Shown piece after piece: positions 1-64,000 of a DNA stretch of 64,000 nt. A model generated the notes under the pieces. The model worked only from the letters and a program-made list of their open reading frames with translations, was not told the origin of the DNA and did no database searches. Source of the stretch: Clostridia bacterium. GTDB lineage: Bacteria > Bacillota > Clostridia > Oscillospirales > Butyricicoccaceae. The position numbers were made by a program, and so were the translations under genes. Position 1 is the first letter of the stretch. Every line of letters starts with the position of its first letter. Location: positions 1 to 64,000 of the forward strand of contig JAFQUM010000004.1 of the NCBI GenBank assembly GCA_017408485.1, read 5' to 3'.

Positions 1-56
1 ATAGGCGGTTTTCATCTGTCATTCTACCTTTGTGTTTTTTGACCGTAAAAACGGCG

Positions 57-81
57 AAAACCCCGATAAAATCGGGGTTTT
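57..81 (-). terminator. Intrinsic terminator after tRNA-Ser
   Basis: The sequence AAAACCCCGAT-aaa-ATCGGGGTTTT forms an 11-bp hairpin with a 3-nt loop. It lies about 30 nt beyond the 3' end of the minus-strand tRNA gene and is followed by a T run on either strand, so it can work in both directions. Confidence 0.8.
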
Positions 82-112
82 CTGTGGGTGCATCTATTTT
101 ATGCAACCCTTT

Positions 113-202
113 TGGCGGAGAAGGAGGGATTTGAACCCTCGCGACGTGTTACCGCCCTACTCCCTTAGCAGGGGAGCCCCTTCACCACTTGGGTACTTCT
201 CC
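113..202 (-). tRNA. tRNA-Ser (GCT)
   Basis: Read on the minus strand, a 90-nt tRNA begins GGAGAAGTACCC and ends TTCTCCGCCA with an encoded CCA. The acceptor stem GGAGAAG pairs with CTTCTCC. The anticodon stem-loop CTCCC-CTGCTAA-GGGAG gives anticodon GCT (serine, AGC/AGU codons). A long variable arm, as expected for class II tRNASer, precedes the T arm GAGGGTTCAAATCCCTC. It is followed by a terminator at 57-81. Confidence 0.97.
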
Positions 203-289
203 AAACCAATGTTAAATTGTCAGCATTAAATATACTACCATAGTTTATTCAAAAATGCAAGAAAAATTATAATAATTTCAAAAAAGAGT

Positions 290-610
290 TTATAATATGC
301 TGATGTCCCCATTTTTTCGAGCTTTTTTCTTGGGTGTTTTCTTAGTTTCAAGAATATATTCTTCAATATTCGGCAAAAGGTCAAGATCAAGGATATACTT
401 AAAAAGTTCTTTACTCAAAAACTCCTTCGTTGCGAATCTTTCTTTATCCAGCTCTCCTCGAATAAAGTGTTCGCATGCCGGGCGATCGGGGTATCTGCGT
501 TTTACCCTGTCAAAAGTACAATGTCCGCAATACACATATGAGAGCTTATTATTTCTCATAACATAATGTTGTAAAAAGTATTTGCAGTTTTCACATTTTA
601 GCTCATTCAC
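290..610 (-). CDS. Conserved Cys-rich small protein, divergent from Xre regulator
   Basis: About 106 residues, soluble, no signal peptide or membrane segment. The N-terminal half carries paired cysteines (CENCKYF, then YVYCGHC, later ACEHF), which suggests a small metal-binding or structural zinc module; the C-terminal half is charged and helical (KEFLSKELFKYIL) and ends in a Lys-rich tail. I start it at GTG 610 because the ribosome site GAGGTG lies 6 nt upstream; GTG 619 is also in frame but overlaps that site. It is transcribed divergently from the Xre gene at 701 through a near-consensus promoter whose spacer holds the presumed Xre operator, so it is probably the regulated partner of that repressor. 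Similar small proteins beside HTH genes are familiar from gut Clostridia, but I know of no assigned function. Confidence 0.75.
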   Translation of the reverse strand: MNELKCENCKYFLQHYVMRNNKLSYVYCGHCTFDRVKRRYPDRPACEHFIRGELDKERFATKEFLSKELFKYILDLDLLPNIEEYILETKKTPKKKARKNGDISIL

Positions 611-628
611 TTTTATCACCTCAAGGTT

Positions 629-657
629 ATTATAGAGTTTATAACTCTAAATGTCAA
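629..657 (-). promoter_or_regulatory. Consensus sigma-A promoter with operator in the spacer
   Basis: On the minus strand TTGACA (652-657) and TATAAT (629-634) are separated by exactly 17 nt, a perfect match to the housekeeping consensus. The spacer holds the palindrome at 633-649, so a bound regulator would block RNA polymerase. It drives the 290-610 gene. Confidence 0.8.
633..649. promoter_or_regulatory. Operator 1 of Xre module A
   Basis: TAGAGTT-TAT-AACTCTA is a perfect 7-bp inverted repeat around a 3-nt centre. It lies inside the -35/-10 spacer of the 290-610 gene. Its centre (641) is 25 bp from the centre of operator 2 (666). Confidence 0.7.
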
Positions 658-674
658 TAGAGTTTATTATTCTA
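658..674. promoter_or_regulatory. Operator 2 of Xre module A
   Basis: TAGAGTT-TAT-TATTCTA repeats the first 10 nt of operator 1 exactly and keeps most of the palindrome. It sits just upstream of a likely -10 (TATTCT, 678-683) for the plus-strand Xre gene, which suggests autoregulation. Confidence 0.6.
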
Positions 675-700
675 TGATATTCTATTGTCGAGGTGAGATT

Positions 701-925
701 ATGAAATATACCGAGCGCATTAGAATATTACGAGAAGATACTAACAAAACACAAACTGACATCGCAGCACTTCTAAATGTAGGTCAAAGAACATATTGTG
801 ATTATGAGCTTGGAAAAACAAGAATCCCTGTAGATAGTTTGATTATTCTTGCCAAGTTCTATAATGTAAGTATGGATTACATATCAGGCATTAGCGATGA
901 AAAAAACCATTATCCTCTCAAATAA
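701..925 (+). CDS. Xre-family HTH transcriptional regulator
   Basis: A 74-residue protein that is essentially one Cro/C1-type helix-turn-helix domain: RIRILREDTNKTQ, then DIAALLNVGQRTYCDYE (the two DNA-contacting helices), then a PVDSLIILAKFYNVSMDYI tail typical of HTH_3 proteins. Start is ATG 701 with GAGGTGAG just upstream (690-697); a longer in-frame ATG at 674 lies inside operator 2 and is rejected. It is divergent from the Cys-rich 290-610 gene, and two copies of a palindrome 25 bp apart lie between them. The likely role is repression of both genes by this protein. Module B at 11.8-12.6 kb has the same layout with a different operator sequence. Confidence 0.88.
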   Translation: MKYTERIRILREDTNKTQTDIAALLNVGQRTYCDYELGKTRIPVDSLIILAKFYNVSMDYISGISDEKNHYPLK

Positions 926-1020
926 CACCACTGAAACATCGGTTGCTGCCGATGTTTTCGCATATTTCCTTTGCATTTTGCCCATAATATTCTTAAAACA
1001 TATCGAAAGGATGGCGGCAA

Positions 1021-1455
1021 ATGATCGAATCGGATACCATAAAACTACTTCGCGAATGCGACGCGGGGGTCAAAATGGGCGTGGACTCCATAAACGATGT
1101 TTATGATTATGTTTCCTCCCCCGCCCTGAAAAAATATCTCAACCGATGCAAGGACGAGCATATTTCTCTCGACAAGGAGATACAAGCTCAGCTTGTCAAG
1201 TTCCGCGACGACGGCAAAAAGCCAAGTCCCATAGCATCAAGTATGTCAAAAATGAAGACATCTATGAAGCTTACCCTCAATGAATCGGACAGCACCATAG
1301 CCGACCTGATGACCGACGGATGCAATATGGGTGTCAAATCCCTCAACAAGTATCTCAACGAATACAAGGCTGCCGACGAGGTCTCCAAGGACATCACCAA
1401 GCGGCTTATAAAGCTTGAAGAAAGCTTGGCTCACGACATCCGCGGCTTTCTTTAA
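1021..1455 (+). CDS. Four-helix (DUF2383/ferritin-like) protein
   Basis: 144 residues, soluble, no Cys, predicted almost entirely helical: MIESDTIKLLRECDAGVKMGVDSIND and later TIADLMTDGCNMGVKSLNKYLNEYK look like two copies of a helix pair, and the chain ends in KLIKLEESLAHDIRGFL. Size and the repeated [ILC]-x-C-x-x-G-V-K motif recall PA2169/DUF2383-type bundles. No clear diiron EXXH pair is visible, so I do not claim metal binding. Start ATG 1021 follows AAAGGATGG. It stands alone on the plus strand and is closed by a strong terminator at 1461-1497. Function unknown. Confidence 0.75.
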   Translation: MIESDTIKLLRECDAGVKMGVDSINDVYDYVSSPALKKYLNRCKDEHISLDKEIQAQLVKFRDDGKKPSPIASSMSKMKTSMKLTLNESDSTIADLMTDGCNMGVKSLNKYLNEYKAADEVSKDITKRLIKLEESLAHDIRGFL

Positions 1456-1460
1456 AAATA

Positions 1461-1497
1461 AAAACGGCAGAGAACCAAGCTGTTCTCTGCTGTTTTT
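1461..1497 (+). terminator. Intrinsic terminator
   Basis: AAAACGGCAGAGAAC pairs with GTTCTCTGCTGTTTTT across a 6-nt loop. It begins 5 nt after the stop codon of the four-helix gene and ends in a T run. It can also serve the convergent lipoprotein gene. Confidence 0.85.
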
Positions 1498-1549
1498 GTC
1501 ACTATCAGCCAAATTTCAAGTCTTTTATGCTCTTCCTTGGATATGTTTA

Positions 1550-3286
1550 TCAATACTCAAATGCTGTAAAGCCAAAGTCTGCAATGCTGAGACCTGTTAA
1601 GCCCTCCATAAGGAACAGATCAAACCATGCAACACCTATCATTGAAATACTTGACGCAAGCTCAGCAAAATCCGCTTTGACCTCGTCATAGCTATCAAAG
1701 TAACTGAGCGTAAGTTTAGTGCTTGTGGTAAAGGTCTTAGGGTTGATATATCCAGTGCCGCGGCACGAGGTATCACTATTAAACTCAAGAGTAAGATCAA
1801 ACTCATAGGGCGATTCATCAAGATTGATAAAATGATATGCCTTAGCACCGTCATCAGCTTCGTAGACGATAAAAATAACCAATGAATCTATCTCTGTATC
1901 GTAGTACAGATTGAATAGATAGCCTTGATATTCGTCGTAATAGTCAAAATACTCGTCGTTGACCTCGCCATTTACCTTGAGCCAGTTTATAACCTTTTGT
2001 CGTGCATAAGCCCCCTTGCTTTGCTGCATCTGCTCCAAGGTCATAGGTGTTCCGTAGGTAAGGCTGTTAAGCTCCTTGATAGATACCGCCAAATTGAGAT
2101 TTTGTGAATCGGTTATAAAAAGGGTGTTGATGCCGATGACCTCCGCATACTCATTGACAAGGGGACCGCCGCTGTTTCCGTTGGAAATGGCGGCATCGTG
2201 CTGAACAAAGGTAACTCCACCCAGTACTCGGGTAGCATGGGTAACGATTCCCTTTGTAAAGGTTGATGTGAGTCCTCTGGAGCTACCTATTGCATATACT
2301 GTTGCTCCCGTTTGAGGGGTCAAGGTGCAGGTGGTAAGCGGAGTAAGTCCGCTTGCATTGATCTTAATAACAGCCAGATCCTTATTGGCATCAAAGGCAA
2401 GAACCGAGGTAACATTATAGGTCTTGTCTCCCAAATATATCTTGGCACTGTATGCGTTATCTATGACGTGATAGTTAGTAACTACTTTTCCGTCAGCAGA
2501 TATAACAAAGCAACTTCCAATGCCAAGCTCCTTTCCGTTTGCGTCATAGATAAGGATCTCGCCAACCGATTTTTCCAGTTTCTTGTACAGATCGCTTGCC
2601 TCATACTTAGTAAGGCTGAGGGCTTCGGTATAACTCTTTCCGCAATTTGAGCAGGTGAAGGTCTTGACTCCCTTTTCTAAGCAAGTCGCCGCCTTTGTAA
2701 CCTTTGATGTATACTTATGTCCTAACGCATTAATGGTCTTTTGCTCAGTGACAACAGTATTGCAAACAGTACACTGCTGCCCATCGGAAATGCCGTCCTC
2801 GGTGCAGGTAGCCGCCTTGCCCTTAACGGTCTTTAGGCTATGGCCCAGCTTTGGAATCACCTCCGGCTCTGAGAATACCTCTCCGCAAACAGAGCAGGAA
2901 GAACCCTCTTTATTGCCATCCTCGGTGCAGGTAGGAGCTTTTGCAGCAATTACTGTCGTAGTATGGTCAATTTTTGCAACGGACTTTTGCTCAGTAAGGA
3001 TCACTCCGCAACGCGAGCAAAGCACACCCTCAGTGAGTCCCTCCTCGGTGCAGGTGGCAGCTTTTGCGGGAATAGCCTCCTCTTTGTGTCCCAATGCGGC
3101 AACAGTCTTATTTTCCGCCATACCGCAATCGGTACAGGAATGGGTAATAAATCCGCTTTCGGTGCAGGTGGCATTGACCACTATCTCCCACTCGGAATAT
3201 GTGTGCTCGTGCTTGCAAGCGCAAAGAAGCAAAAGCATTGCAAGAGCAAATAAAAAAACAGCAAGTTTTCTTTTCATATCTATCAC
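1550..3286 (-). CDS. Cys-repeat lipoprotein with trypsin-like protease domain
   Basis: 578 residues, predicted extracellular lipoprotein: positive N-terminus, hydrophobic segment, and a lipobox ending at Cys24 (LCAC). Residues about 38-220 hold five repeats of roughly 37 residues, each with a Cys-Thr-Glu start, a CxxC pair and an A-L-G-H end, like zinc-ribbon-type surface repeats. Residues 240-400 form a chymotrypsin-fold serine protease with an intact triad: His273 (TNYHVID), Asp303 (ANKDLAVIKI) and Ser372 (NGNSGGPL). The C-terminal 170 residues are unrecognised. Start is GTG 3286, which has AAGGA 7 nt upstream; ATG 3277 is the alternative. It lies 90 bp downstream of a paralogue (3375-5105) in the same orientation, a tandem duplication. 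Substrate unknown; quality control or processing at the cell surface is a guess. Confidence 0.85.
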   Translation of the reverse strand: MIDMKRKLAVFLFALAMLLLLCACKHEHTYSEWEIVVNATCTESGFITHSCTDCGMAENKTVAALGHKEEAIPAKAATCTEEGLTEGVLCSRCGVILTEQKSVAKIDHTTTVIAAKAPTCTEDGNKEGSSCSVCGEVFSEPEVIPKLGHSLKTVKGKAATCTEDGISDGQQCTVCNTVVTEQKTINALGHKYTSKVTKAATCLEKGVKTFTCSNCGKSYTEALSLTKYEASDLYKKLEKSVGEILIYDANGKELGIGSCFVISADGKVVTNYHVIDNAYSAKIYLGDKTYNVTSVLAFDANKDLAVIKINASGLTPLTTCTLTPQTGATVYAIGSSRGLTSTFTKGIVTHATRVLGGVTFVQHDAAISNGNSGGPLVNEYAEVIGINTLFITDSQNLNLAVSIKELNSLTYGTPMTLEQMQQSKGAYARQKVINWLKVNGEVNDEYFDYYDEYQGYLFNLYYDTEIDSLVIFIVYEADDGAKAYHFINLDESPYEFDLTLEFNSDTSCRGTGYINPKTFTTSTKLTLSYFDSYDEVKADFAELASSISMIGVAWFDLFLMEGLTGLSIADFGFTAFEY

Positions 3287-3374
3287 CCGAATATCCTTTT
3301 TACCCTATTGTAGCACCTTTCCCAAATAAAAGCAAACATCACAAGGATTTTACTTAGTGATGCTATAGCCTTTA

Positions 3375-5105
3375 TTACATCCAGAATAAGCCAAAGCCAA
3401 AATACGCCATAGTTATTCCCATATTTTCATAAAGAAGCTTATCCATCCACCCAATAAGCACAGCAAAAGCACTGTCATTAAGCGCCTTCACGTCGTCTCT
3501 CAAGCCGGAAGGTCCATCATAAGTCCCTATCGCCACCCCACTGCCCAATGTGTAGCTGGCAGAGGGGAAAAGTCCGGTTGCTTCCACGGTTGAGTAGGAA
3601 GGATATTTGATAGATGATCTATATTTATACACACCGTTTTTATTGCCAAAGTTTATTTCCCAATAACACTTTACCCCACTGCTATACACATTGGTGCAGG
3701 AGATAGTAAGGGCTCCCGTTTTTCTGCTGTATGTAAATGTTATTGCTCCCATAGGGGATGCTTCCATATAATCTATAGTATCAGAGCCCACAAATCCGTT
3801 ATTTGCCATCCACACTGCAAGTGCGCCCTGAGCAATATCTCTCTGCTTTTGATGATATGCTTCAAAGCTCATAGCTGAGCTTGAGCTAAGCTCGCCGATA
3901 TATTTAGACGCGGTGGCAAGGTTGAGGTTTTGCGCGTTGGTAATATAGAAGGAGTTTACTCCGATAACCTCTCCGTATTCATTCAAAACAGGACTTCCGC
4001 TTGAACGGGCAGAAACTGCAGCGTCATGCTGCAAGAATGAAGTGCCGCCTATTTCACGATAAGCATAGGATATTATTCCCTCGGTGAAGGCTTCTCCTAC
4101 CACCGACGAATAACTGTACGTGTAGACGGTGTTTCCCGTTACTGCCTTTTCTGAGCAAACGGGCAGATAAGTAAGATTATTTGCATTTATCTTAAGTAAC
4201 ACAAGATCATTGGAAAGGTCAAAATCACATACCTTTATATCGGTATAGGTTTTGCCGTTAAGGGTTATTTTTGCGCTGTACGCATATTCCATAGCCACAT
4301 AGCTTGTAATTATCTTTCCGTCTGAGGAAATTGCAAAGCAATTGAGGGTACTTATCTCATTGTTTTTAATATCATACACAGAGATCGTACCAACCGCCTT
4401 TGCCGCTTTGGCGGCGATCTGCTCAGAAGTGAGCTTGCTCAGCGTGTATTTTTCAGTGTAGGATTTTCCGCAAGTAGAGCATTTGAAGCTATATGTTCCG
4501 CTTTGACTGCTCGTTGCCGCGACCATAACAGTCCTTACATAGTTATGTCCTAAAGCAGGCAGGGTCTTTTGCTCGATAATAGTCTTATTACACATAGAAC
4601 ACTTGCTTCCGTCGGAAAGGCCGCCTTCGGTGCAAGTAGGAGCTTTACCCACTACGGTAACCGCCTTATGATCCACTTTTTCAATGGGTAATGCCTCTGC
4701 AAAGACCTTGTTGCAACGTGAGCAAATGCGGCTTTCGGTGGTTCCCTCTTTTTGGCAGGTAGGCTCCACCCTTGCGGTAATGACCACATCGTGCCCCGTA
4801 CTGTATATATCCTTCTGCTCAACCAATATGATATTACATCGAGTGCAATATTTGCCCTCTGTCATTCCGTTGGTATCGCAGGTCTCCGCTACTCCCTCAA
4901 GGATCGCCTCATCGTGTCCCAAGGGTGCAGGGCGGACATTTTCAACCTCGCCGCACTCACTGCAGGTGCGGGTAAGAAAACCACTGCTCTCACAGCCTGC
5001 CTCGGTGACAGTGACCCAATCCCCATAGCTATGCTTATGCCCGCAGGCGGCAAAGCAAAGCAACGCTACAAATATCAATGATAGCAAAAATAACTTCTTT
5101 TTCAT
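3375..5105 (-). CDS. Cys-repeat lipoprotein with degenerate trypsin-like domain (pseudoprotease)
   Basis: 576 residues, paralogue of the 1550-3286 protein with the same plan: signal peptide with lipobox FAAC (Cys21), five Cys-repeat units with CxxC and LGH landmarks, a trypsin-fold domain and an unrecognised C-terminal domain. The catalytic His is missing: TNYHVID of the sister is TSYVAME here. The Asp is kept (LSNDLVLLKI) and the Ser is kept, but the oxyanion loop GNSGGP has become RSSGSP. It should therefore be inactive and may act as a binding or regulatory protein. Start ATG 5105 has GGGAGG 7 nt upstream, so the ORF extension to 5126 is rejected. Proteolytic inactivity is inferred from the residues, not known. 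Confidence 0.85.
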   Translation of the reverse strand: MKKKLFLLSLIFVALLCFAACGHKHSYGDWVTVTEAGCESSGFLTRTCSECGEVENVRPAPLGHDEAILEGVAETCDTNGMTEGKYCTRCNIILVEQKDIYSTGHDVVITARVEPTCQKEGTTESRICSRCNKVFAEALPIEKVDHKAVTVVGKAPTCTEGGLSDGSKCSMCNKTIIEQKTLPALGHNYVRTVMVAATSSQSGTYSFKCSTCGKSYTEKYTLSKLTSEQIAAKAAKAVGTISVYDIKNNEISTLNCFAISSDGKIITSYVAMEYAYSAKITLNGKTYTDIKVCDFDLSNDLVLLKINANNLTYLPVCSEKAVTGNTVYTYSYSSVVGEAFTEGIISYAYREIGGTSFLQHDAAVSARSSGSPVLNEYGEVIGVNSFYITNAQNLNLATASKYIGELSSSSAMSFEAYHQKQRDIAQGALAVWMANNGFVGSDTIDYMEASPMGAITFTYSRKTGALTISCTNVYSSGVKCYWEINFGNKNGVYKYRSSIKYPSYSTVEATGLFPSASYTLGSGVAIGTYDGPSGLRDDVKALNDSAFAVLIGWMDKLLYENMGITMAYFGFGLFWM

Positions 5106-5172
5106 AATTTGCCTCCCTAAAGGCATTTCAAACTTCCGTTAGATGCATTATATCATACTTTTAACCATAATT

Positions 5173-5203
5173 AAAGCCTCGGATATGTTTCCGAGGCTTT
5201 TTT
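5173..5203 (-). terminator. Intrinsic terminator after aspA
   Basis: AAAGCCTCGGA and TCCGAGGCTTT form an 11-bp stem with a short loop just downstream of aspA (stop at 5220). The T run is short on the minus strand, so efficiency is uncertain. Confidence 0.65.
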
Positions 5204-5219
5204 GCTGATAAAATCTGTT

Positions 5220-6650
5220 TTATTTGCCGATAAGCTCCTTGCCGGAGATACCGGGACGGGTCATGGTATATGCATTAAGTATAGTGTCAAGCTCCTCTTC
5301 TGTCATCACCTTGTGGTCGAGTATCAGTTTTCTAACAGGAACGCCCGTAGCCAGTGCTTCCTTGGCCAGCTTTGCTGAGCGGGCATAGCCGATATGGGGG
5401 CAAAGAGCGGTGATGGTTCCCACGCTCTGGTCAAGCAGCTCGCGGCAACGCTCCTCGTTAGCGGTGATTCCGTTGATACAATTATATATAAAGGTCTCAA
5501 CTGCATTCTTCAGCATTGAGATGGACTCAAACAGGCACTGGAAGACTACCGGCTCAAAAGCGTTAAGCTCCATCTGTCCGCCTTCGACTGCCATAGAAAT
5601 AGCCACATCATTACCGGTAATTTTGAATGCTACCTGAGAAACCACCTCGGGGATTACGGGGTTGACCTTGCCGGGCATAATGGAAGAGCCGTTCTGTCTT
5701 GCAGGCAGATTGATCTCACCAAAGCCGGTCTTGGGACCTGAGGACATCAGGCGCAGGTCGTTGGCGATCTTGGAAATAGCGATAGCACCATTCTTGATCG
5801 CGGCGGAGACAGCAGCAAAGCTGTCAATATTCTGAGTTGCATCGATAAGGTCTGCAGCCTGCTTAAAGGGCATTTCGGTAAGAGATGCCAAAATATCCGC
5901 TATTGTGCCAAAATACTCCTTATCGGCATTAAGACCTGTTCCGATAGCAGTACCGCCCATATTGATCATATACAGCTCAGCCTTGGTATTCTTGATGCGG
6001 CGGCGAGCACGCTGTACAGCGGTAGCATAAGCATAAAACTCCTGACCGAGACGGATGGGCACTGCATCCTGCATCTGAGTTCTGCCCATCTTGAGGATGC
6101 CGTCAAACTCCTCTGCCTTCTTATTCAGTGCATCGCGAAGCAGCTTAAGGCTGTCCTCAAGTCCCTCAAGAAGTGTAAGCACCATCATTTTGCCCGCAGT
6201 GGGGATGATATCATTGGTGGACTGACCGTAATTCACGTGATCGTTGGGATGAACGATGGAATAATCGCCGGGCTTGCCGCCGAGGATCTCAATTGCAACA
6301 TTTGCGATGACCTCATTGGCATTCATATTGGTGGAAGTGCCCGCACCGCCCTGAATGGGGTCAACGATAAACTGATCGTGGAACTCACCTGCAAGTATCT
6401 TATCGCAAGCGGCACAAATGGCATCGGCGATCTTTGGGTCTATAACGCCGGCTTTTTTGTTGGCGATAGCACAAGCCTTTTTCAGTGTGGCAAGGCTGTT
6501 TATCATCTCGGTATGCAGACGGGCACCTGTAATGGAAAAGTTCTCCATAGCGCGCATCGACTGTACGCCGTAATATGCATCAGCAGGAACCTGCTTTTCT
6601 CCGATGGAATCGGACTCTAAGCGGGTAAGGATCATCTCATTATCTTTCAT
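5220..6650 (-). CDS. aspA: Aspartate ammonia-lyase (aspartase)
   Basis: 476 residues, full length for the family. It converts L-aspartate to fumarate and ammonia as a cytosolic homotetramer. The fumarase/aspartase superfamily signature GSSIMPGKVNP is present, preceded by the usual QGGAGTSTNMNANEV and GQSTNDIIPT active-site regions and followed by LDQSVGTITAL. These choices (GGAGTSTNMN, NPVIPE) fit aspartase better than fumarase C, though the two cannot be fully separated by eye. Start ATG 6650 has GGGAGA upstream. A sigma-A-like promoter (6706-6734) and an upstream LysR-type palindrome (6742-6764) lie between it and the LysR gene, which is read in the same direction and probably activates it. 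A role in aspartate catabolism or in feeding fumarate to anaerobic metabolism is likely. Confidence 0.93.
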   Translation of the reverse strand: MKDNEMILTRLESDSIGEKQVPADAYYGVQSMRAMENFSITGARLHTEMINSLATLKKACAIANKKAGVIDPKIADAICAACDKILAGEFHDQFIVDPIQGGAGTSTNMNANEVIANVAIEILGGKPGDYSIVHPNDHVNYGQSTNDIIPTAGKMMVLTLLEGLEDSLKLLRDALNKKAEEFDGILKMGRTQMQDAVPIRLGQEFYAYATAVQRARRRIKNTKAELYMINMGGTAIGTGLNADKEYFGTIADILASLTEMPFKQAADLIDATQNIDSFAAVSAAIKNGAIAISKIANDLRLMSSGPKTGFGEINLPARQNGSSIMPGKVNPVIPEVVSQVAFKITGNDVAISMAVEGGQMELNAFEPVVFQCLFESISMLKNAVETFIYNCINGITANEERCRELLDQSVGTITALCPHIGYARSAKLAKEALATGVPVRKLILDHKVMTEEELDTILNAYTMTRPGISGKELIGK

Positions 6651-6705
6651 ACTCTACATCTCCCGTAAAATCAGGTGCTTTGCACCGTATTTATCCTACG
6701 ATTTA

Positions 6706-6734
6706 AGTATATTTCCCTTGCATTATATAGTCAA
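6706..6734 (-). promoter_or_regulatory. aspA promoter
   Basis: On the minus strand TTGACT (6729-6734) and TATACT (6706-6711) are 17 nt apart, giving a start near 6699 and a leader of about 50 nt before aspA. Confidence 0.65.
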
Positions 6735-6741
6735 ATATATA

Positions 6742-6764
6742 TATCTTATGATAATCATAAGATA
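6742..6764. promoter_or_regulatory. LysR-type binding palindrome upstream of aspA
   Basis: TATCTTATGAT-A-ATCATAAGATA is a perfect 11-bp inverted repeat around one base and contains T-N11-A spacing. Its centre lies about 54 nt upstream of the expected aspA start, the classic recognition-site position for LysR-family activators, and a LysR gene is immediately upstream. Confidence 0.7.
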
Positions 6765-6784
6765 CAGCACATACTTCTCTTTTT

Positions 6785-6820
6785 TATAAAAAAAGCAGAT
6801 ACGGAATACCGTATCTGCTC
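6785..6820 (-). terminator. Intrinsic terminator after the LysR gene
   Basis: Minus strand: GAGCAGATACGG, 4-nt loop, CCGTATCTGC and then seven Ts. It separates the LysR gene from the aspA promoter, so the two are transcribed separately. Confidence 0.85.
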
Positions 6821-6832
6821 CAAAATATGCTC

Positions 6833-7792
6833 TTAAATAAACTCTCCCATTCCTATGACCATATCCACAAATGCTTCCATAGCCTTGGAATAGTACTTAT
6901 TCTTTTTATAGGAGATAAATATGTCTCTCGTCGCCTTTTTGGAATCTAAGCGATAGAATACAACATTACCGCGCTGACGGGTATGACGGATCAATGTGTC
7001 GCTGACGATGGATGCCGCTGTTCCCATAATGACGAATCTATAAAGGGTTACAAGGCGATCTATCTCAAGAATGGTGCTAGGTCTTATCTTCAGTTCCTTG
7101 AGAATATCGTCGGCAGAACGGCGGGTCTCGTTCTCTCTTGTCATAGCAACAAAGGTGATGTTGTCAAGCGCACCCTCCGGCAAAGGCTTGACCTTATCGG
7201 TGAGATGAACGCCATTGATAATATCATCATCATTCATAGCGTATTCTTCGAGACCCTTATTACACTCAAAGGAGCCGGGCACAGCCATAACAAGATGCTC
7301 CTGTGTGATCAGCTTATTCTCAAAAAACTCTTCTTCATAATGATGATTGTCTATAACGAGGTCGAGCTGACCGCTTATGATTGCCGCTTCCAACACAGAG
7401 GAATTATCATCCATCAATCCAAGTTGTATTTTGGGATGCTTGCTCATAAATGCGGAAACGATCTCGGGAATTACCATGGAGGTCAAAAGCTGATTACTTC
7501 CCAGATTAAGTGATCCCGTCTCAAGATCCTTATACGCATTTGCATAATTTTCAAAAGCCTTTTCGATATGCATGATCTCTTCGGTAGCACGGATGTATTC
7601 AACACCCGCTTCGGTCATACGCAAAGGCTTACAGGTACGGTCAAAGAGAGGAAAGCCTATGTCATCCTCGATCTTTTTTATCATAACACTAAGCGATGGC
7701 TGAGATATGAACAGCTTCTTTGCTGCCTTTGAAATGCTCTGCTCCTGATAGACTGTGTACACCAGGTCCTTTCTGGTAAACAATCCGCTCAT
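6833..7792 (-). CDS. LysR-family transcriptional regulator
   Basis: 319 residues. The N-terminal winged HTH is clear (residues 1-60: KDLVYTVYQEQSISKAAKKLF, then SQPSLSVMIKKIEDDIGFPLFDR). The rest (about 90-300) is a periplasmic-binding-protein-like effector domain, with SLNLGSNQLLTSMVIPEIVSAF opening the first lobe. Start ATG 7792 has GGGAGGA 7 nt upstream. It is followed by a terminator and then the aspA promoter region with a perfect T-N11-A palindrome, so control of aspA is the best guess. The effector could be aspartate, fumarate or a related acid; nothing in the sequence decides this. Confidence 0.92.
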   Translation of the reverse strand: MSGLFTRKDLVYTVYQEQSISKAAKKLFISQPSLSVMIKKIEDDIGFPLFDRTCKPLRMTEAGVEYIRATEEIMHIEKAFENYANAYKDLETGSLNLGSNQLLTSMVIPEIVSAFMSKHPKIQLGLMDDNSSVLEAAIISGQLDLVIDNHHYEEEFFENKLITQEHLVMAVPGSFECNKGLEEYAMNDDDIINGVHLTDKVKPLPEGALDNITFVAMTRENETRRSADDILKELKIRPSTILEIDRLVTLYRFVIMGTAASIVSDTLIRHTRQRGNVVFYRLDSKKATRDIFISYKKNKYYSKAMEAFVDMVIGMGEFI

Positions 7793-8195
7793 AATGATCC
7801 TCCCCTATTTTAAACTCGACATATGATGTATTAGCCGTCTCATATACTAATATATCAAAAATCGTATAAATAATATATCAATAAATATATATTATTTTAT
7901 ATTTTATTTTTTTCTTTATAATAAAAATATTATATTTTTATGTAATTGTCAATAGTTTTAACTTAAAAAGTTGACATAATCAATAAAAACTGATAAGATT
8001 TTTTTGCAGCATTATTTGAGCCGAATATATAATATGGGATAATATATATAAAACAGTGATTTATCTTGATTTTCTAAGTATTTTTGAACCGTTTGACCAT
8101 CTTGCCGGTTACACAAAATAATCCTATTTTATATAGGCTCGAGGATAACTTAAAGGCTATTATTTCCACTTTTGTATTAAAAAGGAGAGCATACA
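7793..8195. other. AT-rich intergenic region with one clear promoter
   Basis: About 400 bp with no gene. Positions 7840-7960 are extremely AT-rich with runs of ATAT and a weak inverted repeat (ATAATATAT/ATATATTAT). A plus-strand promoter TTGACA-17-TAAGAT lies at 7971-7999. The leader from about 8007 to 8195 shows no recognised riboswitch. Confidence 0.5.
7971..7999 (+). promoter_or_regulatory. Sigma-A promoter
   Basis: TTGACA (7971-7976), 17-nt spacer, TAAGAT (7994-7999). It points at the 8196-8651 gene and implies a leader of nearly 190 nt. Confidence 0.6.
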
Positions 8196-8651
8196 ATGAA
8201 TTTGTTATGGACAATTACACCTATCGCCGAGGATGGCTCGGTCATTTTAAAAGACGGAACCGTATTCACCAAAAAGCCCTATTCCGACGAGCAGGTGGCA
8301 GAGCTTGAAAAGGCTTGCGCCGAGCTTTGCTATTTCACCGAGCAGCATATGGAATGGCGCGGCAGCAGCTACGGTGACCGCGTAACGATCAACGAGGACG
8401 AGGAGGATATCCCCGTCACCGATTGCGTTATCAAGGACGGCAAACTTATCGGGTTCTGCCCACTGCGCTCACCTTGGGACATTGCCAACCACAAGGAAAA
8501 GTTCTATATCAGCCTTGAAGATACCGAAGATGTGCTGACCTATCACGACCCCTATCCCCTTTTTGGTGAGCTTAAAGAAGGCGAAACTTGGGAAACCTAC
8601 ACCCTCATATCTCTCATTCCCGTTGAGGAATCAGAGCTTTACGCTGAATAA
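8196..8651 (+). CDS. Hypothetical protein
   Basis: 151 residues, acidic, soluble, no signal or membrane segment and no family I recognise. The chain is rich in Glu, Asp and Trp/Tyr and has a HDPYPLFGELKEGETWETYTL stretch suggesting a beta-rich C-terminal part. Start ATG 8196 has AAAGGAGAG upstream. It is preceded by a promoter and a long leader and followed by a terminator, so it is probably monocistronic. Real because of start context, length and codon use in line with its neighbours. Confidence 0.7.
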   Translation: MNLLWTITPIAEDGSVILKDGTVFTKKPYSDEQVAELEKACAELCYFTEQHMEWRGSSYGDRVTINEDEEDIPVTDCVIKDGKLIGFCPLRSPWDIANHKEKFYISLEDTEDVLTYHDPYPLFGELKEGETWETYTLISLIPVEESELYAE

Positions 8652-8657
8652 TTTTTC

Positions 8658-8688
8658 CCGCTTGCCAAAAGCAAGCGGATATTTTATT
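8658..8688 (+). terminator. Intrinsic terminator
   Basis: CCGCTTGC-caaaa-GCAAGCGG followed by ATTTTATT, starting 7 nt after the stop of the 8196-8651 gene. Confidence 0.75.
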
Positions 8689-8748
8689 GAAAAAACTTCC
8701 AAGATTAGCCTCTTTAAACTGCGGCAAAATAATCTTGAGGTGATAAAA

Positions 8749-8859
8749 ATGTCAAAAGAAAAAGATAACCGCCCCGAAGCATTTAGGATAAAAAACAAGA
8801 CCCTACTGAATCAAGCAAAGCGTAAGCGTTGCCCCGCATCCGATTGCCCCGGTGAATAA
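8749..8859 (+). CDS. Small basic hypothetical protein (36 aa)
   Basis: A 36-residue ORF beginning MSKEKDNRPEAF with TGAGGTGAT upstream as ribosome site. It is Lys/Arg-rich with two Cys near the C-terminus (RKRCPASDCPGE). It ends overlapping or directly before the next small ORF, which suggests translational coupling. No family recognised; the strong ribosome site and coupled neighbour are the only support. Confidence 0.45.
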   Translation: MSKEKDNRPEAFRIKNKTLLNQAKRKRCPASDCPGE

Positions 8860-8860
8860 A

Positions 8861-9052
8861 ATGTATAAAACAAATAATCCCAAGCGCTTTACAAGCGCAT
8901 TGACTCCCCATAGATTTACCGACGGAATCTATTCACAGATGGATAATGATCTGGCGCGGGATAATCTTGAAAACGATCTTCCCGCCGCCGATAGAGACTC
9001 CCCCACTTTTCTTATTCCCGAAATAGGCAACTATATGGGCAGACGGATGTAG
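8861..9052 (+). CDS. Small hypothetical protein (63 aa)
   Basis: 63 residues from ATG 8861 (GGTGA 6 nt upstream); an in-frame GTG at 8852 would add three residues and overlap the previous ORF. Sequence is polar with Asn/Asp-rich stretches (DNDLARDNLENDLPAADRD) and a closing GNYMGRRM, reminiscent of small spore or coat-type proteins but not matched to any. Likely co-transcribed with the 36-residue ORF. Confidence 0.45.
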   Translation: MYKTNNPKRFTSALTPHRFTDGIYSQMDNDLARDNLENDLPAADRDSPTFLIPEIGNYMGRRM

Positions 9053-9203
9053 CAGCGGACAATCCTAAAAGCTAAATCCCAACAAGTGAAAACTCATTCT
9101 ATGTTTGCATTCCAGCAAATCTTCAAAACCACAGTAGAAGAGGTTTTCTTATTTGAGGATTAAGCGTTTCCTCTAAGTTTACTGATACAGGTATACCATA
9201 TAC

Positions 9204-9244
9204 AAAATTCCCGATGGCCGTAATATTGGTCATCGGGAATTTTT
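9204..9244. terminator. Bidirectional terminator
   Basis: AAAATTCCCGATGGCC and GGTCATCGGGAATTTT pair over 16 bp with one G-T, between the plus-strand small ORFs and the minus-strand gene 9259-9735. T runs follow on both strands. Confidence 0.8.
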
Positions 9245-9258
9245 ACATATTTGTTTTA

Positions 9259-9735
9259 TTAGGACATTTTGCGGTAAATAAACGTCGCACCGCAATATTC
9301 ACAATAGTCGTTATCACCTTTTTGCATTGTTTTACAATGTGGACAGAGAACTCTTATATCCGGATTTTTTCTTTCAAAAAAAGCTCTCTTAGTCTCACCC
9401 TCAGAATGGTCATCGGCATTTTCTGTTGCTCTTTTTATAGTCTCGCTTTTATAAGATTCCAGAATCACATTAGCACAATCTTCCTGTTTTTCTAAGAGGC
9501 TAACAGCCTTATCACTATTTTCTATCAATGTGCCAAATCCATAAAGAACAAAGCTTCCAATCCAAGAGCTCAGCGCACCTACACCCGCATAGAATACACC
9601 TTTAATTACTCCCCATTTTAAAGAGCCTACTGCATCTCCTATTATTTTTATACCTATAATTATGCTACAGATAATTCCTGTCCAAGCAACAATTTCAGCT
9701 ACTTTTTTAATTTTTCCTCCAATATTTTCGAACAT
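9259..9735 (-). CDS. Membrane protein with C-terminal zinc ribbon (copy 1)
   Basis: 158 residues. Two hydrophobic segments (about 12-35 and 42-70) follow a conserved N-terminus MFENIGGKIKK. A cytosolic linker with NSDKAVSLLEKQED leads to a C-terminal zinc ribbon CPHC...CEYC, in the order membrane-linker-ribbon. It is a paralogue of 11759-12250: the N-terminal motif, the ENSDKAV segment and the RAFFERK-to-ribbon tail are nearly the same. The promoter spacer keeps one copy of the operator found in that module, but no HTH gene adjoins this copy. Start ATG 9735 has AAAGAGG upstream. Function unknown. Confidence 0.82.
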   Translation of the reverse strand: MFENIGGKIKKVAEIVAWTGIICSIIIGIKIIGDAVGSLKWGVIKGVFYAGVGALSSWIGSFVLYGFGTLIENSDKAVSLLEKQEDCANVILESYKSETIKRATENADDHSEGETKRAFFERKNPDIRVLCPHCKTMQKGDNDYCEYCGATFIYRKMS

Positions 9736-9767
9736 ATCTTTTTCCTCTTTCCTTTAAGTTTGTCTGT

Positions 9768-9796
9768 ATTTTACCGCAATTTGCAACAAAGGTCAA
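9768..9796 (-). promoter_or_regulatory. Promoter with embedded operator (orphan copy)
   Basis: Minus strand TTGACC (9791-9796), 17-nt spacer, TAAAAT (9768-9773). The spacer contains the palindrome CCGCAATTTGCAA (9774-9786), matching the CCGCAAnTTGCGG operator of module B except at its last two bases. The position of a second operator is here ACGACAACAACAC, with no palindrome left. Confidence 0.7.
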
Positions 9797-9935
9797 TACG
9801 ACAACAACACATCCCTCCTAATAGTGCATTATTAGGCTACACTTTGCTATTTGAGCGATATTTTTCAAAAAATACTTGATTTTTATAAAAACTACAGTTA
9901 TAATGGTCATCACCAATTGAATATCTGTGTGACGT

Positions 9936-10103
9936 TTACAGAAAAGTGCCCGCGCAAGCGAGCTGCCGAAGGAGTAACACTCTCAGGAGTCCGAAAGGAT
10001 GGAGACTGTAGACCGACAGAGCTTTGGAGAACCCCATTAAATTGGGTGCCGAAGGTGCAAAGCGCGCAAGCGTTAATCTCTCAGGCAAAAGGACAAAGTG
10101 CAT
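9936..10103 (+). ncRNA. Tandem glycine riboswitch
   Basis: Two glycine aptamers in series. The first has GCTGCCGAAGG then CACTCTCAGG; the linker CGACAGAGCTTTGGAGA is typical; the second has GGTGCCGAAGG, CTCTCAGGCAAAAGGAC. These conserved blocks and their order match the gcvT element. Directly downstream lie two hairpins with T runs (10107-10140 and 10153-10189), then the ribosome site of a Na+/amino-acid symporter, so control is at transcription termination. An OFF response (less uptake when glycine is plentiful) is plausible for a transporter but not shown by the sequence. Confidence 0.93.
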
Positions 10104-10106
10104 TCT

Positions 10107-10140
10107 CTTGAAAATACCTGCAGGTATTTTCAAGGGTTTT
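10107..10140 (+). terminator. Riboswitch expression-platform hairpin 1
   Basis: A perfect 28-nt palindrome beginning CTTGAAAATACCTG and ending in its complement, followed by GGTTTTATTT. It starts 4 nt after the second aptamer. Confidence 0.7.
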
Positions 10141-10152
10141 ATTTGGCTTTTG

Positions 10153-10189
10153 CGGATCGCGCCTTGGGTGTGATCCGTATTTTTATTTT
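10153..10189 (+). terminator. Riboswitch expression-platform hairpin 2
   Basis: CGGATCGCGCC, 3-nt loop, GGTGTGATCCG (11 bp with G-T pairs) then TATTTTTATTTT. The T run ends 2 nt before the AGGAGGG ribosome site, so this is a strong second terminator before the symporter. Confidence 0.75.
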
Positions 10190-10203
10190 CAGGAGGGCTT
10201 TTT

Positions 10204-11721
10204 ATGGAAAAGCTAATGGAGAAAATTGCAGATATAAACTCGGTGATAAACGAGTTCGTATGGGTCAAAATAGGCCTTATCATCCTCTTAGGCTGTGGGC
10301 TTTTGATGACCCTTGTCACCCGAGTTTTTCAACTGTCACATATAGGTCATTGGTGGAAAGAGACCATAGGCTCAATCTTTAAAAAGGATAGCGAAGCCAC
10401 CAAAAAGACCGACAAAAAGACCATTACTCAATTCCAGTCGTTGTGTACTGCCCTTGCAGCCACCATCGGTACAGGAAACATCGCAGGTGTGTCCGCCGCC
10501 ATCGTTATCGGCGGCCCCGGCGCGGTCTTTTGGATGTGGATCGCCGCATTTTTGGGAATGATGACCAAGTATTCAGAAACGGTTTTGGGCATATACTACC
10601 GCCGCCGCAACCGCGACGGCGAATGGTCGGGCGGTCCTATGTATTTTCTCCGCGACGGCTTGGGCAGTAAAAAGGGCTTTAAGCTTATCGGCGCGGCGCT
10701 GGCTTTTCTCTTTGCGGTCTTCGCTATCTTAGCCTCATTCGGCATTGGAAATATGGGACAGGTCAACAAAATAACCCTCAATCTGCAATCGGCATTCTTT
10801 AAGGGCGTAGACTTGGGCACTTTGGGTGGCATTCCCGTTATCAATCTCATCATCGGCTTTGCCCTGATGGCACTTACCGCACTCATTGTTATCGGCGGTC
10901 TGCAGAGAATTGCCGCCTTTGCCGAAAAGGTAGTGCCCATTATGGCGATTGCCTATATCATCGGCGCTTTGGTCGTCTTTTTTGTCAACATCGAAAACGT
11001 AGGCGCTATGTTTGCATCCATCTTCCGCTTTGCATTTGGTGTCAAGGCGGTGGCAGGCGGTGCGGCAGGCGTGGCAATCTCGCAGGTAATAACCCAAGGC
11101 TGCAAGCGCGGCATCTTCTCAAACGAGGCAGGACTCGGCTCCTCGGTAATGGTACACGCCTCCTCCAATGTAAAAGAGCCTGTCAAGCAGGGTATGTGGG
11201 GAATATTCGAAGTATTCTTCGACACCTTTGTTGTCTGCACTATGACTGCCATCGTTGTTCTTTCATCGGGAGAGATAAATCTTCAAACGGGACTTCCCTT
11301 TGACCCAAATCTTAATGATGCCACCCTTGTTTCCCAGGTCTTCGGCGGCATATTTGGCAAAGCGGGTGAAATGTTTATCGCACTTGCCATTCTCTTTTTT
11401 GCCTTTACCACCATTGTGGGCTGGTCACAATACGGCGCAAAGGCGGTGGAATATCTTATGGGACACAAAGCGGTCAAGGTCTATAAGATAATCTTTGTGC
11501 TGATGATAATCTCCGGTGCGGTTATGACATCCTCCTTGGCTTGGGATATTTCAGATACCTTTAACGGACTGATGATGATACCCAACCTTATCGGTGTTGC
11601 CGCCCTCTGCCCCTTGGTGGCAAAGCTTACCCGCAACTATATAAACCGCAAGATAAAGGGCAAAGAGGTCTCCCCCATGCTTTCCTATGACGAAAGCATC
11701 CAAAAAGAAATGGAAGAATAA
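10204..11721 (+). CDS. Sodium:alanine/glycine symporter (AGCS family)
   Basis: 505 residues with about 10-11 membrane segments; AGCS (AlsT/DagA) family. Landmarks are SLCTALAATIGTGNIAGV near residue 80, AAFLGMMTKYSETVLG, the GGPMYFLRDG loop and GIFSNEAGLGSS near residue 305. It imports a small neutral amino acid with Na+; the glycine riboswitch in front points to glycine as the physiological substrate. Start ATG 10204 has AGGAGGG 7 nt upstream. It is monocistronic, closed by a terminator at 11722-11751. Confidence 0.94.
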   Translation: MEKLMEKIADINSVINEFVWVKIGLIILLGCGLLMTLVTRVFQLSHIGHWWKETIGSIFKKDSEATKKTDKKTITQFQSLCTALAATIGTGNIAGVSAAIVIGGPGAVFWMWIAAFLGMMTKYSETVLGIYYRRRNRDGEWSGGPMYFLRDGLGSKKGFKLIGAALAFLFAVFAILASFGIGNMGQVNKITLNLQSAFFKGVDLGTLGGIPVINLIIGFALMALTALIVIGGLQRIAAFAEKVVPIMAIAYIIGALVVFFVNIENVGAMFASIFRFAFGVKAVAGGAAGVAISQVITQGCKRGIFSNEAGLGSSVMVHASSNVKEPVKQGMWGIFEVFFDTFVVCTMTAIVVLSSGEINLQTGLPFDPNLNDATLVSQVFGGIFGKAGEMFIALAILFFAFTTIVGWSQYGAKAVEYLMGHKAVKVYKIIFVLMIISGAVMTSSLAWDISDTFNGLMMIPNLIGVAALCPLVAKLTRNYINRKIKGKEVSPMLSYDESIQKEMEE

Positions 11722-11751
11722 AAATAACGCTCACATTTGTGAGCGTTATTT
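11722..11751. terminator. Terminator, copy 1 of an exact repeat
   Basis: AATAACGCTCAC-attt-GTGAGCGTTATT, a 12-bp hairpin with A and T flanks usable from both sides. The same 32-nt sequence recurs at 12580-12611, so both ends of Xre module B carry the same terminator. Confidence 0.85.
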
Positions 11752-11758
11752 ATTCTAT

Positions 11759-12250
11759 TCAAGACATGTGGCGATAAATAAATGTTGCTCCGCAACATGT
11801 ACAATGGTCATTATCACCTTTTTGCACAACATTGCAGTGGGGACAAATAACTCTTGTATTGGGATCTTTTCTCTCAAAAAATGCCCTTTTGACCTCTTTG
11901 ACGGGAGGTGATGGTATTTCCTCCGTGGCTCCCATTTCAGGTTCTTTTACATACTGTTTTGCAGGTTCACCTATTTTAGCATCTGTCGGAGCAACCACTT
12001 TTTCCTGCCTTTCCAAGAGACGTACAGCCTTATCACTATTCTCGACAAGTTGACCATATGCATAAACAGCAAAACTTGCTATCCATGAAACTACTGATCC
12101 AACTACTATCACAATTAAACTTATTATTTCCACTATCTTGGTAGGAATAGCAGCATATAAACAAACACCAACAACTATGCTCGCAGCAATTCCTACTATA
12201 GTCACAATTGTAGCTAGCTTTTTAATTTTTCCGCCGATGTTATCAAACAT
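11759..12250 (-). CDS. Membrane protein with C-terminal zinc ribbon (copy 2)
   Basis: 163 residues, paralogue of 9259-9735. N-terminus MFDNIGGKIKK, two membrane segments (about 12-34 and 40-68), a NSDKAVRLLERQEK segment, a variable Pro/Glu linker, and a zinc ribbon CPHC...CTCC at the end. It is divergent from the Xre gene 12366-12578. Its promoter spacer contains an operator palindrome. Start ATG 12250 has AAAGAGGG upstream. The membrane-plus-ribbon plan could mean a stress- or DNA-linked membrane sensor; that is a guess. Confidence 0.82.
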   Translation of the reverse strand: MFDNIGGKIKKLATIVTIVGIAASIVVGVCLYAAIPTKIVEIISLIVIVVGSVVSWIASFAVYAYGQLVENSDKAVRLLERQEKVVAPTDAKIGEPAKQYVKEPEMGATEEIPSPPVKEVKRAFFERKDPNTRVICPHCNVVQKGDNDHCTCCGATFIYRHMS

Positions 12251-12282
12251 ATCTTTTCCCTCTTTCTTTAATATTTATTGTA

Positions 12283-12311
12283 ATTTTACTGCAATTTGCG
12301 GTAAAAGTCAA
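12283..12311 (-). promoter_or_regulatory. Promoter of zinc-ribbon copy 2
   Basis: Minus strand TTGACT (12306-12311), 17 nt, TAAAAT (12283-12288), with operator 1 (12289-12301) wholly inside the spacer. Confidence 0.75.
12289..12301. promoter_or_regulatory. Operator 1 of Xre module B
   Basis: CTGCAATTTGCGG, a 13-nt palindrome around one base with one mismatch. It is the inverted counterpart of operator 2; centres are 25 bp apart, as in module A. Confidence 0.7.
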
Positions 12312-12313
12312 TA

Positions 12314-12326
12314 CCGCAAATTGCGG
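12314..12326. promoter_or_regulatory. Operator 2 of Xre module B
   Basis: CCGCAA-A-TTGCGG is a perfect palindrome. It lies just upstream of TATAAT (12332-12337), the likely -10 of the Xre gene, consistent with autorepression. Confidence 0.7.
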
Positions 12327-12365
12327 TTGGATATAATAATTACATCCTAAAAAGGGTGTGATTTA

Positions 12366-12578
12366 ATGTATCGCAGAATCCGTGATCTTAGAGAGGACAG
12401 AGATCTTACACAAAAGGAGCTTGCAGCAATTTTATCCTGTTCACAGCAAGTTTACAGTAATTACGAATTGGGGCAGCGTGATATTCCCACCGATGTTTTA
12501 ATAAAGCTTTCTTCATTTTATAATGTATCCACTGACTATATTCTCGAGGTATCTGACAACCCTGTTATAAACAGATAA
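12366..12578 (+). CDS. Xre-family HTH transcriptional regulator
   Basis: 70 residues, a single HTH_3 domain: RRIRDLREDRDLTQKELAAIL, SCSQQVYSNYELGQR and the usual PTDVLIKLSSFYNVSTDYIL end. Start ATG 12366 has AAAGGGTG 6 nt upstream. It is divergent from the zinc-ribbon gene 11759-12250, with twin operators between, and is very likely the repressor of both. The orphan operator in front of 9259-9735 suggests it also acts there in trans. It ends in the repeated terminator at 12580-12611. Confidence 0.9.
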   Translation: MYRRIRDLREDRDLTQKELAAILSCSQQVYSNYELGQRDIPTDVLIKLSSFYNVSTDYILEVSDNPVINR

Positions 12579-12579
12579 A

Positions 12580-12611
12580 AAATAACGCTCACATTTGTGA
12601 GCGTTATTTTT
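12580..12611. terminator. Terminator, copy 2 of an exact repeat
   Basis: Identical over 32 nt to the hairpin at 11722-11751. It directly follows the Xre stop codon and also faces the convergent gene 12628-13299. Confidence 0.85.
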
Positions 12612-12627
12612 ATGTATTCAGTATTTA

Positions 12628-13299
12628 TCAGTCGAGCTCGTTGATGACATACCACTTGCCACTGACCTTTGCCAGATGGATGGTCTGATCATACTCGTCG
12701 GGTTCTTCACCCTTTTGGGTCAGGGTGTAGTAGACCTTAACTCTTGCGTATTCCTGAATGTTCTTTGCTTCCTTGAACTTCATACCGCTTGCCTGGTTGA
12801 AAACTGCGGAAGAAGCATTGTCGTATTCGTTGTCGACCCATACAAGGACTTCACTTCTGACGACTTCTACCTTACCTTCTGCCTTTTCGAACTCATCATA
12901 CTCTTCGAACTCTTTTGCAACCTTAGCTGCGCTTGCGTTTTCCTTCAGCTCGAGGTCAACAGCAACATCTCTGACGACCCAAGGAGCAGACTTCTTTAAA
13001 ACTGCCTTAAGGTCACCGTCAAGATAAGCTTCTGCATAAGATTCAGCAATTCTGTCGGGAGTGCTGAGAGCGTTAACGATACCGCAGATAATAGCAATAA
13101 CGATAACCAGTGCTACAACTGCGCCTGCCAATACAAGCCAAGTCTTGGGGCTCTTGAAATCGATGTTCTTAAGATCGATCTTCTTTGCTTCTGCCTTTTT
13201 CTCCTCTGCTGCGGGAGCTGCGGGCTGTAAAGCCTCGTTGCAAGAGGGGCAAACGGTAGCGTTATCTTCTACCTGTGCGCCGCATTTGGGACATACCAT
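12628..13299 (-). CDS. Zinc-ribbon, single-pass membrane protein
   Basis: 223 residues. Residues 1-22 form a zinc ribbon (CPKCGAQV...CPSCNEAL), followed by an Ala/Lys/Glu linker, one membrane segment at about 54-76 (TWLVLAGAVVALVIVIAII), then an extracytoplasmic DUF4878-like alpha/beta domain (AESYAEAYLDGDLKAVLKKSAPW...) ending in SGKWYVINELD. Topology is ribbon inside, domain outside. A perfect sigma-A promoter lies at 13349-13377. Such proteins are common in Clostridia; molecular role unknown. Confidence 0.82.
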   Translation of the reverse strand: MVCPKCGAQVEDNATVCPSCNEALQPAAPAAEEKKAEAKKIDLKNIDFKSPKTWLVLAGAVVALVIVIAIICGIVNALSTPDRIAESYAEAYLDGDLKAVLKKSAPWVVRDVAVDLELKENASAAKVAKEFEEYDEFEKAEGKVEVVRSEVLVWVDNEYDNASSAVFNQASGMKFKEAKNIQEYARVKVYYTLTQKGEEPDEYDQTIHLAKVSGKWYVINELD

Positions 13300-13348
13300 A
13301 ATCTTTTTCCTCGTTTCCTTAAAATCTAAGCTTTAAAAGCTTGTCTTA

Positions 13349-13377
13349 ATTATAGAATACAATGGATATTTTGTCAA
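13349..13377 (-). promoter_or_regulatory. Perfect sigma-A promoter
   Basis: Minus strand TTGACA (13372-13377), exactly 17 nt, TATAAT (13349-13354). It drives 12628-13299 and suggests strong constitutive expression. Confidence 0.85.
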
Positions 13378-13435
13378 TAAAGTACAAATAAAAAGAAAGA
13401 ATTCCTTGTTTATACGCCTTTTTCCACAATCAGCA

Positions 13436-13969
13436 CTATACCCCCGAGATAAACAGCGGAAGCTTTGGCGGGAAAAAGGTCAGCAGAATGTAGAGAAGTC
13501 CGATCAATATCATTGCTCCGATGGAGATAGCCAAGGGAATACCCTTTTTGGAATGCTTATAAATATGCTTGCCCATAAACTGCCCCAGGGCGTTTGCAAG
13601 GAGCAGCAGTGATATGTCGGCTATGAGAAAATGCCTGCCGATACAGCCTGTGTATAGATAAAATCCTGTGGGGATAACCCAAATTGCAGTAACAAGTGCC
13701 GCCAAGGCTGCTCCAAACCATTTGCGGGCGGGCAATCTCTTACGCTTTTTGAGCCAATATGCACCCCACCAAGCGAGGGTGGGCACATAGACCATTTTGG
13801 TATGCTCCCATACGCTTTCATTAACGGGAGCAAGCGCTCCCACCACGGGATTTTTGCCCAATGCGTTATATATGAAATGGGTGGCGCTTCCCGCAGTAAA
13901 AAGTGCAGGAATTCCCCATAATATCCATTTTTCAGGTGCTTTTTCAGCCTTAATATTCAATGTATACAC
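13436..13969 (-). CDS. DUF6512-like membrane protein
   Basis: 177 residues with five likely membrane segments (about 17-37, 55-75, 85-107, 115-135, 145-168). The motif NESVWEHTKMVYVPTLAWW near residue 50 is characteristic of a small clostridial membrane family (DUF6512). Start ATG 13969 has GGGAGGTG upstream. No function known. Confidence 0.78.
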   Translation of the reverse strand: MYTLNIKAEKAPEKWILWGIPALFTAGSATHFIYNALGKNPVVGALAPVNESVWEHTKMVYVPTLAWWGAYWLKKRKRLPARKWFGAALAALVTAIWVIPTGFYLYTGCIGRHFLIADISLLLLANALGQFMGKHIYKHSKKGIPLAISIGAMILIGLLYILLTFFPPKLPLFISGV

Positions 13970-14349
13970 CTCCCTTTTATCAGTATATACAGGCCGTCAG
14001 GCAAAATTTACACGTTGCCGACGGATTTTACCGCAATATAAAAAGCGCCCTTTATCGACAGAAAAACCACCGACAAAAAGCGCTATAAACAGACAGTATT
14101 TGCCCCTTTACGGCACATAGTTTTTTAATTCTATTTTTTTGCAATGTCGAAAAAACGCAAATGCAGTAATATCAAGACTTTTACACATTTTCCACAAGGT
14201 TTTCCACAACTGCCTGTGTATTTTAATGCAATATACTTTCAAAAAACTGATTACAAAGAGTATAAAAAGAGAGTTTTGTATATTCAAAACTCTCTTCGTT
14301 ATTTTAGGTGAAGTTTTTGCCGCTACAAGCGCTTTTTATTGGCGATATG
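13970..14349. other. Intergenic region with the comM terminator and two TTTTCCACA boxes
   Basis: 380 bp without a gene. It contains the comM terminator (14260-14296) and two TTTTCCACA nonamers in the same orientation at 14188-14196 and 14200-14208, one base from the DnaA-box consensus. No RNA element recognised. Confidence 0.4.
14260..14296 (-). terminator. Intrinsic terminator after comM
   Basis: AAGAGAGTTTTG and CAAAACTCTCTT form a 12-bp stem with a 6-nt loop; on the minus strand it is followed by TTTATACTCTTT, 53 nt after the comM stop. Confidence 0.8.
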
Positions 14350-15867
14350 CTAAAATTTATCCCTATCAAGCAGTCGATACTGTACCGCTTCGGCGATATG
14401 CTCACCGCTTATTTGCTCTTTTCCGTCAAGGTCGGCTATTGTTCTGGCAAGTTTGAGCAGCTTGTCATAGCCGCGGGCAGACAGACCGAGCTTATCATAT
14501 GCGGCGCGGAGAATTGCCTGACCCTGAGCGTCGGGCTGACAGAATACGCTCATCATAGCAGGGGTCAGCTGTGCATTGGAGGAAATGCCGTATTCCTTAT
14601 ATCTTTCCCTCTGTACGGCGCGGGCGGCATTTACCTTTGCTCGGATGGATTCCGAGCTTTCGCCGCGGGGACGGTTCTCGAGCTCATCATATGGCACGGG
14701 AGACACGGTGACCTGAATGTCTATTCTATCAAGCAGCGGTCCCGAAATGCGACGGCGGTACTCACGAAGCTGATTTTCACTGCAGATACATTTTTTCGTA
14801 GGATGTCCGTAAAAGCCGCAACGGCAAGGATTCATAGCACAGATCAGCATAAATCTGCTTGGATAGGTGCAGGTTGCCGACACTCGGGAAATTGTAACCT
14901 TTCCGTCCTCAATAGGCTGACGGAGGCTTTCAAGGGTGTCACGCTGAAACTCAGGCAGCTCATCAAGGAAAAGCACTCCGTTGTGAGCGAGAGATATCTC
15001 ACCCGGCTTGGGCTTTGTACCGCCGCCCGAGATTCCGTTTGGCGAAATAGAATGATGGGGTGCTCTCACAGGACGGGTGGTCATCATAGGCTCACTGCGG
15101 GAAAGCAGTCCCGCTACGGAATGTATCTGTGTGCATTCCAACGCCTCCTCCTCGGTCAGATCGGGCAAAATGGAGGGCAGTCTCTTGGCAAGCATACTTT
15201 TTCCGCTGCCCGGAGGTCCAATAAGCAGAGCGTGATGAGAGCCCGCCGCGGCAATCATTAGTGCCCGTTTTGCGGTCTCCTGACCAATAACATCGGCAAA
15301 ATCAAGGCTTTCAGCCTCGCGGGGTACAAACGCTCTATGCTCTGCAGGTTCTATCAGAGCCTCGCCCTTGAGGTGGGCGGCAAGCTGGGTCAAGTTATGC
15401 ACGGGATAGACCTGAAGTCCGTCAACCATTGCGGCTTCGGGAGCATTCTCCTCGGGGACAAAGATGCCGCGCATTCCCGCCTTTTTAGCGTGGATAGCCA
15501 TACTCAGCACGCCGTTAGCGGGGCGCAATTTGCCTTCAAGGGATAGCTCTCCTATCATACAAAGATCGCTCTCAGGCACGGGGAGCTGTCCCGAGGAGCA
15601 AAGAATACCCACCAAAATAGGAAGATCGTAAATTGGTCCTTCCTTTTTCAGCTCACCGGGAGCAAGATTTACAGTAATGCGGCTTACGGGATAGTTATAG
15701 CCGCAGTTCTTGATTGCAGAATATACTCGGTCTTTAGACTCTTTGACCGATGCATCGGGCAGACCTACTACATCGATTCGAGGTAATCCTCTGCCGATAT
15801 CGGTCTCTATCTCAACTATATATCCGTCAAGTCCCAACAGACCGCAGGAATGTATTTTTGATACCAT
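14350..15867 (-). CDS. comM: Mg-chelatase-like AAA protein (YifB/ComM)
   Basis: 505 residues, full length. Order: N-terminal Lon-like ChlI domain (1-170), central AAA domain with Walker A GPPGSGKSML near residue 217 and the FLDELPEF Walker B, the Cys-rich insert NPCRCGFYGHPTKKC, LLDRIDIQV, and a C-terminal helical lid. In naturally competent bacteria ComM is a hexameric helicase that promotes branch migration in transformation. It is the last gene of recD2-comF-comM, 11 nt after comF, and is followed by a terminator. This places three DNA-uptake or recombination genes in one unit. Confidence 0.93.
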   Translation of the reverse strand: MVSKIHSCGLLGLDGYIVEIETDIGRGLPRIDVVGLPDASVKESKDRVYSAIKNCGYNYPVSRITVNLAPGELKKEGPIYDLPILVGILCSSGQLPVPESDLCMIGELSLEGKLRPANGVLSMAIHAKKAGMRGIFVPEENAPEAAMVDGLQVYPVHNLTQLAAHLKGEALIEPAEHRAFVPREAESLDFADVIGQETAKRALMIAAAGSHHALLIGPPGSGKSMLAKRLPSILPDLTEEEALECTQIHSVAGLLSRSEPMMTTRPVRAPHHSISPNGISGGGTKPKPGEISLAHNGVLFLDELPEFQRDTLESLRQPIEDGKVTISRVSATCTYPSRFMLICAMNPCRCGFYGHPTKKCICSENQLREYRRRISGPLLDRIDIQVTVSPVPYDELENRPRGESSESIRAKVNAARAVQRERYKEYGISSNAQLTPAMMSVFCQPDAQGQAILRAAYDKLGLSARGYDKLLKLARTIADLDGKEQISGEHIAEAVQYRLLDRDKF

Positions 15868-15878
15868 ATCCCGTCCTC

Positions 15879-16526
15879 CTATTTTTTCTTTACTGTCATT
15901 GCCGCCACAAGCACAGTCACCCGTTTAGCGCCAAAGTTCTTAAGCACTCGGGCACATTCGGCGGCGGTGCTTCCCGTGGTAAATATATCATCGATAAGCA
16001 AAATATGCTTTCCTTTTATCTGCTCAGCATCACCCATAAATCCAATGCTTCCCCGAATATTTGCTCGACGCTGTTCGGCTTTGAGTCCGTACATCGCAGG
16101 GGTGGCTTCCAGCTTTTTCAGCAAGCGGGACGGCTCTATCCCCAATCGTTCTCCCACCTTTTGCGCCAACAAAAACGAATGGTCAAAGCCACGCTTTGCT
16201 GCCTTCCTTCTGTGGGAAGGCACGGCGGTTATAATATCGGGCAGAGTCTTTTCCTCTCTGCCGTAGCGTATCGCCATAAGGGAAGCAAAATAGTCGGCAT
16301 AGTGTATCTTGCCGTAATATTTATACCGATGGATCGCCCTGCGTACCGTCCCCGAATAGGTCAAAAAGCTATAGGCTGCATCGAAAAACGCACCCGAGCG
16401 CCTGCTTGGCGGTTTTTGCTTACGGAGATCCTCTGCACAAGATGTACAGATATGCTGCTCATCATCGGTAAGAATTCTGCTGCAAAATACACACTTGGGC
16501 GGAAAAAGCAATCTTTTAATATTCAT
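15879..16526 (-). CDS. comF: ComF-family phosphoribosyltransferase-like protein
   Basis: 215 residues. N-terminal zinc finger CVFC...CTSC (residues 12-32), then a type I phosphoribosyltransferase fold with the PRPP loop LLIDDIFTTGSTAAEC near residue 165. ComF proteins act in processing incoming single-stranded DNA in competent bacteria; the biochemical reaction is unsettled. Its start overlaps the end of recD2 by 11 nt, so the two are translationally coupled, and comM follows at once. Confidence 0.92.
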   Translation of the reverse strand: MNIKRLLFPPKCVFCSRILTDDEQHICTSCAEDLRKQKPPSRRSGAFFDAAYSFLTYSGTVRRAIHRYKYYGKIHYADYFASLMAIRYGREEKTLPDIITAVPSHRRKAAKRGFDHSFLLAQKVGERLGIEPSRLLKKLEATPAMYGLKAEQRRANIRGSIGFMGDAEQIKGKHILLIDDIFTTGSTAAECARVLKNFGAKRVTVLVAAMTVKKK

Positions 16527-18726
16527 TTTTCAGCCTTCTTTTCAGGGCACTGTAGCGTTTGGCAGGGTTGCCGTTTACCACCATCTGCCGCGTCATATCC
16601 TCCCTGCCCACTATTACCAACAGCTCCTTAGCTCGGGTGACGGCGGTATAGAGGAGATTTCTGCTGAGCAGACGGGCGGGACAATCAAAGATCGGAATTA
16701 TGACCGCCCGATATTCACTGCCCTGAGATTTGTGGGCGGTAATTGCAAAGGCGTGCTCTATCTCACCAAGCTCGGAAAAAGCGTATTCCGAAACCTTGGT
16801 ATCAAAGCGTATGGTCAATATCTTTCCGCGGCTGTCCACGCTTTCGATAACACCCGTATCACCGTTATACAGTCCCGCGCCCAATTCACGGGTCTGTATA
16901 TCCTGCCAGGTGCGGTTGTAGTTATTCTTGGTCTGCATTACCCTGTCCCCCTGACGAAAGGTCAGTTTGCCGACCTGCAGCTCGCCCTTTCCATTTTCGG
17001 GAGGGTTGAGCCGCGCCTGAAGAACCATATTCAGCTCCTCGGTACCGCAGGTATTGCGGCGGGAGGGACAAATGACCTGAACATCGGCAGGATCAATGCC
17101 AAATCGTTCGGGAATGCGGTTTGCGATCAGCTCACAGACCGCGGAAGATGCACCCTGCGCGGTGCGGTTTGAGGAAAAATAAAAATCCTTATTGTTTTTC
17201 TGCAAGGGCGGCATTTCGCCCTTGTTTATCATATGAGCATTCATTATAATGTCGCTGTCCTGCGCCTGACGGAATATTTCGGTAAGACGCACCGCAGGCA
17301 CAATGCCGCTGTCAAGCAGATCCTTAAAGAATCTGCCTGCTCCAACGGGAGGAAGCTGATCCACATCACCCACCAGCACAAGTCTTGCGTGGGGACGAAG
17401 TGCATCAAGGAGCGATGCGCTCATATTCAGATCTATCATGGATGCCTCGTCAACAATGATAACATCGGCATCAAGGGGATTTGATTTATTGCGCTTAAAG
17501 CTCATTCCGCCCCACTCATCGGGAACGGACTCCAACATTCTGTGCAAGGTGGATGCATCGCGATCGGTGACCTTGCTCATTCGGTCTGCCGCTCTGCCCG
17601 TAGGTGCGGCAAGCAGATATGTAAAGCCGCAACTTTCGAGCAGCTCTATGGCGGCAAGAAGGGCTGTTGTCTTTCCCGTACCGGGTCCACCCGTAATTAT
17701 TGAAATGCCGCTTTCAAAACAGCTCAAGATAGCCTCCTTTTGCAAGGGGACAAGGGAAAGCGCGGAGTTTTTCTCTATTTTTTCAAGTTTTTTAGTCAGT
17801 CCTATAGGCCTCTTGACCGGCATTTTTACAAGCCGTTTGGTTTCTTCGGTAGTTACTGTCTCCCAACGGAAAGCGCAGGCAAGATATACCGCGTCAATAT
17901 CTCCGTTTTGCACGCGGACGATTTTTCTATCCTCCTCGAGATAGACCAGCCGCTCCTCTAAGGCATCATTGGACACCTTTGCAAGGGACGCTGTCACCGC
18001 CACAAGCTTGTCCGCGGGAATGAAAACGTGTCCGTTCTGCAAATTGAAGTTCAGCTCATAGATAAGCGCTCCGTCAAGCCGCACCGCCGCCTCTTGATCT
18101 ATGCCAAACTCGCTTGCCAAGCTGTCGGCGGCGGAAAAACCCACCCCGAAAGGCTCTGCACAAAGCAGATAGGGGTCACGGGTGACAAAGTCTATCGCCT
18201 CGCTTCCGAACCGAGAAAGCAAGGGGGATGCAAAATAGGCGGGCAGACGGTGAAAAGCCAAAAACTCAATAAGCGCACGCAAAGCGCCCGCCTGGAGAAA
18301 GCTATTCTGTATGCGATATGCCTTTTCAAGAGAAATGCCCCGTATCTTCGCCAGCTTTTCAGGCTCGTTGGCAATTACCTCAAAGGCGCTTTCGCCAAAT
18401 CGCTCCACTATCATTTGAGCGGTCTTTACGCCGATTCCCTTGATACCGCCGCTGGCAAGGTATTCAAAAATGCCCTCAGTGTCTGTAGGCATATAGCGCT
18501 GATATGAGCGCACGGAAAATTGCCGTCCGTATTGGGGATGGCTGACATAATCGCCCTCGGCGTCAATGCACTCGCCGTTGCCGAGGAAGGGCATACTGCC
18601 GACGATGGTTATTAAATTGTCCTCGTCGTCCTTTACGCGTGCAACACAGTAGCCGGTCTCATCGCTTTTGAAAACGATATCCACCACTCTGCCCTGCAGA
18701 CGCTCAACGGAATAATCGTCGGTCAT
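16516..18726 (-). CDS. recD2: SF1B ATP-dependent DNA helicase RecD2
   Basis: 736 residues from ATG 18726, a usual RecD2 length. N-terminal OB-like and helix-hairpin-helix region (GIKGIGVKTAQMIVERFG, residue ~95), then helicase motifs I (ITGGPGTGKTTALL), II (VIIVDEASMIDL), III (LVGDVDQLPPVGAG), and V-VI (AFAITAHKSQGSEY, LLYTAVTRAKELL). It unwinds DNA 5'-3' and works in repair without RecBC. The ORF runs on to 18855, but that extension crosses the cysS terminator and the cysS end, so I reject it; GAGG lies 11 nt before ATG 18726. It heads recD2-comF-comM. Confidence 0.94.
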   Translation of the reverse strand: MTDDYSVERLQGRVVDIVFKSDETGYCVARVKDDEDNLITIVGSMPFLGNGECIDAEGDYVSHPQYGRQFSVRSYQRYMPTDTEGIFEYLASGGIKGIGVKTAQMIVERFGESAFEVIANEPEKLAKIRGISLEKAYRIQNSFLQAGALRALIEFLAFHRLPAYFASPLLSRFGSEAIDFVTRDPYLLCAEPFGVGFSAADSLASEFGIDQEAAVRLDGALIYELNFNLQNGHVFIPADKLVAVTASLAKVSNDALEERLVYLEEDRKIVRVQNGDIDAVYLACAFRWETVTTEETKRLVKMPVKRPIGLTKKLEKIEKNSALSLVPLQKEAILSCFESGISIITGGPGTGKTTALLAAIELLESCGFTYLLAAPTGRAADRMSKVTDRDASTLHRMLESVPDEWGGMSFKRNKSNPLDADVIIVDEASMIDLNMSASLLDALRPHARLVLVGDVDQLPPVGAGRFFKDLLDSGIVPAVRLTEIFRQAQDSDIIMNAHMINKGEMPPLQKNNKDFYFSSNRTAQGASSAVCELIANRIPERFGIDPADVQVICPSRRNTCGTEELNMVLQARLNPPENGKGELQVGKLTFRQGDRVMQTKNNYNRTWQDIQTRELGAGLYNGDTGVIESVDSRGKILTIRFDTKVSEYAFSELGEIEHAFAITAHKSQGSEYRAVIIPIFDCPARLLSRNLLYTAVTRAKELLVIVGREDMTRQMVVNGNPAKRYSALKRRLKNEY

Positions 18727-18779
18727 AGTGTCCATTACCTCTTCAATGAACGACCGATGGTCGCCCCCACTATTACTTA

Positions 18780-18807
18780 AAAACGGGTGGGCTTCCCCAC
18801 CCGTTTT
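18780..18807 (-). terminator. Intrinsic terminator after cysS
   Basis: AAAACGGGTGGG, 4-nt loop, CCCACCCGTTTT, starting 7 nt after the cysS stop. Only about 50 nt separate it from the recD2 start, leaving little room for an independent promoter; read-through may supply recD2. Confidence 0.85.
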
Positions 18808-18814
18808 AAAATTG

Positions 18815-20215
18815 TCATGCTCTGTGCCAACGCACACCCTGAGGTGTATCCTCAAGAATGATTCCCTGAGCCTTCAGCTCGTCACGAATGCGGTCAGCTT
18901 CTTTGAAATCCTTTGCCTTTCTTGCTGCCTGACGCGCCTCGATAAGTTTTTCGATCTCGGCATCATCACCGCCCTGCTCCTCGGTCTCACCGATTCCCAA
19001 AACGGAGCAAAGTTCGGTCATAAACTCCAGTGCCTTCTGAGCATAAGTCTTGGTAACGCCTGCGCCTGCGGCGGCAGAGTTTATCTCACGAACTGCCTCG
19101 AAGATGGCGGCAACCGCGTCGGCGGTGTTCATATCGTCATCCATAGCGGTGCAGAACTTTTCTCTGTGTGCTTCAAACTTTGCAACTGTTTCGGCTTCTG
19201 CTGCGGTCATATCGCCCTCTGCGCCGTTTTTAACCAAGAAGCGCAGATTCTTAAATGCGGTATTAAGGCGCTCTAAGGCTGCCTTTGCCTGCTCAAGAGA
19301 TTCCTGAGAATAGTTCAGGGGGCTGCGGTAATGAGCGGACAGCATAAAGAAGCGGATAGCATCATAGCCGTAAACAGCGGCAGCATCGCGGACAGTGAAG
19401 AAATTGCCCAGCGACTTGCTCATCTTTTGATTGTCTATGTTAAGAAATGCATTGTGCAGCCAGTAATTCGCAAAAGGCTTGCCGTTGCAGGCTTCGCTCT
19501 GTGCGATCTCGTTTTCGTGGTGGGGGAAGCACAGATCCACACCGCCGCTATGGATATCGATGGTCTCGCCAAGGTACTTTCTTGCCATTGCAGAGCACTC
19601 AATGTGCCAGCCGGGACGGCCTTCGCCCCAAGGAGAAGTCCAAGAGGGCTCACCGGGCTTTGCCGCCTTCCACAATGCAAAGTCAACGGGATCTTCCTTC
19701 TGCTCGCCTACTGCAATTCTTGCACCTGCTTCAAGGTCCTCCAAGGGCTGATGGGAAAGCTTTCCGTAATCCTTGAAGGAATGAACGCGGAAATAAACGT
19801 CGCCGTTTACATCATAAGCGTGACCCTTGTCAACCAAGGTCTTAACGATATCAAGTATCTCCTCGATATTATCGGTTGCCTTGGGATGAACGGTCGCCTT
19901 TTTGATTCCCAAGCCCTGAGCATCGGTAAAATACTCCTTAATATAGCGGTCGGCGATCACATCATAAGTGGTGCCTTCCTCGTTTGCCTTTTTGATGACC
20001 TTGTCGTCTATGTCGGTAAAGTTCTGCACAAAGCTTACTTCAAAGCCGCGGTACTCAAAATAACGGCGAAGCACGTCAAACATAATGAAAGGACGGGCAT
20101 TGCCTATATGGAAATAGTTATAGACCGTAGGACCGCAGGAATACATCTTGACCTTTCCCTGCTCTATGGGCTTAAACTCTTCTTTTCTTCTTGTTAATGT
20201 GTTATAAAGCTTCAT
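18815..20215 (-). CDS. cysS: Cysteinyl-tRNA synthetase
   Basis: 466 residues, standard length. HIGH motif as FHIGNARPF (residue ~37) after the zinc-binding CGPTVYNY, further zinc ligands at HIECSAMA and HHENE, and the KMSKS loop as [10 protein letters not shown] (~266). The C-terminal DALR helical region ends with an [14 protein letters not shown] motif typical of CysS. Charges tRNACys in the cytosol. Last gene of recA-recX-rimO-pgsA-cysS: 27 nt after pgsA, with a strong terminator behind. Confidence 0.96.
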
Positions 20216-20242
20216 ATGCGATCTCTCCTTTTCTTGTGCCTT

Positions 20243-20794
20243 TTACTTGCCCATAGAGCCTTTAAGCACGTTACGATTAGTGATAAAGTATTCCACTCCC
20301 GAATATACGCCTACAATAAGCATCAAATACACTGCTATATCCTGAACACTCAACCAAGAGGTTATTACTATGATCTTTGTTCCCAAGACCAGAAGCAGGA
20401 TGGTCATAAGGCACTGAACAAAGGTCTTGACCTTGCCGCTTTTTCCTGCGGCTATGACGATTCCCTTGGATGCGGCAATCATTCTAAGACCTGAGATGGC
20501 AAACTCACGACCCACGATGACGGTTGCAACCCAAACGGGCATAATGCCGTTGCTGACAAAGATCAAAAGTGCCGACAAAACAAGCAGCTTATCTGCAAGG
20601 GGGTCAACAAGCTTGCCAAAATCGGTGACTTGATTGTAATGACGGGCAATATATCCGTCGAGGGAGTCGGTAAGGCTTGCTACGGCAAAGATTATTGCCG
20701 ATACTAGAGCATATTCCTGTCCCATTGTGCCGAATACCAAGAATACGGGAATCATAGCGATTCGCACCAGGGTAATAATATTTGCAGTTGTCAT
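20243..20794 (-). CDS. pgsA: CDP-diacylglycerol-glycerol-3-phosphate 3-phosphatidyltransferase
   Basis: 183 residues from ATG 20794 (GGAGG 8 nt upstream; the longer ORF start at 20830 lies inside rimO). CDP-alcohol phosphatidyltransferase motif D-G-x2-A-R-x8-G-x3-D-x3-D seen as SLDGYIARHYNQ then GKLVDPLADK, near residue 55-75. About five membrane segments. First committed step of phosphatidylglycerol synthesis at the membrane. Start is 2 nt past the rimO stop, so co-translated. Confidence 0.93.
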   Translation of the reverse strand: MTTANIITLVRIAMIPVFLVFGTMGQEYALVSAIIFAVASLTDSLDGYIARHYNQVTDFGKLVDPLADKLLVLSALLIFVSNGIMPVWVATVIVGREFAISGLRMIAASKGIVIAAGKSGKVKTFVQCLMTILLLVLGTKIIVITSWLSVQDIAVYLMLIVGVYSGVEYFITNRNVLKGSMGK

Positions 20795-20796
20795 TT

Positions 20797-22119
20797 TTAT
20801 TCCTCCTTGATCCTTCCGTAAAGATCGCAACCGTCATAAGCGGTTATGGTTACATTTACAAACTCGCCCTCGATGGCATCTCCGTCGATGATGACCAATC
20901 CGTCAATATCGGGTGAATCCATAAAGCTTCTGCCAAGCTTTCCGCGCTCATCAGCACCGCAACAGAGCACCTTGAGGGTCTTTCCCACATACTTTTGGGA
21001 TGCCTCATCCATAATGCGTTCCTGAATGCCGTAAAGTATGGCGCGGCGCTCTTCCTTGACATTTTCGTCTATCTGGCAATCAAACTCTGCCGCGGGAGAG
21101 CCCTCCTCTTGAGAATAACAGAAAACTCCCGCACGTTCAAGTCTGTATTCGGTTAAAAATTGACAAAGCTCCTCAAAATCCTCCTCGGTCTCACCGGGGA
21201 AGCCTACAATAAGGCTTGTTCTTATCACCGCATCGGGCATAAGCTGGCGTATCCTATCTATCTTTTGCCTGATCTCCTTGCCCGTTCCACGGCGGTTCAT
21301 ATCACGAAGCACCTTGTCGCTTATGTGCTGAATGGGAATATCAAAATAATTAAGTATCTTTTCCTCCTCGGCGCAGGTGAGCAAAAGCTCATCGTCCATC
21401 TCTTCGGGATAGAGATAGTGAAGTCTTATCCACTCAACGCCGTCTATCTTGCAAAGCTCTCGCAAAAGTGCGGGAAGCATCCTTTTTCCGTAATTATCCG
21501 TGCCGAAACGGGTTATATCCTGAGCCACTATCAAGAGCTCCTTCGCACCGTCTGCGGCAAGCAGCTTTGCCTCGGCGATTACATCCTCCATACTGCGGCT
21601 TCTGAACGGACCGCGCAGATAGGGAATAACGCAATAGCTGCAACGGTTGTCACAGCCCTCGGCTATCCGCAGATATGCGGAATACGCGGGGGTAAGCAGC
21701 TTTCTGCCGCCCTCTAAGGGCGCGCATTCAATGGGTGCGAAATACTCGGCACGCTTGCCATTTAAGACCTGATCTACTGCCTGAACTATCTCGTGATAGG
21801 AGCCTGTTCCAAGCACTGCATCCACCTCGGGCAGCTCGGTCTCGAACTGATCTCCATAGCGCTGAGAAAGACAGCCGCAAACGATAAGTCCGCAAAGCGT
21901 TCCGTCCTTTTTCAGCTCGGCAAGCTCTAAAATAGACTCTATAGCTTCGCTTTTTGCATTGTCGATAAATCCGCAAGTGTTGACTATTGCAACATCGGCT
22001 GATGCGGCATTTGTGACTATCTCATAGCCTGCCTGCTCAAGCAGATAGAGCATCTGCTCGGAGTTGACAAGGTTTTTGGGACAGCCTAAGGCCAGCAAAT
22101 AAACTTTATTCTTCTTCAT
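20797..22119 (-). CDS. rimO: Ribosomal protein uS12 methylthiotransferase RimO
   Basis: 440 residues. N-terminal UPF0004 domain with CPKNLVNSE and further Cys (NTCGF, VCGCL) for one cluster; radical-SAM motif CDNRCSYCVIP (~residue 155) for the second; C-terminal TRAM domain ending at DLYGRI. It methylthiolates an Asp of S12. The SMEDVIAEAKLL and IQHISDKVLRDMNR stretches favour RimO over MiaB. Start overlaps recX by 14 nt, and pgsA follows at 2 nt. Confidence 0.94.
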   Translation of the reverse strand: MKKNKVYLLALGCPKNLVNSEQMLYLLEQAGYEIVTNAASADVAIVNTCGFIDNAKSEAIESILELAELKKDGTLCGLIVCGCLSQRYGDQFETELPEVDAVLGTGSYHEIVQAVDQVLNGKRAEYFAPIECAPLEGGRKLLTPAYSAYLRIAEGCDNRCSYCVIPYLRGPFRSRSMEDVIAEAKLLAADGAKELLIVAQDITRFGTDNYGKRMLPALLRELCKIDGVEWIRLHYLYPEEMDDELLLTCAEEEKILNYFDIPIQHISDKVLRDMNRRGTGKEIRQKIDRIRQLMPDAVIRTSLIVGFPGETEEDFEELCQFLTEYRLERAGVFCYSQEEGSPAAEFDCQIDENVKEERRAILYGIQERIMDEASQKYVGKTLKVLCCGADERGKLGRSFMDSPDIDGLVIIDGDAIEGEFVNVTITAYDGCDLYGRIKEE

Positions 22120-22567
22120 ATTCTACGCTGCATCGGCGCATTGCGGCGCCGATCTCCTCCCAAGAATAACCCCGCCTGAAAAGCTTGTCGGTTATTCTCT
22201 TTTTCTCTTTTCTGTCATTGAGGTCGGTCATATTCTGCATTATGAAACGGTCAAGCCTATCCTCATCGGTCTCATAGCTCAAAAGCGCCTGTTCAATGAT
22301 CTCTTCGTCCAATTTATATTCAATGAGCTTGCGGCGGATGCGGGACTTTCCCCACCCCTTATTGACTCCCGATCGTACCACAGATGCGGCATACTCACTG
22401 TCGTTAAGATAGCCAAAGCCGCGAAGTCGCTCTATGGCATACTCCGCGTCATCAGGCTCTATTCCTTTTTCCAAAAGCTTTTCTAGTAGCATTTGGCTGC
22501 TGCGGTTTTTATAATTCAGCGCCGCAGCCGCCACCGACAATGCCTTTGCTCGGGACTCTTCACTCAT
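22106..22567 (-). CDS. recX: RecA regulatory protein RecX
   Basis: 153 residues, three tandem three-helix repeats typical of RecX: YKNRSSQMLLEKLLEKGIE, then GYLNDSEYAASVVRS near residue 50, and later WGKSRIRRKLIEYKL and DKLFRRGYSWEEI. RecX caps or inhibits RecA filaments. Its ATG shares one base with the recA stop (TGATG), so the two are co-translated under the SOS promoter. Confidence 0.92.
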   Translation of the reverse strand: MSEESRAKALSVAAAALNYKNRSSQMLLEKLLEKGIEPDDAEYAIERLRGFGYLNDSEYAASVVRSGVNKGWGKSRIRRKLIEYKLDEEIIEQALLSYETDEDRLDRFIMQNMTDLNDRKEKKRITDKLFRRGYSWEEIGAAMRRCSVEYEEE

Positions 22568-23682
22568 CAGTCATCTTCAAAATCATCGGCAAAAACTTCA
22601 AGTCCGTCCTTGCCGCCTGCGGTCTTTGCAGGGACTGCCGCCTTGGCAGATGCCTTTCCCTTTGCGGGAGCGGGAGCAGCCTTTTCTTCCTTTTCATCCT
22701 TGTGCATCAGTTTATCCTTGATCTTGCGTTCAAGCTCTTCAGCCTCGTCGGGATGATTCTTAAAATATTCCTTAGCGGCATCTCTGCCCTGACCTAAGCG
22801 GATATCTCCCATACCGAACCAAGCGCCCGCCTTTTGAACAAAGCCAAACTTGACACCCAAGTCAACAAGCTCGCCCATCTTGGAGATACCCTCGCCGTAC
22901 ATAATATCGAACTCCGCCTCTTTAAAGGGGGGCGCGATCTTGTTCTTGACTACCTTTGCGCGGGTGCGGCTACCGATAAGGGTAGTACCGTTCTTAAGAT
23001 GCTCGATGCGGCGTATCTCGATACGAACGCTGGAATAATACTTCAGTGCCTTACCGCCGGTGGTGACCTCGGGGTTGCCGTAGACGATGCCTATCTTATC
23101 ACGAAGCTGATTGATAAATACAAGCAGACAGTTTGCCTTTGCAATGGGTCCTACCATCTTACGCAGTGCCTGAGACATAAGTCTTGCCTGCAGACCCATA
23201 AAGCTGTCACCCATTTCGCCTTCGATCTCTGCCTTGGGGGTAAGTGCCGCAACCGAGTCAACAACGATAACATCAACGGCGCCGCTGCGTGCCAATGCTT
23301 CGGTGATCTCAAGAGCCTGCTCACCGTTATCGGGCTGAGAAACAAGCAGACTTTCGGCATCAACACCCAATGCCTCGGCATAAACGGGATCGAGAGCATG
23401 CTCAGCGTCGATAAATGCCGCTGTGCCGCCTTCCTTTTGTACCGATGCGATTATATGCAGAGCAATGGTGGTCTTACCGCTGCCCTCAGGACCGTATATT
23501 TCTACAACTCTGCCCTTGGGCATACCGCCTATTCCAAGAGCCACGTCAAGGGAAAGTGAGCCTGTGGAAACAGCCTCAACCTCTACGGCTGCGCTGTTTT
23601 CGCCAAGGCGCATAACAGTACCCTTTCCGAATTGTTTTTCAAGCTGCGCTATGGCAGTCTCTAAAGCTTTTTCGCGTTCCAT
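22567..23682 (-). CDS. recA: Recombinase RecA
   Basis: 371 residues. Walker [10 protein letters not shown] near residue 66, [10 protein letters not shown], the [13 protein letters not shown] Walker B region, L2-type KVTTGGKAL-like loop and [11 protein letters not shown]. The C-terminal tail (after ~330) is Ala/Lys/Pro-rich and longer than usual, ending in acidic FADDFEDD, as expected for the autoinhibitory tail. Catalyses strand exchange and LexA cleavage. Promoter at 23737-23766 carries a perfect LexA box. First gene of recA-recX-rimO-pgsA-cysS. Confidence 0.97.
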
Positions 23683-23736
23683 ATCTTCACCTCATATTGA
23701 AGTAATTTTCATTTTGCAGGTATGCCCTACAATGAC

Positions 23737-23766
23737 AATATACCATATGGTCGAACAAAATGCAAA
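23737..23766 (-). promoter_or_regulatory. recA promoter
   Basis: Minus strand TTTGCA (23761-23766), 18-nt spacer, TATATT (23737-23742). The -35 overlaps the LexA box, so LexA would exclude RNA polymerase. Confidence 0.65.
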
Positions 23767-23776
23767 CATTTGTTCG
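23763..23776 (-). promoter_or_regulatory. LexA (SOS) box
   Basis: Minus-strand CGAACAAATGTTTG matches the Bacillus-type consensus CGAACRNRYGTTYG at every position. A second partial copy (TTTTGTTCG on the same strand) lies directly downstream. Confidence 0.9.
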
Positions 23777-23820
23777 ATAATTTCAAATTGCTGTACTATT
23801 ACTTGGACAATAATTCCTTT

Positions 23821-24690
23821 TTAATCAGACTCTGAGGGTACAGAACCCATAACCACACGCTCAATTCCCACAAGGTCATTTTTTGTGCGGATATTTATGT
23901 AGCCTTCCCGTTCGAGAATGTCCATAACGCGATAGCACTGACCGAGACCTACCTCAAATGCCAAAGTGCCGCCGGGGGCAAGAGCAGAACGGAATGTCTT
24001 GGGGATCACGCGGTAGAAATCAAGTCCGTCCGCACCGCCGTCGAGAGCCATTCGAGGCTCTTGCCTGACTTCCCTATCGAGAGTTTCTATCTCCTCAGTG
24101 GGGATATACGGCGGGTTGCAGGTTATAAAATTAAACTTGCCTATATTATCCGGAGCAGGCTGCAGTGCATCTATACAAACAGGGTAAGCGCGGCTGGTAA
24201 GATAATGGCGCATAATGTTCTTTCGGGCAATGTGCATTGCGGCACTTGACTTGTCAGCCAATACGCCGGTAATTCCCGAATCAAGGTTTTTAAGCACCGA
24301 AATACCCACGCAGCCACTGCCGGTGCAAAGATCCAGCAGCCTGCCGCGGCTTCTGCTTTGCAATTCATCTATAGCCGCATCCACCAAGGTCTCGGTATCG
24401 GCACGGGGTATCAGGGTATCGCGGGACACCTCAAAATCAAGGGAGTAAAACTCCCAATGTCCCGTAATATATTGAACGGGCATACCTGAAAGGCGCTGAT
24501 TGAGCAGTCGCTCAATTCGCATTTCGTCGCGTTCAAAAACAAGGTTAGTCCTTTTGCTGTAAAACTCCTCGCGGGGAATGTTAAGTGCATAGCAAACAAG
24601 CTCCTGAGCTTCCACCTGAAAGCCGGCAACACCTGCCATTCTAAGTTCATTGCGCAGGTCAAGATAAGCATCGTTGACCGTTCTTACCAT
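23821..24690 (-). CDS. prmC: Release factor glutamine N5-methyltransferase
   Basis: 289 residues. N-terminal helical domain (residues 1-85), then a Rossmann methyltransferase with SAM loop LLDLCTGSGCVGISVL and the diagnostic catalytic FITCNPPYIPTEE near residue 185. Methylates the GGQ glutamine of RF1/RF2. Last gene of lipoprotein-RR-HK-DUF1385-prmC, only 4 nt after DUF1385. prfA, often adjacent in Clostridia, is not here. Confidence 0.94.
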   Translation of the reverse strand: MVRTVNDAYLDLRNELRMAGVAGFQVEAQELVCYALNIPREEFYSKRTNLVFERDEMRIERLLNQRLSGMPVQYITGHWEFYSLDFEVSRDTLIPRADTETLVDAAIDELQSRSRGRLLDLCTGSGCVGISVLKNLDSGITGVLADKSSAAMHIARKNIMRHYLTSRAYPVCIDALQPAPDNIGKFNFITCNPPYIPTEEIETLDREVRQEPRMALDGGADGLDFYRVIPKTFRSALAPGGTLAFEVGLGQCYRVMDILEREGYINIRTKNDLVGIERVVMGSVPSESD

Positions 24691-24694
24691 TTCC

Positions 24695-25624
24695 TCACCA
24701 CCTGTCTTTTTCTTTATCTTCGGGAATAACTCTGCTCAGCGCCTCAATAGCCACCTCTATCATACTGTCGTCAGGCTCCTTTGTGGTTATCCTCTGCATA
24801 GCCACACCGGGGGCACGAAGTATCTTTGTAAACCAATTATCATATCTACCCGCAAAGCGGTTGATCTCATAGCTGATCCCCGCAACTACGGGAAGCAACG
24901 CCAGACGAAGCAGCATTCGCACTAAAGGATTGCTCCACTGTACCACCGAGAAAACAAGTATGCTGATTATCATTACCACAAACAGAAAGCTTGTTCCGCA
25001 ACGGGGATGGAAGCGGCAGCACTGCCTGACATTTTCCACCGTCAGCTCCATACCCTTTTCATAGCAGGCTATGGTCTTATGCTCCGCGCCGTGGTACATA
25101 TAGGTTCGCTTTATCTCCTTCATCAACGATGTGCTCCACACAAAGCCGATAAAAATCAGTATTCTTATTGCTCCCTCAAGCAGATTGCGAAGCATAAAAT
25201 GCATCTCGCCGAAAAATCCTGCCAAAAGGGTGGGGAGCAGAATAAACAGACCGATGGGCATTGCGATTCCCAAAATGACCGTAAAGGTCATCATTATCTT
25301 TTCGAATTTTTCCATCCCGATCTTGCGCTCGACCCATTTTTCAAATCTGCCGGGCTCGGTCTCTTCACCCTCCACCTCAAAAAACTCGGCGGAATACATA
25401 AGTGCCGAAACGCCCTGCTTCATAGAATCCCAAAACATAACAGGTCCGCGAATAAAGGGAAGCTTCCAAAATGCCTTGTGGCTGTTTGAGCCGATGGGCT
25501 CTTCTTTTATTTCAAGTGTTTTGTCAGGCTTGCGTACAACGATAGCCGACTTTTCGGGGCCGCGCATCAGGATGCCCTCCATAAGCGCCTGACCGCCGAT
25601 GCTGGTCTTTTTTTCTTTGCTCAT
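24695..25624 (-). CDS. DUF1385 membrane protein (YqhQ-like)
   Basis: 309 residues. N-terminal soluble GGQALMEGILMRGPEKSAIVVRKPD signature (residues 9-34), then four to five membrane segments from about 110, and the HGAEHKTIACYEKG motif (~180) typical of DUF1385 with possible metal-ligand His residues. The neighbour is prmC, as in many Clostridia. Role unknown; the AEHK motif hints at an enzyme or metal transporter. Confidence 0.88.
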   Translation of the reverse strand: MSKEKKTSIGGQALMEGILMRGPEKSAIVVRKPDKTLEIKEEPIGSNSHKAFWKLPFIRGPVMFWDSMKQGVSALMYSAEFFEVEGEETEPGRFEKWVERKIGMEKFEKIMMTFTVILGIAMPIGLFILLPTLLAGFFGEMHFMLRNLLEGAIRILIFIGFVWSTSLMKEIKRTYMYHGAEHKTIACYEKGMELTVENVRQCCRFHPRCGTSFLFVVMIISILVFSVVQWSNPLVRMLLRLALLPVVAGISYEINRFAGRYDNWFTKILRAPGVAMQRITTKEPDDSMIEVAIEALSRVIPEDKEKDRW

Positions 25625-25631
25625 TAGTTCT

Positions 25632-27080
25632 TTACTCCTTTACGGAAGGTAGGCGCACCGTAACCGATGTCCCCTTTCCGCTTTCGCTGGTTATATCCAT
25701 CTCGCCGCCGTGAAGGGCGAGGATCTCATTACATACTGCAAGGCCTATGCCCGCACCTCTGCCTCGTGCAGAGCCCTTGAAAAACTTTTCTTTAACGTGG
25801 GGCAGTTCCTCGGCGGGAATGCCCTGACCGTGGTCGGTGATAACAACTATGCACCATTCTCCCTTTTTGCTGACCGAAATATCCACGCTTTCACCGTCAG
25901 CGCCGTATTTTGCCGCATTGTCCAGTATATTCAAAAATACCTGCTTAAGTCTGTTCTTATCTCCGTGAACGCGGATTGGCTCTTCCGCCTCGTCATAATG
26001 CACCGACAGAGACTGCTTGCGAAGCAGCTCGGTATAGGTGAATACCGCATCATAAACCTCGCCGCGGATATCAAAAAGCTCCATCTGCAGCTTCATTCTT
26101 CCCGATTCAAGGCGGGAGAAGTCAAGCAGCTCCTCAACCATCTGAGAAAGACGAGCCGTCTCGTTCTTTATGATACCCAAGCCAAGCTTTGCCGTTTCGG
26201 GGTCATCAAGGCTTGCGGAAATAGTATCGCTCCAGCCGCTTATGGCAGTAAGAGGTGTGCGCAACTCGTGAGAAACGGAGGAAATAAACTCGTTCTTCAT
26301 CTTATTGCTGGCTGCAAGCTCGCGGGACATTTCATTTATAGTCTCGCAAAGCTCACCTATCTCGTCGTTATACTCTGCATCAAGTCGAGCGCCAAGCTGT
26401 CCGCCCGCTATCTTTCGTGCAAGACGGTTGATATCAAGAATAGGGTTAACAATGGAGCGGATAAATACTGTATTGATAAGCATTATCAGCAGCATTATTC
26501 CAAGACCCGCCGCCGCAAGGACGATATAAAGCTGACTCAGCTGGCTTTTAAGCACGCGGGTGGAGGAAACATATCTCACTCCGCCTATAATACTGTCATC
26601 GGAATAAACAATAAGCGCAGTGGTTGCCACCACATCATCATCTATGCCCGTATCGTAGCCGGTATAGGTCTTGGTCTTTCCGCTTTTGAAAGCCTCCTCC
26701 ACCTCACCCGTAGTAGGCAGATAGCCTGCGGTGATTCCCGTTGAGGAAAACATTACTCTGCCGTATTCGTCAAGAATCTGCATTTCCAGCTTGTCGGAAT
26801 CACTGAAGGTCTGTACCGCCTGACGGGAATATTCATAAAAATCACTATAGGATGATGTTCTGTAGGTATTGATATATCTTGCCTGTGTATTTGCGCGGAT
26901 CTCCAAGTTATTTTTGACCGATTCGTAGTAGGAATTGTGCATAACTACGCCGATAACTATCAGAATTACGGCAACTATCGCCATAACGATGATAATATTG
27001 TTGGTTATCCAGCGTTTTCTTATTCCGCCGGATTTTTTCTTTTCAGGCGGAACTTTTCTCTTCAGTTTTTTGTCCGCCAT
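25632..27080 (-). CDS. Sensor histidine kinase
   Basis: 482 residues. Membrane segments at about 29-49 and 180-205 enclose an extracytoplasmic sensor of ~130 residues; a HAMP domain (IVNPILDINRLARKIAGGQL) follows; then the phosphoacceptor helix with SSVSHELRTPLTAISGW (~275) and HATPase motifs N (FLNILDNAAKYG) and G1 (DHGQGIPAEEL, GAGIGLAV). Start ATG 27080 has GGAGTAAAG. It follows the cognate response regulator by 9 nt. The same operon holds a secreted lipoprotein, so envelope sensing is plausible. Confidence 0.95.
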   Translation of the reverse strand: MADKKLKRKVPPEKKKSGGIRKRWITNNIIIVMAIVAVILIVIGVVMHNSYYESVKNNLEIRANTQARYINTYRTSSYSDFYEYSRQAVQTFSDSDKLEMQILDEYGRVMFSSTGITAGYLPTTGEVEEAFKSGKTKTYTGYDTGIDDDVVATTALIVYSDDSIIGGVRYVSSTRVLKSQLSQLYIVLAAAGLGIMLLIMLINTVFIRSIVNPILDINRLARKIAGGQLGARLDAEYNDEIGELCETINEMSRELAASNKMKNEFISSVSHELRTPLTAISGWSDTISASLDDPETAKLGLGIIKNETARLSQMVEELLDFSRLESGRMKLQMELFDIRGEVYDAVFTYTELLRKQSLSVHYDEAEEPIRVHGDKNRLKQVFLNILDNAAKYGADGESVDISVSKKGEWCIVVITDHGQGIPAEELPHVKEKFFKGSARGRGAGIGLAVCNEILALHGGEMDITSESGKGTSVTVRLPSVKE

Positions 27081-27089
27081 AAAGAAGCT

Positions 27090-27779
27090 TTACTCCTTCC
27101 ACTTATAGCCATAACCCCAAACAGTAACTATATGCTCGGGGGCGGCGGCATCCTTTTCCACCTTAAGGCGCAGGCGGCGGATATTAACATCGACCACCTT
27201 GATATCATCGTGATAATCCTTGCCCCAAACAAGGGTCATAATATCATCACGGGAAAGCGCCTTTTCGCGGTTTTCGAAAAATGCCTTGATAATAAGAAAT
27301 TCAACCTGAGTAAGCTCGATCTTTCTGTCTTCGTGGGTAAGCTCGCGGCTGCGTGTATCCAATGAAAAATCGCCCACCACTATCTTATTTTCGGTAAAAG
27401 ATCCTCCCTGTACACGGCGATTGAGAGCGTCCACTCGTGCAACAAACTCAGGAACCGAAAAGGGTTTGGTTACATAATCGTCAGCACCCGTCATAAGACC
27501 CGTTACTCGGTCGTTTTCCTGACCGAGCGCGGTGAGCATAATGATTCCCGCACGGGATCCCATGCCGCGGATCTTGCGGCAGACCTCAAAGCCCGTCATA
27601 TCGGGAAGCATAACATCAAGCACGCAGATTGTAACATCGCTGTTTTCTTGCATATATTCAACTGCCTCTGCACCCGTGCCCACCTCAACGGTCTCATATC
27701 CCGCTCTTTTAAGATTGAGGGCAACAAAGCTGCGGATATTTTCTTCATCCTCAAGGACCAGTACCTTTTTGTTGATCAT
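27090..27779 (-). CDS. OmpR/PhoB-family response regulator
   Basis: 229 residues. Receiver domain 1-120 with acidic pair DEEN, phosphoacceptor Asp in CVLDVMLPD (~54), Thr in MLTALG and Lys in VTKPFS. C-terminal winged helix (~130-227) with LTQVEFLIIKAFFENREKALSR and the VDVNIRRLRLKVE recognition helix. Cognate of the histidine kinase downstream. SD GGAGG lies within the end of the lipoprotein gene, so translation is coupled. Confidence 0.96.
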   Translation of the reverse strand: MINKKVLVLEDEENIRSFVALNLKRAGYETVEVGTGAEAVEYMQENSDVTICVLDVMLPDMTGFEVCRKIRGMGSRAGIIMLTALGQENDRVTGLMTGADDYVTKPFSVPEFVARVDALNRRVQGGSFTENKIVVGDFSLDTRSRELTHEDRKIELTQVEFLIIKAFFENREKALSRDDIMTLVWGKDYHDDIKVVDVNIRRLRLKVEKDAAAPEHIVTVWGYGYKWKE

Positions 27780-27780
27780 A

Positions 27781-29073
27781 TCATTTTTCCTCCCTTATCC
27801 AGCTGGCTTCCATAAGGTTAAACGCGCCGATTATTCTATCTGTGGTAACCGCATATTGCGGATAATCGTTTTCTACTATCATACAGCCGTAAATGGTATT
27901 GCCTACCTCCAATATACTACGCACATTGGGGTATGTCTGAAAATGCTGGTCGCTGTCGTCACCTGAAAAGATATACACATTCAGCAGAGTGTTTCGCACC
28001 TCGCCCATTGCACTGCCCGAGGAGGGCACATAAAATGTGGTGGTTATGACTCCGTCGGCAGGTGTTCGCTGTGCCTGAACGGCATCCCCCCAGCTTTCCG
28101 GCCAGAAAATATACCATCCGTCGGTCAAATTGTGGTAGGTAACACTCTCCAATACCCTTCCCGAAGTGCTGTAGCCGTACCATTCAAACTTTCCGTTAAG
28201 ATCGCGGGGAACTTCGACAACACCGTCATTATCAATGTCGGTGCAATATATCGCCGAAACACGGCGGGTATCATCAAGCTCTGATGATGCCAGATTGATA
28301 AGTTCCTCTTTTACCGACAAAACATCGGTTACATATCCTCCTCCCAAAGCGGCGCTGTCGATATACCACAGCACCTCACTCTGAGCATTGGTGTTTATCT
28401 GCATATTTACGATTCCGCGGACATCCTCATCGAGCTTGGTCTGTCCCCATACCGTATATTGCCCGTCCTCAAGCATATATGCCGATGCGGTGTATATGCC
28501 CGTAACCGAATCAGCCTCAGTAACAAACAGCTCATCGGTTCCGTTGCTGTCAACATCGGTAAAAAGACACTCGGTATATTGAGTTTCAAGCATTGAGTGG
28601 AGGCTCACTCCGTCATATCCGCTGACCGAAAGACCGTAGTTGACCGTATTATCATAGTTCCATGAAAGGGCTATCGCCCTTTTTCCGCTTTCATCCACCA
28701 CTGGATAGCTTACCTCGCGAAGCCGTCTGCCGTAGCCCTCTATATAACCCACCTCGTAATAGCCTTCAAGTCCGTACTCAAAGAGGTATGTACGGAAGGA
28801 GCTTCGCTCTGTCATAAAGAAGGCTATGACCTCGTCCTGTCCATCGGCATCAATATCTATCATCTGCACCGCCTGCTTGTCCGTACCCGTTTCGGCATAG
28901 GTGTATTCCGCGCCGCTTGCAAGTATCCTTTCAAGCTGGTCTTGAAGCTGCACATACCGTGTGGGCAGATTAGGCAAAGCAAACAGACCGTCACCCATTT
29001 CCATGGTGCAGCCGCAAAGGGTAAAAATCATTAAGATCAGGGGTAAGACCCACTTCAAATTATACCTATTCAT
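27781..29073 (-). CDS. Lipoprotein with FG-GAP/VCBS-like repeats
   Basis: 430 residues. Signal peptide ending in the lipobox TLCGC (Cys22). The body contains repeated D-x-D-x-D/N-G-x-D/E motifs (IDADGQDEVIAF, DVDSNGTDELFV, DIDNDGVVEV), each followed by a short beta strand, as in calcium-binding VCBS/FG-GAP repeats; a beta-propeller-like fold is likely. It precedes RR, HK, DUF1385 and prmC with spacings of 1-10 nt. As first gene with the two-component system it may be the envelope sensor partner; that is inference. Confidence 0.8.
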   Translation of the reverse strand: MNRYNLKWVLPLILMIFTLCGCTMEMGDGLFALPNLPTRYVQLQDQLERILASGAEYTYAETGTDKQAVQMIDIDADGQDEVIAFFMTERSSFRTYLFEYGLEGYYEVGYIEGYGRRLREVSYPVVDESGKRAIALSWNYDNTVNYGLSVSGYDGVSLHSMLETQYTECLFTDVDSNGTDELFVTEADSVTGIYTASAYMLEDGQYTVWGQTKLDEDVRGIVNMQINTNAQSEVLWYIDSAALGGGYVTDVLSVKEELINLASSELDDTRRVSAIYCTDIDNDGVVEVPRDLNGKFEWYGYSTSGRVLESVTYHNLTDGWYIFWPESWGDAVQAQRTPADGVITTTFYVPSSGSAMGEVRNTLLNVYIFSGDDSDQHFQTYPNVRSILEVGNTIYGCMIVENDYPQYAVTTDRIIGAFNLMEASWIREEK

Positions 29074-29146
29074 AGTATCATTATATTACATTATACAATA
29101 TATAAGCAAGCAAATTATTAAATAATTAACAATAAAAACGATGCAA

Positions 29147-29178
29147 AAAAAGCGCTTCGGATCTCCGAAGCGCTTTTT
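29147..29178 (-). terminator. Intrinsic terminator after HtrA
   Basis: AAAAAGCGCTTCGGA and TCCGAAGCGCTTTTT form a 15-bp stem with a 2-nt centre, 17 nt after the stop. Confidence 0.85.
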
Positions 29179-29194
29179 ACTTTAAAAATTACCT

Positions 29195-30472
29195 TTAATT
29201 CGACAAAACAATGCTGAGATCCATGCTCTTTCCGTCACGGATAACAGTAATAGTAACAGTGTCGCCGATGGAGTATTTCTCCTTTTGGAAGTTAAGCTCT
29301 CCGCCGGTTGCAACTGCAACACCGTTAAAGTGGGTGATCTTGTCTCCCACCTTTACGCCGCCCTTATCCGCGCAGCTGCCCTCCTGAACCTCTGTAACGG
29401 TGATTCCCGCCTCAAGGTTATAGATCATAGCCTGCTCCTTGGTAACGCTCTGTACCGTAACACCAAGCATTGGGCGGGATGCAACATAGCCGTGCTGAAT
29501 AAGGTCTGAAGCTACCTTAAGGGCAGTATTAATGGGGATCGCAAAACCTATACCCTCAACATTCTCGTCGGCTATCTTCGCGTTGATGACGCCTACGATA
29601 TATCCGTTCTTGTCTGCCAGACTTCCGCCGCTGTTACCGGGGTTGACTGCCGCGTCTATCTGCATAAGGGTCATAAGGGTATCTTCAATGTTTACCTCTC
29701 TTTCAAGAGAAGAAACATAACCTACAGTCAAGGTAAATGCCAGATCTGCGCCCAAGGGATTTCCCACAACATAAGCCTCGTCGCCCACCTTCAGGGTGGA
29801 GCTGTCGCCGAACTTTGCGGCGGGCAGGTTGCTTTCATCGATCTTTACAACGGCGATATCGGAATTGGTATCGCTTCCCACAAGGGTCGCGGTATATTCT
29901 CTGCCGTCATAAAGTGTGACCACCATCTCAGAAACACCATCGACCACGTGTGCGTTGGTGATAATATATCCGTTCTCCGACATTATAATGCCCGAGCCGT
30001 AGGACACGCTGTACTGAGGCTGTTGCTGAGAGCCGCCGAAGCTGGGGAACCCGTAAGAAGGGAAAGAGCTGTTTACAGGTGATTTGCAGGTGAACAGTAC
30101 GGTGGATGCCGCCGTCTGGTCGTAGATCTGCGGAACAGCCATAACGCCGCCTGCCGAGCCGTCAGATGAACCGCTTGAATCGTCCACCGCGCCCTGAGTA
30201 GGTTCGTTCTTATTTGTTCCCGTATGCATGGGGTCGGGCTTGTATTGATTGATGACCACGCTGCCGGGAACAAAATCTTCCCGTACATAGGTGTCATAAT
30301 ACCAAAGTCCACCTGCGGTGGCGCTTGCAGAAATAACTGCCACAAGCACAAGGCTGATGATATTTTTCCATATCTTGCCGCCCTTCTTTTTCTTTTTTTC
30401 AGGCTTGCGCTGCCATTCAAAAGAAGGATCCGAGCCTATAATTATAAAATTGTTTTCGTTTTCGCCGTACAT
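29195..30472 (-). CDS. HtrA/DegP-like serine protease with PDZ domain
   Basis: 425 residues. Cytosolic head of ~38 residues, one membrane segment (about 38-57), Ser/Gly-rich linker, trypsin domain with complete triad His (ITNAHVVDG), Asp (SDTNSDIAVVKI) and Ser (NPGNSGGSL), then one PDZ domain (SRPMLGVTVQSV ... KVGDKITHFNG). Membrane-anchored quality-control protease facing outward. Start ATG 30472 has AGGAGG 6 nt upstream. Monocistronic, followed by a terminator. Third trypsin-fold gene in the window, and the only one with a PDZ domain. Confidence 0.94.
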   Translation of the reverse strand: MYGENENNFIIIGSDPSFEWQRKPEKKKKKGGKIWKNIISLVLVAVISASATAGGLWYYDTYVREDFVPGSVVINQYKPDPMHTGTNKNEPTQGAVDDSSGSSDGSAGGVMAVPQIYDQTAASTVLFTCKSPVNSSFPSYGFPSFGGSQQQPQYSVSYGSGIIMSENGYIITNAHVVDGVSEMVVTLYDGREYTATLVGSDTNSDIAVVKIDESNLPAAKFGDSSTLKVGDEAYVVGNPLGADLAFTLTVGYVSSLEREVNIEDTLMTLMQIDAAVNPGNSGGSLADKNGYIVGVINAKIADENVEGIGFAIPINTALKVASDLIQHGYVASRPMLGVTVQSVTKEQAMIYNLEAGITVTEVQEGSCADKGGVKVGDKITHFNGVAVATGGELNFQKEKYSIGDTVTITVIRDGKSMDLSIVLSN

Positions 30473-30566
30473 ATCGATTTCCTCCTATCGTCACGAGGGG
30501 TTGAGTCTATGCTTATATTATGCCTGAAAATTATTAAAAATCAATATAAACACAGTAAATAAAATG

Positions 30567-32744
30567 TTAATAGGTGTTGATTTTTTGTAAACTCGACCCG
30601 TGAAGCGAGAGAAAAACATTGCCGTCAAAAGCGGGATCAAGGTACACAGATATCAATGCGGTTTTTGCACTTTTTGCAATCAAACTGTGGGCATCTCTAG
30701 CATTTTTATGCTCCTTTTCGCATATTTCAGCAATTTGCTCAAGAAGTCTTTCGTCGCATAAAAGGGTAATATTTTCCTTTTCTAAAAGTCCTTGCAAGAT
30801 TTTTATTTCTTTTTCGGCAATTTTTTCAAAATGCTCCCGTTTAAGAGCGTCAAACACAATGATCTCATCGATCCTGCCCAGCAGCTCGGGTCGAAGCACG
30901 CGCTTTACCGCCTTAAGAGTATCGCTTTTGCTATTCCCTTTTTCGCCAAAGCCGACAGGATTACAGCTCTCTTTTTCAGCGCCTAAGTTTGATGTCAAAA
31001 TGATGATGTTGGACCGAAAATCCGCCACCGCGCCGCTGCTATCGGTGACCCTTCCCTCATCGAGCAGTTGAAGCAGAATATTCAGCACATCGGGGTGCGC
31101 CTTTTCTATCTCATCAAAAAGCAGTACCCCGTCGCGGTATTTTCTCGCCCCCTCTGTGAGCAGACCGCCCTCGCCGTAACCCGCATATCCCGGCGGTGAT
31201 CCGATAAGACGGGAGACCGAGTGCTTTTCCATATACTCACTCATATCAAAGCGAAGCAAATGATCGCGGCGGGGAGAAATGGCTTTAGCAAACTCCTTGG
31301 CAAGCAAGGTCTTTCCCACTCCTGTTGGTCCGCAAAACAAAAACACACCTCTCGGCCTGCCCCTTGCGCCCATTATTCTGCTCGCACCAAAGGCGGCACA
31401 AAGGCTGTCGACGGCTCTATCCTGACCAATCACTGCCGCTTTTAGCCTTTCAGGCAGAGCGGAAAGAGTGTCTTTTTCCTCCTGTCTGAGATTGGCGGGT
31501 GATATTCCCGACATACAGGCAACACAATCCAGCAGGGTCTCTTTGGTAAGCTCGCCCTCCCCCTTTGATGCCGCACAGGCTAATGCCTCATCAAACAGAT
31601 CTATCGCCTTGTCGGGCAAGCATCGTTCGGGAATATATCTTTCGGTCAGCTCCACCGTCTTTTTCACCATCTCGTCGGGTGCACTGACCCCGTGAAAGTG
31701 CTCATATCCCCCTTTTAGCCCCTGCAGTATTCTTTCAGTTTGTGCAATATCCGGCTCCTTTATATCCACCGTCTGAAACCTACGGCAAAGCGCCCCGTCG
31801 CGGCATATATATTTCTTATATTCCGCCCGTGTAGTGGCTCCCATAAGCTTTATTTCACCTCGGGCAAGTGACGGCTTTAAAATATTGGCACCGTCAATAG
31901 CGCCCTCCGCCGCGCCCGCTCCGCAAAGGGTGTGCATCTCGTCTATAAATAAAATGACATTACCCGCCTTTTTCACTTCAAGGATTATCTTTCGCAGCTT
32001 ATCCTCAAACTCACCTCGGTATTTTGTACCTGAAACCACCGAAGGCACATCGAGAGAGATGAGCCGAGCGCCTTTTAAAGTGCGGGGAACATTTCCCGAA
32101 ATAATAGCGCAAGCGACCGCCTCAGCAATGGCGGTCTTTCCCACTCCCGGCTCGCCCAAAAACAAGGGGTTGCTTTTTTGCCGCCGCGACAGGATATTCA
32201 AGGTGCGGGCAATCTCATCTTCTCTTCCCAATACCGCATCATATTCCCCAAGCCGAGCCTTTTGGGTCATATCTACCCCGTGGCTCAGGGTCAACTTGAG
32301 TTCTTTTTCGGCGGCTTTGTCCTTTTCGTCATAAGATAAAAGCCGCGCGCATACTTTTGAAGTGTCAACACCGCATTCTTTAAGCAGCCGCACCCCCTCG
32401 CAATCAGGCAGATCGAGCATAGCAAGCAACAAATGCTCGTCACCTATAACACCGCCCTTTGCCTTTGTTGAGGCGATACTGATTATATTCAGCGCATCAT
32501 CACCGAGATAGATATCCGCAGATGAAAAACCGTTCTTAGCCGAGTGATCCTCCAGCAGTGCATTAAGCTTTTCAGCCCGCAAGCCTTCTTCAAAAAGCGC
32601 ACTCCAAGCCTTTCCGCTGCCCTCAAAGACAAGTCCCGACAAAATATGCTCCGACCCGATACAGCTGTGGCAAAGCCGCCGCGCCGCAGAATAGGCAAGC
32701 ACCAAGGCACTTTTTGCCGATTGGGCAAAGATTGGGTCACTCAC
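30567..32744 (-). CDS. Clp-family AAA+ ATPase lacking the middle domain
   Basis: 725 residues. Two Clp_N repeats (1-145), AAA-1 with Walker A GEPGVGKTAIAEAV, AAA-2 with CGPTGVGKTLLAKEF, then the C-terminal D2-small domain. A VGFGEKG loop after the second Walker B looks like a ClpP-docking IGF loop, so it is probably a ClpCP-type unfoldase. AAA-1 runs straight into AAA-2 (SGISPANLRQEEK...VIGQDRAV) without the coiled-coil middle domain and UVR motif of ClpC, so ClpA-like architecture. Start is GTG 32744 with AAGGAG 8 nt upstream, overlapping the stop of a 33-residue ORF. No mcsA/mcsB/ctsR nearby. Confidence 0.9.
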   Translation of the reverse strand: MSDPIFAQSAKSALVLAYSAARRLCHSCIGSEHILSGLVFEGSGKAWSALFEEGLRAEKLNALLEDHSAKNGFSSADIYLGDDALNIISIASTKAKGGVIGDEHLLLAMLDLPDCEGVRLLKECGVDTSKVCARLLSYDEKDKAAEKELKLTLSHGVDMTQKARLGEYDAVLGREDEIARTLNILSRRQKSNPLFLGEPGVGKTAIAEAVACAIISGNVPRTLKGARLISLDVPSVVSGTKYRGEFEDKLRKIILEVKKAGNVILFIDEMHTLCGAGAAEGAIDGANILKPSLARGEIKLMGATTRAEYKKYICRDGALCRRFQTVDIKEPDIAQTERILQGLKGGYEHFHGVSAPDEMVKKTVELTERYIPERCLPDKAIDLFDEALACAASKGEGELTKETLLDCVACMSGISPANLRQEEKDTLSALPERLKAAVIGQDRAVDSLCAAFGASRIMGARGRPRGVFLFCGPTGVGKTLLAKEFAKAISPRRDHLLRFDMSEYMEKHSVSRLIGSPPGYAGYGEGGLLTEGARKYRDGVLLFDEIEKAHPDVLNILLQLLDEGRVTDSSGAVADFRSNIIILTSNLGAEKESCNPVGFGEKGNSKSDTLKAVKRVLRPELLGRIDEIIVFDALKREHFEKIAEKEIKILQGLLEKENITLLCDERLLEQIAEICEKEHKNARDAHSLIAKSAKTALISVYLDPAFDGNVFLSLHGSSLQKINTY

Positions 32745-32842
32745 TTCTTTTTCTCCTTTGATTTGAATCTACCCTCGTGAGGACTGCTGATCGACTGTCG
32801 GTTGAGAGGCATTTGCATGGGATGTGACTCTTTTTTATCCAT
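32741..32842 (-). CDS. 33-residue basic peptide coupled to the Clp ATPase gene
   Basis: ATG 32842 has GGAAGG 8 nt upstream. It reads MDKKESHPMQMPLNR and ends KSKEKKK; the stop TGA overlaps the GTG start of the Clp gene in a GTGA, so it is translationally coupled. Strongly basic, no membrane segment. It could be a leader peptide, an adaptor for the Clp ATPase, or a real small protein; nothing more is seen. Confidence 0.5.
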   Translation of the reverse strand: MDKKESHPMQMPLNRQSISSPHEGRFKSKEKKK

Positions 32843-32911
32843 AAAACGACCTTCCTTTCATTGCTTTTTATTATTGTTTTCAAAGATTGTCAGAATATTT
32901 GATAATTACCA

Positions 32912-32939
32912 TTGCAATTTTTATTTTTTCTGTTAAAAT
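32912..32939 (+). promoter_or_regulatory. Ferredoxin promoter
   Basis: TTGCAA (32912-32917), 16 nt, TAAAAT (32934-32939), about 35 nt before the ferredoxin start. Confidence 0.5.
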
Positions 32940-32974
32940 AGACTTGTAGATTTATACTAAAGGAGGTGCCCTAA

Positions 32975-33142
32975 ATGGCTTACAAAATTGGTGGAGAGTG
33001 CATCGGTTGCGGTTCTTGCGCAGCTCAGTGCCCCGTTGACGCTATCAAGGAAGACGGCGGTGTTTACGCTATCGACGAAAACACTTGCATCGACTGCGGT
33101 TCTTGCGCAGCTCAGTGCCCCGTTGATGCCATCAAAGGCTAA
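32975..33142 (+). CDS. 2[4Fe-4S] ferredoxin
   Basis: 55 residues, the classic clostridial ferredoxin. Two CIxCGSCAAQCPVDAI units (CIGCGSC...CP and CIDCGSC...CP) each bind one [4Fe-4S] cluster; low-potential electron carrier for pyruvate oxidation, hydrogenase or Rnf. ATG 32975 has AGGAGG 8 nt upstream. The two halves are nearly the same in DNA (32-nt identical run), with only 5 changes in 51 nt, so the halves have been kept alike recently. Followed by a terminator. Confidence 0.96.
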   Translation: MAYKIGGECIGCGSCAAQCPVDAIKEDGGVYAIDENTCIDCGSCAAQCPVDAIKG

Positions 33143-33167
33143 TTTCCAGCGTTAAAATAAGTACTTA

Positions 33168-33210
33168 GAGCCGTTTACGGATAATTCCGAAAACGGCTCG
33201 GTATCTTTTT
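33168..33210 (+). terminator. Intrinsic terminator after the ferredoxin gene
   Basis: GAGCCGTTT and AAACGGCTC arms with inner CGG/CCG pairing, then GGTATCTTTTT. Confidence 0.75.
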
Positions 33211-33240
33211 AAGTGTCTAATAACAAAGGAGCTTTAAAAA

Positions 33241-33945
33241 ATGAGCAAAAAAGCTATTGGTATTCTTGGTGGAATGGGTCCCCTTGCCACCGCCGATCTT
33301 TTCAAAAAAATAGTCCTGATGACCAAGGCGGAGTGCGATAACGACCACATCCGAATTTATATAGACGACAATTCGTCCATACCCGACCGCACAGGCTGCA
33401 TCCTCCGCGGCGGCGAAAATCCCCTGCCCTATATGCGTGATTCTCTCGGCAAGCTGGAAAGCTGCGGCGCCGATTGCATTATTATGCCCTGCAACACCGC
33501 GCACTATTTCCTCCCCGAGCTGAAAAAGGATGCACACGTGCCCTTTATCAGCATCTTAGAGTCCACTGCCGATTACTGCAAGGAAATGTTCCCCGGCAAG
33601 ACCGCTTGCATATTGGGCACTGCCGCAACCTTGGAAATGCAGCTTTATGACAAGGCATTGGAGACAAAGGGCGTTCCCTATGTCACCCCCTCAGAGGAAG
33701 GCAAAAAGGCTTTGATGCGTATTATCTACGATGTAGTCAAGGCAGGCAAGCCGGTCGAGGAGTGCCGCGCTGATTTTGAGGCTGTAATTGCCGAAGGAAT
33801 CAAAAACGGCGCTGATTATTTCATTCTCGGCTGCACCGAGCTTCCCATCGCCGCCGACGAGTTGAAGCTGCCCTACAATTTTGCCGACCCCACCTATGCA
33901 CTGGCTCGTGCCGCTATTCTTTTCTGCGGCTACGAAACAGTCTGA
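33241..33945 (+). CDS. Aspartate/glutamate racemase family protein
   Basis: 234 residues, full-length Asp/Glu racemase fold of two similar halves. Catalytic cysteines in MPCNTAHYF (~82) and LGCTELPIA (~195); N-terminal GILGGMGPLATADLF. PLP-independent. Family includes aspartate racemase and RacX-type broad racemases. Start ATG 33241 has AAAGGAG. Followed by a terminator and then the EamA gene. Aspartate and aspA nearby may be coincidental. Confidence 0.92.
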   Translation: MSKKAIGILGGMGPLATADLFKKIVLMTKAECDNDHIRIYIDDNSSIPDRTGCILRGGENPLPYMRDSLGKLESCGADCIIMPCNTAHYFLPELKKDAHVPFISILESTADYCKEMFPGKTACILGTAATLEMQLYDKALETKGVPYVTPSEEGKKALMRIIYDVVKAGKPVEECRADFEAVIAEGIKNGADYFILGCTELPIAADELKLPYNFADPTYALARAAILFCGYETV

Positions 33946-33969
33946 TCGGGGCTCTAACGCATAAAGTTT

Positions 33970-33999
33970 ACGCCCGACATAAAACTGTCGGGCGTTTTT
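33970..33999 (+). terminator. Intrinsic terminator between racemase and EamA genes
   Basis: ACGCCCGACA-taaaac-TGTCGGGCGTTTTT. It ends just before the ribosome site of the next gene, so any read-through reaches EamA; no promoter is visible between. Confidence 0.85.
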
Positions 34000-34011
34000 A
34001 AGAGGTGTAAT

Positions 34012-34881
34012 GTGAAAGATAAAGCCAAGCTTATAATATCTATGCTGGCATTTGGCACTGTGGGACTTTTTGTCAAGGGGATAAATATGCCTTCAAGCAT
34101 CATTGCCCTTGTGCGCGGCGGCATTGCCACATTGTTCTTATTTGTTTTCAGCCGATTAAGAAAATCTCCCCTCGACACTGCCGCAATAAAAAAGAATATT
34201 GCCCCCTTGCTGATATCGGGGTGCTGTATCGGCTTTAACTGGATACTTCTTTTTGAAGCCTACCGCTATACCACCGTGGCAGTTGCTACCCTATGCTATT
34301 ATCTTGCCCCCGTTTTTGTAATACTTGTTTCTCCCTTGATACTCAAGGAAAGGTTGACCCTTCGCAAGGGTATCTGCGTTTTCACCGCTCTCTTGGGAAT
34401 GGTCTTCGTTTCGGGTGTTGCAGACAGCGGAGGAATAAGCGGAATAAGGGGCATCCTTTTCGGCACAGGCGCCGCGGTACTTTATGCATGCGTTATGCTG
34501 ATAAATAAAAAAATGCCCGATATAGGTGGCTTTGACCGCACCCTTGTGCAATTAGGCTCAGCCACAGCAGCACTGCTCCCCTATGTTCTTATTACTGAGT
34601 GGGGAAATAAGCTCGACCTCTCGGCAAAGGGTGTAGTATTGCTTGTTATTCTCGGTGTTTTTCACACGGGCATTTGCTATGCAATGTATTTTTCCTCACT
34701 TAAAGATCTGCCCGCTCAGACCTCTGCAATTTTAAGTTATATCGACCCCGTTTCGGCAATCATTTTATCGGCAATTTTGCTCAACGAAAAAATGACCGTG
34801 TTTGGCATCATCGGCGCCGTATTGCTTTTGGGCGCAATGCTTGCCAGCGAGCTGAGCTTCAAGAAAAAACAAAAAGAATAA
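34012..34881 (+). CDS. EamA/DMT-family permease
   Basis: 289 residues, ten membrane segments in two EamA repeats (first ending ~135, second beginning GGIRGILFGTGAAVLYA). Repeat motifs PVFVILVSPLILKERLT and YIDPVSAIILSAILLNEKMT are typical. Probable metabolite exporter or importer; substrate not readable. Start is GTG 34012 after GAGGTG; the ATG one base earlier is out of frame. Bidirectional terminator at its end. Confidence 0.9.
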   Translation: MKDKAKLIISMLAFGTVGLFVKGINMPSSIIALVRGGIATLFLFVFSRLRKSPLDTAAIKKNIAPLLISGCCIGFNWILLFEAYRYTTVAVATLCYYLAPVFVILVSPLILKERLTLRKGICVFTALLGMVFVSGVADSGGISGIRGILFGTGAAVLYACVMLINKKMPDIGGFDRTLVQLGSATAALLPYVLITEWGNKLDLSAKGVVLLVILGVFHTGICYAMYFSSLKDLPAQTSAILSYIDPVSAIILSAILLNEKMTVFGIIGAVLLLGAMLASELSFKKKQKE

Positions 34882-34885
34882 AGCA

Positions 34886-34924
34886 AAAAAGTGTGTGTAG
34901 CTTCGGTTACACACACTTTTTATT
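34886..34924. terminator. Bidirectional terminator closing the polysaccharide locus
   Basis: AAAAAGTGTGTGTA and TACACACACTTTTT with a short loop. It serves EamA on plus and the end of the 18-gene minus-strand locus. Confidence 0.85.
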
Positions 34925-36091
34925 TTATAAGCCTAATTTCTTTATAAGGTCGGCGCCGCTTTCGATTTTTTCCTTGGACATTTTTGCATTGACCTTGAAC
35001 TCCTTGACGGCTTTTCCGAGCCGCTTTTCACGGACCATAGTGAAAAACCGTTCAAACTGATAGATGGGCGCAAGTATGGGATATTTTCTGACAACGGGAT
35101 ATCTGTTTTTCAGGCTTTCCATTGGCAAAAAGGTTCTTTTCCAAAGATATTTCAGCTTGCCGCCCTGACGGGTCTGCTGTGAATAAACTCTGTTTTCATA
35201 GCTTCCGTACACGCCGCCGTTGAGGATGTATTCCTCAACATAACCGGACAAGGCGGAATGCTCACCGCCTTCAAACCATACCTTTGCCACTGTACGGGTG
35301 GCATTTTCAAAGTTCACAAGTCCCGATTCCTCAATCATTTTTGCCCGCTCCTCAGGCATTGCGGTATCTATATTGGACAGCAGCCACAGATCAATAAAAG
35401 ACCTTACTCCGCAACCTCCTTCGCGGAAATGCTTTGCCATATGGGTAAGATGATAGCAGTACATTGCCGCGTCGGACATTTCTAAATTGTGCTTATATCC
35501 CTCTTTGGGACGGACGCTGAGCCATACTCTGTCGGCAAGTCCCTTTCCCTCAGGATGAATATCCTCTTCTACCAAATCAAAATGTATTTCCACACTTACG
35601 CCATTCGGCGCAGTAAAGGATACATCGTGGGAGGTTCTTCCCTTGGGTGTATAGTTGAGTTTTTCACAAACAAGCTTTGTAATGCGATCCATCTCGGTCT
35701 TTCTGACCAAAACATCTATGTCGCAATTGGTACGCATCCATTTTTCGGGGTAGTATTTTTTAAGCACCGAGCCCTTAAGCAAGACGAAGTCAGCGCCTTC
35801 CTCCTCGAGGAACGCACTCAACTCAGCAATGGCAAAGCTCATACCCTCGTCGCGAAAAACAGCAAGCATTATCTGTTTTTCAAAGGCAAGCGCTATTCTG
35901 TCACTGACCTTTATTCCCTGCTTTTTAAGGCTATATCCCACAATATGAGCAAGATCATGCTTGGCAGAAAGGACATAAAGTCTTTCAGCCGCATTTTCGT
36001 CTATCTGCGCCTTTTGATCTTCGGTCAAAACGCTTCCGTCTACAGCGTTTTTCAGCAGAGCAAGCATTATTTTCTGTACTGCGTATTCCAT
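34925..36091 (-). CDS. NTP_transf_5 family nucleotidyltransferase-like protein
   Basis: 388 residues. Nucleotidyltransferase-fold motif LLKGSVLKKYYP (~100) with paired acidic residues TNCDIDVLV (~122), typical of the uncharacterised nucleotidyltransferase PF14907. These sit in many capsule or teichoic loci of Firmicutes. Last gene of the polysaccharide locus; 37 nt after the epimerase gene. It may decorate a glycan with a nucleotide-derived group; not known. Confidence 0.85.
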   Translation of the reverse strand: MEYAVQKIMLALLKNAVDGSVLTEDQKAQIDENAAERLYVLSAKHDLAHIVGYSLKKQGIKVSDRIALAFEKQIMLAVFRDEGMSFAIAELSAFLEEEGADFVLLKGSVLKKYYPEKWMRTNCDIDVLVRKTEMDRITKLVCEKLNYTPKGRTSHDVSFTAPNGVSVEIHFDLVEEDIHPEGKGLADRVWLSVRPKEGYKHNLEMSDAAMYCYHLTHMAKHFREGGCGVRSFIDLWLLSNIDTAMPEERAKMIEESGLVNFENATRTVAKVWFEGGEHSALSGYVEEYILNGGVYGSYENRVYSQQTRQGGKLKYLWKRTFLPMESLKNRYPVVRKYPILAPIYQFERFFTMVREKRLGKAVKEFKVNAKMSKEKIESGADLIKKLGL

Positions 36092-36128
36092 ATCTCACCC
36101 TGCCTCCTTTCCTGAGATTTCGGTAAAA

Positions 36129-37202
36129 TTATTTCTGGTAAAACTCGTGATACCACTGTGCAAAGCGTCGGAGACCTTCACGAAGTGAGGTCTGGGGTTT
36201 AAAGCCGAAATCGCGCTCTAAATCGCTGACATCGGCAAAGGTTACGGGCACATCACCGGGCTGCATGGGAACAAGCTTCTTGTGTGCCTCAAAATCAAAG
36301 TCCTCGGGCAGAACCTTTGCCGCCACCAGCTCCTCGCTGAGTATCTGCACGAAGTCGAGAAGGTTTTCGGGGTTATTGTTACCGATATTATATACACGAT
36401 AGGGCGGCACGGGCAAGCCGTCCTCTCCGTTTTTCTTTTCGGGAGCAGCGGTCATAACACGCTTGACGCCCTCAACTATATCATCAACATATGTAAAATC
36501 ACGCTTGCAGTTGCCGTAGTTGAATATTTCGATGGTTTGTCCGCGTATAAGCTTGTTGGTGAAACCGAAATACGCCATATCGGGTCTTCCCGCAGGTCCG
36601 TATACGGTGAAAAATCTCAGTCCCGTTGATGGAATATTGTAAAGCTTGGAATATGCGTGTGCCATCAGCTCATTGCTCTTTTTTGTCGCGGCATAAAGGG
36701 AAACGGGATTGTCCACCTTGTCCTCGGTGCTGTATGGTATCTTTTTATTAGATCCGTAGACCGATGAGGATGATGCATAAACCAGATGCTCAACGGGGTA
36801 ATTTCTGCAAGCCTCCAAAATATTGAAGAATCCTACGACGTTAGCTTCGATATATGCCCCGGGATTGGTAATGGAATATCTTACTCCCGCCTGAGCCGCA
36901 AGGTTGACCACCACGGAGAAATGATATTTTTCAAATAACGAATCGATAAGTGCCTTATCGGCAAGATTACCCTTGACAAAGGTCCATGAGCTGCCGCTTT
37001 TCTCCGCGGCAAGCTTGTCAAGCTCGGCAAGGCGGTATTCCTTTATGGACACGTCATAATAATCGTTAACACTGTCAAAGCCTACGATATTGATATTTTC
37101 TACGGTGTTAAGCAGTTCTTTTACAAGATTACAGCCTATAAAACCCGCCGCGCCCGTAACAAGCACGGTTGCACCATTTAAATTAACGTTTGGTGTCAGC
37201 AT
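36129..37202 (-). CDS. UDP-glucuronate 4-epimerase family protein
   Basis: 357 residues, SDR-type NAD-binding epimerase. TGAAGFIG nucleotide loop (~17), substrate loop NLAAQAGVRYS, catalytic S-x24-YxxxK (SSSVYGSN ... YAATKKSNELMAH) and RFFTVYGPAGRPDMA. Ala-Gly-Val-Arg-Tyr and the last motif are diagnostic of the UDP-GlcA 4-epimerase branch; product UDP-galacturonate. With the kinase and nucleotidyltransferase of this locus it links GlcA and GalA nucleotides. Start ATG 37202, SD AGAGG. Confidence 0.9.
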   Translation of the reverse strand: MLTPNVNLNGATVLVTGAAGFIGCNLVKELLNTVENINIVGFDSVNDYYDVSIKEYRLAELDKLAAEKSGSSWTFVKGNLADKALIDSLFEKYHFSVVVNLAAQAGVRYSITNPGAYIEANVVGFFNILEACRNYPVEHLVYASSSSVYGSNKKIPYSTEDKVDNPVSLYAATKKSNELMAHAYSKLYNIPSTGLRFFTVYGPAGRPDMAYFGFTNKLIRGQTIEIFNYGNCKRDFTYVDDIVEGVKRVMTAAPEKKNGEDGLPVPPYRVYNIGNNNPENLLDFVQILSEELVAAKVLPEDFDFEAHKKLVPMQPGDVPVTFADVSDLERDFGFKPQTSLREGLRRFAQWYHEFYQK

Positions 37203-37215
37203 TATTTTATTCCTC

Positions 37216-37764
37216 TCATACTGTTCTGTTTATATAATTTTCAGTTGCATTTTCCATAGGTTTGATGATGCAGGGATTTCCAAAAACTATGGAGTGAGAA
37301 GGCACGTCCTTGTTCACAAACGAGTTTGCAGCAATCAAAACATCATCGCCTATATTAATTTTTCCAACCACAACAGCATTAGCACCTATCCACACCTTAT
37401 TTCCAATGGTCGGGACACCTTTTCTTGCTCCTCGGTTTTCCTGCCCAATCAACACACCTTTATGGATATTGCAGTTTTCACCTATAACAGCATCCGGATT
37501 TATTGTAATATTATAGCAATGACCCAAATACAAGCCCTTTCCTATCTTTGCACGATAGGAAATCTCCAGTCCGTGCTTTTCCCGTAGCTTCATAAATCTA
37601 TAGGTGTAATAAAGCCGTATCAACTTGCTTTTACCGTATTGACATTTTCTAAATGCCTTATGAAGTTTTTTTGTATAGTTTCCAAGCTCAATCAACTTAC
37701 CATAGCGGTGCATGTCGGCTTCATAATACTCTTTAAATGACAGCTTGTTTGTTTGCTCCATCAT
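37216..37764 (-). CDS. Hexapeptide-repeat acyltransferase (serine O-acetyltransferase-like)
   Basis: 182 residues. An N-terminal helical segment (1-75) followed by left-handed beta-helix hexapeptides (IGKGLYLGHCYNITINPDAVIGENCNIHKGVLIG; VWIGANAVVVGKINIGDDVLIAANSFV) and PSHSIVFGNPC. Probable O- or N-acetyltransferase acting on a sugar. Start ATG 37764 has GGAGG 6 nt upstream and overlaps the stop of the upstream nucleotidyltransferase. Confidence 0.87.
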   Translation of the reverse strand: MMEQTNKLSFKEYYEADMHRYGKLIELGNYTKKLHKAFRKCQYGKSKLIRLYYTYRFMKLREKHGLEISYRAKIGKGLYLGHCYNITINPDAVIGENCNIHKGVLIGQENRGARKGVPTIGNKVWIGANAVVVGKINIGDDVLIAANSFVNKDVPSHSIVFGNPCIIKPMENATENYINRTV

Positions 37765-38495
37765 CTTATTCCTCCGTATTCCTTCTGCACACGCTCGTAG
37801 CTTTCAAGGTTGCCTATATCGTAGCGTTTGCCCGGCATTTCCATTGCGTAAACGTCGGTCTGTTTGCAAAGCCACGCGATATAGCTTCCCGGTGCATCCA
37901 CACCGCATCCGTCGGCAATTGCAGACTCTATCTTTTTTGCATCCTCGCGGCTGTAAAAATAGAAGGGCGGTGTACACCAATGGGTTGCTGGGGTTGGGGA
38001 TTTTTCCGTCATATTAAGTATTTTGTCTCTTTCATCTATTGTAACGACACCGCATTTAAGCAGTTTTTTATCGTCCGGCTCAAAATACCTCATAATGCAA
38101 GAGGCTTTTTTGCTCTCTGCATAGGAGATGAACTTGGTCAGACTGAAATCAAGAACGTTGTCCCCCGCTATAACAAGCATATCGTCATCAAGAGAAAGCT
38201 TGTCGATAGCAAACTGAATATCCCGCACCGCACCCAAACGGGTCTCGTTGGTATTTGTTCCGTCGTCAACAACGGTGATTTTCTGTTTTTTCGTCTTTGC
38301 CCACTCATCAAAATGGTGTGCAAACTTGTGGTTGGAAATAACCACGTACTGATCAACACTTCCCAGACTGTCGATATCGTCAACAAGCCAATCAAGAATG
38401 GTCTTGTCCCCTACCTTAAGCAAGGGTTTCGGGAAGTTTTCGGTCAAAGGATAAAGCCGTGTGGCGTAGCCTGCGGCAAGTATAAGACATTTCAT
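37761..38495 (-). CDS. NDP-sugar nucleotidyltransferase
   Basis: 244 residues from ATG 38495 (AGGAG 10 nt upstream); a TTG extension to 38516 is unlikely. Starts with the GT-A type signature MKCLILAAGYATRLYPLT and KPLLKVGDKTIL. Catalytic Asp in VIAGDNVLDFS. Transfers NMP to a sugar-1-phosphate. The kinase two elements upstream is galacturonokinase-like, so I infer UDP-uronate formation from a uronate-1-phosphate; family members making dTDP- or CDP-sugars cannot be excluded. A hairpin array lies between it and the kinase. Confidence 0.88.
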   Translation of the reverse strand: MKCLILAAGYATRLYPLTENFPKPLLKVGDKTILDWLVDDIDSLGSVDQYVVISNHKFAHHFDEWAKTKKQKITVVDDGTNTNETRLGAVRDIQFAIDKLSLDDDMLVIAGDNVLDFSLTKFISYAESKKASCIMRYFEPDDKKLLKCGVVTIDERDKILNMTEKSPTPATHWCTPPFYFYSREDAKKIESAIADGCGVDAPGSYIAWLCKQTDVYAMEMPGKRYDIGNLESYERVQKEYGGIR

Positions 38496-38518
38496 GCGCC
38501 AAACTCTCCTAATCAATC

Positions 38519-38661
38519 GTCGGCTCTGCCGACACCTTCACATTTGCAGAGCAAATATTTCATCCGCAGTATGCGGATTTCATCCACCTTTGGTGGATTT
38601 CATATTTTGCGTTTTGTCATTCTGAGCGAAGTCGAAGGATCTAAAACGCAAAATATTTCAT
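38519..38661 (-). repeat. Hairpin-spacer array A (minus-oriented)
   Basis: Between the kinase stop (38679) and the nucleotidyltransferase start (38495). On the minus strand: four copies of ATGAAAT alternate with hairpins. From 5': a long hairpin ATTTTGCGTTTT with a 27-nt loop (38604-38654); CCACC-aaa-GGTGG (38584-38596); CCGCA-tac-TGCGG (38564-38576); ATTTGC-tct-GCAAAT (38542-38556); then GTGAAGGT and the terminal hairpin GTCGGC-aga-GCCGAC (38519-38533). Spacers are at 38655, 38597, 38577 and 38557. It shares spacer core and terminal element with the arrays at 55.9-56.2 kb. Not a CRISPR: the hairpins, not the repeats, differ. Confidence 0.85.
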
Positions 38662-38678
38662 TGCGAAGCCTGCGAGCC

Positions 38679-39851
38679 TTACAACTCTACACCGTCTGCG
38701 GAAACACAAACGGTAGCGGTATATTTATCCGCAAGGGCGGGGAATTCCTTAAGATATCTCTCGGTGACAGTCTTGATTATGCTCTCTTCAAAGGCAGGAT
38801 CGATAAGTGCCATGCAACAGCCCTTAAAGCCTGCGCCGGAGAATCTGCCGCCGTAGATACCATCGGTCTGTGTCATTATTTCATAAAGGGTCTTCAGCTC
38901 GGGCGAGCCTGTCTGATAAAGCTCAACCGAGGATCTTCCGCTTTCAAAGCACAGCTTGCCAAAGGTCTCTATATCACCGCGCCGCCAAGCCTCTGCGCCC
39001 TTTTCGACGCGCTCAAACTCGCCATAAAAATGCTCGGCGCGCAAACGCCAATTTTCAGGCAGACGATCTTTATATTGCTCAAATATTTCACGGGGCACTT
39101 CACGCAAGCGGCTGTCCTCATACTTGCCATATTCCATACCCGCGAAGGCTTTAAGTGCGTAGCTTGCACTCTTGCACTCGTCAACACGCATATTGAAGGC
39201 ACTTCCCGCAAGGTTACGCTCGATTCCGCTGAAGAAAATAGCGATCTTATAGGGCTTGATGTCGGGATGCTGAGGAATCAGCTCAAAGCTGTCATCCTTT
39301 GTATCAAGATAGAGCAACTGATCCTTTTTGCACAGCACCTCGCAGCTCTGATCCAGCTTACCGCAGGAAACACCCACATATTTATTTTCTGCCTCAAGGG
39401 CGATATCGATCATCTCACGCTCGGTCAGCTTGATTCCGTTGACCTTGCAAAGCGCCGACAGGAAAACAATAATTACCGCCGCAGAGGAAGACAGTCCGCC
39501 GATGGGCAAGCTGCCTTCAATAACACCAGACAGACCCACGCGAAGATTAAAGCGCTTAGAAAGCATCATAGTTGCGCCGCGGAGATAATCTGCCCAGTCA
39601 AACTCGCGATTTTCGGGCACTGAGTTTACATGCCACTGCGCCCGCTTGTCAAACTGCAGGCTCTTAAGCTCGATTATTCCGTTCTGCTTGGCGCCGTATG
39701 CAATATGTATGCCCTTATCAAGGGCAAAACCGGTTACCTTGCCAAACTGATGGTCGGAATGCGCCCCCAAGGGACAGACGCGGTATGGACAAAACGCCAC
39801 CCCGTCCGGCTCGCGCTTATATATACTTGTAAAAATATTTTCGCAAAGCAT
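38679..39851 (-). CDS. GHMP kinase, galacturonokinase-like
   Basis: 390 residues. GHMP kinase fold: N-terminal CPYRVCPLGAHSDHQFGKV (substrate-binding), ATP loop PIGGLSSSAAVIIVFL (~115), and C-terminal GRFSGAGFKGCCMALI. The P-Y-R-x-C-P-L-G-A-H-x-D-H-Q block resembles plant galacturonokinase rather than bacterial GalK (which has PGRVNLIGEHTDY). So phosphorylation of a uronic acid at C1 is inferred. Followed by hairpin array A and the nucleotidyltransferase. ATG 39851 has AAAGGAG. Confidence 0.85.
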   Translation of the reverse strand: MLCENIFTSIYKREPDGVAFCPYRVCPLGAHSDHQFGKVTGFALDKGIHIAYGAKQNGIIELKSLQFDKRAQWHVNSVPENREFDWADYLRGATMMLSKRFNLRVGLSGVIEGSLPIGGLSSSAAVIIVFLSALCKVNGIKLTEREMIDIALEAENKYVGVSCGKLDQSCEVLCKKDQLLYLDTKDDSFELIPQHPDIKPYKIAIFFSGIERNLAGSAFNMRVDECKSASYALKAFAGMEYGKYEDSRLREVPREIFEQYKDRLPENWRLRAEHFYGEFERVEKGAEAWRRGDIETFGKLCFESGRSSVELYQTGSPELKTLYEIMTQTDGIYGGRFSGAGFKGCCMALIDPAFEESIIKTVTERYLKEFPALADKYTATVCVSADGVEL

Positions 39852-39871
39852 AGTTATGCTCCTTTGCAGTT

Positions 39872-41317
39872 CTATTTTTTCAGAAAGCCACGCGCAACAG
39901 TAAGCGAATACGCAAATGCATCATTTTTCGTGACAACGGATACCCCAAGATATACCATCGCTCCCATAGATGCCTGAAGACATATCATAGCAAAATCACC
40001 AATCGGTAAAAAGCCTATCAAAATGACAACAGCGCTCATACAGAATAGGGGAATAAACCCAATAAATATGTCTTTAAATTGCTCTATGACGGGATACCCT
40101 AATATTCTCTTTGTTGCAAATGATGTAAGTAGTGTTTCAAAAATATGAACAATCACACTCACTGCGCATATGGCTAACGGACCAAATGGTATTGATGCCA
40201 GTATTGCCACAAATCCAACTAACTTTTTAATAATTTCTTGTTTTAAATAAATGTCGCTTCTTCCGGAAGCCCTGATAACCTGAAGTCCAGCGGATTGAGC
40301 AGGTTTTAAGCAATAAAACAAGCAAAAAAGCTGAAGATATGGCACACAAGATATCCAAGTTTCCGTCAAAAGTAACCTGATCAACGGCTCTGCTACCAGT
40401 CCTAATCCTAAAACCATCGGCATAATAGTATATCCCGCGACCTGAATGCTTCTTTTCGCCATAGTTTTGAAGGCTTCGATATCATCTTGCTTCTTTGACA
40501 TTGCGGGAAACAAAACACTTTGCATCGCAGAGTTAATATTATCTGACACCAATTTGGGTAGACTTTGCCCTCGATTGTAATAAGCCAGGTCTGCAGAACT
40601 ATATTTTAACCCTATAACTAATGCTCTTACCTCTATATAAGTGGTATTTATCAGTTCGGATACCAGTAATTTCCACGCATAGGACACAAGTTCTTTTACT
40701 CTCGTCCAGGAAAACTCCAAGGTCGGTCTCCATTTGGTAGTAATGAATAAAACTATCGTATCTATCAATGTATTTGTCATATATTGCGCAACTAATGCCC
40801 ATACACCATATCCGTAAAAAGCAAGAGCAAATCCCACTACGCCTGATATAAGTGTTCCGATGATGGTTGACCAAAAGAACTTTCTAAACTGCATCGTTTT
40901 TGACACATATGCGTGTTGTATCGTATTTACCGAAGCCAAGATAATTCTAAAGCCTAATATGCGAATAATTAAAACGACTTCCGGAGAATTATATACTTTT
41001 GCTATTAACGGAGCGCTCAAAAACAGTACTGCATATATAGCTATAGAAAAAACCAAATTAGTATAGAAAACAGATGAGAAATCAACCGATCCGGCATCTT
41101 TTTTCTGTATTAATGCACTTCCAAAACCGCTGACTACAAACAGATTGGCGAATGTTATAAAAACATTTATCAAGGCTATTGTTCCATAATGCTCAGGTGC
41201 AGTAAACCTAGCTATTGCGGTACTAACAACAAAAGATATAAGCTGTGCGCCTATTCTTTCTGCAAACATCCAGAGCGCTCCGCTAGCGACTTGACTGCCT
41301 ATGTTATCTTTTCCCAT
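39872..41317 (-). CDS. Polysaccharide flippase (Wzx-like, MOP superfamily)
   Basis: 481 residues with about 14 membrane segments; N-terminus ASGALWMFAERIGAQLISFVVSTAIAR and APEHYGTIALINVF match the polysaccharide-transport branch of the MOP/MATE superfamily. It should flip undecaprenyl-linked repeat units across the membrane; its pair is Wzy (42180-43550). Start ATG 41317, SD AAGAT-type weak. Confidence 0.92.
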   Translation of the reverse strand: MGKDNIGSQVASGALWMFAERIGAQLISFVVSTAIARFTAPEHYGTIALINVFITFANLFVVSGFGSALIQKKDAGSVDFSSVFYTNLVFSIAIYAVLFLSAPLIAKVYNSPEVVLIIRILGFRIILASVNTIQHAYVSKTMQFRKFFWSTIIGTLISGVVGFALAFYGYGVWALVAQYMTNTLIDTIVLFITTKWRPTLEFSWTRVKELVSYAWKLLVSELINTTYIEVRALVIGLKYSSADLAYYNRGQSLPKLVSDNINSAMQSVLFPAMSKKQDDIEAFKTMAKRSIQVAGYTIMPMVLGLGLVAEPLIRLLLTETWISCVPYLQLFCLFYCLKPAQSAGLQVIRASGRSDIYLKQEIIKKLVGFVAILASIPFGPLAICAVSVIVHIFETLLTSFATKRILGYPVIEQFKDIFIGFIPLFCMSAVVILIGFLPIGDFAMICLQASMGAMVYLGVSVVTKNDAFAYSLTVARGFLKK

Positions 41318-41335
41318 TCTACAAGCTCCAATATC

Positions 41336-42214
41336 TTAATAGAGTCCCCTGACTATATATGACAAATACCTGATGTTTTCTATGATTTCCAATGGCTGCT
41401 TAATAACAGCTCTGGCCCAATAACGCAGGGCTTTCAGTTTTTGTCCGTTCGCTCCATATATCGGAGACAATCTTATACTGTAATTCCAATATGCATCCCT
41501 GTGAGAATCAATGTACTCCTTGTTTTTACTGTAAAAACGCTCAAGTCCGTTTATTCTCCTCTGTGTACTTTTGCTTATTCTTTCGTTGCCATGGTTATGA
41601 AAAAGAATAAGGGGCTCTGCCACACACGCTATTTTATATTTAGCCGCCAATCTCGCCCATACATCATAATCCTGAGCAGATTCCATAAGCACGTCAAAGC
41701 CGCCTACTCCTTTAAGAGCGGAAGCTCTTATCAAAGGCATTGATGTAGAACCTATAAAATTACTCAGCATAAGTCTATGAAACGGATTCTCTGCGCTGTA
41801 AGATCTGTCGAGAAGCGTCTTCTCACCGGTTTCATCGTTTATACATATCTCTCCGCAATAAACAAGGGCAATGTCATCATCTGTAAACTTAGCATATTGC
41901 TTTTCTATTTTTTCAGGCAGCCATTCGTCATCATCGTCAAGAAAAGCTATAAACTCACCTGTTGAATGTTCTATGCCGGTATTTCGAGCTGCGCAAGCTC
42001 CACGGCATGCTTCATGCTGAATATAAAGCACCTTGTCTCCAAAGCTTGCAACCATCGCCTTGACCTCTTCTCTCTTGGGATATTCCGCAGGAGAGTCATC
42101 AACTACAATAATCTCAAGATTGCCATAGGTCTGATTCAGAACACTCAGTATGGCTCTTTTTAAAATATTCGGTTCTCTTTTATGTGTTGTGATTATCGCT
42201 GTTACTCTTTTCAT
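41336..42214 (-). CDS. Family 2 glycosyltransferase
   Basis: 292 residues from ATG 42214 (AAGGTGAG upstream; the ORF is open to 42271 but that lies within wzy). GT-A fold: AIITTHKREPNILKRAILSVLNQTY, EIIVVDDSPAEYP, and the DXD-like region AFLDDDDEWLPEKIEKQ. Cytosolic. Overlaps the end of wzy by 35 nt. Sugar not readable. Confidence 0.9.
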   Translation of the reverse strand: MKRVTAIITTHKREPNILKRAILSVLNQTYGNLEIIVVDDSPAEYPKREEVKAMVASFGDKVLYIQHEACRGACAARNTGIEHSTGEFIAFLDDDDEWLPEKIEKQYAKFTDDDIALVYCGEICINDETGEKTLLDRSYSAENPFHRLMLSNFIGSTSMPLIRASALKGVGGFDVLMESAQDYDVWARLAAKYKIACVAEPLILFHNHGNERISKSTQRRINGLERFYSKNKEYIDSHRDAYWNYSIRLSPIYGANGQKLKALRYWARAVIKQPLEIIENIRYLSYIVRGLY

Positions 42215-43550
42215 TTTTCTCACCTTCTGATACGCCCTTTTCAGTTGTATACCACATGCACACCGCAGCAAAAATAAAACACATCAAATGAAAGCCTTGG
42301 CTTATAAACTGACTTGAAAGAATATATACCAATAATGTTCCTAACGGCAACCATTTAAGGCTTATCTTCCACTTATGAATATGACGAGTCCTATCAAAAA
42401 CCATATATACCAAGTATGCTACAAGTAAAAATCCTATAATACCCCAGGCTACTACGATCTCTTGATATCCGTTATGGCAAACACTCATATTAGTCCTATA
42501 TATTTCGTTGACCTTGTCACCATAATTCTGTAAACCTACACCAAACAATAAGTATCTGCCATTTGAAAAAATATGTTTATTGTAAAACTCAAACAGTTGA
42601 TCGCGTCCACTGGTTATGTCTTCTTCTTCAAATCTTTCACCTACATTTTCAACTACCGTGGGCGCTATTGCATTGACAAGCAAAATAATAACTACAAAAA
42701 AAGCTATGGTGGCAATAAATCCGGCGACCTTTTTCTTAAGGGATCCCCTTTGCATAAAAGCATACGCCAAGACTATTCCGATAAAGCAAATGATAAATGC
42801 TCTTGACATAGTCAAAAATCCGGTAAATACTAAAAATCCGATTACGAGGTAGTCCAAAAGCTTAGCCTTTTTATCCCTTACAAGAATTAATAACCCAGAT
42901 AAGCTCAGGTTACACATAAATCCCATATTATTCTGATTAAAGTTAAACCCGAACTGAACTATTCCTTTGTCGGCTGTTCCGAAACGGATTCCCGACTCTA
43001 AGAACTCCTTAAAGTTATATCCAAGTCTGGAAAAACTGATTATCATAACTATTATGATGGCTGCCACTGAGCAATATGCCAAAGTTCGCATAGGCAAGCC
43101 ATCACTGAAATCAAAGTCATCCGCCATCAGTATGATTGCAAAGAATATCAATTCAGAAAAGCCTCGCAGGGCTTCAACCGGTGAAAACACACCCGTAAAC
43201 GTATGCAGAAGCTCCCATACAAACAACGCCACAATAGCAAAAGCGTACTTGGGTCGTTTGATGCTTTTTGCAAACTTCATAAAATACACGGCTATGCACA
43301 GAAGAATAGCGTACTTGTACTGAAATCCTACCGACAACGGAATAAAAGATACTATCAAAGAAATTAACTCTTCTCTGTCGCTGATTACTGCAATCACTGC
43401 AGCTAATCCTAAAAAAACAACCACTGGGAAATTTATTTTAAAGGCATTACGCACGAAAAACATAGCAACAAACAGACACATAAGCGCAATAAACAGCTTG
43501 TGTCCCTTTTTTTGTTCTACATTTTCTCTTTTGGCCAATGTTCCTATCAT
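42180..43550 (-). CDS. O-antigen ligase/polymerase-like membrane protein (Wzy)
   Basis: 456 residues, about 11-12 membrane segments and one long extracytoplasmic loop (residues ~270-350, ENVGERFEEEDITSGRDQL ... ICHNGYQEIVVAWG), typical of Wzy/WaaL family. Polymerises lipid-linked repeats outside the membrane. Start ATG 43550 is 2 nt after the GT4 stop at 43552. Its position next to wzx supports a Wzx/Wzy pathway. Confidence 0.87.
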   Translation of the reverse strand: MIGTLAKRENVEQKKGHKLFIALMCLFVAMFFVRNAFKINFPVVVFLGLAAVIAVISDREELISLIVSFIPLSVGFQYKYAILLCIAVYFMKFAKSIKRPKYAFAIVALFVWELLHTFTGVFSPVEALRGFSELIFFAIILMADDFDFSDGLPMRTLAYCSVAAIIIVMIISFSRLGYNFKEFLESGIRFGTADKGIVQFGFNFNQNNMGFMCNLSLSGLLILVRDKKAKLLDYLVIGFLVFTGFLTMSRAFIICFIGIVLAYAFMQRGSLKKKVAGFIATIAFFVVIILLVNAIAPTVVENVGERFEEEDITSGRDQLFEFYNKHIFSNGRYLLFGVGLQNYGDKVNEIYRTNMSVCHNGYQEIVVAWGIIGFLLVAYLVYMVFDRTRHIHKWKISLKWLPLGTLLVYILSSQFISQGFHLMCFIFAAVCMWYTTEKGVSEGEKNEKSNSDNHNT

Positions 43551-43551
43551 T

Positions 43552-44640
43552 TTAACCTTCTATAACCTCAATAAGCTTTTTTATATTCTTTTCATCATCG
43601 CAAAGGTCTAATATGCTGCTTCGAGCCGCTTTGCCCATACTTTCAATATCTTCCTTTGACATTGAGAGCACCTGTCTTATGACTCTCTCCATATCGTCGG
43701 CATCCCCTGTTTTAGAGAGATATCCGTTTTTGCCGTTTTCTATCATATCGCAGGGACCGGTTTTGCAATCGGTGGAAATACAGACCATTCCAGTTGCCAT
43801 AGCCTCTGCCAATGCATTAGGCATTCCCTCATAATCGGAGGACATAATAAAGCAATCATGCTCCATAAGCGCAGTGCACATATCATTGGTACGACCTTTA
43901 AGGATAATGCGCTCAGATACACCGGTTTTGTCGATGCACTGTTGAAGATATGCGGTGTATTCATCGCTTCCGTTGCCGTATATATCAAGGGAGATTGTGT
44001 CGTTATCCTTTGCCACGCGGGAGAAGGCCTCGATCAGCATAGGAAAATTTTTTTGAGGATCTATTCTTCCTGCGGCAACAAAGCGATTGACCCCTTTACC
44101 ATATTTTCTGCTGTCTGCATTTTTATAGACTTCAGCCAAAGGATTTCGTATTACAACAGCTTTTTTCTGATCCGCTTTGGTAAAATAAGGCCCCTGATCC
44201 TCGGTCTGGAGAATTATTTTATCGCATGTATGATAGCACATATGCCAGCCCGCTCTGTAAATAGGATTGCTGACACTTATCCGCCAAGGATTAACTCTGA
44301 TGGTTTCCACCCTTTTAATTCCTAATCCAATACTTGCAAGCATGATCCAAACCTGCATAGAGGGCAAAAAGGATATGACACATTCTGGGTTCTCTTTTTT
44401 TAATACTCCCCGGATGGCCTTTAGCCTTGCTAAAAACGGAAGTTTTTTATACTCCTCCACACTCTCTGCCAGATAGTGCTTTGTCACCGCTGAAGAGGTT
44501 TCATATTCCCCCTCAACCTTTGCGAACGCAAGCATACTGACAGAATAACCAAGTTCACTTAATCTACCTGCCCATACCGTGGCAACCCTTTCAGCTCCAC
44601 CTCCGTAAAAAGAGGTGATTGCAATCATTATCTTTTTCAT
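43552..44640 (-). CDS. Family 4 glycosyltransferase
   Basis: 362 residues from ATG 44640 (GGAGG 6 nt upstream; the extension to 44694 is antisense to start context). GT-B fold: MIAITSFYGGGAERVATVWA, nucleotide-binding VAAGRIDPQKNFPMLIEAF (~195), E-x7-E as SSDYEGMPNALAEAMATG. Overlaps the TupA-like gene by ATGA. Confidence 0.91.
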   Translation of the reverse strand: MKKIMIAITSFYGGGAERVATVWAGRLSELGYSVSMLAFAKVEGEYETSSAVTKHYLAESVEEYKKLPFLARLKAIRGVLKKENPECVISFLPSMQVWIMLASIGLGIKRVETIRVNPWRISVSNPIYRAGWHMCYHTCDKIILQTEDQGPYFTKADQKKAVVIRNPLAEVYKNADSRKYGKGVNRFVAAGRIDPQKNFPMLIEAFSRVAKDNDTISLDIYGNGSDEYTAYLQQCIDKTGVSERIILKGRTNDMCTALMEHDCFIMSSDYEGMPNALAEAMATGMVCISTDCKTGPCDMIENGKNGYLSKTGDADDMERVIRQVLSMSKEDIESMGKAARSSILDLCDDEKNIKKLIEVIEG

Positions 44641-45563
44641 TTTTCCTCCATGTTTTCGGGTAAAGTAATCCACTCTCCCAAGGTATATAACCATTCTTCA
44701 GGTTCAATTTTATTTTTCCCGCATGCAGGGCAAAGAGTAATTTCCCCGAAATATATGGTGCCTTTTACAGAATAGAAATCCAACCTTACAAAAGGTCTGT
44801 TGATCTTCTTTGCAAGTTTGTCCGAAATAGCTATCATCTCTTCTAATCCCTCAGGCATAGGAGGTGCTTGCTCAAATCTGTTATAATCCGCTCTGTAGAA
44901 GGGCAACTGCTCTCCATCAAATGTAAAGAATCCCATTTTTGCTGTGCTATGATCTTCCAATCCTTCTGAAATATATAGGAACTTAGGTTCATTATTAAAG
45001 CAAAAGATCTTATAATCACGCAATCCTCCGCTTCCGTCATCCATATATTTTTCAGCTATGATCTTTCTTTCTACATCTTTATACGGCCATTCTCTCGTTG
45101 ACTTATAAAAGTCCCTCTGAATTGCATTATTAAGCTTTTCTATTGCCGTCTTTCTGTCAAGCTTTGCCTTGTCCCTGCATATAACCAAGCCTTGACTATC
45201 GTGATTTGTCTTTAATACAAACTGGTCGGGCAAAGCGTCAAAATCGATGTCATTCACCGAATCGTAGACGGCAAGGGTAGGAATTATATGCTCGTGCCCG
45301 ATAATATTTCCCACATATTCCTTTGCCTTATGTTTATCAACCATGATGGTATATTCTGGTCTGCGGTCGTGAAGTGACAACCATACGATCTTTTCATTAA
45401 AACTGCGAGGAGGATCAAGCTTTAATCGCTTTCCCATATACTCTCTGTAGAAAAGCTTGAAGTGTGCCTCATCGCTCATCCAATCCAGCATGCCCCTCCA
45501 ACTCAGTCCATAAATGATATTCCATGGTCTTTTGATTATTGACTTTAAGCCATTTAATGTCAT
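44637..45563 (-). CDS. TupA-like ATP-grasp protein 1
   Basis: 308 residues of the TupA-like ATP-grasp family (PF14305). Landmarks: FNEKIVWLSLHDRRPEYTIMVDK (~57), IIPTLAVYDS, FVLKTNHDSQGLVIC (ATP-binding Lys), REWPYKDVERKIIAEKYM, DYKIFCFNNEP and FVRLDFYSVKGTIYFGEIT (metal-binding acid/Glu). Such enzymes join a carboxylate to an amine using ATP; TupA was named from teichuronopeptide synthesis in alkaliphilic Bacillus. Four copies are in a row here. Ends in an ATGA overlap with GT4. Confidence 0.9.
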   Translation of the reverse strand: MTLNGLKSIIKRPWNIIYGLSWRGMLDWMSDEAHFKLFYREYMGKRLKLDPPRSFNEKIVWLSLHDRRPEYTIMVDKHKAKEYVGNIIGHEHIIPTLAVYDSVNDIDFDALPDQFVLKTNHDSQGLVICRDKAKLDRKTAIEKLNNAIQRDFYKSTREWPYKDVERKIIAEKYMDDGSGGLRDYKIFCFNNEPKFLYISEGLEDHSTAKMGFFTFDGEQLPFYRADYNRFEQAPPMPEGLEEMIAISDKLAKKINRPFVRLDFYSVKGTIYFGEITLCPACGKNKIEPEEWLYTLGEWITLPENMEEK

Positions 45564-46487
45564 TTAAGTACCTTCTTTCTGATTCTGCTTCGGCAATTTT
45601 ATCCACTCTCCAAGTGTTATATCCCATTCGGAAGGCTCAAACTTTGCCATTCCTGAATCGGAAAAGAAGGTAAACTCAGAAAAATACACCTTTCCGTTCA
45701 CCTCATAAAAATCGGTGCGTAAAAACGGATGTCCTTTGGAAAGCTTTTTTGCCAGTTCCAGCATTTCGTCCAGTGTTTCGGGTTTAGGCAGTTTTTTTGC
45801 GCTATTTTTAAAATTTTGACGGAGAACAAGTTTATTCCACGCTGTGTCGAAGTAGTCTATACTCTCATCTTTAGTCTTGTCGCCCTGTATCGCCTGAATT
45901 ATTTTGGGTTCTCCGTTAAAATTGAATATTTTAAAAACGTTCAGAACCTCAAAATCACGATCTTGCATAAACCTTTCCGCAATGATGCGAGGTTTTACAT
46001 CCTTGTAAGGCCATTCCCTACCGTGATAATAATAGTTTCTATTCAGCGAACTTTTAAGTTTTTCCTCTGTTTTTCCCTTGTCGAGAGAATTTTTGTTCTT
46101 ACAGACAACTACTCCTCCGCTGTCATGGGTGGTTTTGAGAACAAACTGATCGGGCAGTGCGTCAAAGTCAATATCCTCAAAGCTATCCCATACGCCCAAG
46201 GTTGGAATTATGTACCGTTCACCGATAATATCCGCTACGTATTTTTTAACTTCATACTTATCCACCATTGTGGTATAGATAGGCTTGCGGTTATAAAGCT
46301 TGAGCCACTGCATTTTTTCATTGAATGTCTGCGGATTTTCTAGATCAAGTTTTCTGCCCAAACGCGCTCTGTAGTTCAGCTTAAGATACGTTTTATCGCT
46401 CAAATGATCCAATAACCCCCGCTGAGACAAGGCAATAACCAAATGCCACGGGTCCTTTATTGTTTTTATAATTCCGGACATTTTCAT
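45564..46487 (-). CDS. TupA-like ATP-grasp protein 2
   Basis: 307 residues from ATG 46487 (GGAGG 7 nt upstream; shares its A with the TAA of the previous gene). Same family as its neighbours: TFNEKMQWLKLYNRKPIYTT, FVLKTTHDSGGVVVCKNK, REWPYKDVKPRIIAERFM, FLRTDFYEVNGKVYFSEFTFF. A 146-bp stretch (46219-46364) is 97% identical to copy 3 while flanks diverge, a sign of gene conversion. Next gene begins at once (TAA then ATG). Confidence 0.9.
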   Translation of the reverse strand: MKMSGIIKTIKDPWHLVIALSQRGLLDHLSDKTYLKLNYRARLGRKLDLENPQTFNEKMQWLKLYNRKPIYTTMVDKYEVKKYVADIIGERYIIPTLGVWDSFEDIDFDALPDQFVLKTTHDSGGVVVCKNKNSLDKGKTEEKLKSSLNRNYYYHGREWPYKDVKPRIIAERFMQDRDFEVLNVFKIFNFNGEPKIIQAIQGDKTKDESIDYFDTAWNKLVLRQNFKNSAKKLPKPETLDEMLELAKKLSKGHPFLRTDFYEVNGKVYFSEFTFFSDSGMAKFEPSEWDITLGEWIKLPKQNQKEGT

Positions 46488-47404
46488 TACTTTTCCTCCG
46501 TTTTTTCGGGTAAAGTAATCCACTCACCCAAGGTATAATCCCACTGTGTTGGTTCAAATGGTACAAATCCACTCCAATGATAGAATGTGAGTTCACCAAA
46601 ATATATCTTTCCGTCAACCTCGTAAAAATCAACACGCAGATAAGGAATTCCTTTGGACAGCTTTGACGCAAGTTCCTTCATCAGCTCAAACTTTTCCGGC
46701 TTTTCAGGCAGCACGTCGGCATTGGGATGCCCATTGGTAAAAGGCAGATGATTGTAGTTTTCATCAAAGAAATCAAACTTTGTCTCCTCTATCTTGCTTG
46801 CTCGGTCTGTAGCTATAAACATAGCTTTTACCTCGCCGTCAAAGCAGAAGAACTTATAATCACGCAGCTCTGCGGTTTTTGTATCTTCCATATAGTTTTC
46901 CGCAATTATTCGGGGCTTTACAGCCTTATAAGGCCATTCTCTGCTGTAAAGGTAATAATCTCTCCGTAAGGCTTTGTTGATCTTCTCTCGGGCAGCATTA
47001 ATATCCAGTTTGCTCTTATCACGGCAGATTATAAGTCCGCCGCTGTCATGGGTGCATTTAAGCACAAATTGATTGGGAAGTGCGTCAAAATCTATCTCGT
47101 CAAAGTTATTCCATACACCAATTGTGGGAATTATGTACTCCTCACCGATAATATCCGCTACGTATTTTTTAACTTTATACTTATCCACCATTGTGGTGTA
47201 GATAGGCTTGCGGTCATAAAGCTTGAGCCACTGCAATTTTTCATTGAATGTCTGCGGATTTTCTAGATCAAGTTTTCTGCCCAAACGAAGTTTAAACACT
47301 TTCTTCAAAAACTTCTCATCGGACATGTGTCTATATACTCCCTTTGCTGCCAAGACAGAAACTCTGAACTTCCTATCAACCAGCAACCGAATGTACCTAT
47401 TCAT
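46487..47404 (-). CDS. TupA-like ATP-grasp protein 3
   Basis: 305 residues, TupA-like ATP-grasp. TFNEKLQWLKLYDRKPIYTT, FVLKCTHDSGGLIICRDK, REWPYKAVKPRIIAENYM, DYKFFCFDGE, YLRVDFYEVDGKIYFGELT. C-terminus LGEWITLPEKTEEK resembles copy 1, while its N-terminal part resembles copy 2. 1 nt after copy 4. Confidence 0.9.
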   Translation of the reverse strand: MNRYIRLLVDRKFRVSVLAAKGVYRHMSDEKFLKKVFKLRLGRKLDLENPQTFNEKLQWLKLYDRKPIYTTMVDKYKVKKYVADIIGEEYIIPTIGVWNNFDEIDFDALPNQFVLKCTHDSGGLIICRDKSKLDINAAREKINKALRRDYYLYSREWPYKAVKPRIIAENYMEDTKTAELRDYKFFCFDGEVKAMFIATDRASKIEETKFDFFDENYNHLPFTNGHPNADVLPEKPEKFELMKELASKLSKGIPYLRVDFYEVDGKIYFGELTFYHWSGFVPFEPTQWDYTLGEWITLPEKTEEK

Positions 47405-47405
47405 T

Positions 47406-48278
47406 TTAGTTCTCCTTTTGGGATAGTTTTATCCAATCTCCCAGTGTATGATCCCACTGCTTCGGTTCAAATGCCGCAAGTCCTGCGTCCGAGAAAAATG
47501 TAAACTCGGAAAAATAAACCTCTCCGTTTATGACGTAAATATCTACTCGCAAAAAACTATGTCCTTTTGACAGTTTCCTTGCAATGGAAAGCATTTCATC
47601 TAATTTAGCCGGCTTTTCTAAAGGCTTTTGACTATTGGGAAAGTTTTGTCTAAAAGGAAGCATTTCCCACTCGGTATCAAAATAATCTATAGTTTCGTTG
47701 GGTTGTTTGTCATTTTGTATTGTCTGAATTATTTTGGGCTCGCCGCCGAAGCACATTATTTTGTAAACGGGCAGAAAATCGTTGCTCCCGTCCTGCATAA
47801 AAGCCTCCGCAAAAATGCAACGTTCCACGTTTTTATAAGGCCATTCCCTCGAAATCAGATAATATTCGTATTTGAGATGCTTAGCCAAAAACTCTCCTGC
47901 TTTTTCGCGGTCAAAAGTTGCTTTATCCTTACATATCACCACCCCACCGCAGTCGTGGTTGGTCTTAAGCACAAATCTGTCAGGAAGTGTATCAAAATCT
48001 ATTTCATCAACGCTTTTCCAAGGTCCGCCTACACAAGGGATTACATGCTCTTCACCGATAAGGTCGGCAACATACTTTTTTGAGGCGTATTTATCAACCA
48101 TAGTGGTGTACTCAGGCTTACGGTTATATAGCTTAAGCCACTGTAGCTTTTCATTAAAAGTTTTGGGATTTTTTAAATTTGCAAACTTGTGAAAATATTG
48201 AAAAAACTTTATTTGTATATAGATTTTATCGGGAATCAGTTTTCCCACGCCTTGTACCAAAAAGTCTCTTAATCCCAT
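47406..48278 (-). CDS. TupA-like ATP-grasp protein 4
   Basis: 290 residues from ATG 48278 (AAGGTGA 7 nt upstream; in-frame GTG 48287 less likely). Shorter N-terminus than the others. TFNEKLQWLKLYNRKPEYTT, FVLKTNHDCGGVVICKDK, REWPYKNVERCIFAEAFM, FLRVDIYVINGEVYFSEFTFF. Last of four ATP-grasp paralogues in transcription order first. Confidence 0.88.
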   Translation of the reverse strand: MGLRDFLVQGVGKLIPDKIYIQIKFFQYFHKFANLKNPKTFNEKLQWLKLYNRKPEYTTMVDKYASKKYVADLIGEEHVIPCVGGPWKSVDEIDFDTLPDRFVLKTNHDCGGVVICKDKATFDREKAGEFLAKHLKYEYYLISREWPYKNVERCIFAEAFMQDGSNDFLPVYKIMCFGGEPKIIQTIQNDKQPNETIDYFDTEWEMLPFRQNFPNSQKPLEKPAKLDEMLSIARKLSKGHSFLRVDIYVINGEVYFSEFTFFSDAGLAAFEPKQWDHTLGDWIKLSQKEN

Positions 48279-48288
48279 ATTTGTCACC

Positions 48289-49338
48289 TTAATCCAAAAC
48301 CTTTTCCCACTGCGTCATAACAACATCGGTCGTAAAGGCCTTTGATGCCTCTTTAGCTCCATCCGCAAGAGTTTTACGCTTCTGTTCATCGCTTAAAACA
48401 TCGCTTATAGCCTTTGTCAATGCCTCTGCATCACCAACAGGAACGAGTTTTCCGCTGACGCCATCTTCTATAGCCTCGTCAGAGCCAGCACAGTCGGTAG
48501 AAACCACGGGTAAGCCCATCATCATAGCCTCTAAAAGAGCATTGGATAAGCCTTCGTAATCCGAGGACAAAACAAAAAGCTTTGCATCCTTTATTCTATC
48601 ATGAACATCGGGGTGATTACCCATAAGCAACACTTTTTCGGTCAATCCCAAAGAGTCTATCTGCTTTTGCAAATCCTCTTTCAGTTCCCCATCACCATAT
48701 ATTTCGAGAGTAAGCTCAGGGAATACCTTTGAAATGCGGGAAAATACATCTACAAGTATTTTTTGATTTTTTTGAGGCGTGAGCCTTCCCATTGTGACTA
48801 TTTTTTCAGAGCAATTCTCAGACGCCTCTGTCTTTACGACAATAGGATTACCGATGATAGTGCCGTTCTTAAGCTTTTTAAAGTATCCTTGAGCTCTTTT
48901 GGTTTGGAAAACCACTTTTTTGGCTTTAGGATAAAGCCAATTAGTCAGCATATCTACGCCCTTGGAACGTCCGTCACAGTAGGGATCGTTGCGTTCCGAG
49001 ACTACGATCTGCTTTTTAAGTCCCAGGCAGGCAAGCATAACAAGCACATTTATACGCGCCGCAAAGGAAAGGATCATATCGGGGTTTTCGCGCTTTACAA
49101 GCTTGCGTATCTCACGAATCCACATAGGTGCGCGTTTGGCTCGTGACTGTGTATTGCCCGTCAGGTCTATTATCTCAATATCAGGGTGAATATCATAATC
49201 CACAGTGTTAAATAAAAGCAGACCTATCTGAACATTCCAGCCAAGCTGTCTGAAATGCTCGGATAATATTGAGATCACTCTCTCAGCTCCGCCTCTACCA
49301 AGACTGCCGAGAAAAATCATTAACTTTTTCTCTTTCAT
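48289..49338 (-). CDS. Family 4 glycosyltransferase
   Basis: 349 residues. MIFLGSLGRGGAERVISILSEHF, then VTMGRLTPQKNQKILVDVFSRI (~190) and the E-x7-E motif SSDYEGLSNALLEAMMMG. GT-B fold. SD AAAGAG-type before ATG 49338. Sugar not known. Confidence 0.91.
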   Translation of the reverse strand: MKEKKLMIFLGSLGRGGAERVISILSEHFRQLGWNVQIGLLLFNTVDYDIHPDIEIIDLTGNTQSRAKRAPMWIREIRKLVKRENPDMILSFAARINVLVMLACLGLKKQIVVSERNDPYCDGRSKGVDMLTNWLYPKAKKVVFQTKRAQGYFKKLKNGTIIGNPIVVKTEASENCSEKIVTMGRLTPQKNQKILVDVFSRISKVFPELTLEIYGDGELKEDLQKQIDSLGLTEKVLLMGNHPDVHDRIKDAKLFVLSSDYEGLSNALLEAMMMGLPVVSTDCAGSDEAIEDGVSGKLVPVGDAEALTKAISDVLSDEQKRKTLADGAKEASKAFTTDVVMTQWEKVLD

Positions 49339-49351
49339 TTTCGCACCTCAT

Positions 49352-50434
49352 TTATATACCGAGACCTTTTATGGTTTCAGATACAACAACTTCCTTTGAA
49401 AACACTCTTTCTACGTGTTCTCTTCCCTTTTTACCCATTGCAATTTTTTCTTCATAACTCAAAAGTATAAAGCTCTTCATTGCACCGGCAAGGCTTTCGG
49501 CATTTTTTATCTCTGCCAAAAAGCCGCTTTCTCCATTCCTGACAGCTTCAAGACATCCGTGAACATTTGATGTTATCAGCGGTCTACCCATTGCCGCCGA
49601 CTCAAGCAGGGTATTCGCCATTCCCTCATGCCACGAAGGAAGCACAAAGCAATGGCAATTTTCTATAAAAGGTCTTACATCCTTTTGAAATCCGTGATAT
49701 CTGACATAGCCTTTTTGGGTGTATTCTTTAATTATATCTGCGTAATTTTCCTCATAATCGCCCAATATATCAAGGCTGCAGGAAATACCGTCTGCAACAA
49801 GCCTGTCCATAGCTGTCAAAAGCTCGTCGATACCTTTTTCAGCCATAACTCTGCCCATAAACAAAAATCTTGTTTCCTCTTCCAATGCGGGATATTCCTT
49901 AAAATCAAACTCGCTCAGGTTAACACCCGCGCCGTTAAGATGATAAGCCTGACTTTTTTCAATTATGCCGAGATCTATGAATATCTGCATATTTTCAACA
50001 TTCTCAAAGAAAACTCTTTTTGCTTTTCTGAGGGCAATCTTATACATTACCACAACCAGCTTTTTAATTATTCCATTGCCTTGAAAAGCCGTTCCCAAAC
50101 CGGTAATGTTTGCGGCATAATTCTTCTTTGCCAATTTTGCCGCCACACCACCATATATGTTTGGCTTAATGGTATAGGTCACTACATAATCGGGCTTTAT
50201 TTCTTTCATCATCTTGCAATACTTTTTAAGCAAAGCAAGATCCTTTATAGGATTCATTCCGCGGCGCTGAATGGGTGTATCAATAAACCTGCAACCCAGA
50301 TTTTCAAGTTCGGGAATATAATCTCCATAAGGCAGCGATATATATACCTCGTGTTTTTTTAGAAGTTCTTCTATGAGATCTTTTCGAAACTTATAAAGGC
50401 CTGCGTCATGATTGGCTGCAATCAAAACCTTCAT
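49352..50434 (-). CDS. Family 4 glycosyltransferase (PglA-like)
   Basis: 360 residues from ATG 50434 (AAAGG 9 nt upstream). MKVLIAANHDAGLYKFRKDLIEELL and TIKPNIYGGVAAKLA are typical of the PglA/WcaL-like GT4 branch adding the second sugar to a bacillosamine-type primer. E-x7-E as PSWHEGMANTLLESAAMG. The neighbours PglD-, PglC- and PglE-like genes support this. Confidence 0.89.
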   Translation of the reverse strand: MKVLIAANHDAGLYKFRKDLIEELLKKHEVYISLPYGDYIPELENLGCRFIDTPIQRRGMNPIKDLALLKKYCKMMKEIKPDYVVTYTIKPNIYGGVAAKLAKKNYAANITGLGTAFQGNGIIKKLVVVMYKIALRKAKRVFFENVENMQIFIDLGIIEKSQAYHLNGAGVNLSEFDFKEYPALEEETRFLFMGRVMAEKGIDELLTAMDRLVADGISCSLDILGDYEENYADIIKEYTQKGYVRYHGFQKDVRPFIENCHCFVLPSWHEGMANTLLESAAMGRPLITSNVHGCLEAVRNGESGFLAEIKNAESLAGAMKSFILLSYEEKIAMGKKGREHVERVFSKEVVVSETIKGLGI

Positions 50435-50451
50435 CTGCATCTGCCTTTCAC

Positions 50452-51108
50452 TCAATACTTGTCATTATCCCGTACTACCTTGCATGGATTGCCATAAGCT
50501 ACCACACCGTCAGGAATATCCTTTGTAACAACTGCTCCCGCGCCGACAATAGTGTTTTTTCCCACCTTGCTTCCCAGGGTAACGATAACACCGTCATCTA
50601 TCAATGAGTTTTCGCCGATCTTAACACCGCCCGACAGCACAACACCCGATGCAATGTATACATGGTCTTCCACAATGTTGTCGTGGTTTACTTGAGACCC
50701 CGTGTTTATAACAACATTATTTCCTATAACGGGACTCGGTGTTACAAGGCATCCACACTCGATCAGCACGCCCGTGCCTATTTTTGCAGTGGGTGAAACC
50801 ACTGCGTTGGGATGAATAATATTCACCGCTTCCCAGCCTTGTTCCAGCATATATTCGAACACCTTTTTGCGATATTTCATAGCCCCGAAGGCAATAAAAA
50901 ACTTATTTGTTCCGTACATTTCGCGCAGACCTTTCAGGCTATCACTGCTATAATCACCCAAAATAGGCTTTCCGCAAGTCATTTGCCCCTTTTTTGAAGG
51001 ATCGCTGTCCAACACTCCAATAACGTCATATTTGCCTTGTTCCTCGATATTATATAAAACAACGCCGCAGTGCTGTCCTCCACCGATAAGTATAAGCTTT
51101 TCTTTCAT
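50452..51108 (-). CDS. NeuD/PglD-like sugar acyltransferase
   Basis: 218 residues from ATG 51108 (AAAGGA 9 nt upstream). N-terminal PglD_N nucleotide-sugar-binding fold (KLILIGGGQHCGVVLYNIEEQ), then hexapeptide beta-helix (AKIGTGVLIECGCLVTPSPVIGNNVVINTGSQVNHDN) and GNPCKVVR. N-acetylates a UDP-4-amino sugar in PglD. Neighbours on both sides are Pgl-like, so diNAc-bacillosamine-type primer formation is likely. Confidence 0.91.
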   Translation of the reverse strand: MKEKLILIGGGQHCGVVLYNIEEQGKYDVIGVLDSDPSKKGQMTCGKPILGDYSSDSLKGLREMYGTNKFFIAFGAMKYRKKVFEYMLEQGWEAVNIIHPNAVVSPTAKIGTGVLIECGCLVTPSPVIGNNVVINTGSQVNHDNIVEDHVYIASGVVLSGGVKIGENSLIDDGVIVTLGSKVGKNTIVGAGAVVTKDIPDGVVAYGNPCKVVRDNDKY

Positions 51109-51161
51109 AAAAGTTGTCCTTTCTGTTGCCAAATATAGGAAATTGGCTCAGTATGTCCAAA

Positions 51162-51794
51162 TCATACACTTGTTTTTTCTTCTTGTGTTGAAGCCGTCCC
51201 CTGAAAATCCTCCATAGTTGCAGAGGTCTCCGAAGATATTCCTTCTCTCTTGAGCACCGCCTTGACAGTGCCCAAGATTATCTTCACATCTCCTACAAAG
51301 GTGATATTGTCCACATATTCCACATCAAGGGCGAACTTATCTTCCCAGGATATGGCATTTCTGCCGTTTATCTGCGCATGGCCGGTAAGACCGGGACGCA
51401 CCTGGTGACGGCGGCGCTGCTCCTCGTTATAAAGAGGCAGATATTTTACAAGCAAGGGGCGGGGTCCCACAATGGACATATGTCCCAAGAGAATATTCAC
51501 AAGCTCGGGCAGCTCATCCAGCGATGTGGAGCGCAAAAACTCTCCGTAAGGCACAAGCCTCTGCTCATCGGGAAGTAGCTCGCCGTTTTCGTCCTTTTCA
51601 CATGTCATTGTGCGGAACTTGATAAGGCGGAATATTTTTTCATTCTTGCCCGGGCGCAGCTGGGTAAAAAACGGATTGCCCTTCATAACAATTGCTCCGA
51701 CTATCACAAGAATAAGCAAAAATGGTAAAAGCACCGAAAGAGCAGCCAGTGATAAAACAAAATCTATAACGCGCTTTAAAAAGTTTTTGTACAT
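51162..51794 (-). CDS. Undecaprenyl-phosphate sugar-phosphate transferase (PglC-like)
   Basis: 210 residues, the short monotopic phosphoglycosyl transferase form. Re-entrant membrane helix at residues 6-35; catalytic Asp-Glu in RSTSLDELPELVNILLG (~88), then MSIVGPRPLL and RPGLTGHAQINGRNAI. Starts repeat-unit synthesis by moving a sugar-phosphate to undecaprenyl phosphate at the inner face. The 20-residue C-terminal tail is polar and variable. Confidence 0.93.
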   Translation of the reverse strand: MYKNFLKRVIDFVLSLAALSVLLPFLLILVIVGAIVMKGNPFFTQLRPGKNEKIFRLIKFRTMTCEKDENGELLPDEQRLVPYGEFLRSTSLDELPELVNILLGHMSIVGPRPLLVKYLPLYNEEQRRRHQVRPGLTGHAQINGRNAISWEDKFALDVEYVDNITFVGDVKIILGTVKAVLKREGISSETSATMEDFQGTASTQEEKTSV

Positions 51795-51796
51795 AC

Positions 51797-53029
51797 TTAA
51801 TTTTCCTTAAAACAGCTTTTTACTATCTCAATGATTCTGTCCTGCTGCTCGGCCGTCATCTTATTATCGCTGGGCAGGCACAGACCGCGCTCAAAAATAT
51901 CCATTCCAACATCCGAAACTCCACCCGCGATATAGGCATTGGTGGAGGCTCTGCCGTCGCCCTGACGGGTGACAAAGCCGTTCATTCTGTAAATGGGCTG
52001 CATATGCATAGGCTTCCAGATAGGTCTGCCCTCCGCATTGCACTGCGCCAACTTTTCCAATATTTCTGTAGGACAGCTCTTGCCCTTTTCCTTGACATAG
52101 CATGCATCACTGTCGCTTCTGACCTGCTTGCACATAGCATCCTTGTCGATGATCATACAGGACAGCCAGAAATTAGGCTCGCAAACCCTTTCATCATAGG
52201 GATTCATCTTGACAGGAAGCCCCCTAAAACCCTCCTTATAGCGCATATAAATTGCCTTTTTCTGTGCGATATGCTCTTCGAGATGAGGATATTGTCCTCT
52301 TACCACACCCGCAATTACATTGCTCATACGGTAGTTGTAGCCAACCTCCTCGTGCTGATACCAAGGGGCATTCTCACGGCTTTGTGTGGACCACTTGCGC
52401 GCCTTATTTGCGGCAGCCTCATCGTCGGCAAGCAACATTCCGCCGCTGGAGCCGGTGATAATCTTGTTTCCGTTAAAGGATATGGCATTGTATTTTCCAA
52501 AAGTGCCCGTCTGCACACCCTTATAGGTGGCGCCGAGAGATTCCGCGGCATCCTCGATCAGAATCGCGCTATGCTTTTGGCAAACAGCCTTTATCTCATC
52601 AAGCTTTGCGGGTGTGCCGTAAAGATTTGCCATAACCACCACCCGTGCCTCGGGATAAAGCTCAAAAGCCTTTTCCAGTGCCACAGGATCCATATTCCAA
52701 GTGTCATACTCGGTATCAATAAATACAGGGATTCCGCCCTCGTAGACCACGGGATTAAGTGTTGCCGCAAAGGTCATATCACTGCAAAAGACTTTATCGT
52801 CGGGCTTTACCCCCGCCAGCTTGACCGCAAGGTGCAGTGCCGCAGTGCCGCAGGAAAGGGCGACCGCATGCTTGCAGCCTACCTTTTGGCAGGTAATGCG
52901 CTCCACCTCGTTGATATTTTCGCCCACCGTAGACATCCAATTTGTTTCGTATGCCTCGGTTATGTATTTGAGCTCCTCTCCGTGCATTGTAGGGGAGGAA
53001 AGATATATGCGATTTTCGAACTTTTTCAC
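51797..53029 (-). CDS. DegT/DnrJ-family aminotransferase (PglE-like)
   Basis: 410 residues from GTG 53029 (AGGTGA 7 nt upstream); GTG 53038 is the alternative. PLP enzyme: GCGTAALHLAVKLAG-type loop (CGTAALHLAVK), LIEDAAESLGATYKG, and the PLP Lys in FNGNKIITGSSGG. Transfers an amino group to a UDP-4-keto sugar. With PglC- and PglD-like genes this completes all but the 4,6-dehydratase (PglF), which is absent from the window. First gene of the 18-gene locus. Confidence 0.92.
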   Translation of the reverse strand: MKKFENRIYLSSPTMHGEELKYITEAYETNWMSTVGENINEVERITCQKVGCKHAVALSCGTAALHLAVKLAGVKPDDKVFCSDMTFAATLNPVVYEGGIPVFIDTEYDTWNMDPVALEKAFELYPEARVVVMANLYGTPAKLDEIKAVCQKHSAILIEDAAESLGATYKGVQTGTFGKYNAISFNGNKIITGSSGGMLLADDEAAANKARKWSTQSRENAPWYQHEEVGYNYRMSNVIAGVVRGQYPHLEEHIAQKKAIYMRYKEGFRGLPVKMNPYDERVCEPNFWLSCMIIDKDAMCKQVRSDSDACYVKEKGKSCPTEILEKLAQCNAEGRPIWKPMHMQPIYRMNGFVTRQGDGRASTNAYIAGGVSDVGMDIFERGLCLPSDNKMTAEQQDRIIEIVKSCFKEN

Positions 53030-53065
53030 AAACTTCACCTATTAAATATATAATCATACATTTTT

Positions 53066-53094
53066 ATTATACTACCCTATACCATTAGAGTCAA
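53066..53094 (-). promoter_or_regulatory. Promoter of the polysaccharide locus
   Basis: Minus strand TTGACT (53089-53094), exactly 17 nt, TATAAT (53066-53071). About 35 nt before the aminotransferase start; no other comparable promoter is obvious inside the locus. Confidence 0.8.
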
Positions 53095-53177
53095 CAAATA
53101 ATACACTAAAACCATATCTTTTCCCGTGGGAAATCTGTGAATTTTGCCCAATTAACCCCAATCCCATCCTGATTTTG

Positions 53178-53207
53178 TTGTGCAGATTGCCATTCCTCTT
53201 GTATAAT
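53178..53207 (+). promoter_or_regulatory. Promoter of the phosphohexomutase gene
   Basis: TTGTGC (53178-53183), 18-nt spacer, TATAAT (53202-53207). Weak -35, perfect -10; divergent from the polysaccharide promoter. Confidence 0.5.
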
Positions 53208-53246
53208 TTGCCATTTTAGGTTATACTTACACTGAGGTGTTATGCA

Positions 53247-54872
53247 ATGAATTATAACGACCATTATAATACTTGGAAAAAATCCCATTTTTTGTCGGAT
53301 CTTGAAAGAAACGAGCTTTTATCTCTCACCGACGAAAAAATTATAGAAGATCGCTTCTGCGCCCCCCTTTCTTTTGGCACTGCGGGCTTGCGCGGAATCG
53401 CGGAGATGGGACTCAATCGTCTCAACCGCTTTACCCTTTGTCAGGCGGTGCGCGCCTTTGGCAAGCATCTTGCAGGCAAGGGCACCGTGATAGTCTGCCG
53501 CGATGCGCGCCTATCCTCATCTGAGCTTGCCACGGTTGCCGCTTGTGCCCTTGCCGAGCTTGGCGTACCCATTTTGTTCTTCAAGGATGCCCGTCCCACC
53601 CCTCAGCTTTCCTTTGCGGTGCGGCATTTTAAGGCGGCAGGCGGCTTGAATATCACCGCAAGTCACAACCCCAAGGAGTACAACGGCTGTAAGTTTTACG
53701 ACGAAAAGGGCGCTCAGCTGGGCAACGACGACACCGACCGCATCAGCGAGATAATGGCGGGCATTCCAATGCTCGCGCCAATGCCCGAAAAAAGCTTTGA
53801 CGAATATTTGCAAGAGGGCAAGATAACCTATGCCGAGTGCGATGAGGAATACATCCAAGCGGTGCTTGACTGCCGCATCAATGCCAATGCTTTGGCAGAA
53901 AGTAAGCTAAGTGCCGTATATACCGCCTTCCACGGCGTAGGCGGAAGCATTATGCCCCAAGTGCTCAAGCGGGCAGGCTTTGAAAATGTATATTTTCAGC
54001 CTGAGCAGATGATTCCCGACGGAAACTTCCCCACTCTTGACAACCCTAACCCCGAGCACACACCGGGACTGGCTCTTTCTATAAAGCTTGCACAGGAAAA
54101 GAGTGCTGACCTCGTCTGTGCCACCGATCCCGATGCCGACCGCGCCGCCATTGCGGTAGCTGACGGCAAGGGTGGATATGTTGCCCTTTCGGGCAATCAG
54201 ACAGGCGCACTGCTTACCGATTATCTGCTTTCACAGACAAGCAGCCAAAAGCCTATGGCGATCATAAAGACCATCGTTTCCACGCCCCTTGTTGAAGATA
54301 TATGCGATCATTACGGCGCTCGGTGCTACAGCACCTTTACCGGCTTTAAAAATATGGCGGAAAAGCTTGAAGAGATCGAAAGCACCCAATATTGCCCTAT
54401 GTGCTTCGAGGAATCCATCGGCTATATGATAGGCTCCCACGTGCGGGACAAGGACGGCATTTCCGCCATTTTGATGGTCTGCGAAATGGCGGCATATTAC
54501 AAAAAGCAGGGCAAGAGCTTGCTCGATGTACTGAACGACCTATATACCCGCTACGGCAGATTTGAGGAGCATACCGTCAGCCTTTACCGCTATGGTGTTT
54601 CGGGGCAAAAGGAAATTGCCGAAATGATGAAAACGCTTCGCAATCAGCCTCCAAAAGCCATCGCAGGACTCAAGGTAGAGTCTATGGGTGACTACCTGAC
54701 AGGAAAAAACACCCATATCAGCGGTTCAAATGTGCTTGAGTTCAGGCTCAGCGGCGGTTCGAGATTGCTTATCCGTCCCTCGGGCACCGAGCCCAAGATA
54801 AAGATATACGCCCTTGCCCGTGATTTTGAGGCAAAGGCGCTGACCGATGCTATTAAAGCCTTGCTTTCCTGA
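53247..54872 (+). CDS. Phosphoglucomutase/phosphomannomutase
   Basis: 541 residues, alpha-D-phosphohexomutase of the PgcA type. Domain 1 active Ser in TASHNPKEYNGCKFYDEKG (~140), metal loop DPDADRAAIA (~293), sugar loop CFEESIGYMIG and phosphate loop RPSGTEPKIKIY. Interconverts sugar 1- and 6-phosphates, feeding nucleotide-sugar synthesis, which fits the divergent polysaccharide locus. Followed by the AKR gene at 13 nt. Confidence 0.94.
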   Translation: MNYNDHYNTWKKSHFLSDLERNELLSLTDEKIIEDRFCAPLSFGTAGLRGIAEMGLNRLNRFTLCQAVRAFGKHLAGKGTVIVCRDARLSSSELATVAACALAELGVPILFFKDARPTPQLSFAVRHFKAAGGLNITASHNPKEYNGCKFYDEKGAQLGNDDTDRISEIMAGIPMLAPMPEKSFDEYLQEGKITYAECDEEYIQAVLDCRINANALAESKLSAVYTAFHGVGGSIMPQVLKRAGFENVYFQPEQMIPDGNFPTLDNPNPEHTPGLALSIKLAQEKSADLVCATDPDADRAAIAVADGKGGYVALSGNQTGALLTDYLLSQTSSQKPMAIIKTIVSTPLVEDICDHYGARCYSTFTGFKNMAEKLEEIESTQYCPMCFEESIGYMIGSHVRDKDGISAILMVCEMAAYYKKQGKSLLDVLNDLYTRYGRFEEHTVSLYRYGVSGQKEIAEMMKTLRNQPPKAIAGLKVESMGDYLTGKNTHISGSNVLEFRLSGGSRLLIRPSGTEPKIKIYALARDFEAKALTDAIKALLS

Positions 54873-54885
54873 AGGAGGAAAAAAT

Positions 54886-55926
54886 ATGAAAATGAAGATC
54901 TTGGGCAGAACGGGGCTGCAGGTAACCGAAAACTCCTTCGGCGCGCTGCCCATTCAGCGCATTCCCGACGAGGATGCCGTTGCCCTTTTGCGCTATGCCT
55001 ATGACAGCGGAATAAATTTTTATGACACTGCCCGTTTTTACACTGACAGTGAACATAAAATCGGGCTTGCACTGTCCAATGTCCGCGAGAATATCATTCT
55101 CGCCACCAAGAGTATGGGCAGAACAAAAAGCTCCGCTTTGGCAGATCTGGAAATATCCCTCGGCAACCTGAAAACCGACTATGTGGATATTTTTCAGCTA
55201 CATAATATTACCGAATTGCCCGATATAAACGACCCCGAAAGCTCATATTATGCACTTATTGAGGCACGAAATAGCGGAAAATGCCACTTTATCGGCATTA
55301 CTACCCACCGATTGGAGCTTGCCATTGCCGCCGCGGAAAGCGGACTTTATGACACTGTGCAGTTCCCTCTGTGCTATATGTCCGCCGATCGCGATCTTGA
55401 GCTTATAGACATCTGCAAAAAGCACAACATCGGTCTTATCGCTATGAAGGGAATGAGCGGCGGCATCATTTCAAGCGCTGAAGCAGCCTATTCATTCTTT
55501 ACACAGTATGACAATGTTGTGCCCATTTGGGGTGTACAGAAGAAAAGTGAGCTTGACGACTTTTTAGGCTATGCCCAAAAGGGGATTGTCTTGGACGAAA
55601 GGCTCAAAAAGATCATCGAGGATGACCGCGAAAGGTTCAAGGATGACTTCTGCCGCGGCTGCGGATATTGTGAGCCCTGCCCCGTAGGAGTACCCTTGCG
55701 TGATGCGGCGCGTATGATCCCCATGCTCAACCGTGCTCCCTGGAAGGAGTACACCACCGAGGCTTGGCAGGAAAAAATGTCCCATGTTAAGGACTGCATC
55801 GACTGCGGCAGATGCGAAAGCCGTTGCCCCTATCAGCTGCAGTGCCGTCGTCTTATCCGCGAAAGCTATGATTATTTTATAAAGGTCTGCCGCGAAAAAG
55901 GCGTTTTAATCAACAAATACTTATAA
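54886..55926 (+). CDS. Aldo/keto reductase with 2[4Fe-4S] ferredoxin-like C-terminus
   Basis: 346 residues from ATG 54886 (AGGAGG 8 nt upstream). TIM-barrel AKR: KILGRTGLQVTENSFGALP, catalytic Tyr in DTARFYTDSE, ATKSMGR Lys, QLHNITE. The C-terminal ~80 residues carry CRGCGYCEPCPVGVP and CIDCGRCESRCPY, a clostridial-type pair of clusters. Such fused proteins are common in anaerobes; substrate unknown. Hairpin array B follows 6 nt after the stop. Confidence 0.9.
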   Translation: MKMKILGRTGLQVTENSFGALPIQRIPDEDAVALLRYAYDSGINFYDTARFYTDSEHKIGLALSNVRENIILATKSMGRTKSSALADLEISLGNLKTDYVDIFQLHNITELPDINDPESSYYALIEARNSGKCHFIGITTHRLELAIAAAESGLYDTVQFPLCYMSADRDLELIDICKKHNIGLIAMKGMSGGIISSAEAAYSFFTQYDNVVPIWGVQKKSELDDFLGYAQKGIVLDERLKKIIEDDRERFKDDFCRGCGYCEPCPVGVPLRDAARMIPMLNRAPWKEYTTEAWQEKMSHVKDCIDCGRCESRCPYQLQCRRLIRESYDYFIKVCREKGVLINKYL

Positions 55927-55931
55927 ATGCT

Positions 55932-56058
55932 TTCTCGCTTCGCGAGAAGATGAATTGCAGACAAAATCTGCATGAATTGACGGTAAACCGTCATGAATTG
56001 AGCTTGTCAGCTCATGAATTGCAGACGAAGTCTGCATGAAGGTGTTGCCTTCGGCAAC
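55932..56058 (+). repeat. Hairpin-spacer array B1 (plus-oriented)
   Basis: Order: hairpin TTCTCGC-ttc-GCGAGAA (55932-55948); ATGAATT spacers at 55950, 55972, 55993 and 56014, each followed by a perfect hairpin: GCAGA/TCTGC (55957-55971), GACGG-t-CCGTC type (55979-55992), GAGCT/AGCTC (56000-56013), GCAGAC-gaa-GTCTGC (56021-56035); then ATGAAGGT and the terminal hairpin GTTGCC-ttc-GGCAAC (56044-56058). Same plan as array A. GCAGA-type hairpin appears twice. Confidence 0.87.
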
Positions 56059-56069
56059 TTGTTATTAAG

Positions 56070-56214
56070 GTCGGCGGAGCCGACACCGACATGCAATCGC
56101 AGATTGCAATTCATGGCACAGCCAATTCATGATTTTCGGTAGAAAATCAATTCATGCACCTTTGGTGCAATTCATCTGCTTATCGTCAATTCATGCGCTG
56201 AAAGCGCAATTCAT
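56070..56214 (-). repeat. Hairpin-spacer array B2 (minus-oriented)
   Basis: On the plus strand: terminal hairpin GTCGGC-gga-GCCGAC (56070-56084), then hairpin GCAATC-gca-GATTGC (56093-56107) and six AATTCAT spacers (56108, 56124, 56149, 56169, 56188, 56208) separating GGC-aca-GCC, GATTTTC-ggta-GAAAATC, GCACC-ttt-GGTGC, a 12-nt non-palindromic unit (56176-56187) and GCGCT-gaa-AGCGC. Because spacers here are the reverse complement of those in B1, the two arrays face each other and could pair as one large cruciform. It ends 6 nt before the ribosome site of the next gene. Confidence 0.87.
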
Positions 56215-56233
56215 CTTGTTAGGAGAGATTACC

Positions 56234-56998
56234 ATGGACTACTTATCCCAAGTCAATGCGCCCACTCTATATCTTATGGTCGGCGCAATACTTACTTTCG
56301 TCACCGTTATGTGCGTATTTTTCCTTGTACGCAGCTACAAGGTGGGAATTGCCATCGGTATGGACAAGGCTGTGCTTAAAAAGACCATACGCAACAGCGC
56401 AATTTTCACCATTCTGCCCTCGGTGGGCATTCTGGTCGGCGTTCTTGCGCTGTCGGGTGTTTTAGGCGCTCCCCTTTCGTGGATGCGTCTGTCGGTGGTC
56501 GGCGCGTTGCAATACGAATTGAACGTTGCAGACATTGCCGCAAAGGCATTGGGTCTTAAGGAGCTTGCCTTGGAATACCTTACCATCGAAGCTTACACTA
56601 CCATCTCGCTGGTTATGACGGTGGGCATTTTGGGCGGCGGTCTGCTGTGCATATTTATGCTTGGCAGATACCTTAAAAGATTCAGCAATAAACCCAAAAA
56701 GGCAGAATCCGCAGAGTCTGCACCCGATGCTCCCAAAAAGAAAAAGTCAAATCTTGGCAATATTGCGATGGTTGCAATGTTTATCGGTCTTTGCACCGCT
56801 TACATTTCTTCTTATATAGGCGGCTTTGCCAACGATACATCCAACTATCTGCCCCTGCTTACCGCAGGAGTTGCCGCCGCGGTAATGGCGGTCTTTACGC
56901 TTCTCTCCAAAAAGCTTAAATGGCTTGAAAACTTTGATGTTGCCTTGAGTATGCTTATTGCAATGGCTTCCGCGGTGCTTGCGGCTTACATATTTTAA
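56234..56998 (+). CDS. DUF5058-type membrane protein
   Basis: 254 residues from ATG 56234 (AGGAGAG upstream; the ORF start at 56129 lies inside the hairpin array). Seven likely membrane segments, with a Lys-rich cytoplasmic loop (KPKKAESAESAPDAPKKKK, about 175-193). FTILPSVGILVGVLALSGVLG is typical of DUF5058. It is first of three coupled genes: membrane partner at 57011 and M20 peptidase at 57700. Probably one half of a permease; substrate unknown. Confidence 0.82.
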   Translation: MDYLSQVNAPTLYLMVGAILTFVTVMCVFFLVRSYKVGIAIGMDKAVLKKTIRNSAIFTILPSVGILVGVLALSGVLGAPLSWMRLSVVGALQYELNVADIAAKALGLKELALEYLTIEAYTTISLVMTVGILGGGLLCIFMLGRYLKRFSNKPKKAESAESAPDAPKKKKSNLGNIAMVAMFIGLCTAYISSYIGGFANDTSNYLPLLTAGVAAAVMAVFTLLSKKLKWLENFDVALSMLIAMASAVLAAYIF

Positions 56999-57010
56999 AG
57001 GAGGTGCCTT

Positions 57011-57700
57011 ATGAACGAAATGGAAAAACAGGTCTATTTTGACAAATACAATCGTCAGCTTCATATTTTAGGTAAAGTTCTGTTGGCAGTTTCCTTTATT
57101 GCAATGATCGGCTTCTCCTTTGTTGCGGGAATCATCTTCAATGCAATGCCCGACCTTGGCGGTTTTTTGTCAGGTCTGCTGAATGTGGGTATCATCTATT
57201 ACCCCGTTGCCATAGTTGAGTTTTTGGTTTATGCGCCTATGCTGGGTGTGGGGGGAAGCTACCTTGCTTTCCTTACCGGTAACCTTACCAATCTGAAGAT
57301 ACCCTGCGCTATGAGTGCCCGTGAGCTTTCGGGCGTAAAGCCCGGCACACCGGAAAACGAGGTCATCTCCACCCTTTCCATTGCATCAAGCGCCATCGTG
57401 ACCACCATAATTCTTGCGGCGGGCGTTCTGCTTATGACTCCCTTGCAGCCGGTACTCAGCGCACCCGTTATGCAGCCCGCATTCAATAATGTTGTTCCCG
57501 CTCTGTTTGGCGCCTTTGGGCTTAAGTATTACTTAAAAAGCCCCAAGATCGCAGTCGTTCCCTTTATTATAATGACTCTGCTTTGCATATTTGTCCCCGC
57601 TGTACAGAGCAACACATCCATTGCCATCATCCCCGCAGGTCTGATGTGCATCGGAATCGGCGCTTTCCTTGACAAGAAAGGCAAGTTAGGTGATCTGTAA
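57011..57700 (+). CDS. Membrane protein, partner of DUF5058
   Basis: 229 residues, six or seven membrane segments. N-terminal cytoplasmic EKQVYFDKYNRQLH; loop SARELSGVKPGTPENEVIS (~100). Start ATG 57011 has AGGAGG 7 nt upstream. Same operon as DUF5058; stop TAA shares its last A with the ATG of the peptidase. Likely the second half of a two-part transporter for a peptide or acyl-amino-acid handled by the M20 enzyme. Confidence 0.75.
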   Translation: MNEMEKQVYFDKYNRQLHILGKVLLAVSFIAMIGFSFVAGIIFNAMPDLGGFLSGLLNVGIIYYPVAIVEFLVYAPMLGVGGSYLAFLTGNLTNLKIPCAMSARELSGVKPGTPENEVISTLSIASSAIVTTIILAAGVLLMTPLQPVLSAPVMQPAFNNVVPALFGAFGLKYYLKSPKIAVVPFIIMTLLCIFVPAVQSNTSIAIIPAGLMCIGIGAFLDKKGKLGDL

Positions 57701-59136
57701 TGTTTGGATATATCATTTTAGGTGTCGTGGCACTTATTGTTGCCTTGCTTGCCGTTTGCCTGATCCGCACCCTTTTGTGCAAGACCCCCGCAGATGCCAA
57801 GCTGACTTTAGACCAGCAAGAGACCGACCGCGCACGCAAATATGCCGAAACGCTGGCAGAGCTTATCCGTTGCGAAACGGTTTCCTCCCGCTACGACGAT
57901 GATAAAAGCAAGTTTTATGAGTTTCACAAGGTGCTTGAAAGGCACTTCCCCAACATTCACCGCATTTGCGAAAAGACCGTCTTAAACGGCAATCTGCTCT
58001 TTAAATGGTCGGGCAAGGAAAGCGGCGAGCCCATAATGCTGATGAGCCATCACGATGTGGTGGAAGCTACGGGCAAGTGGCAGCACGAGCCCTTTTCGGG
58101 TGATATTGCCGACGGAAAGCTTTGGGGCAGAGGCACTCAGGATACCAAGGGCAGTCTGTTTTGCTTTTTGACCGCTGTTGAGGAGCTTATTGAGAGCGGC
58201 TATACTCCCGCTTGCGATATCTATCTTGCATCATCCTGCACCGAGGAGTTTTCAGGCGAGGGCGGTCCGCTGATAGCAAAGCATCTTAAGGATAACGGCA
58301 TTCATCTGCGTCTGCTTTTGGACGAGGGTGGTGCGATCTTAAACAAGCCAATCGGCGGTGTAAACGGCACCTTTGCCCTTTTGGGTGTGCTTGAAAAAGG
58401 CTATGCCGACCTTAAGTTTACCGCCCGCTCCAATGGCGGTCACGCAAGCTATCCCAAAAAGAACACCCCCATTGCCCGCCTTTCTAAGTTTGTATGCGAT
58501 ATAGAAAAAAGTGACCCCTTTGTTTCCAAGCTTCATCCCACCGCCGCAGAAATGTTCCGCAGAATGACCCCCTATATGGGTTTTGGAATGAAGCTTGTTT
58601 TCTCAAATCTGTGGTTGTTTAAGCCTCTTTTGCTCAAGCTGATGCCCGCGATCTCGGCGCAAGGTGCGGCAATGCTGAAAACCACCTGCGCCTTTACCAC
58701 CTGCAAGGGCGCGGACGGACTGAATGTATTGCCTCAGGAGGCTTATGTCACCGCAAATATGCGTTTTATTCACCATCAGCCCACCGATGAAAGCATCGAA
58801 ATAATGAAAAAACGCGCCGCAAAATATGATCTCGAGACAGAAGTTATCTACAAGGACTACCCCTGCCCCATCGTGGATCACACAAGCAAACAATTCGCCC
58901 TTGTTGAAAAGGCGGTCAAGCAGGTCTACGGAAGCATCGGCGTTTGTCCCTATCCCATGACGGGCGGTACAGATTGCAAATTCTATAATGAGGTCACCGA
59001 CCACGCAATAAGATTTTCACCCATTTATATGACCGCTCAGCAGATGTCGGGCATTCACGGACTTGACGAGAACATCACTGTTGCGGCTATCCCAGACGGC
59101 GTAGATTTTTATAAAGAAATAATCAAAGGCGCGTAA
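57700..59136 (+). CDS. Membrane-anchored M20 family peptidase
   Basis: 478 residues. N-terminal membrane helix (2-25), then di-zinc M20 peptidase: LMSHHDVVEA (~112, His), GRGTQDTKGS (Asp, bridging), SCTEEFSGEGG (catalytic and zinc Glu), C-terminal SPIYMTAQQMSGIHGLDENI (His). Dimerisation lid in the middle. Resembles PM20D1/carboxypeptidase S-type enzymes that cleave N-acyl amino acids or dipeptides. Coupled to the DUF5058 membrane pair. Confidence 0.9.
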   Translation: MFGYIILGVVALIVALLAVCLIRTLLCKTPADAKLTLDQQETDRARKYAETLAELIRCETVSSRYDDDKSKFYEFHKVLERHFPNIHRICEKTVLNGNLLFKWSGKESGEPIMLMSHHDVVEATGKWQHEPFSGDIADGKLWGRGTQDTKGSLFCFLTAVEELIESGYTPACDIYLASSCTEEFSGEGGPLIAKHLKDNGIHLRLLLDEGGAILNKPIGGVNGTFALLGVLEKGYADLKFTARSNGGHASYPKKNTPIARLSKFVCDIEKSDPFVSKLHPTAAEMFRRMTPYMGFGMKLVFSNLWLFKPLLLKLMPAISAQGAAMLKTTCAFTTCKGADGLNVLPQEAYVTANMRFIHHQPTDESIEIMKKRAAKYDLETEVIYKDYPCPIVDHTSKQFALVEKAVKQVYGSIGVCPYPMTGGTDCKFYNEVTDHAIRFSPIYMTAQQMSGIHGLDENITVAAIPDGVDFYKEIIKGA

Positions 59137-59225
59137 ATAAAGCGCGCGAAAGGCGCAACACAATTAAGCTAAAATCGATGGATTCAACGCAAAAAACGCG
59201 ATTTTCAATTAGGAGGATTTAGATT

Positions 59226-61133
59226 ATGAGCTTCTTGTATTTTCTTGAAAGTATCAGAAATCCCGTACTTGATTTCTTTTTCTCTGCCATTACCCATTTG
59301 GGCAGTGAAACTCTGTTTATGGCTATTGCCATTGCGGTGTTTTGGTGCTACAGCAAAAAAGACGGACTCTATCTGCTTGCCACCGGCTTTTTCGGCACAC
59401 TTATCAATCAGTTTTTAAAGCTGGTCTGTCAGGTTCCCCGTCCTTGGGTAAAAGACCCCAATTTCACCATTGTTGAGTCCGCCCGCGCCGATGCAACGGG
59501 ATATTCATTCCCCAGCGGACACACGCAAAGCGTCACCGCATCCATGGGCTGCACCGCCCGTTTTTCAAAAAACAAATGGATACGCATTGTCTGCATTGTG
59601 TTGGCGGCTTTGGTGGCGCTTTCAAGAATGTATCTCGGCGTACATACTCCCGCCGACGTGTTGGTTTCTCTCGGAATAGGCATAGTTTTGGTTTTCGCTC
59701 TTTATCCCATATTCCAAAAATCGGACAAAAACCCTGCTCTTTTGTATGGTACGATAGGCGCTCTGACCGCATTATGCCTTGCCTATGTGCTTTTTGTCGA
59801 GCTGCACACTTGGCCCGCAGACATTGACCCTCATAATCTTGAACACGGAATCAAAAACGGCTATCTGCTTTTCGGCTGCGGCTGTGCAATGCTTCTTGCT
59901 CTGTGGATCGAAGACAGATTTATCCGTTTTGACACCAAAGCACCCCTGACAGGTCAGATCCTCAAGGTGGTTTTAGGTCTTGTTCTTGTTTTAGGCATCA
60001 AAGCAGGCCTTAAGCCCATATTCAATGCCATTTTTGGCGGACACCTTGCGGCAAATGCTTTGAGATATTTCTGCATCGTTATTTTTGCGGTTTGCGTATG
60101 GCCTCTTACCTTTAAATGGTTCGCAAAGGGCTGCCCTATGAAAAAATGGGTCAAAAAGACCCTTATCATTATCGGCTGCGTTCTGCTGGCTCTCGCACTT
60201 GTTGCAGGCTTCATATTCTGGGATGTGACCCGCGATACCCCCAATAAGCCTGTTTCCACAGAAAACTGCACCAACCCCCTTATCACTCCTCTTGGAAAAA
60301 CAATGCTTTCCTCCCACCGCGCAGGCGGTGATTTCGCCCCCGAAAACACCATGAAGGCATTTAAGGATATAATCGAAGGCTCCGACTATACGGTCGATAT
60401 CTTTGAGTTTGATATTCACCTGACAAAGGACGGGGACTGCGTACTTCTCCACGACGATACCCTTGACAGAACAAGCAATTCCGAGCAGCATTTCGGCGCG
60501 GAGGGAGTCCGCCCCGAGGACAAGACCCTTGCCGAGCTTAAGCAGCTTAATATGGGCGAGGGCTTCACCGATGCCGACGGAAACAACCCCTATGACGGAC
60601 TTACCGGTGACGCAGTTCCCGCCGACCTGAAAATAATCACCCTTTCTGAGGCGCTTGAATATTTGGAGAGCAAGGGCTCTTTCCGTTACATAATCGAGAT
60701 AAAAAGCTCGGGCGCTGAGGGCGAAAAGACTGCGGACAGACTTTATAACACCCTGAAGGATATGGATCTGCTTGACCGCGCCGTGATAGGCACATTCCAT
60801 AACGAGATAACCGACTATATGGACAAGACCTATCCCGATATGCTCCGCAGCGCAGGCTTTAACGAGTGTATAAAGTTCTATCTCTATTGCTATTTCAATA
60901 TTGATGCCGACCCCGACACCTGGAAGTTCTCGGCACTGCAGATACCCACCACCGATTATGTGGTAAATCTCGGCACATCAAGAGTCATAAACTACGCTCA
61001 TAAGTATAATATCGCCGTTCAGTATTGGACAATAAATGATACCGATGAAATGAAGCGCCTGCAATCTATCGGCGCGGATGCTATAATGACCGACATCCCC
61101 CACGAAGGCGCGAAGGTTATTAATAGACCTTGA
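59226..61133 (+). CDS. PAP2 phosphatase-glycerophosphodiesterase fusion
   Basis: 635 residues. Residues 1-~300: PAP2 membrane phosphatase with motifs KLVCQVPRPW, FPSGHTQS and SRMYLGVHTPADV on ~8 segments. From ~305: a new start-like segment MKKWVKKTLIIIGCVLLAL (membrane anchor), then a GDPD domain: SSHRAGGDFAPENTMKAF (~358), FEFDIHLTKDGD, LLHDDTLDRTSN, and a C-terminal DAIMTDIPHEG. PAP2 dephosphorylates a lipid pyrophosphate or PA; GDPD splits glycerophosphodiesters such as teichoic-acid polymer or lipid headgroups. Start ATG 59226 after AGGAGG. See the fusion finding. Confidence 0.92.
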   Translation: MSFLYFLESIRNPVLDFFFSAITHLGSETLFMAIAIAVFWCYSKKDGLYLLATGFFGTLINQFLKLVCQVPRPWVKDPNFTIVESARADATGYSFPSGHTQSVTASMGCTARFSKNKWIRIVCIVLAALVALSRMYLGVHTPADVLVSLGIGIVLVFALYPIFQKSDKNPALLYGTIGALTALCLAYVLFVELHTWPADIDPHNLEHGIKNGYLLFGCGCAMLLALWIEDRFIRFDTKAPLTGQILKVVLGLVLVLGIKAGLKPIFNAIFGGHLAANALRYFCIVIFAVCVWPLTFKWFAKGCPMKKWVKKTLIIIGCVLLALALVAGFIFWDVTRDTPNKPVSTENCTNPLITPLGKTMLSSHRAGGDFAPENTMKAFKDIIEGSDYTVDIFEFDIHLTKDGDCVLLHDDTLDRTSNSEQHFGAEGVRPEDKTLAELKQLNMGEGFTDADGNNPYDGLTGDAVPADLKIITLSEALEYLESKGSFRYIIEIKSSGAEGEKTADRLYNTLKDMDLLDRAVIGTFHNEITDYMDKTYPDMLRSAGFNECIKFYLYCYFNIDADPDTWKFSALQIPTTDYVVNLGTSRVINYAHKYNIAVQYWTINDTDEMKRLQSIGADAIMTDIPHEGAKVINRP

Positions 61134-61138
61134 TCTAT

Positions 61139-61238
61139 AGATTTTGGATTTCTCCGCAATACCACGCCGCCCCACCTTGCCGCAGCTTAAGTACTGTCTG
61201 CGGGGTGTTGGCTCGTCTCGCAAAGAAATCCAAAATCT
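61139..61238. repeat. 100-bp structured element with 15-bp terminal inverted repeats
   Basis: AGATTTTGGATTTCT at 61139-61153 is exactly complementary to 61224-61238. Inside are nested pairings: ACG...CGT, CACC with GGTG, and the stem CCGCAG/CTGCGG (61179-61204) over a 12-nt loop. It lies 6 nt after the stop of the fusion gene. No ORF. It could be a MITE-like insertion or a structured RNA; I do not recognise a family. Confidence 0.65.
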
Positions 61239-61269
61239 TTCGGAGCATAATAAAGAAATACCATTATAA

Positions 61270-61298
61270 AAGCTGACCAACAATTGTTGGTCAGTTTT
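61270..61298 (+). terminator. Intrinsic terminator
   Basis: GCTGACCAA-caattg-TTGGTCAG then TTTTTG, ending the plus-strand gene group from 53 kb to 61 kb. Confidence 0.8.
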
Positions 61299-61320
61299 TG
61301 ATCTTTATATACTCAATATC

Positions 61321-61353
61321 AAAAAATACATCTTGCCCCGCAAGATGTATTTT
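61321..61353 (-). terminator. Terminator of HTH gene 61352-61552 (repeat copy 1)
   Basis: AAATACATCTTG-ccccg-CAAGATGTATTT overlaps the stop codon region. Part of a 54-nt repeat (61313-61366) that recurs at 61806-61859 with one mismatch. Confidence 0.75.
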
Positions 61354-61552
61354 ATTCGGGAATGTACTCCGCAATATCCTCTAACTTACAATCAAGAGCG
61401 GCACATATCTTATTAAGTGTCTTTGTCTCTATATTATCATTTTCTTTAAGTCTGCGAATGGTCTTTCGGTCAAGCCCACATCTTTCGCGCAAGCGGTAGG
61501 TCGTTACGCCCTTTGATTCCATAGTTTTCCAAAGCTTATCAAACTTAATCAT
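61352..61552 (-). CDS. Small HTH protein (paralogue 1)
   Basis: 66 residues: MIKFDKLWKTMESKGVTTYRL, then CGLDRKTIRRLKENDNIETKT and LNKICAALDCKLEDIAEYIPE. HTH_26 (YozG/Cro-C1) fold. Start ATG 61552 has GCGGGAG upstream. Close paralogue of 61845-62045, and even the terminators are copies. Third in a chain of three minus-strand HTH genes; likely transcription regulator with unknown target. Confidence 0.85.
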   Translation of the reverse strand: MIKFDKLWKTMESKGVTTYRLRERCGLDRKTIRRLKENDNIETKTLNKICAALDCKLEDIAEYIPE

Positions 61553-61567
61553 ACAAACTCCCGCCTT

Positions 61568-61771
61568 TTATTTTTCAATTCCAAGTAAATAATCGGTAGT
61601 GGTCTTATAAAGCTCGGCAAGCTTAATAAGCACATCGGTGGGTATATCCCTGTGCCCGCGCTCATATCGGCTGTACTGAGATTGTTTCATTCCAAGGTAA
61701 TCTGCAACCTGCTGTTGTGACAGGTCGTGATCCTCTCTTAAATCTCTTAACCTTGGATAATAATTGTTCAT
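61568..61771 (-). CDS. Xre-family HTH regulator
   Basis: 67 residues: PRLRDLREDHDLSQQQVADYL, GMKQSQYSRYERGHRDIPTDV, then the HTH_3 end LIKLAELYKTTTDYLLGIEK. Start ATG 61771 follows GGTGGTGAAAAA. It sits 15 nt before paralogue 1 and in the same direction, so probably co-transcribed. Confidence 0.88.
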   Translation of the reverse strand: MNNYYPRLRDLREDHDLSQQQVADYLGMKQSQYSRYERGHRDIPTDVLIKLAELYKTTTDYLLGIEK

Positions 61772-61813
61772 TTTTTCACCACCAACCCTATCAAACTTCC
61801 GGTAATCAATATC

Positions 61814-61846
61814 AAAAAATACACCTTGCCCCGCAAGATGTATTTT
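61814..61846 (-). terminator. Terminator of HTH gene 61845-62045 (repeat copy 2)
   Basis: AAATACACCTTG-ccccg-CAAGATGTATTT; one arm carries a C instead of T, giving an A-C mismatch. Belongs to the 54-nt repeat also seen at 61313-61366. Confidence 0.65.
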
Positions 61847-62045
61847 ATTCGGGAATGTATTCCATTACGTCTTCAACCTTACAATTTAAAACGGAGCAAA
61901 GCTTATCTATGGTTACGGTCTTTATTACCATATTCTTTCTCAACCTATGCAATTGGGCGGGGTCTACACCATAATCTTTTATAAGCTTATACTGGCTTAC
62001 ACCCTTTTCTTTCATTGTTTTCCATAAAGGAGCGTAACTAATCAT
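61845..62045 (-). CDS. Small HTH protein (paralogue 2)
   Basis: 66 residues from ATG 62045 (GGGAGGAG 8 nt upstream); the extension to 62141 lies across the divergent promoter. MISYAPLWKTMKEKGVSQYKL, DYGVDPAQLHRLRKNMVIKT, CSVLNCKVEDVMEYIPE. Paralogue of 61352-61552 (same length, shared LWKTM-KGV and VED-EYIPE). Divergent from the 55-residue ORF at 62142. Confidence 0.85.
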   Translation of the reverse strand: MISYAPLWKTMKEKGVSQYKLIKDYGVDPAQLHRLRKNMVIKTVTIDKLCSVLNCKVEDVMEYIPE

Positions 62046-62141
62046 AATAATCTCCTCCCTACTATTGTATTTTATCCTTTGAGGAGATATAATAATATTG
62101 TGCTTATACGCACTATAAACAATGACAGAAAGGGGATACAT

Positions 62142-62309
62142 ATGGACTTAAACTTTTTCAAGGATCATCTTTGGGATATGATCAATGAGGATGACACTTT
62201 GGATGTACGGGACATTATTTCCAACGACAAGGAAAACTGGTTCGAGGTTGAGGTATACGGCGGAAGTGTTTTCCGCATAACCATCACCGAAATACCCACA
62301 GAAAAATAA
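62142..62309 (+). CDS. Small acidic hypothetical protein (55 aa)
   Basis: MDLNFFKDHLWDMINEDDTLD at the start, then DKENWFEVEVYGGSVFRIT and TEIPTEK. ATG 62142 has AAAGGGG 7 nt upstream. Acidic, beta-strand-rich C-terminal half; no family recognised. Divergent from an HTH gene, followed by a terminator. Confidence 0.65.
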   Translation: MDLNFFKDHLWDMINEDDTLDVRDIISNDKENWFEVEVYGGSVFRITITEIPTEK

Positions 62310-62320
62310 ACACACCTTTT

Positions 62321-62352
62321 AGGAAGACCGACACTTGTCGGCCTTCTTTTTT
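62321..62352 (+). terminator. Intrinsic terminator
   Basis: AAGACCGACA and TGTCGGCCTT pair with one mismatch and are followed by CTTTTTT, after the 55-residue ORF. Confidence 0.7.
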
Positions 62353-62416
62353 CTACAATAAGCCCGTACATATTGTATTAATTAGCAATTTTCGGCATAA
62401 AAATACACAATAGGTA

Positions 62417-62446
62417 TTGAAGTTTTACTATGGCTTGTGGTAATAT
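62417..62446 (+). promoter_or_regulatory. Promoter of the NCS2 permease gene
   Basis: TTGAAG (62417-62422), 18-nt spacer, TAATAT (62441-62446), 42 nt before the start. The leader is too short for a purine riboswitch. Confidence 0.45.
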
Positions 62447-62488
62447 ATAGGCAGCGATTTCCAAAAAATAAATAGGAGAGATGAAAAA

Positions 62489-63895
62489 ATGAACAAGTTC
62501 TTCAAAATCTCAGAGCGCGGTTCAACCGTCAGAACTGAGATCATCGCGGGTCTGACTACATTCTTCGCTATGGCTTACATTCTTGTAGTTAACCCCAATC
62601 AGATCGTCGGATTCAGCTTCGGTGTTCCCGGTGTTGATGAAGTTTGGAATGCTGTTTACATTGCAACCATTATTGCATCTGTAATCGGTACACTGCTTTA
62701 CGCATTCTATGCAAAGCTTCCCTTTGCACAGTCTTGCGGTATGGGCCTCAATTCCTTCTTCTTTACTTCTTTCGTTCTTCCCGAAGTTATCAAGGGCGCT
62801 GAAGGCGATGTAATCGGCGGATATCAGGCAGGTCTGGTTATTATCCTTGTTTCCGGTCTTATCTTCCTGGTTCTTTCCATCACCGGCGCACGCAGCTACA
62901 TTGCAAAGGCAATGCCCGACTGCATTAAGAAAGCTATCCCCGCAGGTATTGGTCTGTTTATTGCGTTTATCGGCTTCCAGAATGTCGGTATCGTTCAGGA
63001 CAACCCCTATACCCTTGTTCAGTTTGTTAAGCTTCAGGGCGTTGATTGGGCAGCCGTTGCCGCTCCCGTTGTTGCTCTGATCGGCTTTATTATTATTGCT
63101 GTTCTCACAAAGCTTAACGTTAAGGGTTCCGTTCTTATCGGTATCCTTGCCACCTCTGTTATTTATTACCTTGCAACATGGACTCTTCCCAGCTTTGATA
63201 TGACTTCTTTCGCAGAGCCCTTCAAAGATTTTGCTGAGATCGGTATCACCGGTGTATTCAAGATCGATTCTTGGAAGAATGCATTCACCGGCGAAGCTAT
63301 CGGCGGCATCTTCTCTGCAATTATGCTGATCGTCACCTTCTGTCTGGTTGATATGTTCGACACCATCGGCACCCTTTACGGCACTGCTTCCGAAGCTGAT
63401 ATGCTTGACGAAAACGGCGACCCCATCGATGTTGACAAGGCTATGACCTGTGACTCCGTAGCAACCGTTGCAGGTGCTGTCTGCGGTACTTCCACAGTTA
63501 CCACCTTCGTTGAATCCGCTTCCGGTGTTGCGGCAGGCGGCAGAACCGGTCTTACCAGCTTGGTAACCTCTATCTGCTTTGCTCTGTGCCTCTTCCTTTC
63601 CCCCATCGCTTCCATCATTCCCGGCGCAGCAACCGCTCCCGCTCTTATCTTCGTCGGTGTTCTGATGATGAAGAACTTTGCCAAGGTAGATATGAACGAT
63701 ATGAGAAGTGCAGTTCCCGCATTCCTCACCTTTGCTATGATGCCCCTTACATACTCCATCGCAAACGGCATCGGCATCGGCTCTATCGCTTATGTTCTTA
63801 TCTCCCTCTTCACCGGCAAGTACACCAAGAAGGACATCCCCGTTACGATCATTGCTCTGCTCTTTGTTGCAAAGTTCGTATTCGGCACAATGTAA
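62489..63895 (+). CDS. NCS2-family purine permease (AzgA/PbuG-like)
   Basis: 468 residues, about 13-14 membrane segments. Signature TEIIAGLTTFFAMAYILVVNP (~20), CGMGLNSFFFTSFV (~88), and the C-terminal DMFDTIGTLYGTA and CGTSTVTTFVESASGVAAGGRTGL substrate-site loops of the AzgA branch. Imports hypoxanthine/guanine or adenine by proton symport. Start ATG 62489, ribosome site AGGAGAG. Terminator at 63917. Confidence 0.94.
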   Translation: MNKFFKISERGSTVRTEIIAGLTTFFAMAYILVVNPNQIVGFSFGVPGVDEVWNAVYIATIIASVIGTLLYAFYAKLPFAQSCGMGLNSFFFTSFVLPEVIKGAEGDVIGGYQAGLVIILVSGLIFLVLSITGARSYIAKAMPDCIKKAIPAGIGLFIAFIGFQNVGIVQDNPYTLVQFVKLQGVDWAAVAAPVVALIGFIIIAVLTKLNVKGSVLIGILATSVIYYLATWTLPSFDMTSFAEPFKDFAEIGITGVFKIDSWKNAFTGEAIGGIFSAIMLIVTFCLVDMFDTIGTLYGTASEADMLDENGDPIDVDKAMTCDSVATVAGAVCGTSTVTTFVESASGVAAGGRTGLTSLVTSICFALCLFLSPIASIIPGAATAPALIFVGVLMMKNFAKVDMNDMRSAVPAFLTFAMMPLTYSIANGIGIGSIAYVLISLFTGKYTKKDIPVTIIALLFVAKFVFGTM

Positions 63896-63916
63896 GCTTC
63901 AGCTTAAATTTAATAA

Positions 63917-63953
63917 CAAAAATCTCTGTCGGATATCCGGCAGAGATTTTTTT
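63917..63953 (+). terminator. Intrinsic terminator after the NCS2 permease gene
   Basis: AAAAATCTCTGTCGG-atat-CCGGCAGAGATTTTTTT with one mismatch. Confidence 0.82.
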
Positions 63954-64000
63954 GCAATTTTGTAAAGTTTATGGTAAAAGTATATAGTGAATGCTGATGG

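Follow-up and report, generated by a model that had tools for sequence, protein, structure and literature searches.

A mirror-order hairpin array in a Clostridia genome is probably a gene-less copy of a mobile element family linked to IVP four-helix proteins

The hairpin array at 55950-56214 of the stretch of DNA analyzed here (64 kb, referred to as the window) is probably a non-autonomous copy, without a gene of its own, of a family of mobile elements that carry an IVP gene, with the constant word between the hairpins as the recognition site of the protein. The family is dispersed, has recently been copied within the genome of origin (G000), and is missing at the orthologous site of two congeners. 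Each IVP clade has its own spacer word, and the word class is predicted by the protein sequence.

Layout of the array

The array occupies an intergenic site between an aldo/keto reductase gene (54904-55926, forward strand, start set at 54904 inside an ORF of 54847-55926) and a gene for a DUF5058-type membrane protein (56234-56998, forward strand), the domain name of which was taken from an earlier note on this DNA. It combines 12 hairpins with four spacers of ATGAATT and six of AATTCAT. One hairpin precedes the first spacer, while the left units account for four, the core for two and the right units for five. The hairpin ahead of the spacers, TTCTCGC-TTC-GCGAGAA (55932-55948, forward strand, located in the sequence), stands directly past the reductase stop codon at 55926. 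On the forward strand of the left half, ATGAATT copies at 55950-55956, 55972-55978, 55993-55999 and 56014-56020 are followed by the hairpin units GCAGACAAAATCTGC (55957-55971), GACGGTAAACCGTC (55979-55992), GAGCTTGTCAGCTC (56000-56013) and GCAGACGAAGTCTGC (56021-56035), respectively. The core (56036-56092, forward strand) comprises ATGAAGGTGT, a hairpin with the stem GTTGCC/GGCAAC (56044-56058), the AT-rich TTGTTATTAAG, a hairpin with the stem GTCGGC/GCCGAC (56070-56084), and ACACCGACAT. The hairpin unit GCAATCGCAGATTGC (56093-56107, forward strand) leads into the right half (56108-56214, reverse strand), where AATTCAT spacers starting at 56108, 56124, 56149, 56169, 56188 and 56208 enclose GGCACAGCC, GATTTTCGGTAGAAAATC, GCACCTTTGGTGC, CTGCTTATCGTC and GCGCTGAAAGCGC. 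Only 3 further occurrences of ATGAATT were found elsewhere in the window.

The earlier note had described this layout, and its spacers were all found at the positions it gave, its count of at least eleven short hairpins is covered by the 12 present, and its picture of a constant spacer with variable palindromes in two facing halves was upheld. Its statement that the stems always keep their own pairing applies to the other units but fails for CTGCTTATCGTC (56176-56187), which has no self-complementarity and is also unpaired, as GACAATAAGCAG, in a second copy on contig C7.

Because the left and right spacers are reverse-complementary, which makes the whole element strand-symmetric, one strand can fold in two ways, into separate hairpins or into a long rachis that bears hairpins on its sides. 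Of the two, the rachis was favored for both RNA (-114 vs. -84 kcal/mol) and DNA (-71 vs. -61). As RNA, the fold of the window array had a z-score of -8.3 against dinucleotide shuffles (0 of 100 as good). No Rfam family matched 55950-56214 at gathering score, and no rRNA match was found within the window.

Dispersal and mobility

The pattern ATGAATT-N6-24-ATGAATT was found at 39 places in G000 (1.33 Mb, 64% complete), compared with 0 for a reversed-pattern control, and at 41-81 places each in G001, G002, G017, G029, G046 and G055. It was abundant in three members of the genus and in several other genera of the order, and absent from most close relatives. A three-spacer pattern was matched by 26 of 394 genomes of the order, of which approximately 23 had truly palindromic units; the matches in G203, G298 and G181 had none and are put down to chance or simple repeats. 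Among named public records, real arrays were found mostly in metagenome-assembled genomes of gut and rumen Clostridia, including 'Christensenella sp. UBA3770'. Pattern matches on viral contigs were mostly due to chance, with real arrays on a few short contigs. A local oddity was rejected, given the 39 places in G000 and the pattern in many other genomes; the search of related genomes for spacers and hairpins, suggested in the earlier note, thus returned many carriers, with stems that covary.

The second copy, on C7, was identical to the window copy at 217 of 232 positions (93%), and its flanks were unrelated. The outer units GCGC.. and GACRATAAGCAG lie in the left arm of the C7 copy and in the right arm of the window copy, which indicates that outer units were exchanged between arms. 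Growth by unit addition, which the earlier note had raised as a possibility, is therefore only partly supported: whole elements are copied, and the two most similar copies differ by an exchange of outer units from one arm to the other. At the orthologous site, the gene pair that encloses the array in G000 was 62 and 61 bp apart in the congeners G001 and G003, respectively, and carried no array. Together with the recent C7 copy and the dispersed family, these empty sites support the proposal of a mobile palindromic element. In one clean comparison of filled and empty sites, no target-site duplication was apparent at the window copy. Conversely, an element between response regulator and sensor genes in G001 was absent from the matching slot of G000, where a different repeat sits.

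Some elements were themselves interrupted. Hairpin repeats of the form CTCCCTC...GAGGGAG were inserted within units of ATGAATT elements in L066 (9872-10048, 12409-12466, and the element at 18071-18437), and thereby split units, GCAATA...CTATTGC among them. A second type of core, ATGATTTCTCGCTTCGCTCC followed by GAATTGC, was seen in other families (L092, L102, L103, L046, L050, L301); this core unit was conserved in sequence and non-palindromic, unlike all other units.

Stem pairing

Stem statistics were calculated from genome loci only. The pool of all fetched loci was set aside, because collection scans give many chance ATGAATT matches, which makes pooled loci misleading for this purpose. A perfect outer stem of at least 3 bp was present in 140 of the 190 distinct units bounded by ATGAATT (letter shuffles: mean 4.6, maximum 10 in 200), and these units included 70 different stems. 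Among 31 distinct 15-nt units, 98.4% of stem cells paired, and 74 two-sided changes were counted vs. 1 one-sided change, which confirms that pairing is kept rather than stem sequence. When partners were slid by 1-3 columns in the same 31 units, pairing fell to 21-37%. Isolated mismatches were few, with 3 G.T and 3 A.C (small numbers, beside approximately 750 Watson-Crick pairs) and no wobble excess. Between copies and species, the order in which unit types follow one another was conserved, as were stem lengths and the outer G-C pair.

As wobble intermediates are almost absent, we favor upkeep of stem pairing at the DNA level, by selection on the hairpins or by template-switch correction, rather than selection on RNA. 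Quasipalindrome mutagenesis, in which template-switch correction is expected to give strict pairing without intermediates, could in principle maintain the palindromes at replication with no selection on pairing, leaving the spacer word and the layout as the only features of importance. This deserves appreciable weight, although we lean against it: strict Watson-Crick pairing with virtually no intermediates is what correction would yield, but correction alone does not account for the conserved stem lengths, outer G-C pair and order of unit types across copies and species, nor does it explain the constant word. It is compatible with mobility and is no alternative to it.

The IVP protein and its arrays

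A gene of approximately 128 aa lies between the two half-arrays in L061 of G000 and in L071, the orthologous site of G001; its product belongs to PF05635 (23S_rRNA_IVP; TIGR02436, four helix bundle protein) and is homologous to the solved structure PDB 2rld. The IVP is basic (pI 9.1), and no catalytic domain was recognized in it. Solo elements repeat the core frame of the window array, and the left part of this frame (ATGAAGGTGT with the adjoining hairpin) is common to solo copies and the IVP-carrying L061 and L071, so the window element looks like a gene-less derivative. The function of IVP/S23 four-helix proteins is not known, and homologues form a homopentameric ring (PMC4990558); IVP has a single mention among proteins listed as associates of CRISPR adaptation modules (PMC10910872).

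To survey IVP genes, PF05635 was searched in 60 relatives and the flanks were inspected. IVP genes adjoined arrays of the same layout with other constant words, such as ATGATAT, GTGAAGT, GTGATGT, ATGAAAT, AGTTATATT, TCGATAT, ATGTAAT and GCTAAAT. An array detector was positive in 38 of 68 regions upstream of IVP genes, vs. 0 of 216 shuffles and 6 of 96 background windows more than 1 kb away; several of the IVP regions that it missed had arrays visible by eye. At IVP genes from the rest of the phylum, 0 of 28 had arrays. Over 394 genomes, PF05635 co-occurred with ATGAATT arrays (24/26 vs. 156/368, Fisher P = 3.8e-7). The earlier note had suggested looking for a co-occurring protein family and had not named one; PF05635 is such a family. 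One array type occurs as three copies in tandem (1255-1898) directly upstream of an IVP gene in L050 (G054), with TGTCGAGACAGT hairpins between the copies.

No IVP of the ATGAATT clade was found in G002, G003, G017, G029 or G046, despite 14-70 ATGAATT places in these genomes. The absence of a cognate IVP from array-rich genomes may be due to draft gaps or to another mobilizer, and it is the main evidence against a strict requirement for IVP.

The protein predicts the word

On a tree of 70 IVP sequences, word labels required 22 changes, compared with 43.9 when shuffled (0 of 200 as low). Five ATGAATT IVPs from four families formed one clade (96/91), as did four GTTATAT IVPs (100/94). Across the labelled rows of the tree, words changed 16 times and host genomes 37 times. 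A second sample comprised 61 IVP loci. For 25 of 28 cases there, the nearest IVP of the first sample gave the correct word class (mean 5.6 and maximum 14 in 2000 shuffles), where word classes merge near-identical words and the 6-mer look-up was finished once the test loci had been looked at for the first time. Each of the three new ATGAATT loci (L453, L454, L502) was assigned to the right class. If array and gene are simply inherited together, as a single unit, word and protein would be equally linked, without binding.

Terminators, promoters and neighboring genes

An intrinsic terminator was located within 80 bp outside the array in 35 of 59 complete IVP arrays, vs. 6 of 254 random windows, and in 17 of the 35 the T-tract ended at the array edge. 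The terminators at which many IVP units start so exactly were mostly those of tRNA genes. A tRNA gene lay within approximately 110 bp of 33 of the 59. Solo ATGAATT elements were found at terminators in 12 of 65 flanks, vs. 53 of 675 ORF ends, which is rarer than for IVP units with other words. On the gene side, 34 of 74 IVP loci had a strong promoter (score of at least 9), with the -35 box mostly 7 nt or less from the last spacer. At such loci the array stands between terminator and promoter and is probably outside both transcripts. For ATGAATT IVPs there was mostly no good promoter between array and gene, so their array could be transcribed.

When eight loci of the GTGAAG family were aligned, the T-tract of the terminator and the stop codon of the IVP gene stood out as sharp borders. 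An ORF started within 40 nt past the IVP stop in 32 of 71 array-clade loci, and in a number of them stop and start overlapped by the 4 nt ATGA. AAGGAGAA encodes TAKEN, the conserved end of the IVP (e.g., L384, L464, L483), and the AAGGAG inside this sequence is a Shine-Dalgarno sequence for the next ORF. The ORFs past the IVP gene were variable and included endonuclease/exonuclease/phosphatase, MazG, nucleotidyltransferase, GNAT, cytidine deaminase, AhpC-type and other products. After the ORF, a 55-bp motif of two half-repeats (GTTACTTTTAGTCTTTCTTACC and CGCACCTTTTAGTCGCTCTTTCGC) was found in about a dozen loci. A profile of this motif gave further matches in L503, L369 and L521, all in regions around IVP genes, and no match in the window or in the unrelated sequence searched. 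The order of tRNA/terminator, array, IVP gene, variable small ORF and 55-bp motif was observed in L513, L514, L515, L517, L518 and L520, and in L515 the first unit was followed by a second with array, ORF and motif and without an IVP gene.

We tentatively propose that IVP-linked arrays might be the left-hand end of mobile gene cassettes of a new kind, made up of a terminator (usually that of a tRNA gene), the array, a promoter, the IVP gene, a variable small gene and the 55-bp 3' motif, sometimes in tandem or without IVP. The word would set the compatibility group, and the window element would be a stripped, gene-less relative.

Two further observations were made at individual loci. Downstream of the first unit of L515 (approximately 10200-10360), a fragment of the tRNA-Ser 3' end that contains a small insertion was present, as if by duplication of that end. 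In L358 (G029), the terminator and the first 20 or so bases of the element were repeated just past the IVP gene, like a flanking direct repeat.

Proposed mechanism and alternatives

For the probable mobile family we infer both the transposition chemistry and the binding by IVP, as follows. An IVP multimer would read the repeated spacer word, and in single-stranded or extruded DNA the hairpins would present these words. By binding, the multimer could mark, pair or protect the element and control the promoter of the IVP gene itself, and the array would serve both as the recognition end of the element and as the operator of the gene. Gene-less copies would move in trans, with strand transfer performed by a separate enzyme.

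It is somewhat unlikely that the arrays are instead moved by a conventional transposase (RAYT/Y1 or other) or a reverse transcriptase, with IVP as a passenger. Short palindromes are movable by Y1 transposases in REP/REPIN-RAYT systems (PMC3116915, PMC3733652), and such an agent would fit the several array-rich genomes without a cognate IVP and the Y1 genes of some carriers. However, among drafts that are 64-95% complete, the Y1/HUH transposase family (Y1_Tnp, PF01797) had no match in G000 and G003 and weak matches in G001 and G017, and RVT_1 had no match in G000-G003, G017 and G029. A passenger role is also at odds with a word class that is predictable from the protein, unless the whole unit is simply co-inherited. 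As specific partners, a Y1 transposase was rejected on its inconsistent presence among carriers, and a reverse transcriptase on the absence of RVT_1 across the genus sample.

An array and its IVP gene may also be regarded as a self-regulating or toxin-antitoxin-like module, in which the protein would bind the array at the promoter of its own gene, with solo arrays as decoys or orphan operators. The position of arrays just upstream of the IVP promoter, where the -35 box coincides with or is close to the final base of the array, and the pairing of one array with one protein both suit such a module. As a full account it is nevertheless unlikely, since dozens of dispersed solo copies, recent copying within a genome and empty sites require mobility anyway, and autoregulation has no need of 8-12 hairpins in mirror order.

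We regard as improbable the proposal that the arrays are expressed structured RNAs, either small RNAs or platforms in mRNA, with hairpins that offer single-stranded words to IVP or to some other RNA-binding protein. In its favor, Gut-1 (RF01706), a curated sRNA candidate, matches half-arrays with several different words; the genes on either side of the window array are co-directional, and its RNA fold is stable; and the name of the IVP family points to rRNA insertions. Against this, one-sided (wobble) changes are almost nil and G.T mismatches are no more frequent than A.C (only 3 each), many arrays at IVP loci stand behind a terminator and ahead of a promoter, where neither neighbor should transcribe them, and the whole element is strand-symmetric. 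The RNA-stability platform raised in the earlier note is thus disfavored as a primary role, as there is no wobble excess and the array is usually upstream of a recognizable IVP promoter.

Comparison with known systems

The combination of a constant 7-mer, variable palindromes and mirror halves differs from a CRISPR array, which has identical repeats, unique non-palindromic spacers and cas genes. A retroelement of the group II or retron type is set apart by the lack of RVT_1 in the six genomes listed above. MITEs and the BOX, ERIC and Correia repeats are, like the arrays, short, gene-less and dispersed, with inverted symmetry; the arrays appear to differ from them in having hierarchical palindromes and no apparent terminal inverted repeat of a known IS.

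The 23S rRNA intervening sequences (PMC4990558) resemble IVP elements in that an ORF of the IVP family lies within a stem-loop mobile element; the S23p/IVP ORF is present in the sister elements L061 and L071 and absent from the window copy. They differ in that the sites described here are between protein or tRNA genes (for the window copy, between the AKR and DUF5058 genes), the arrays are multi-hairpin with a clade-specific word, and the IVPs form a separate array clade.

REP/REPIN-RAYT systems (PMC3116915, PMC3733652) are the closest in logic. They share with the arrays short palindromes, inverted pairs, dispersed non-autonomous copies and a family-specific partner protein (here IVP) with a gene flanked by repeats. 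In contrast to them, the partner is a four-helix IVP and not an HUH tyrosine transposase, each element has 8-12 different hairpins on a constant word, and the GTAG/CGTC tag is absent beside the palindromes, the words being ATGAATT and relatives.

The earlier note knew of no named family with this layout, but Rfam Gut-1 (RF01706; Weinberg et al. 2010, PMC2864571) has it, with three hairpins on a constant UGAAAU spacer. The Gut-1 covariance model (at least 50 bits) had no match at 55950-56214, and its only match in the window, at 38552-38663 (reverse strand, Rfam), was half of a sister array with the spacer (A/G)TGAAAT. Gut-1 also matched arrays beside IVP genes in L397, L399 and L382. Gut-1 is thus half of an RTGAAAT array, modelled as RNA with no function given, and its model lacks the opposed second half, mobility, the IVP link and the other words.

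In the literature searched, no description was found of such arrays or of IVP with hairpin arrays. We rate the system of word array, IVP partner and insertion at terminator edges as categorically new, with one half-array family already catalogued as Gut-1. An IVP clade tied one-to-one to a readable DNA code, the 7-letter word between hairpins, makes IVP function directly testable, and Gut-1, an orphan Rfam family, becomes half of a mobile DNA element. The arrays represent an architecture of mobile elements whose partner protein is not a transposase, in uncultured Clostridia of gut and rumen, and in some cases variable accessory genes are carried behind tRNA terminators.
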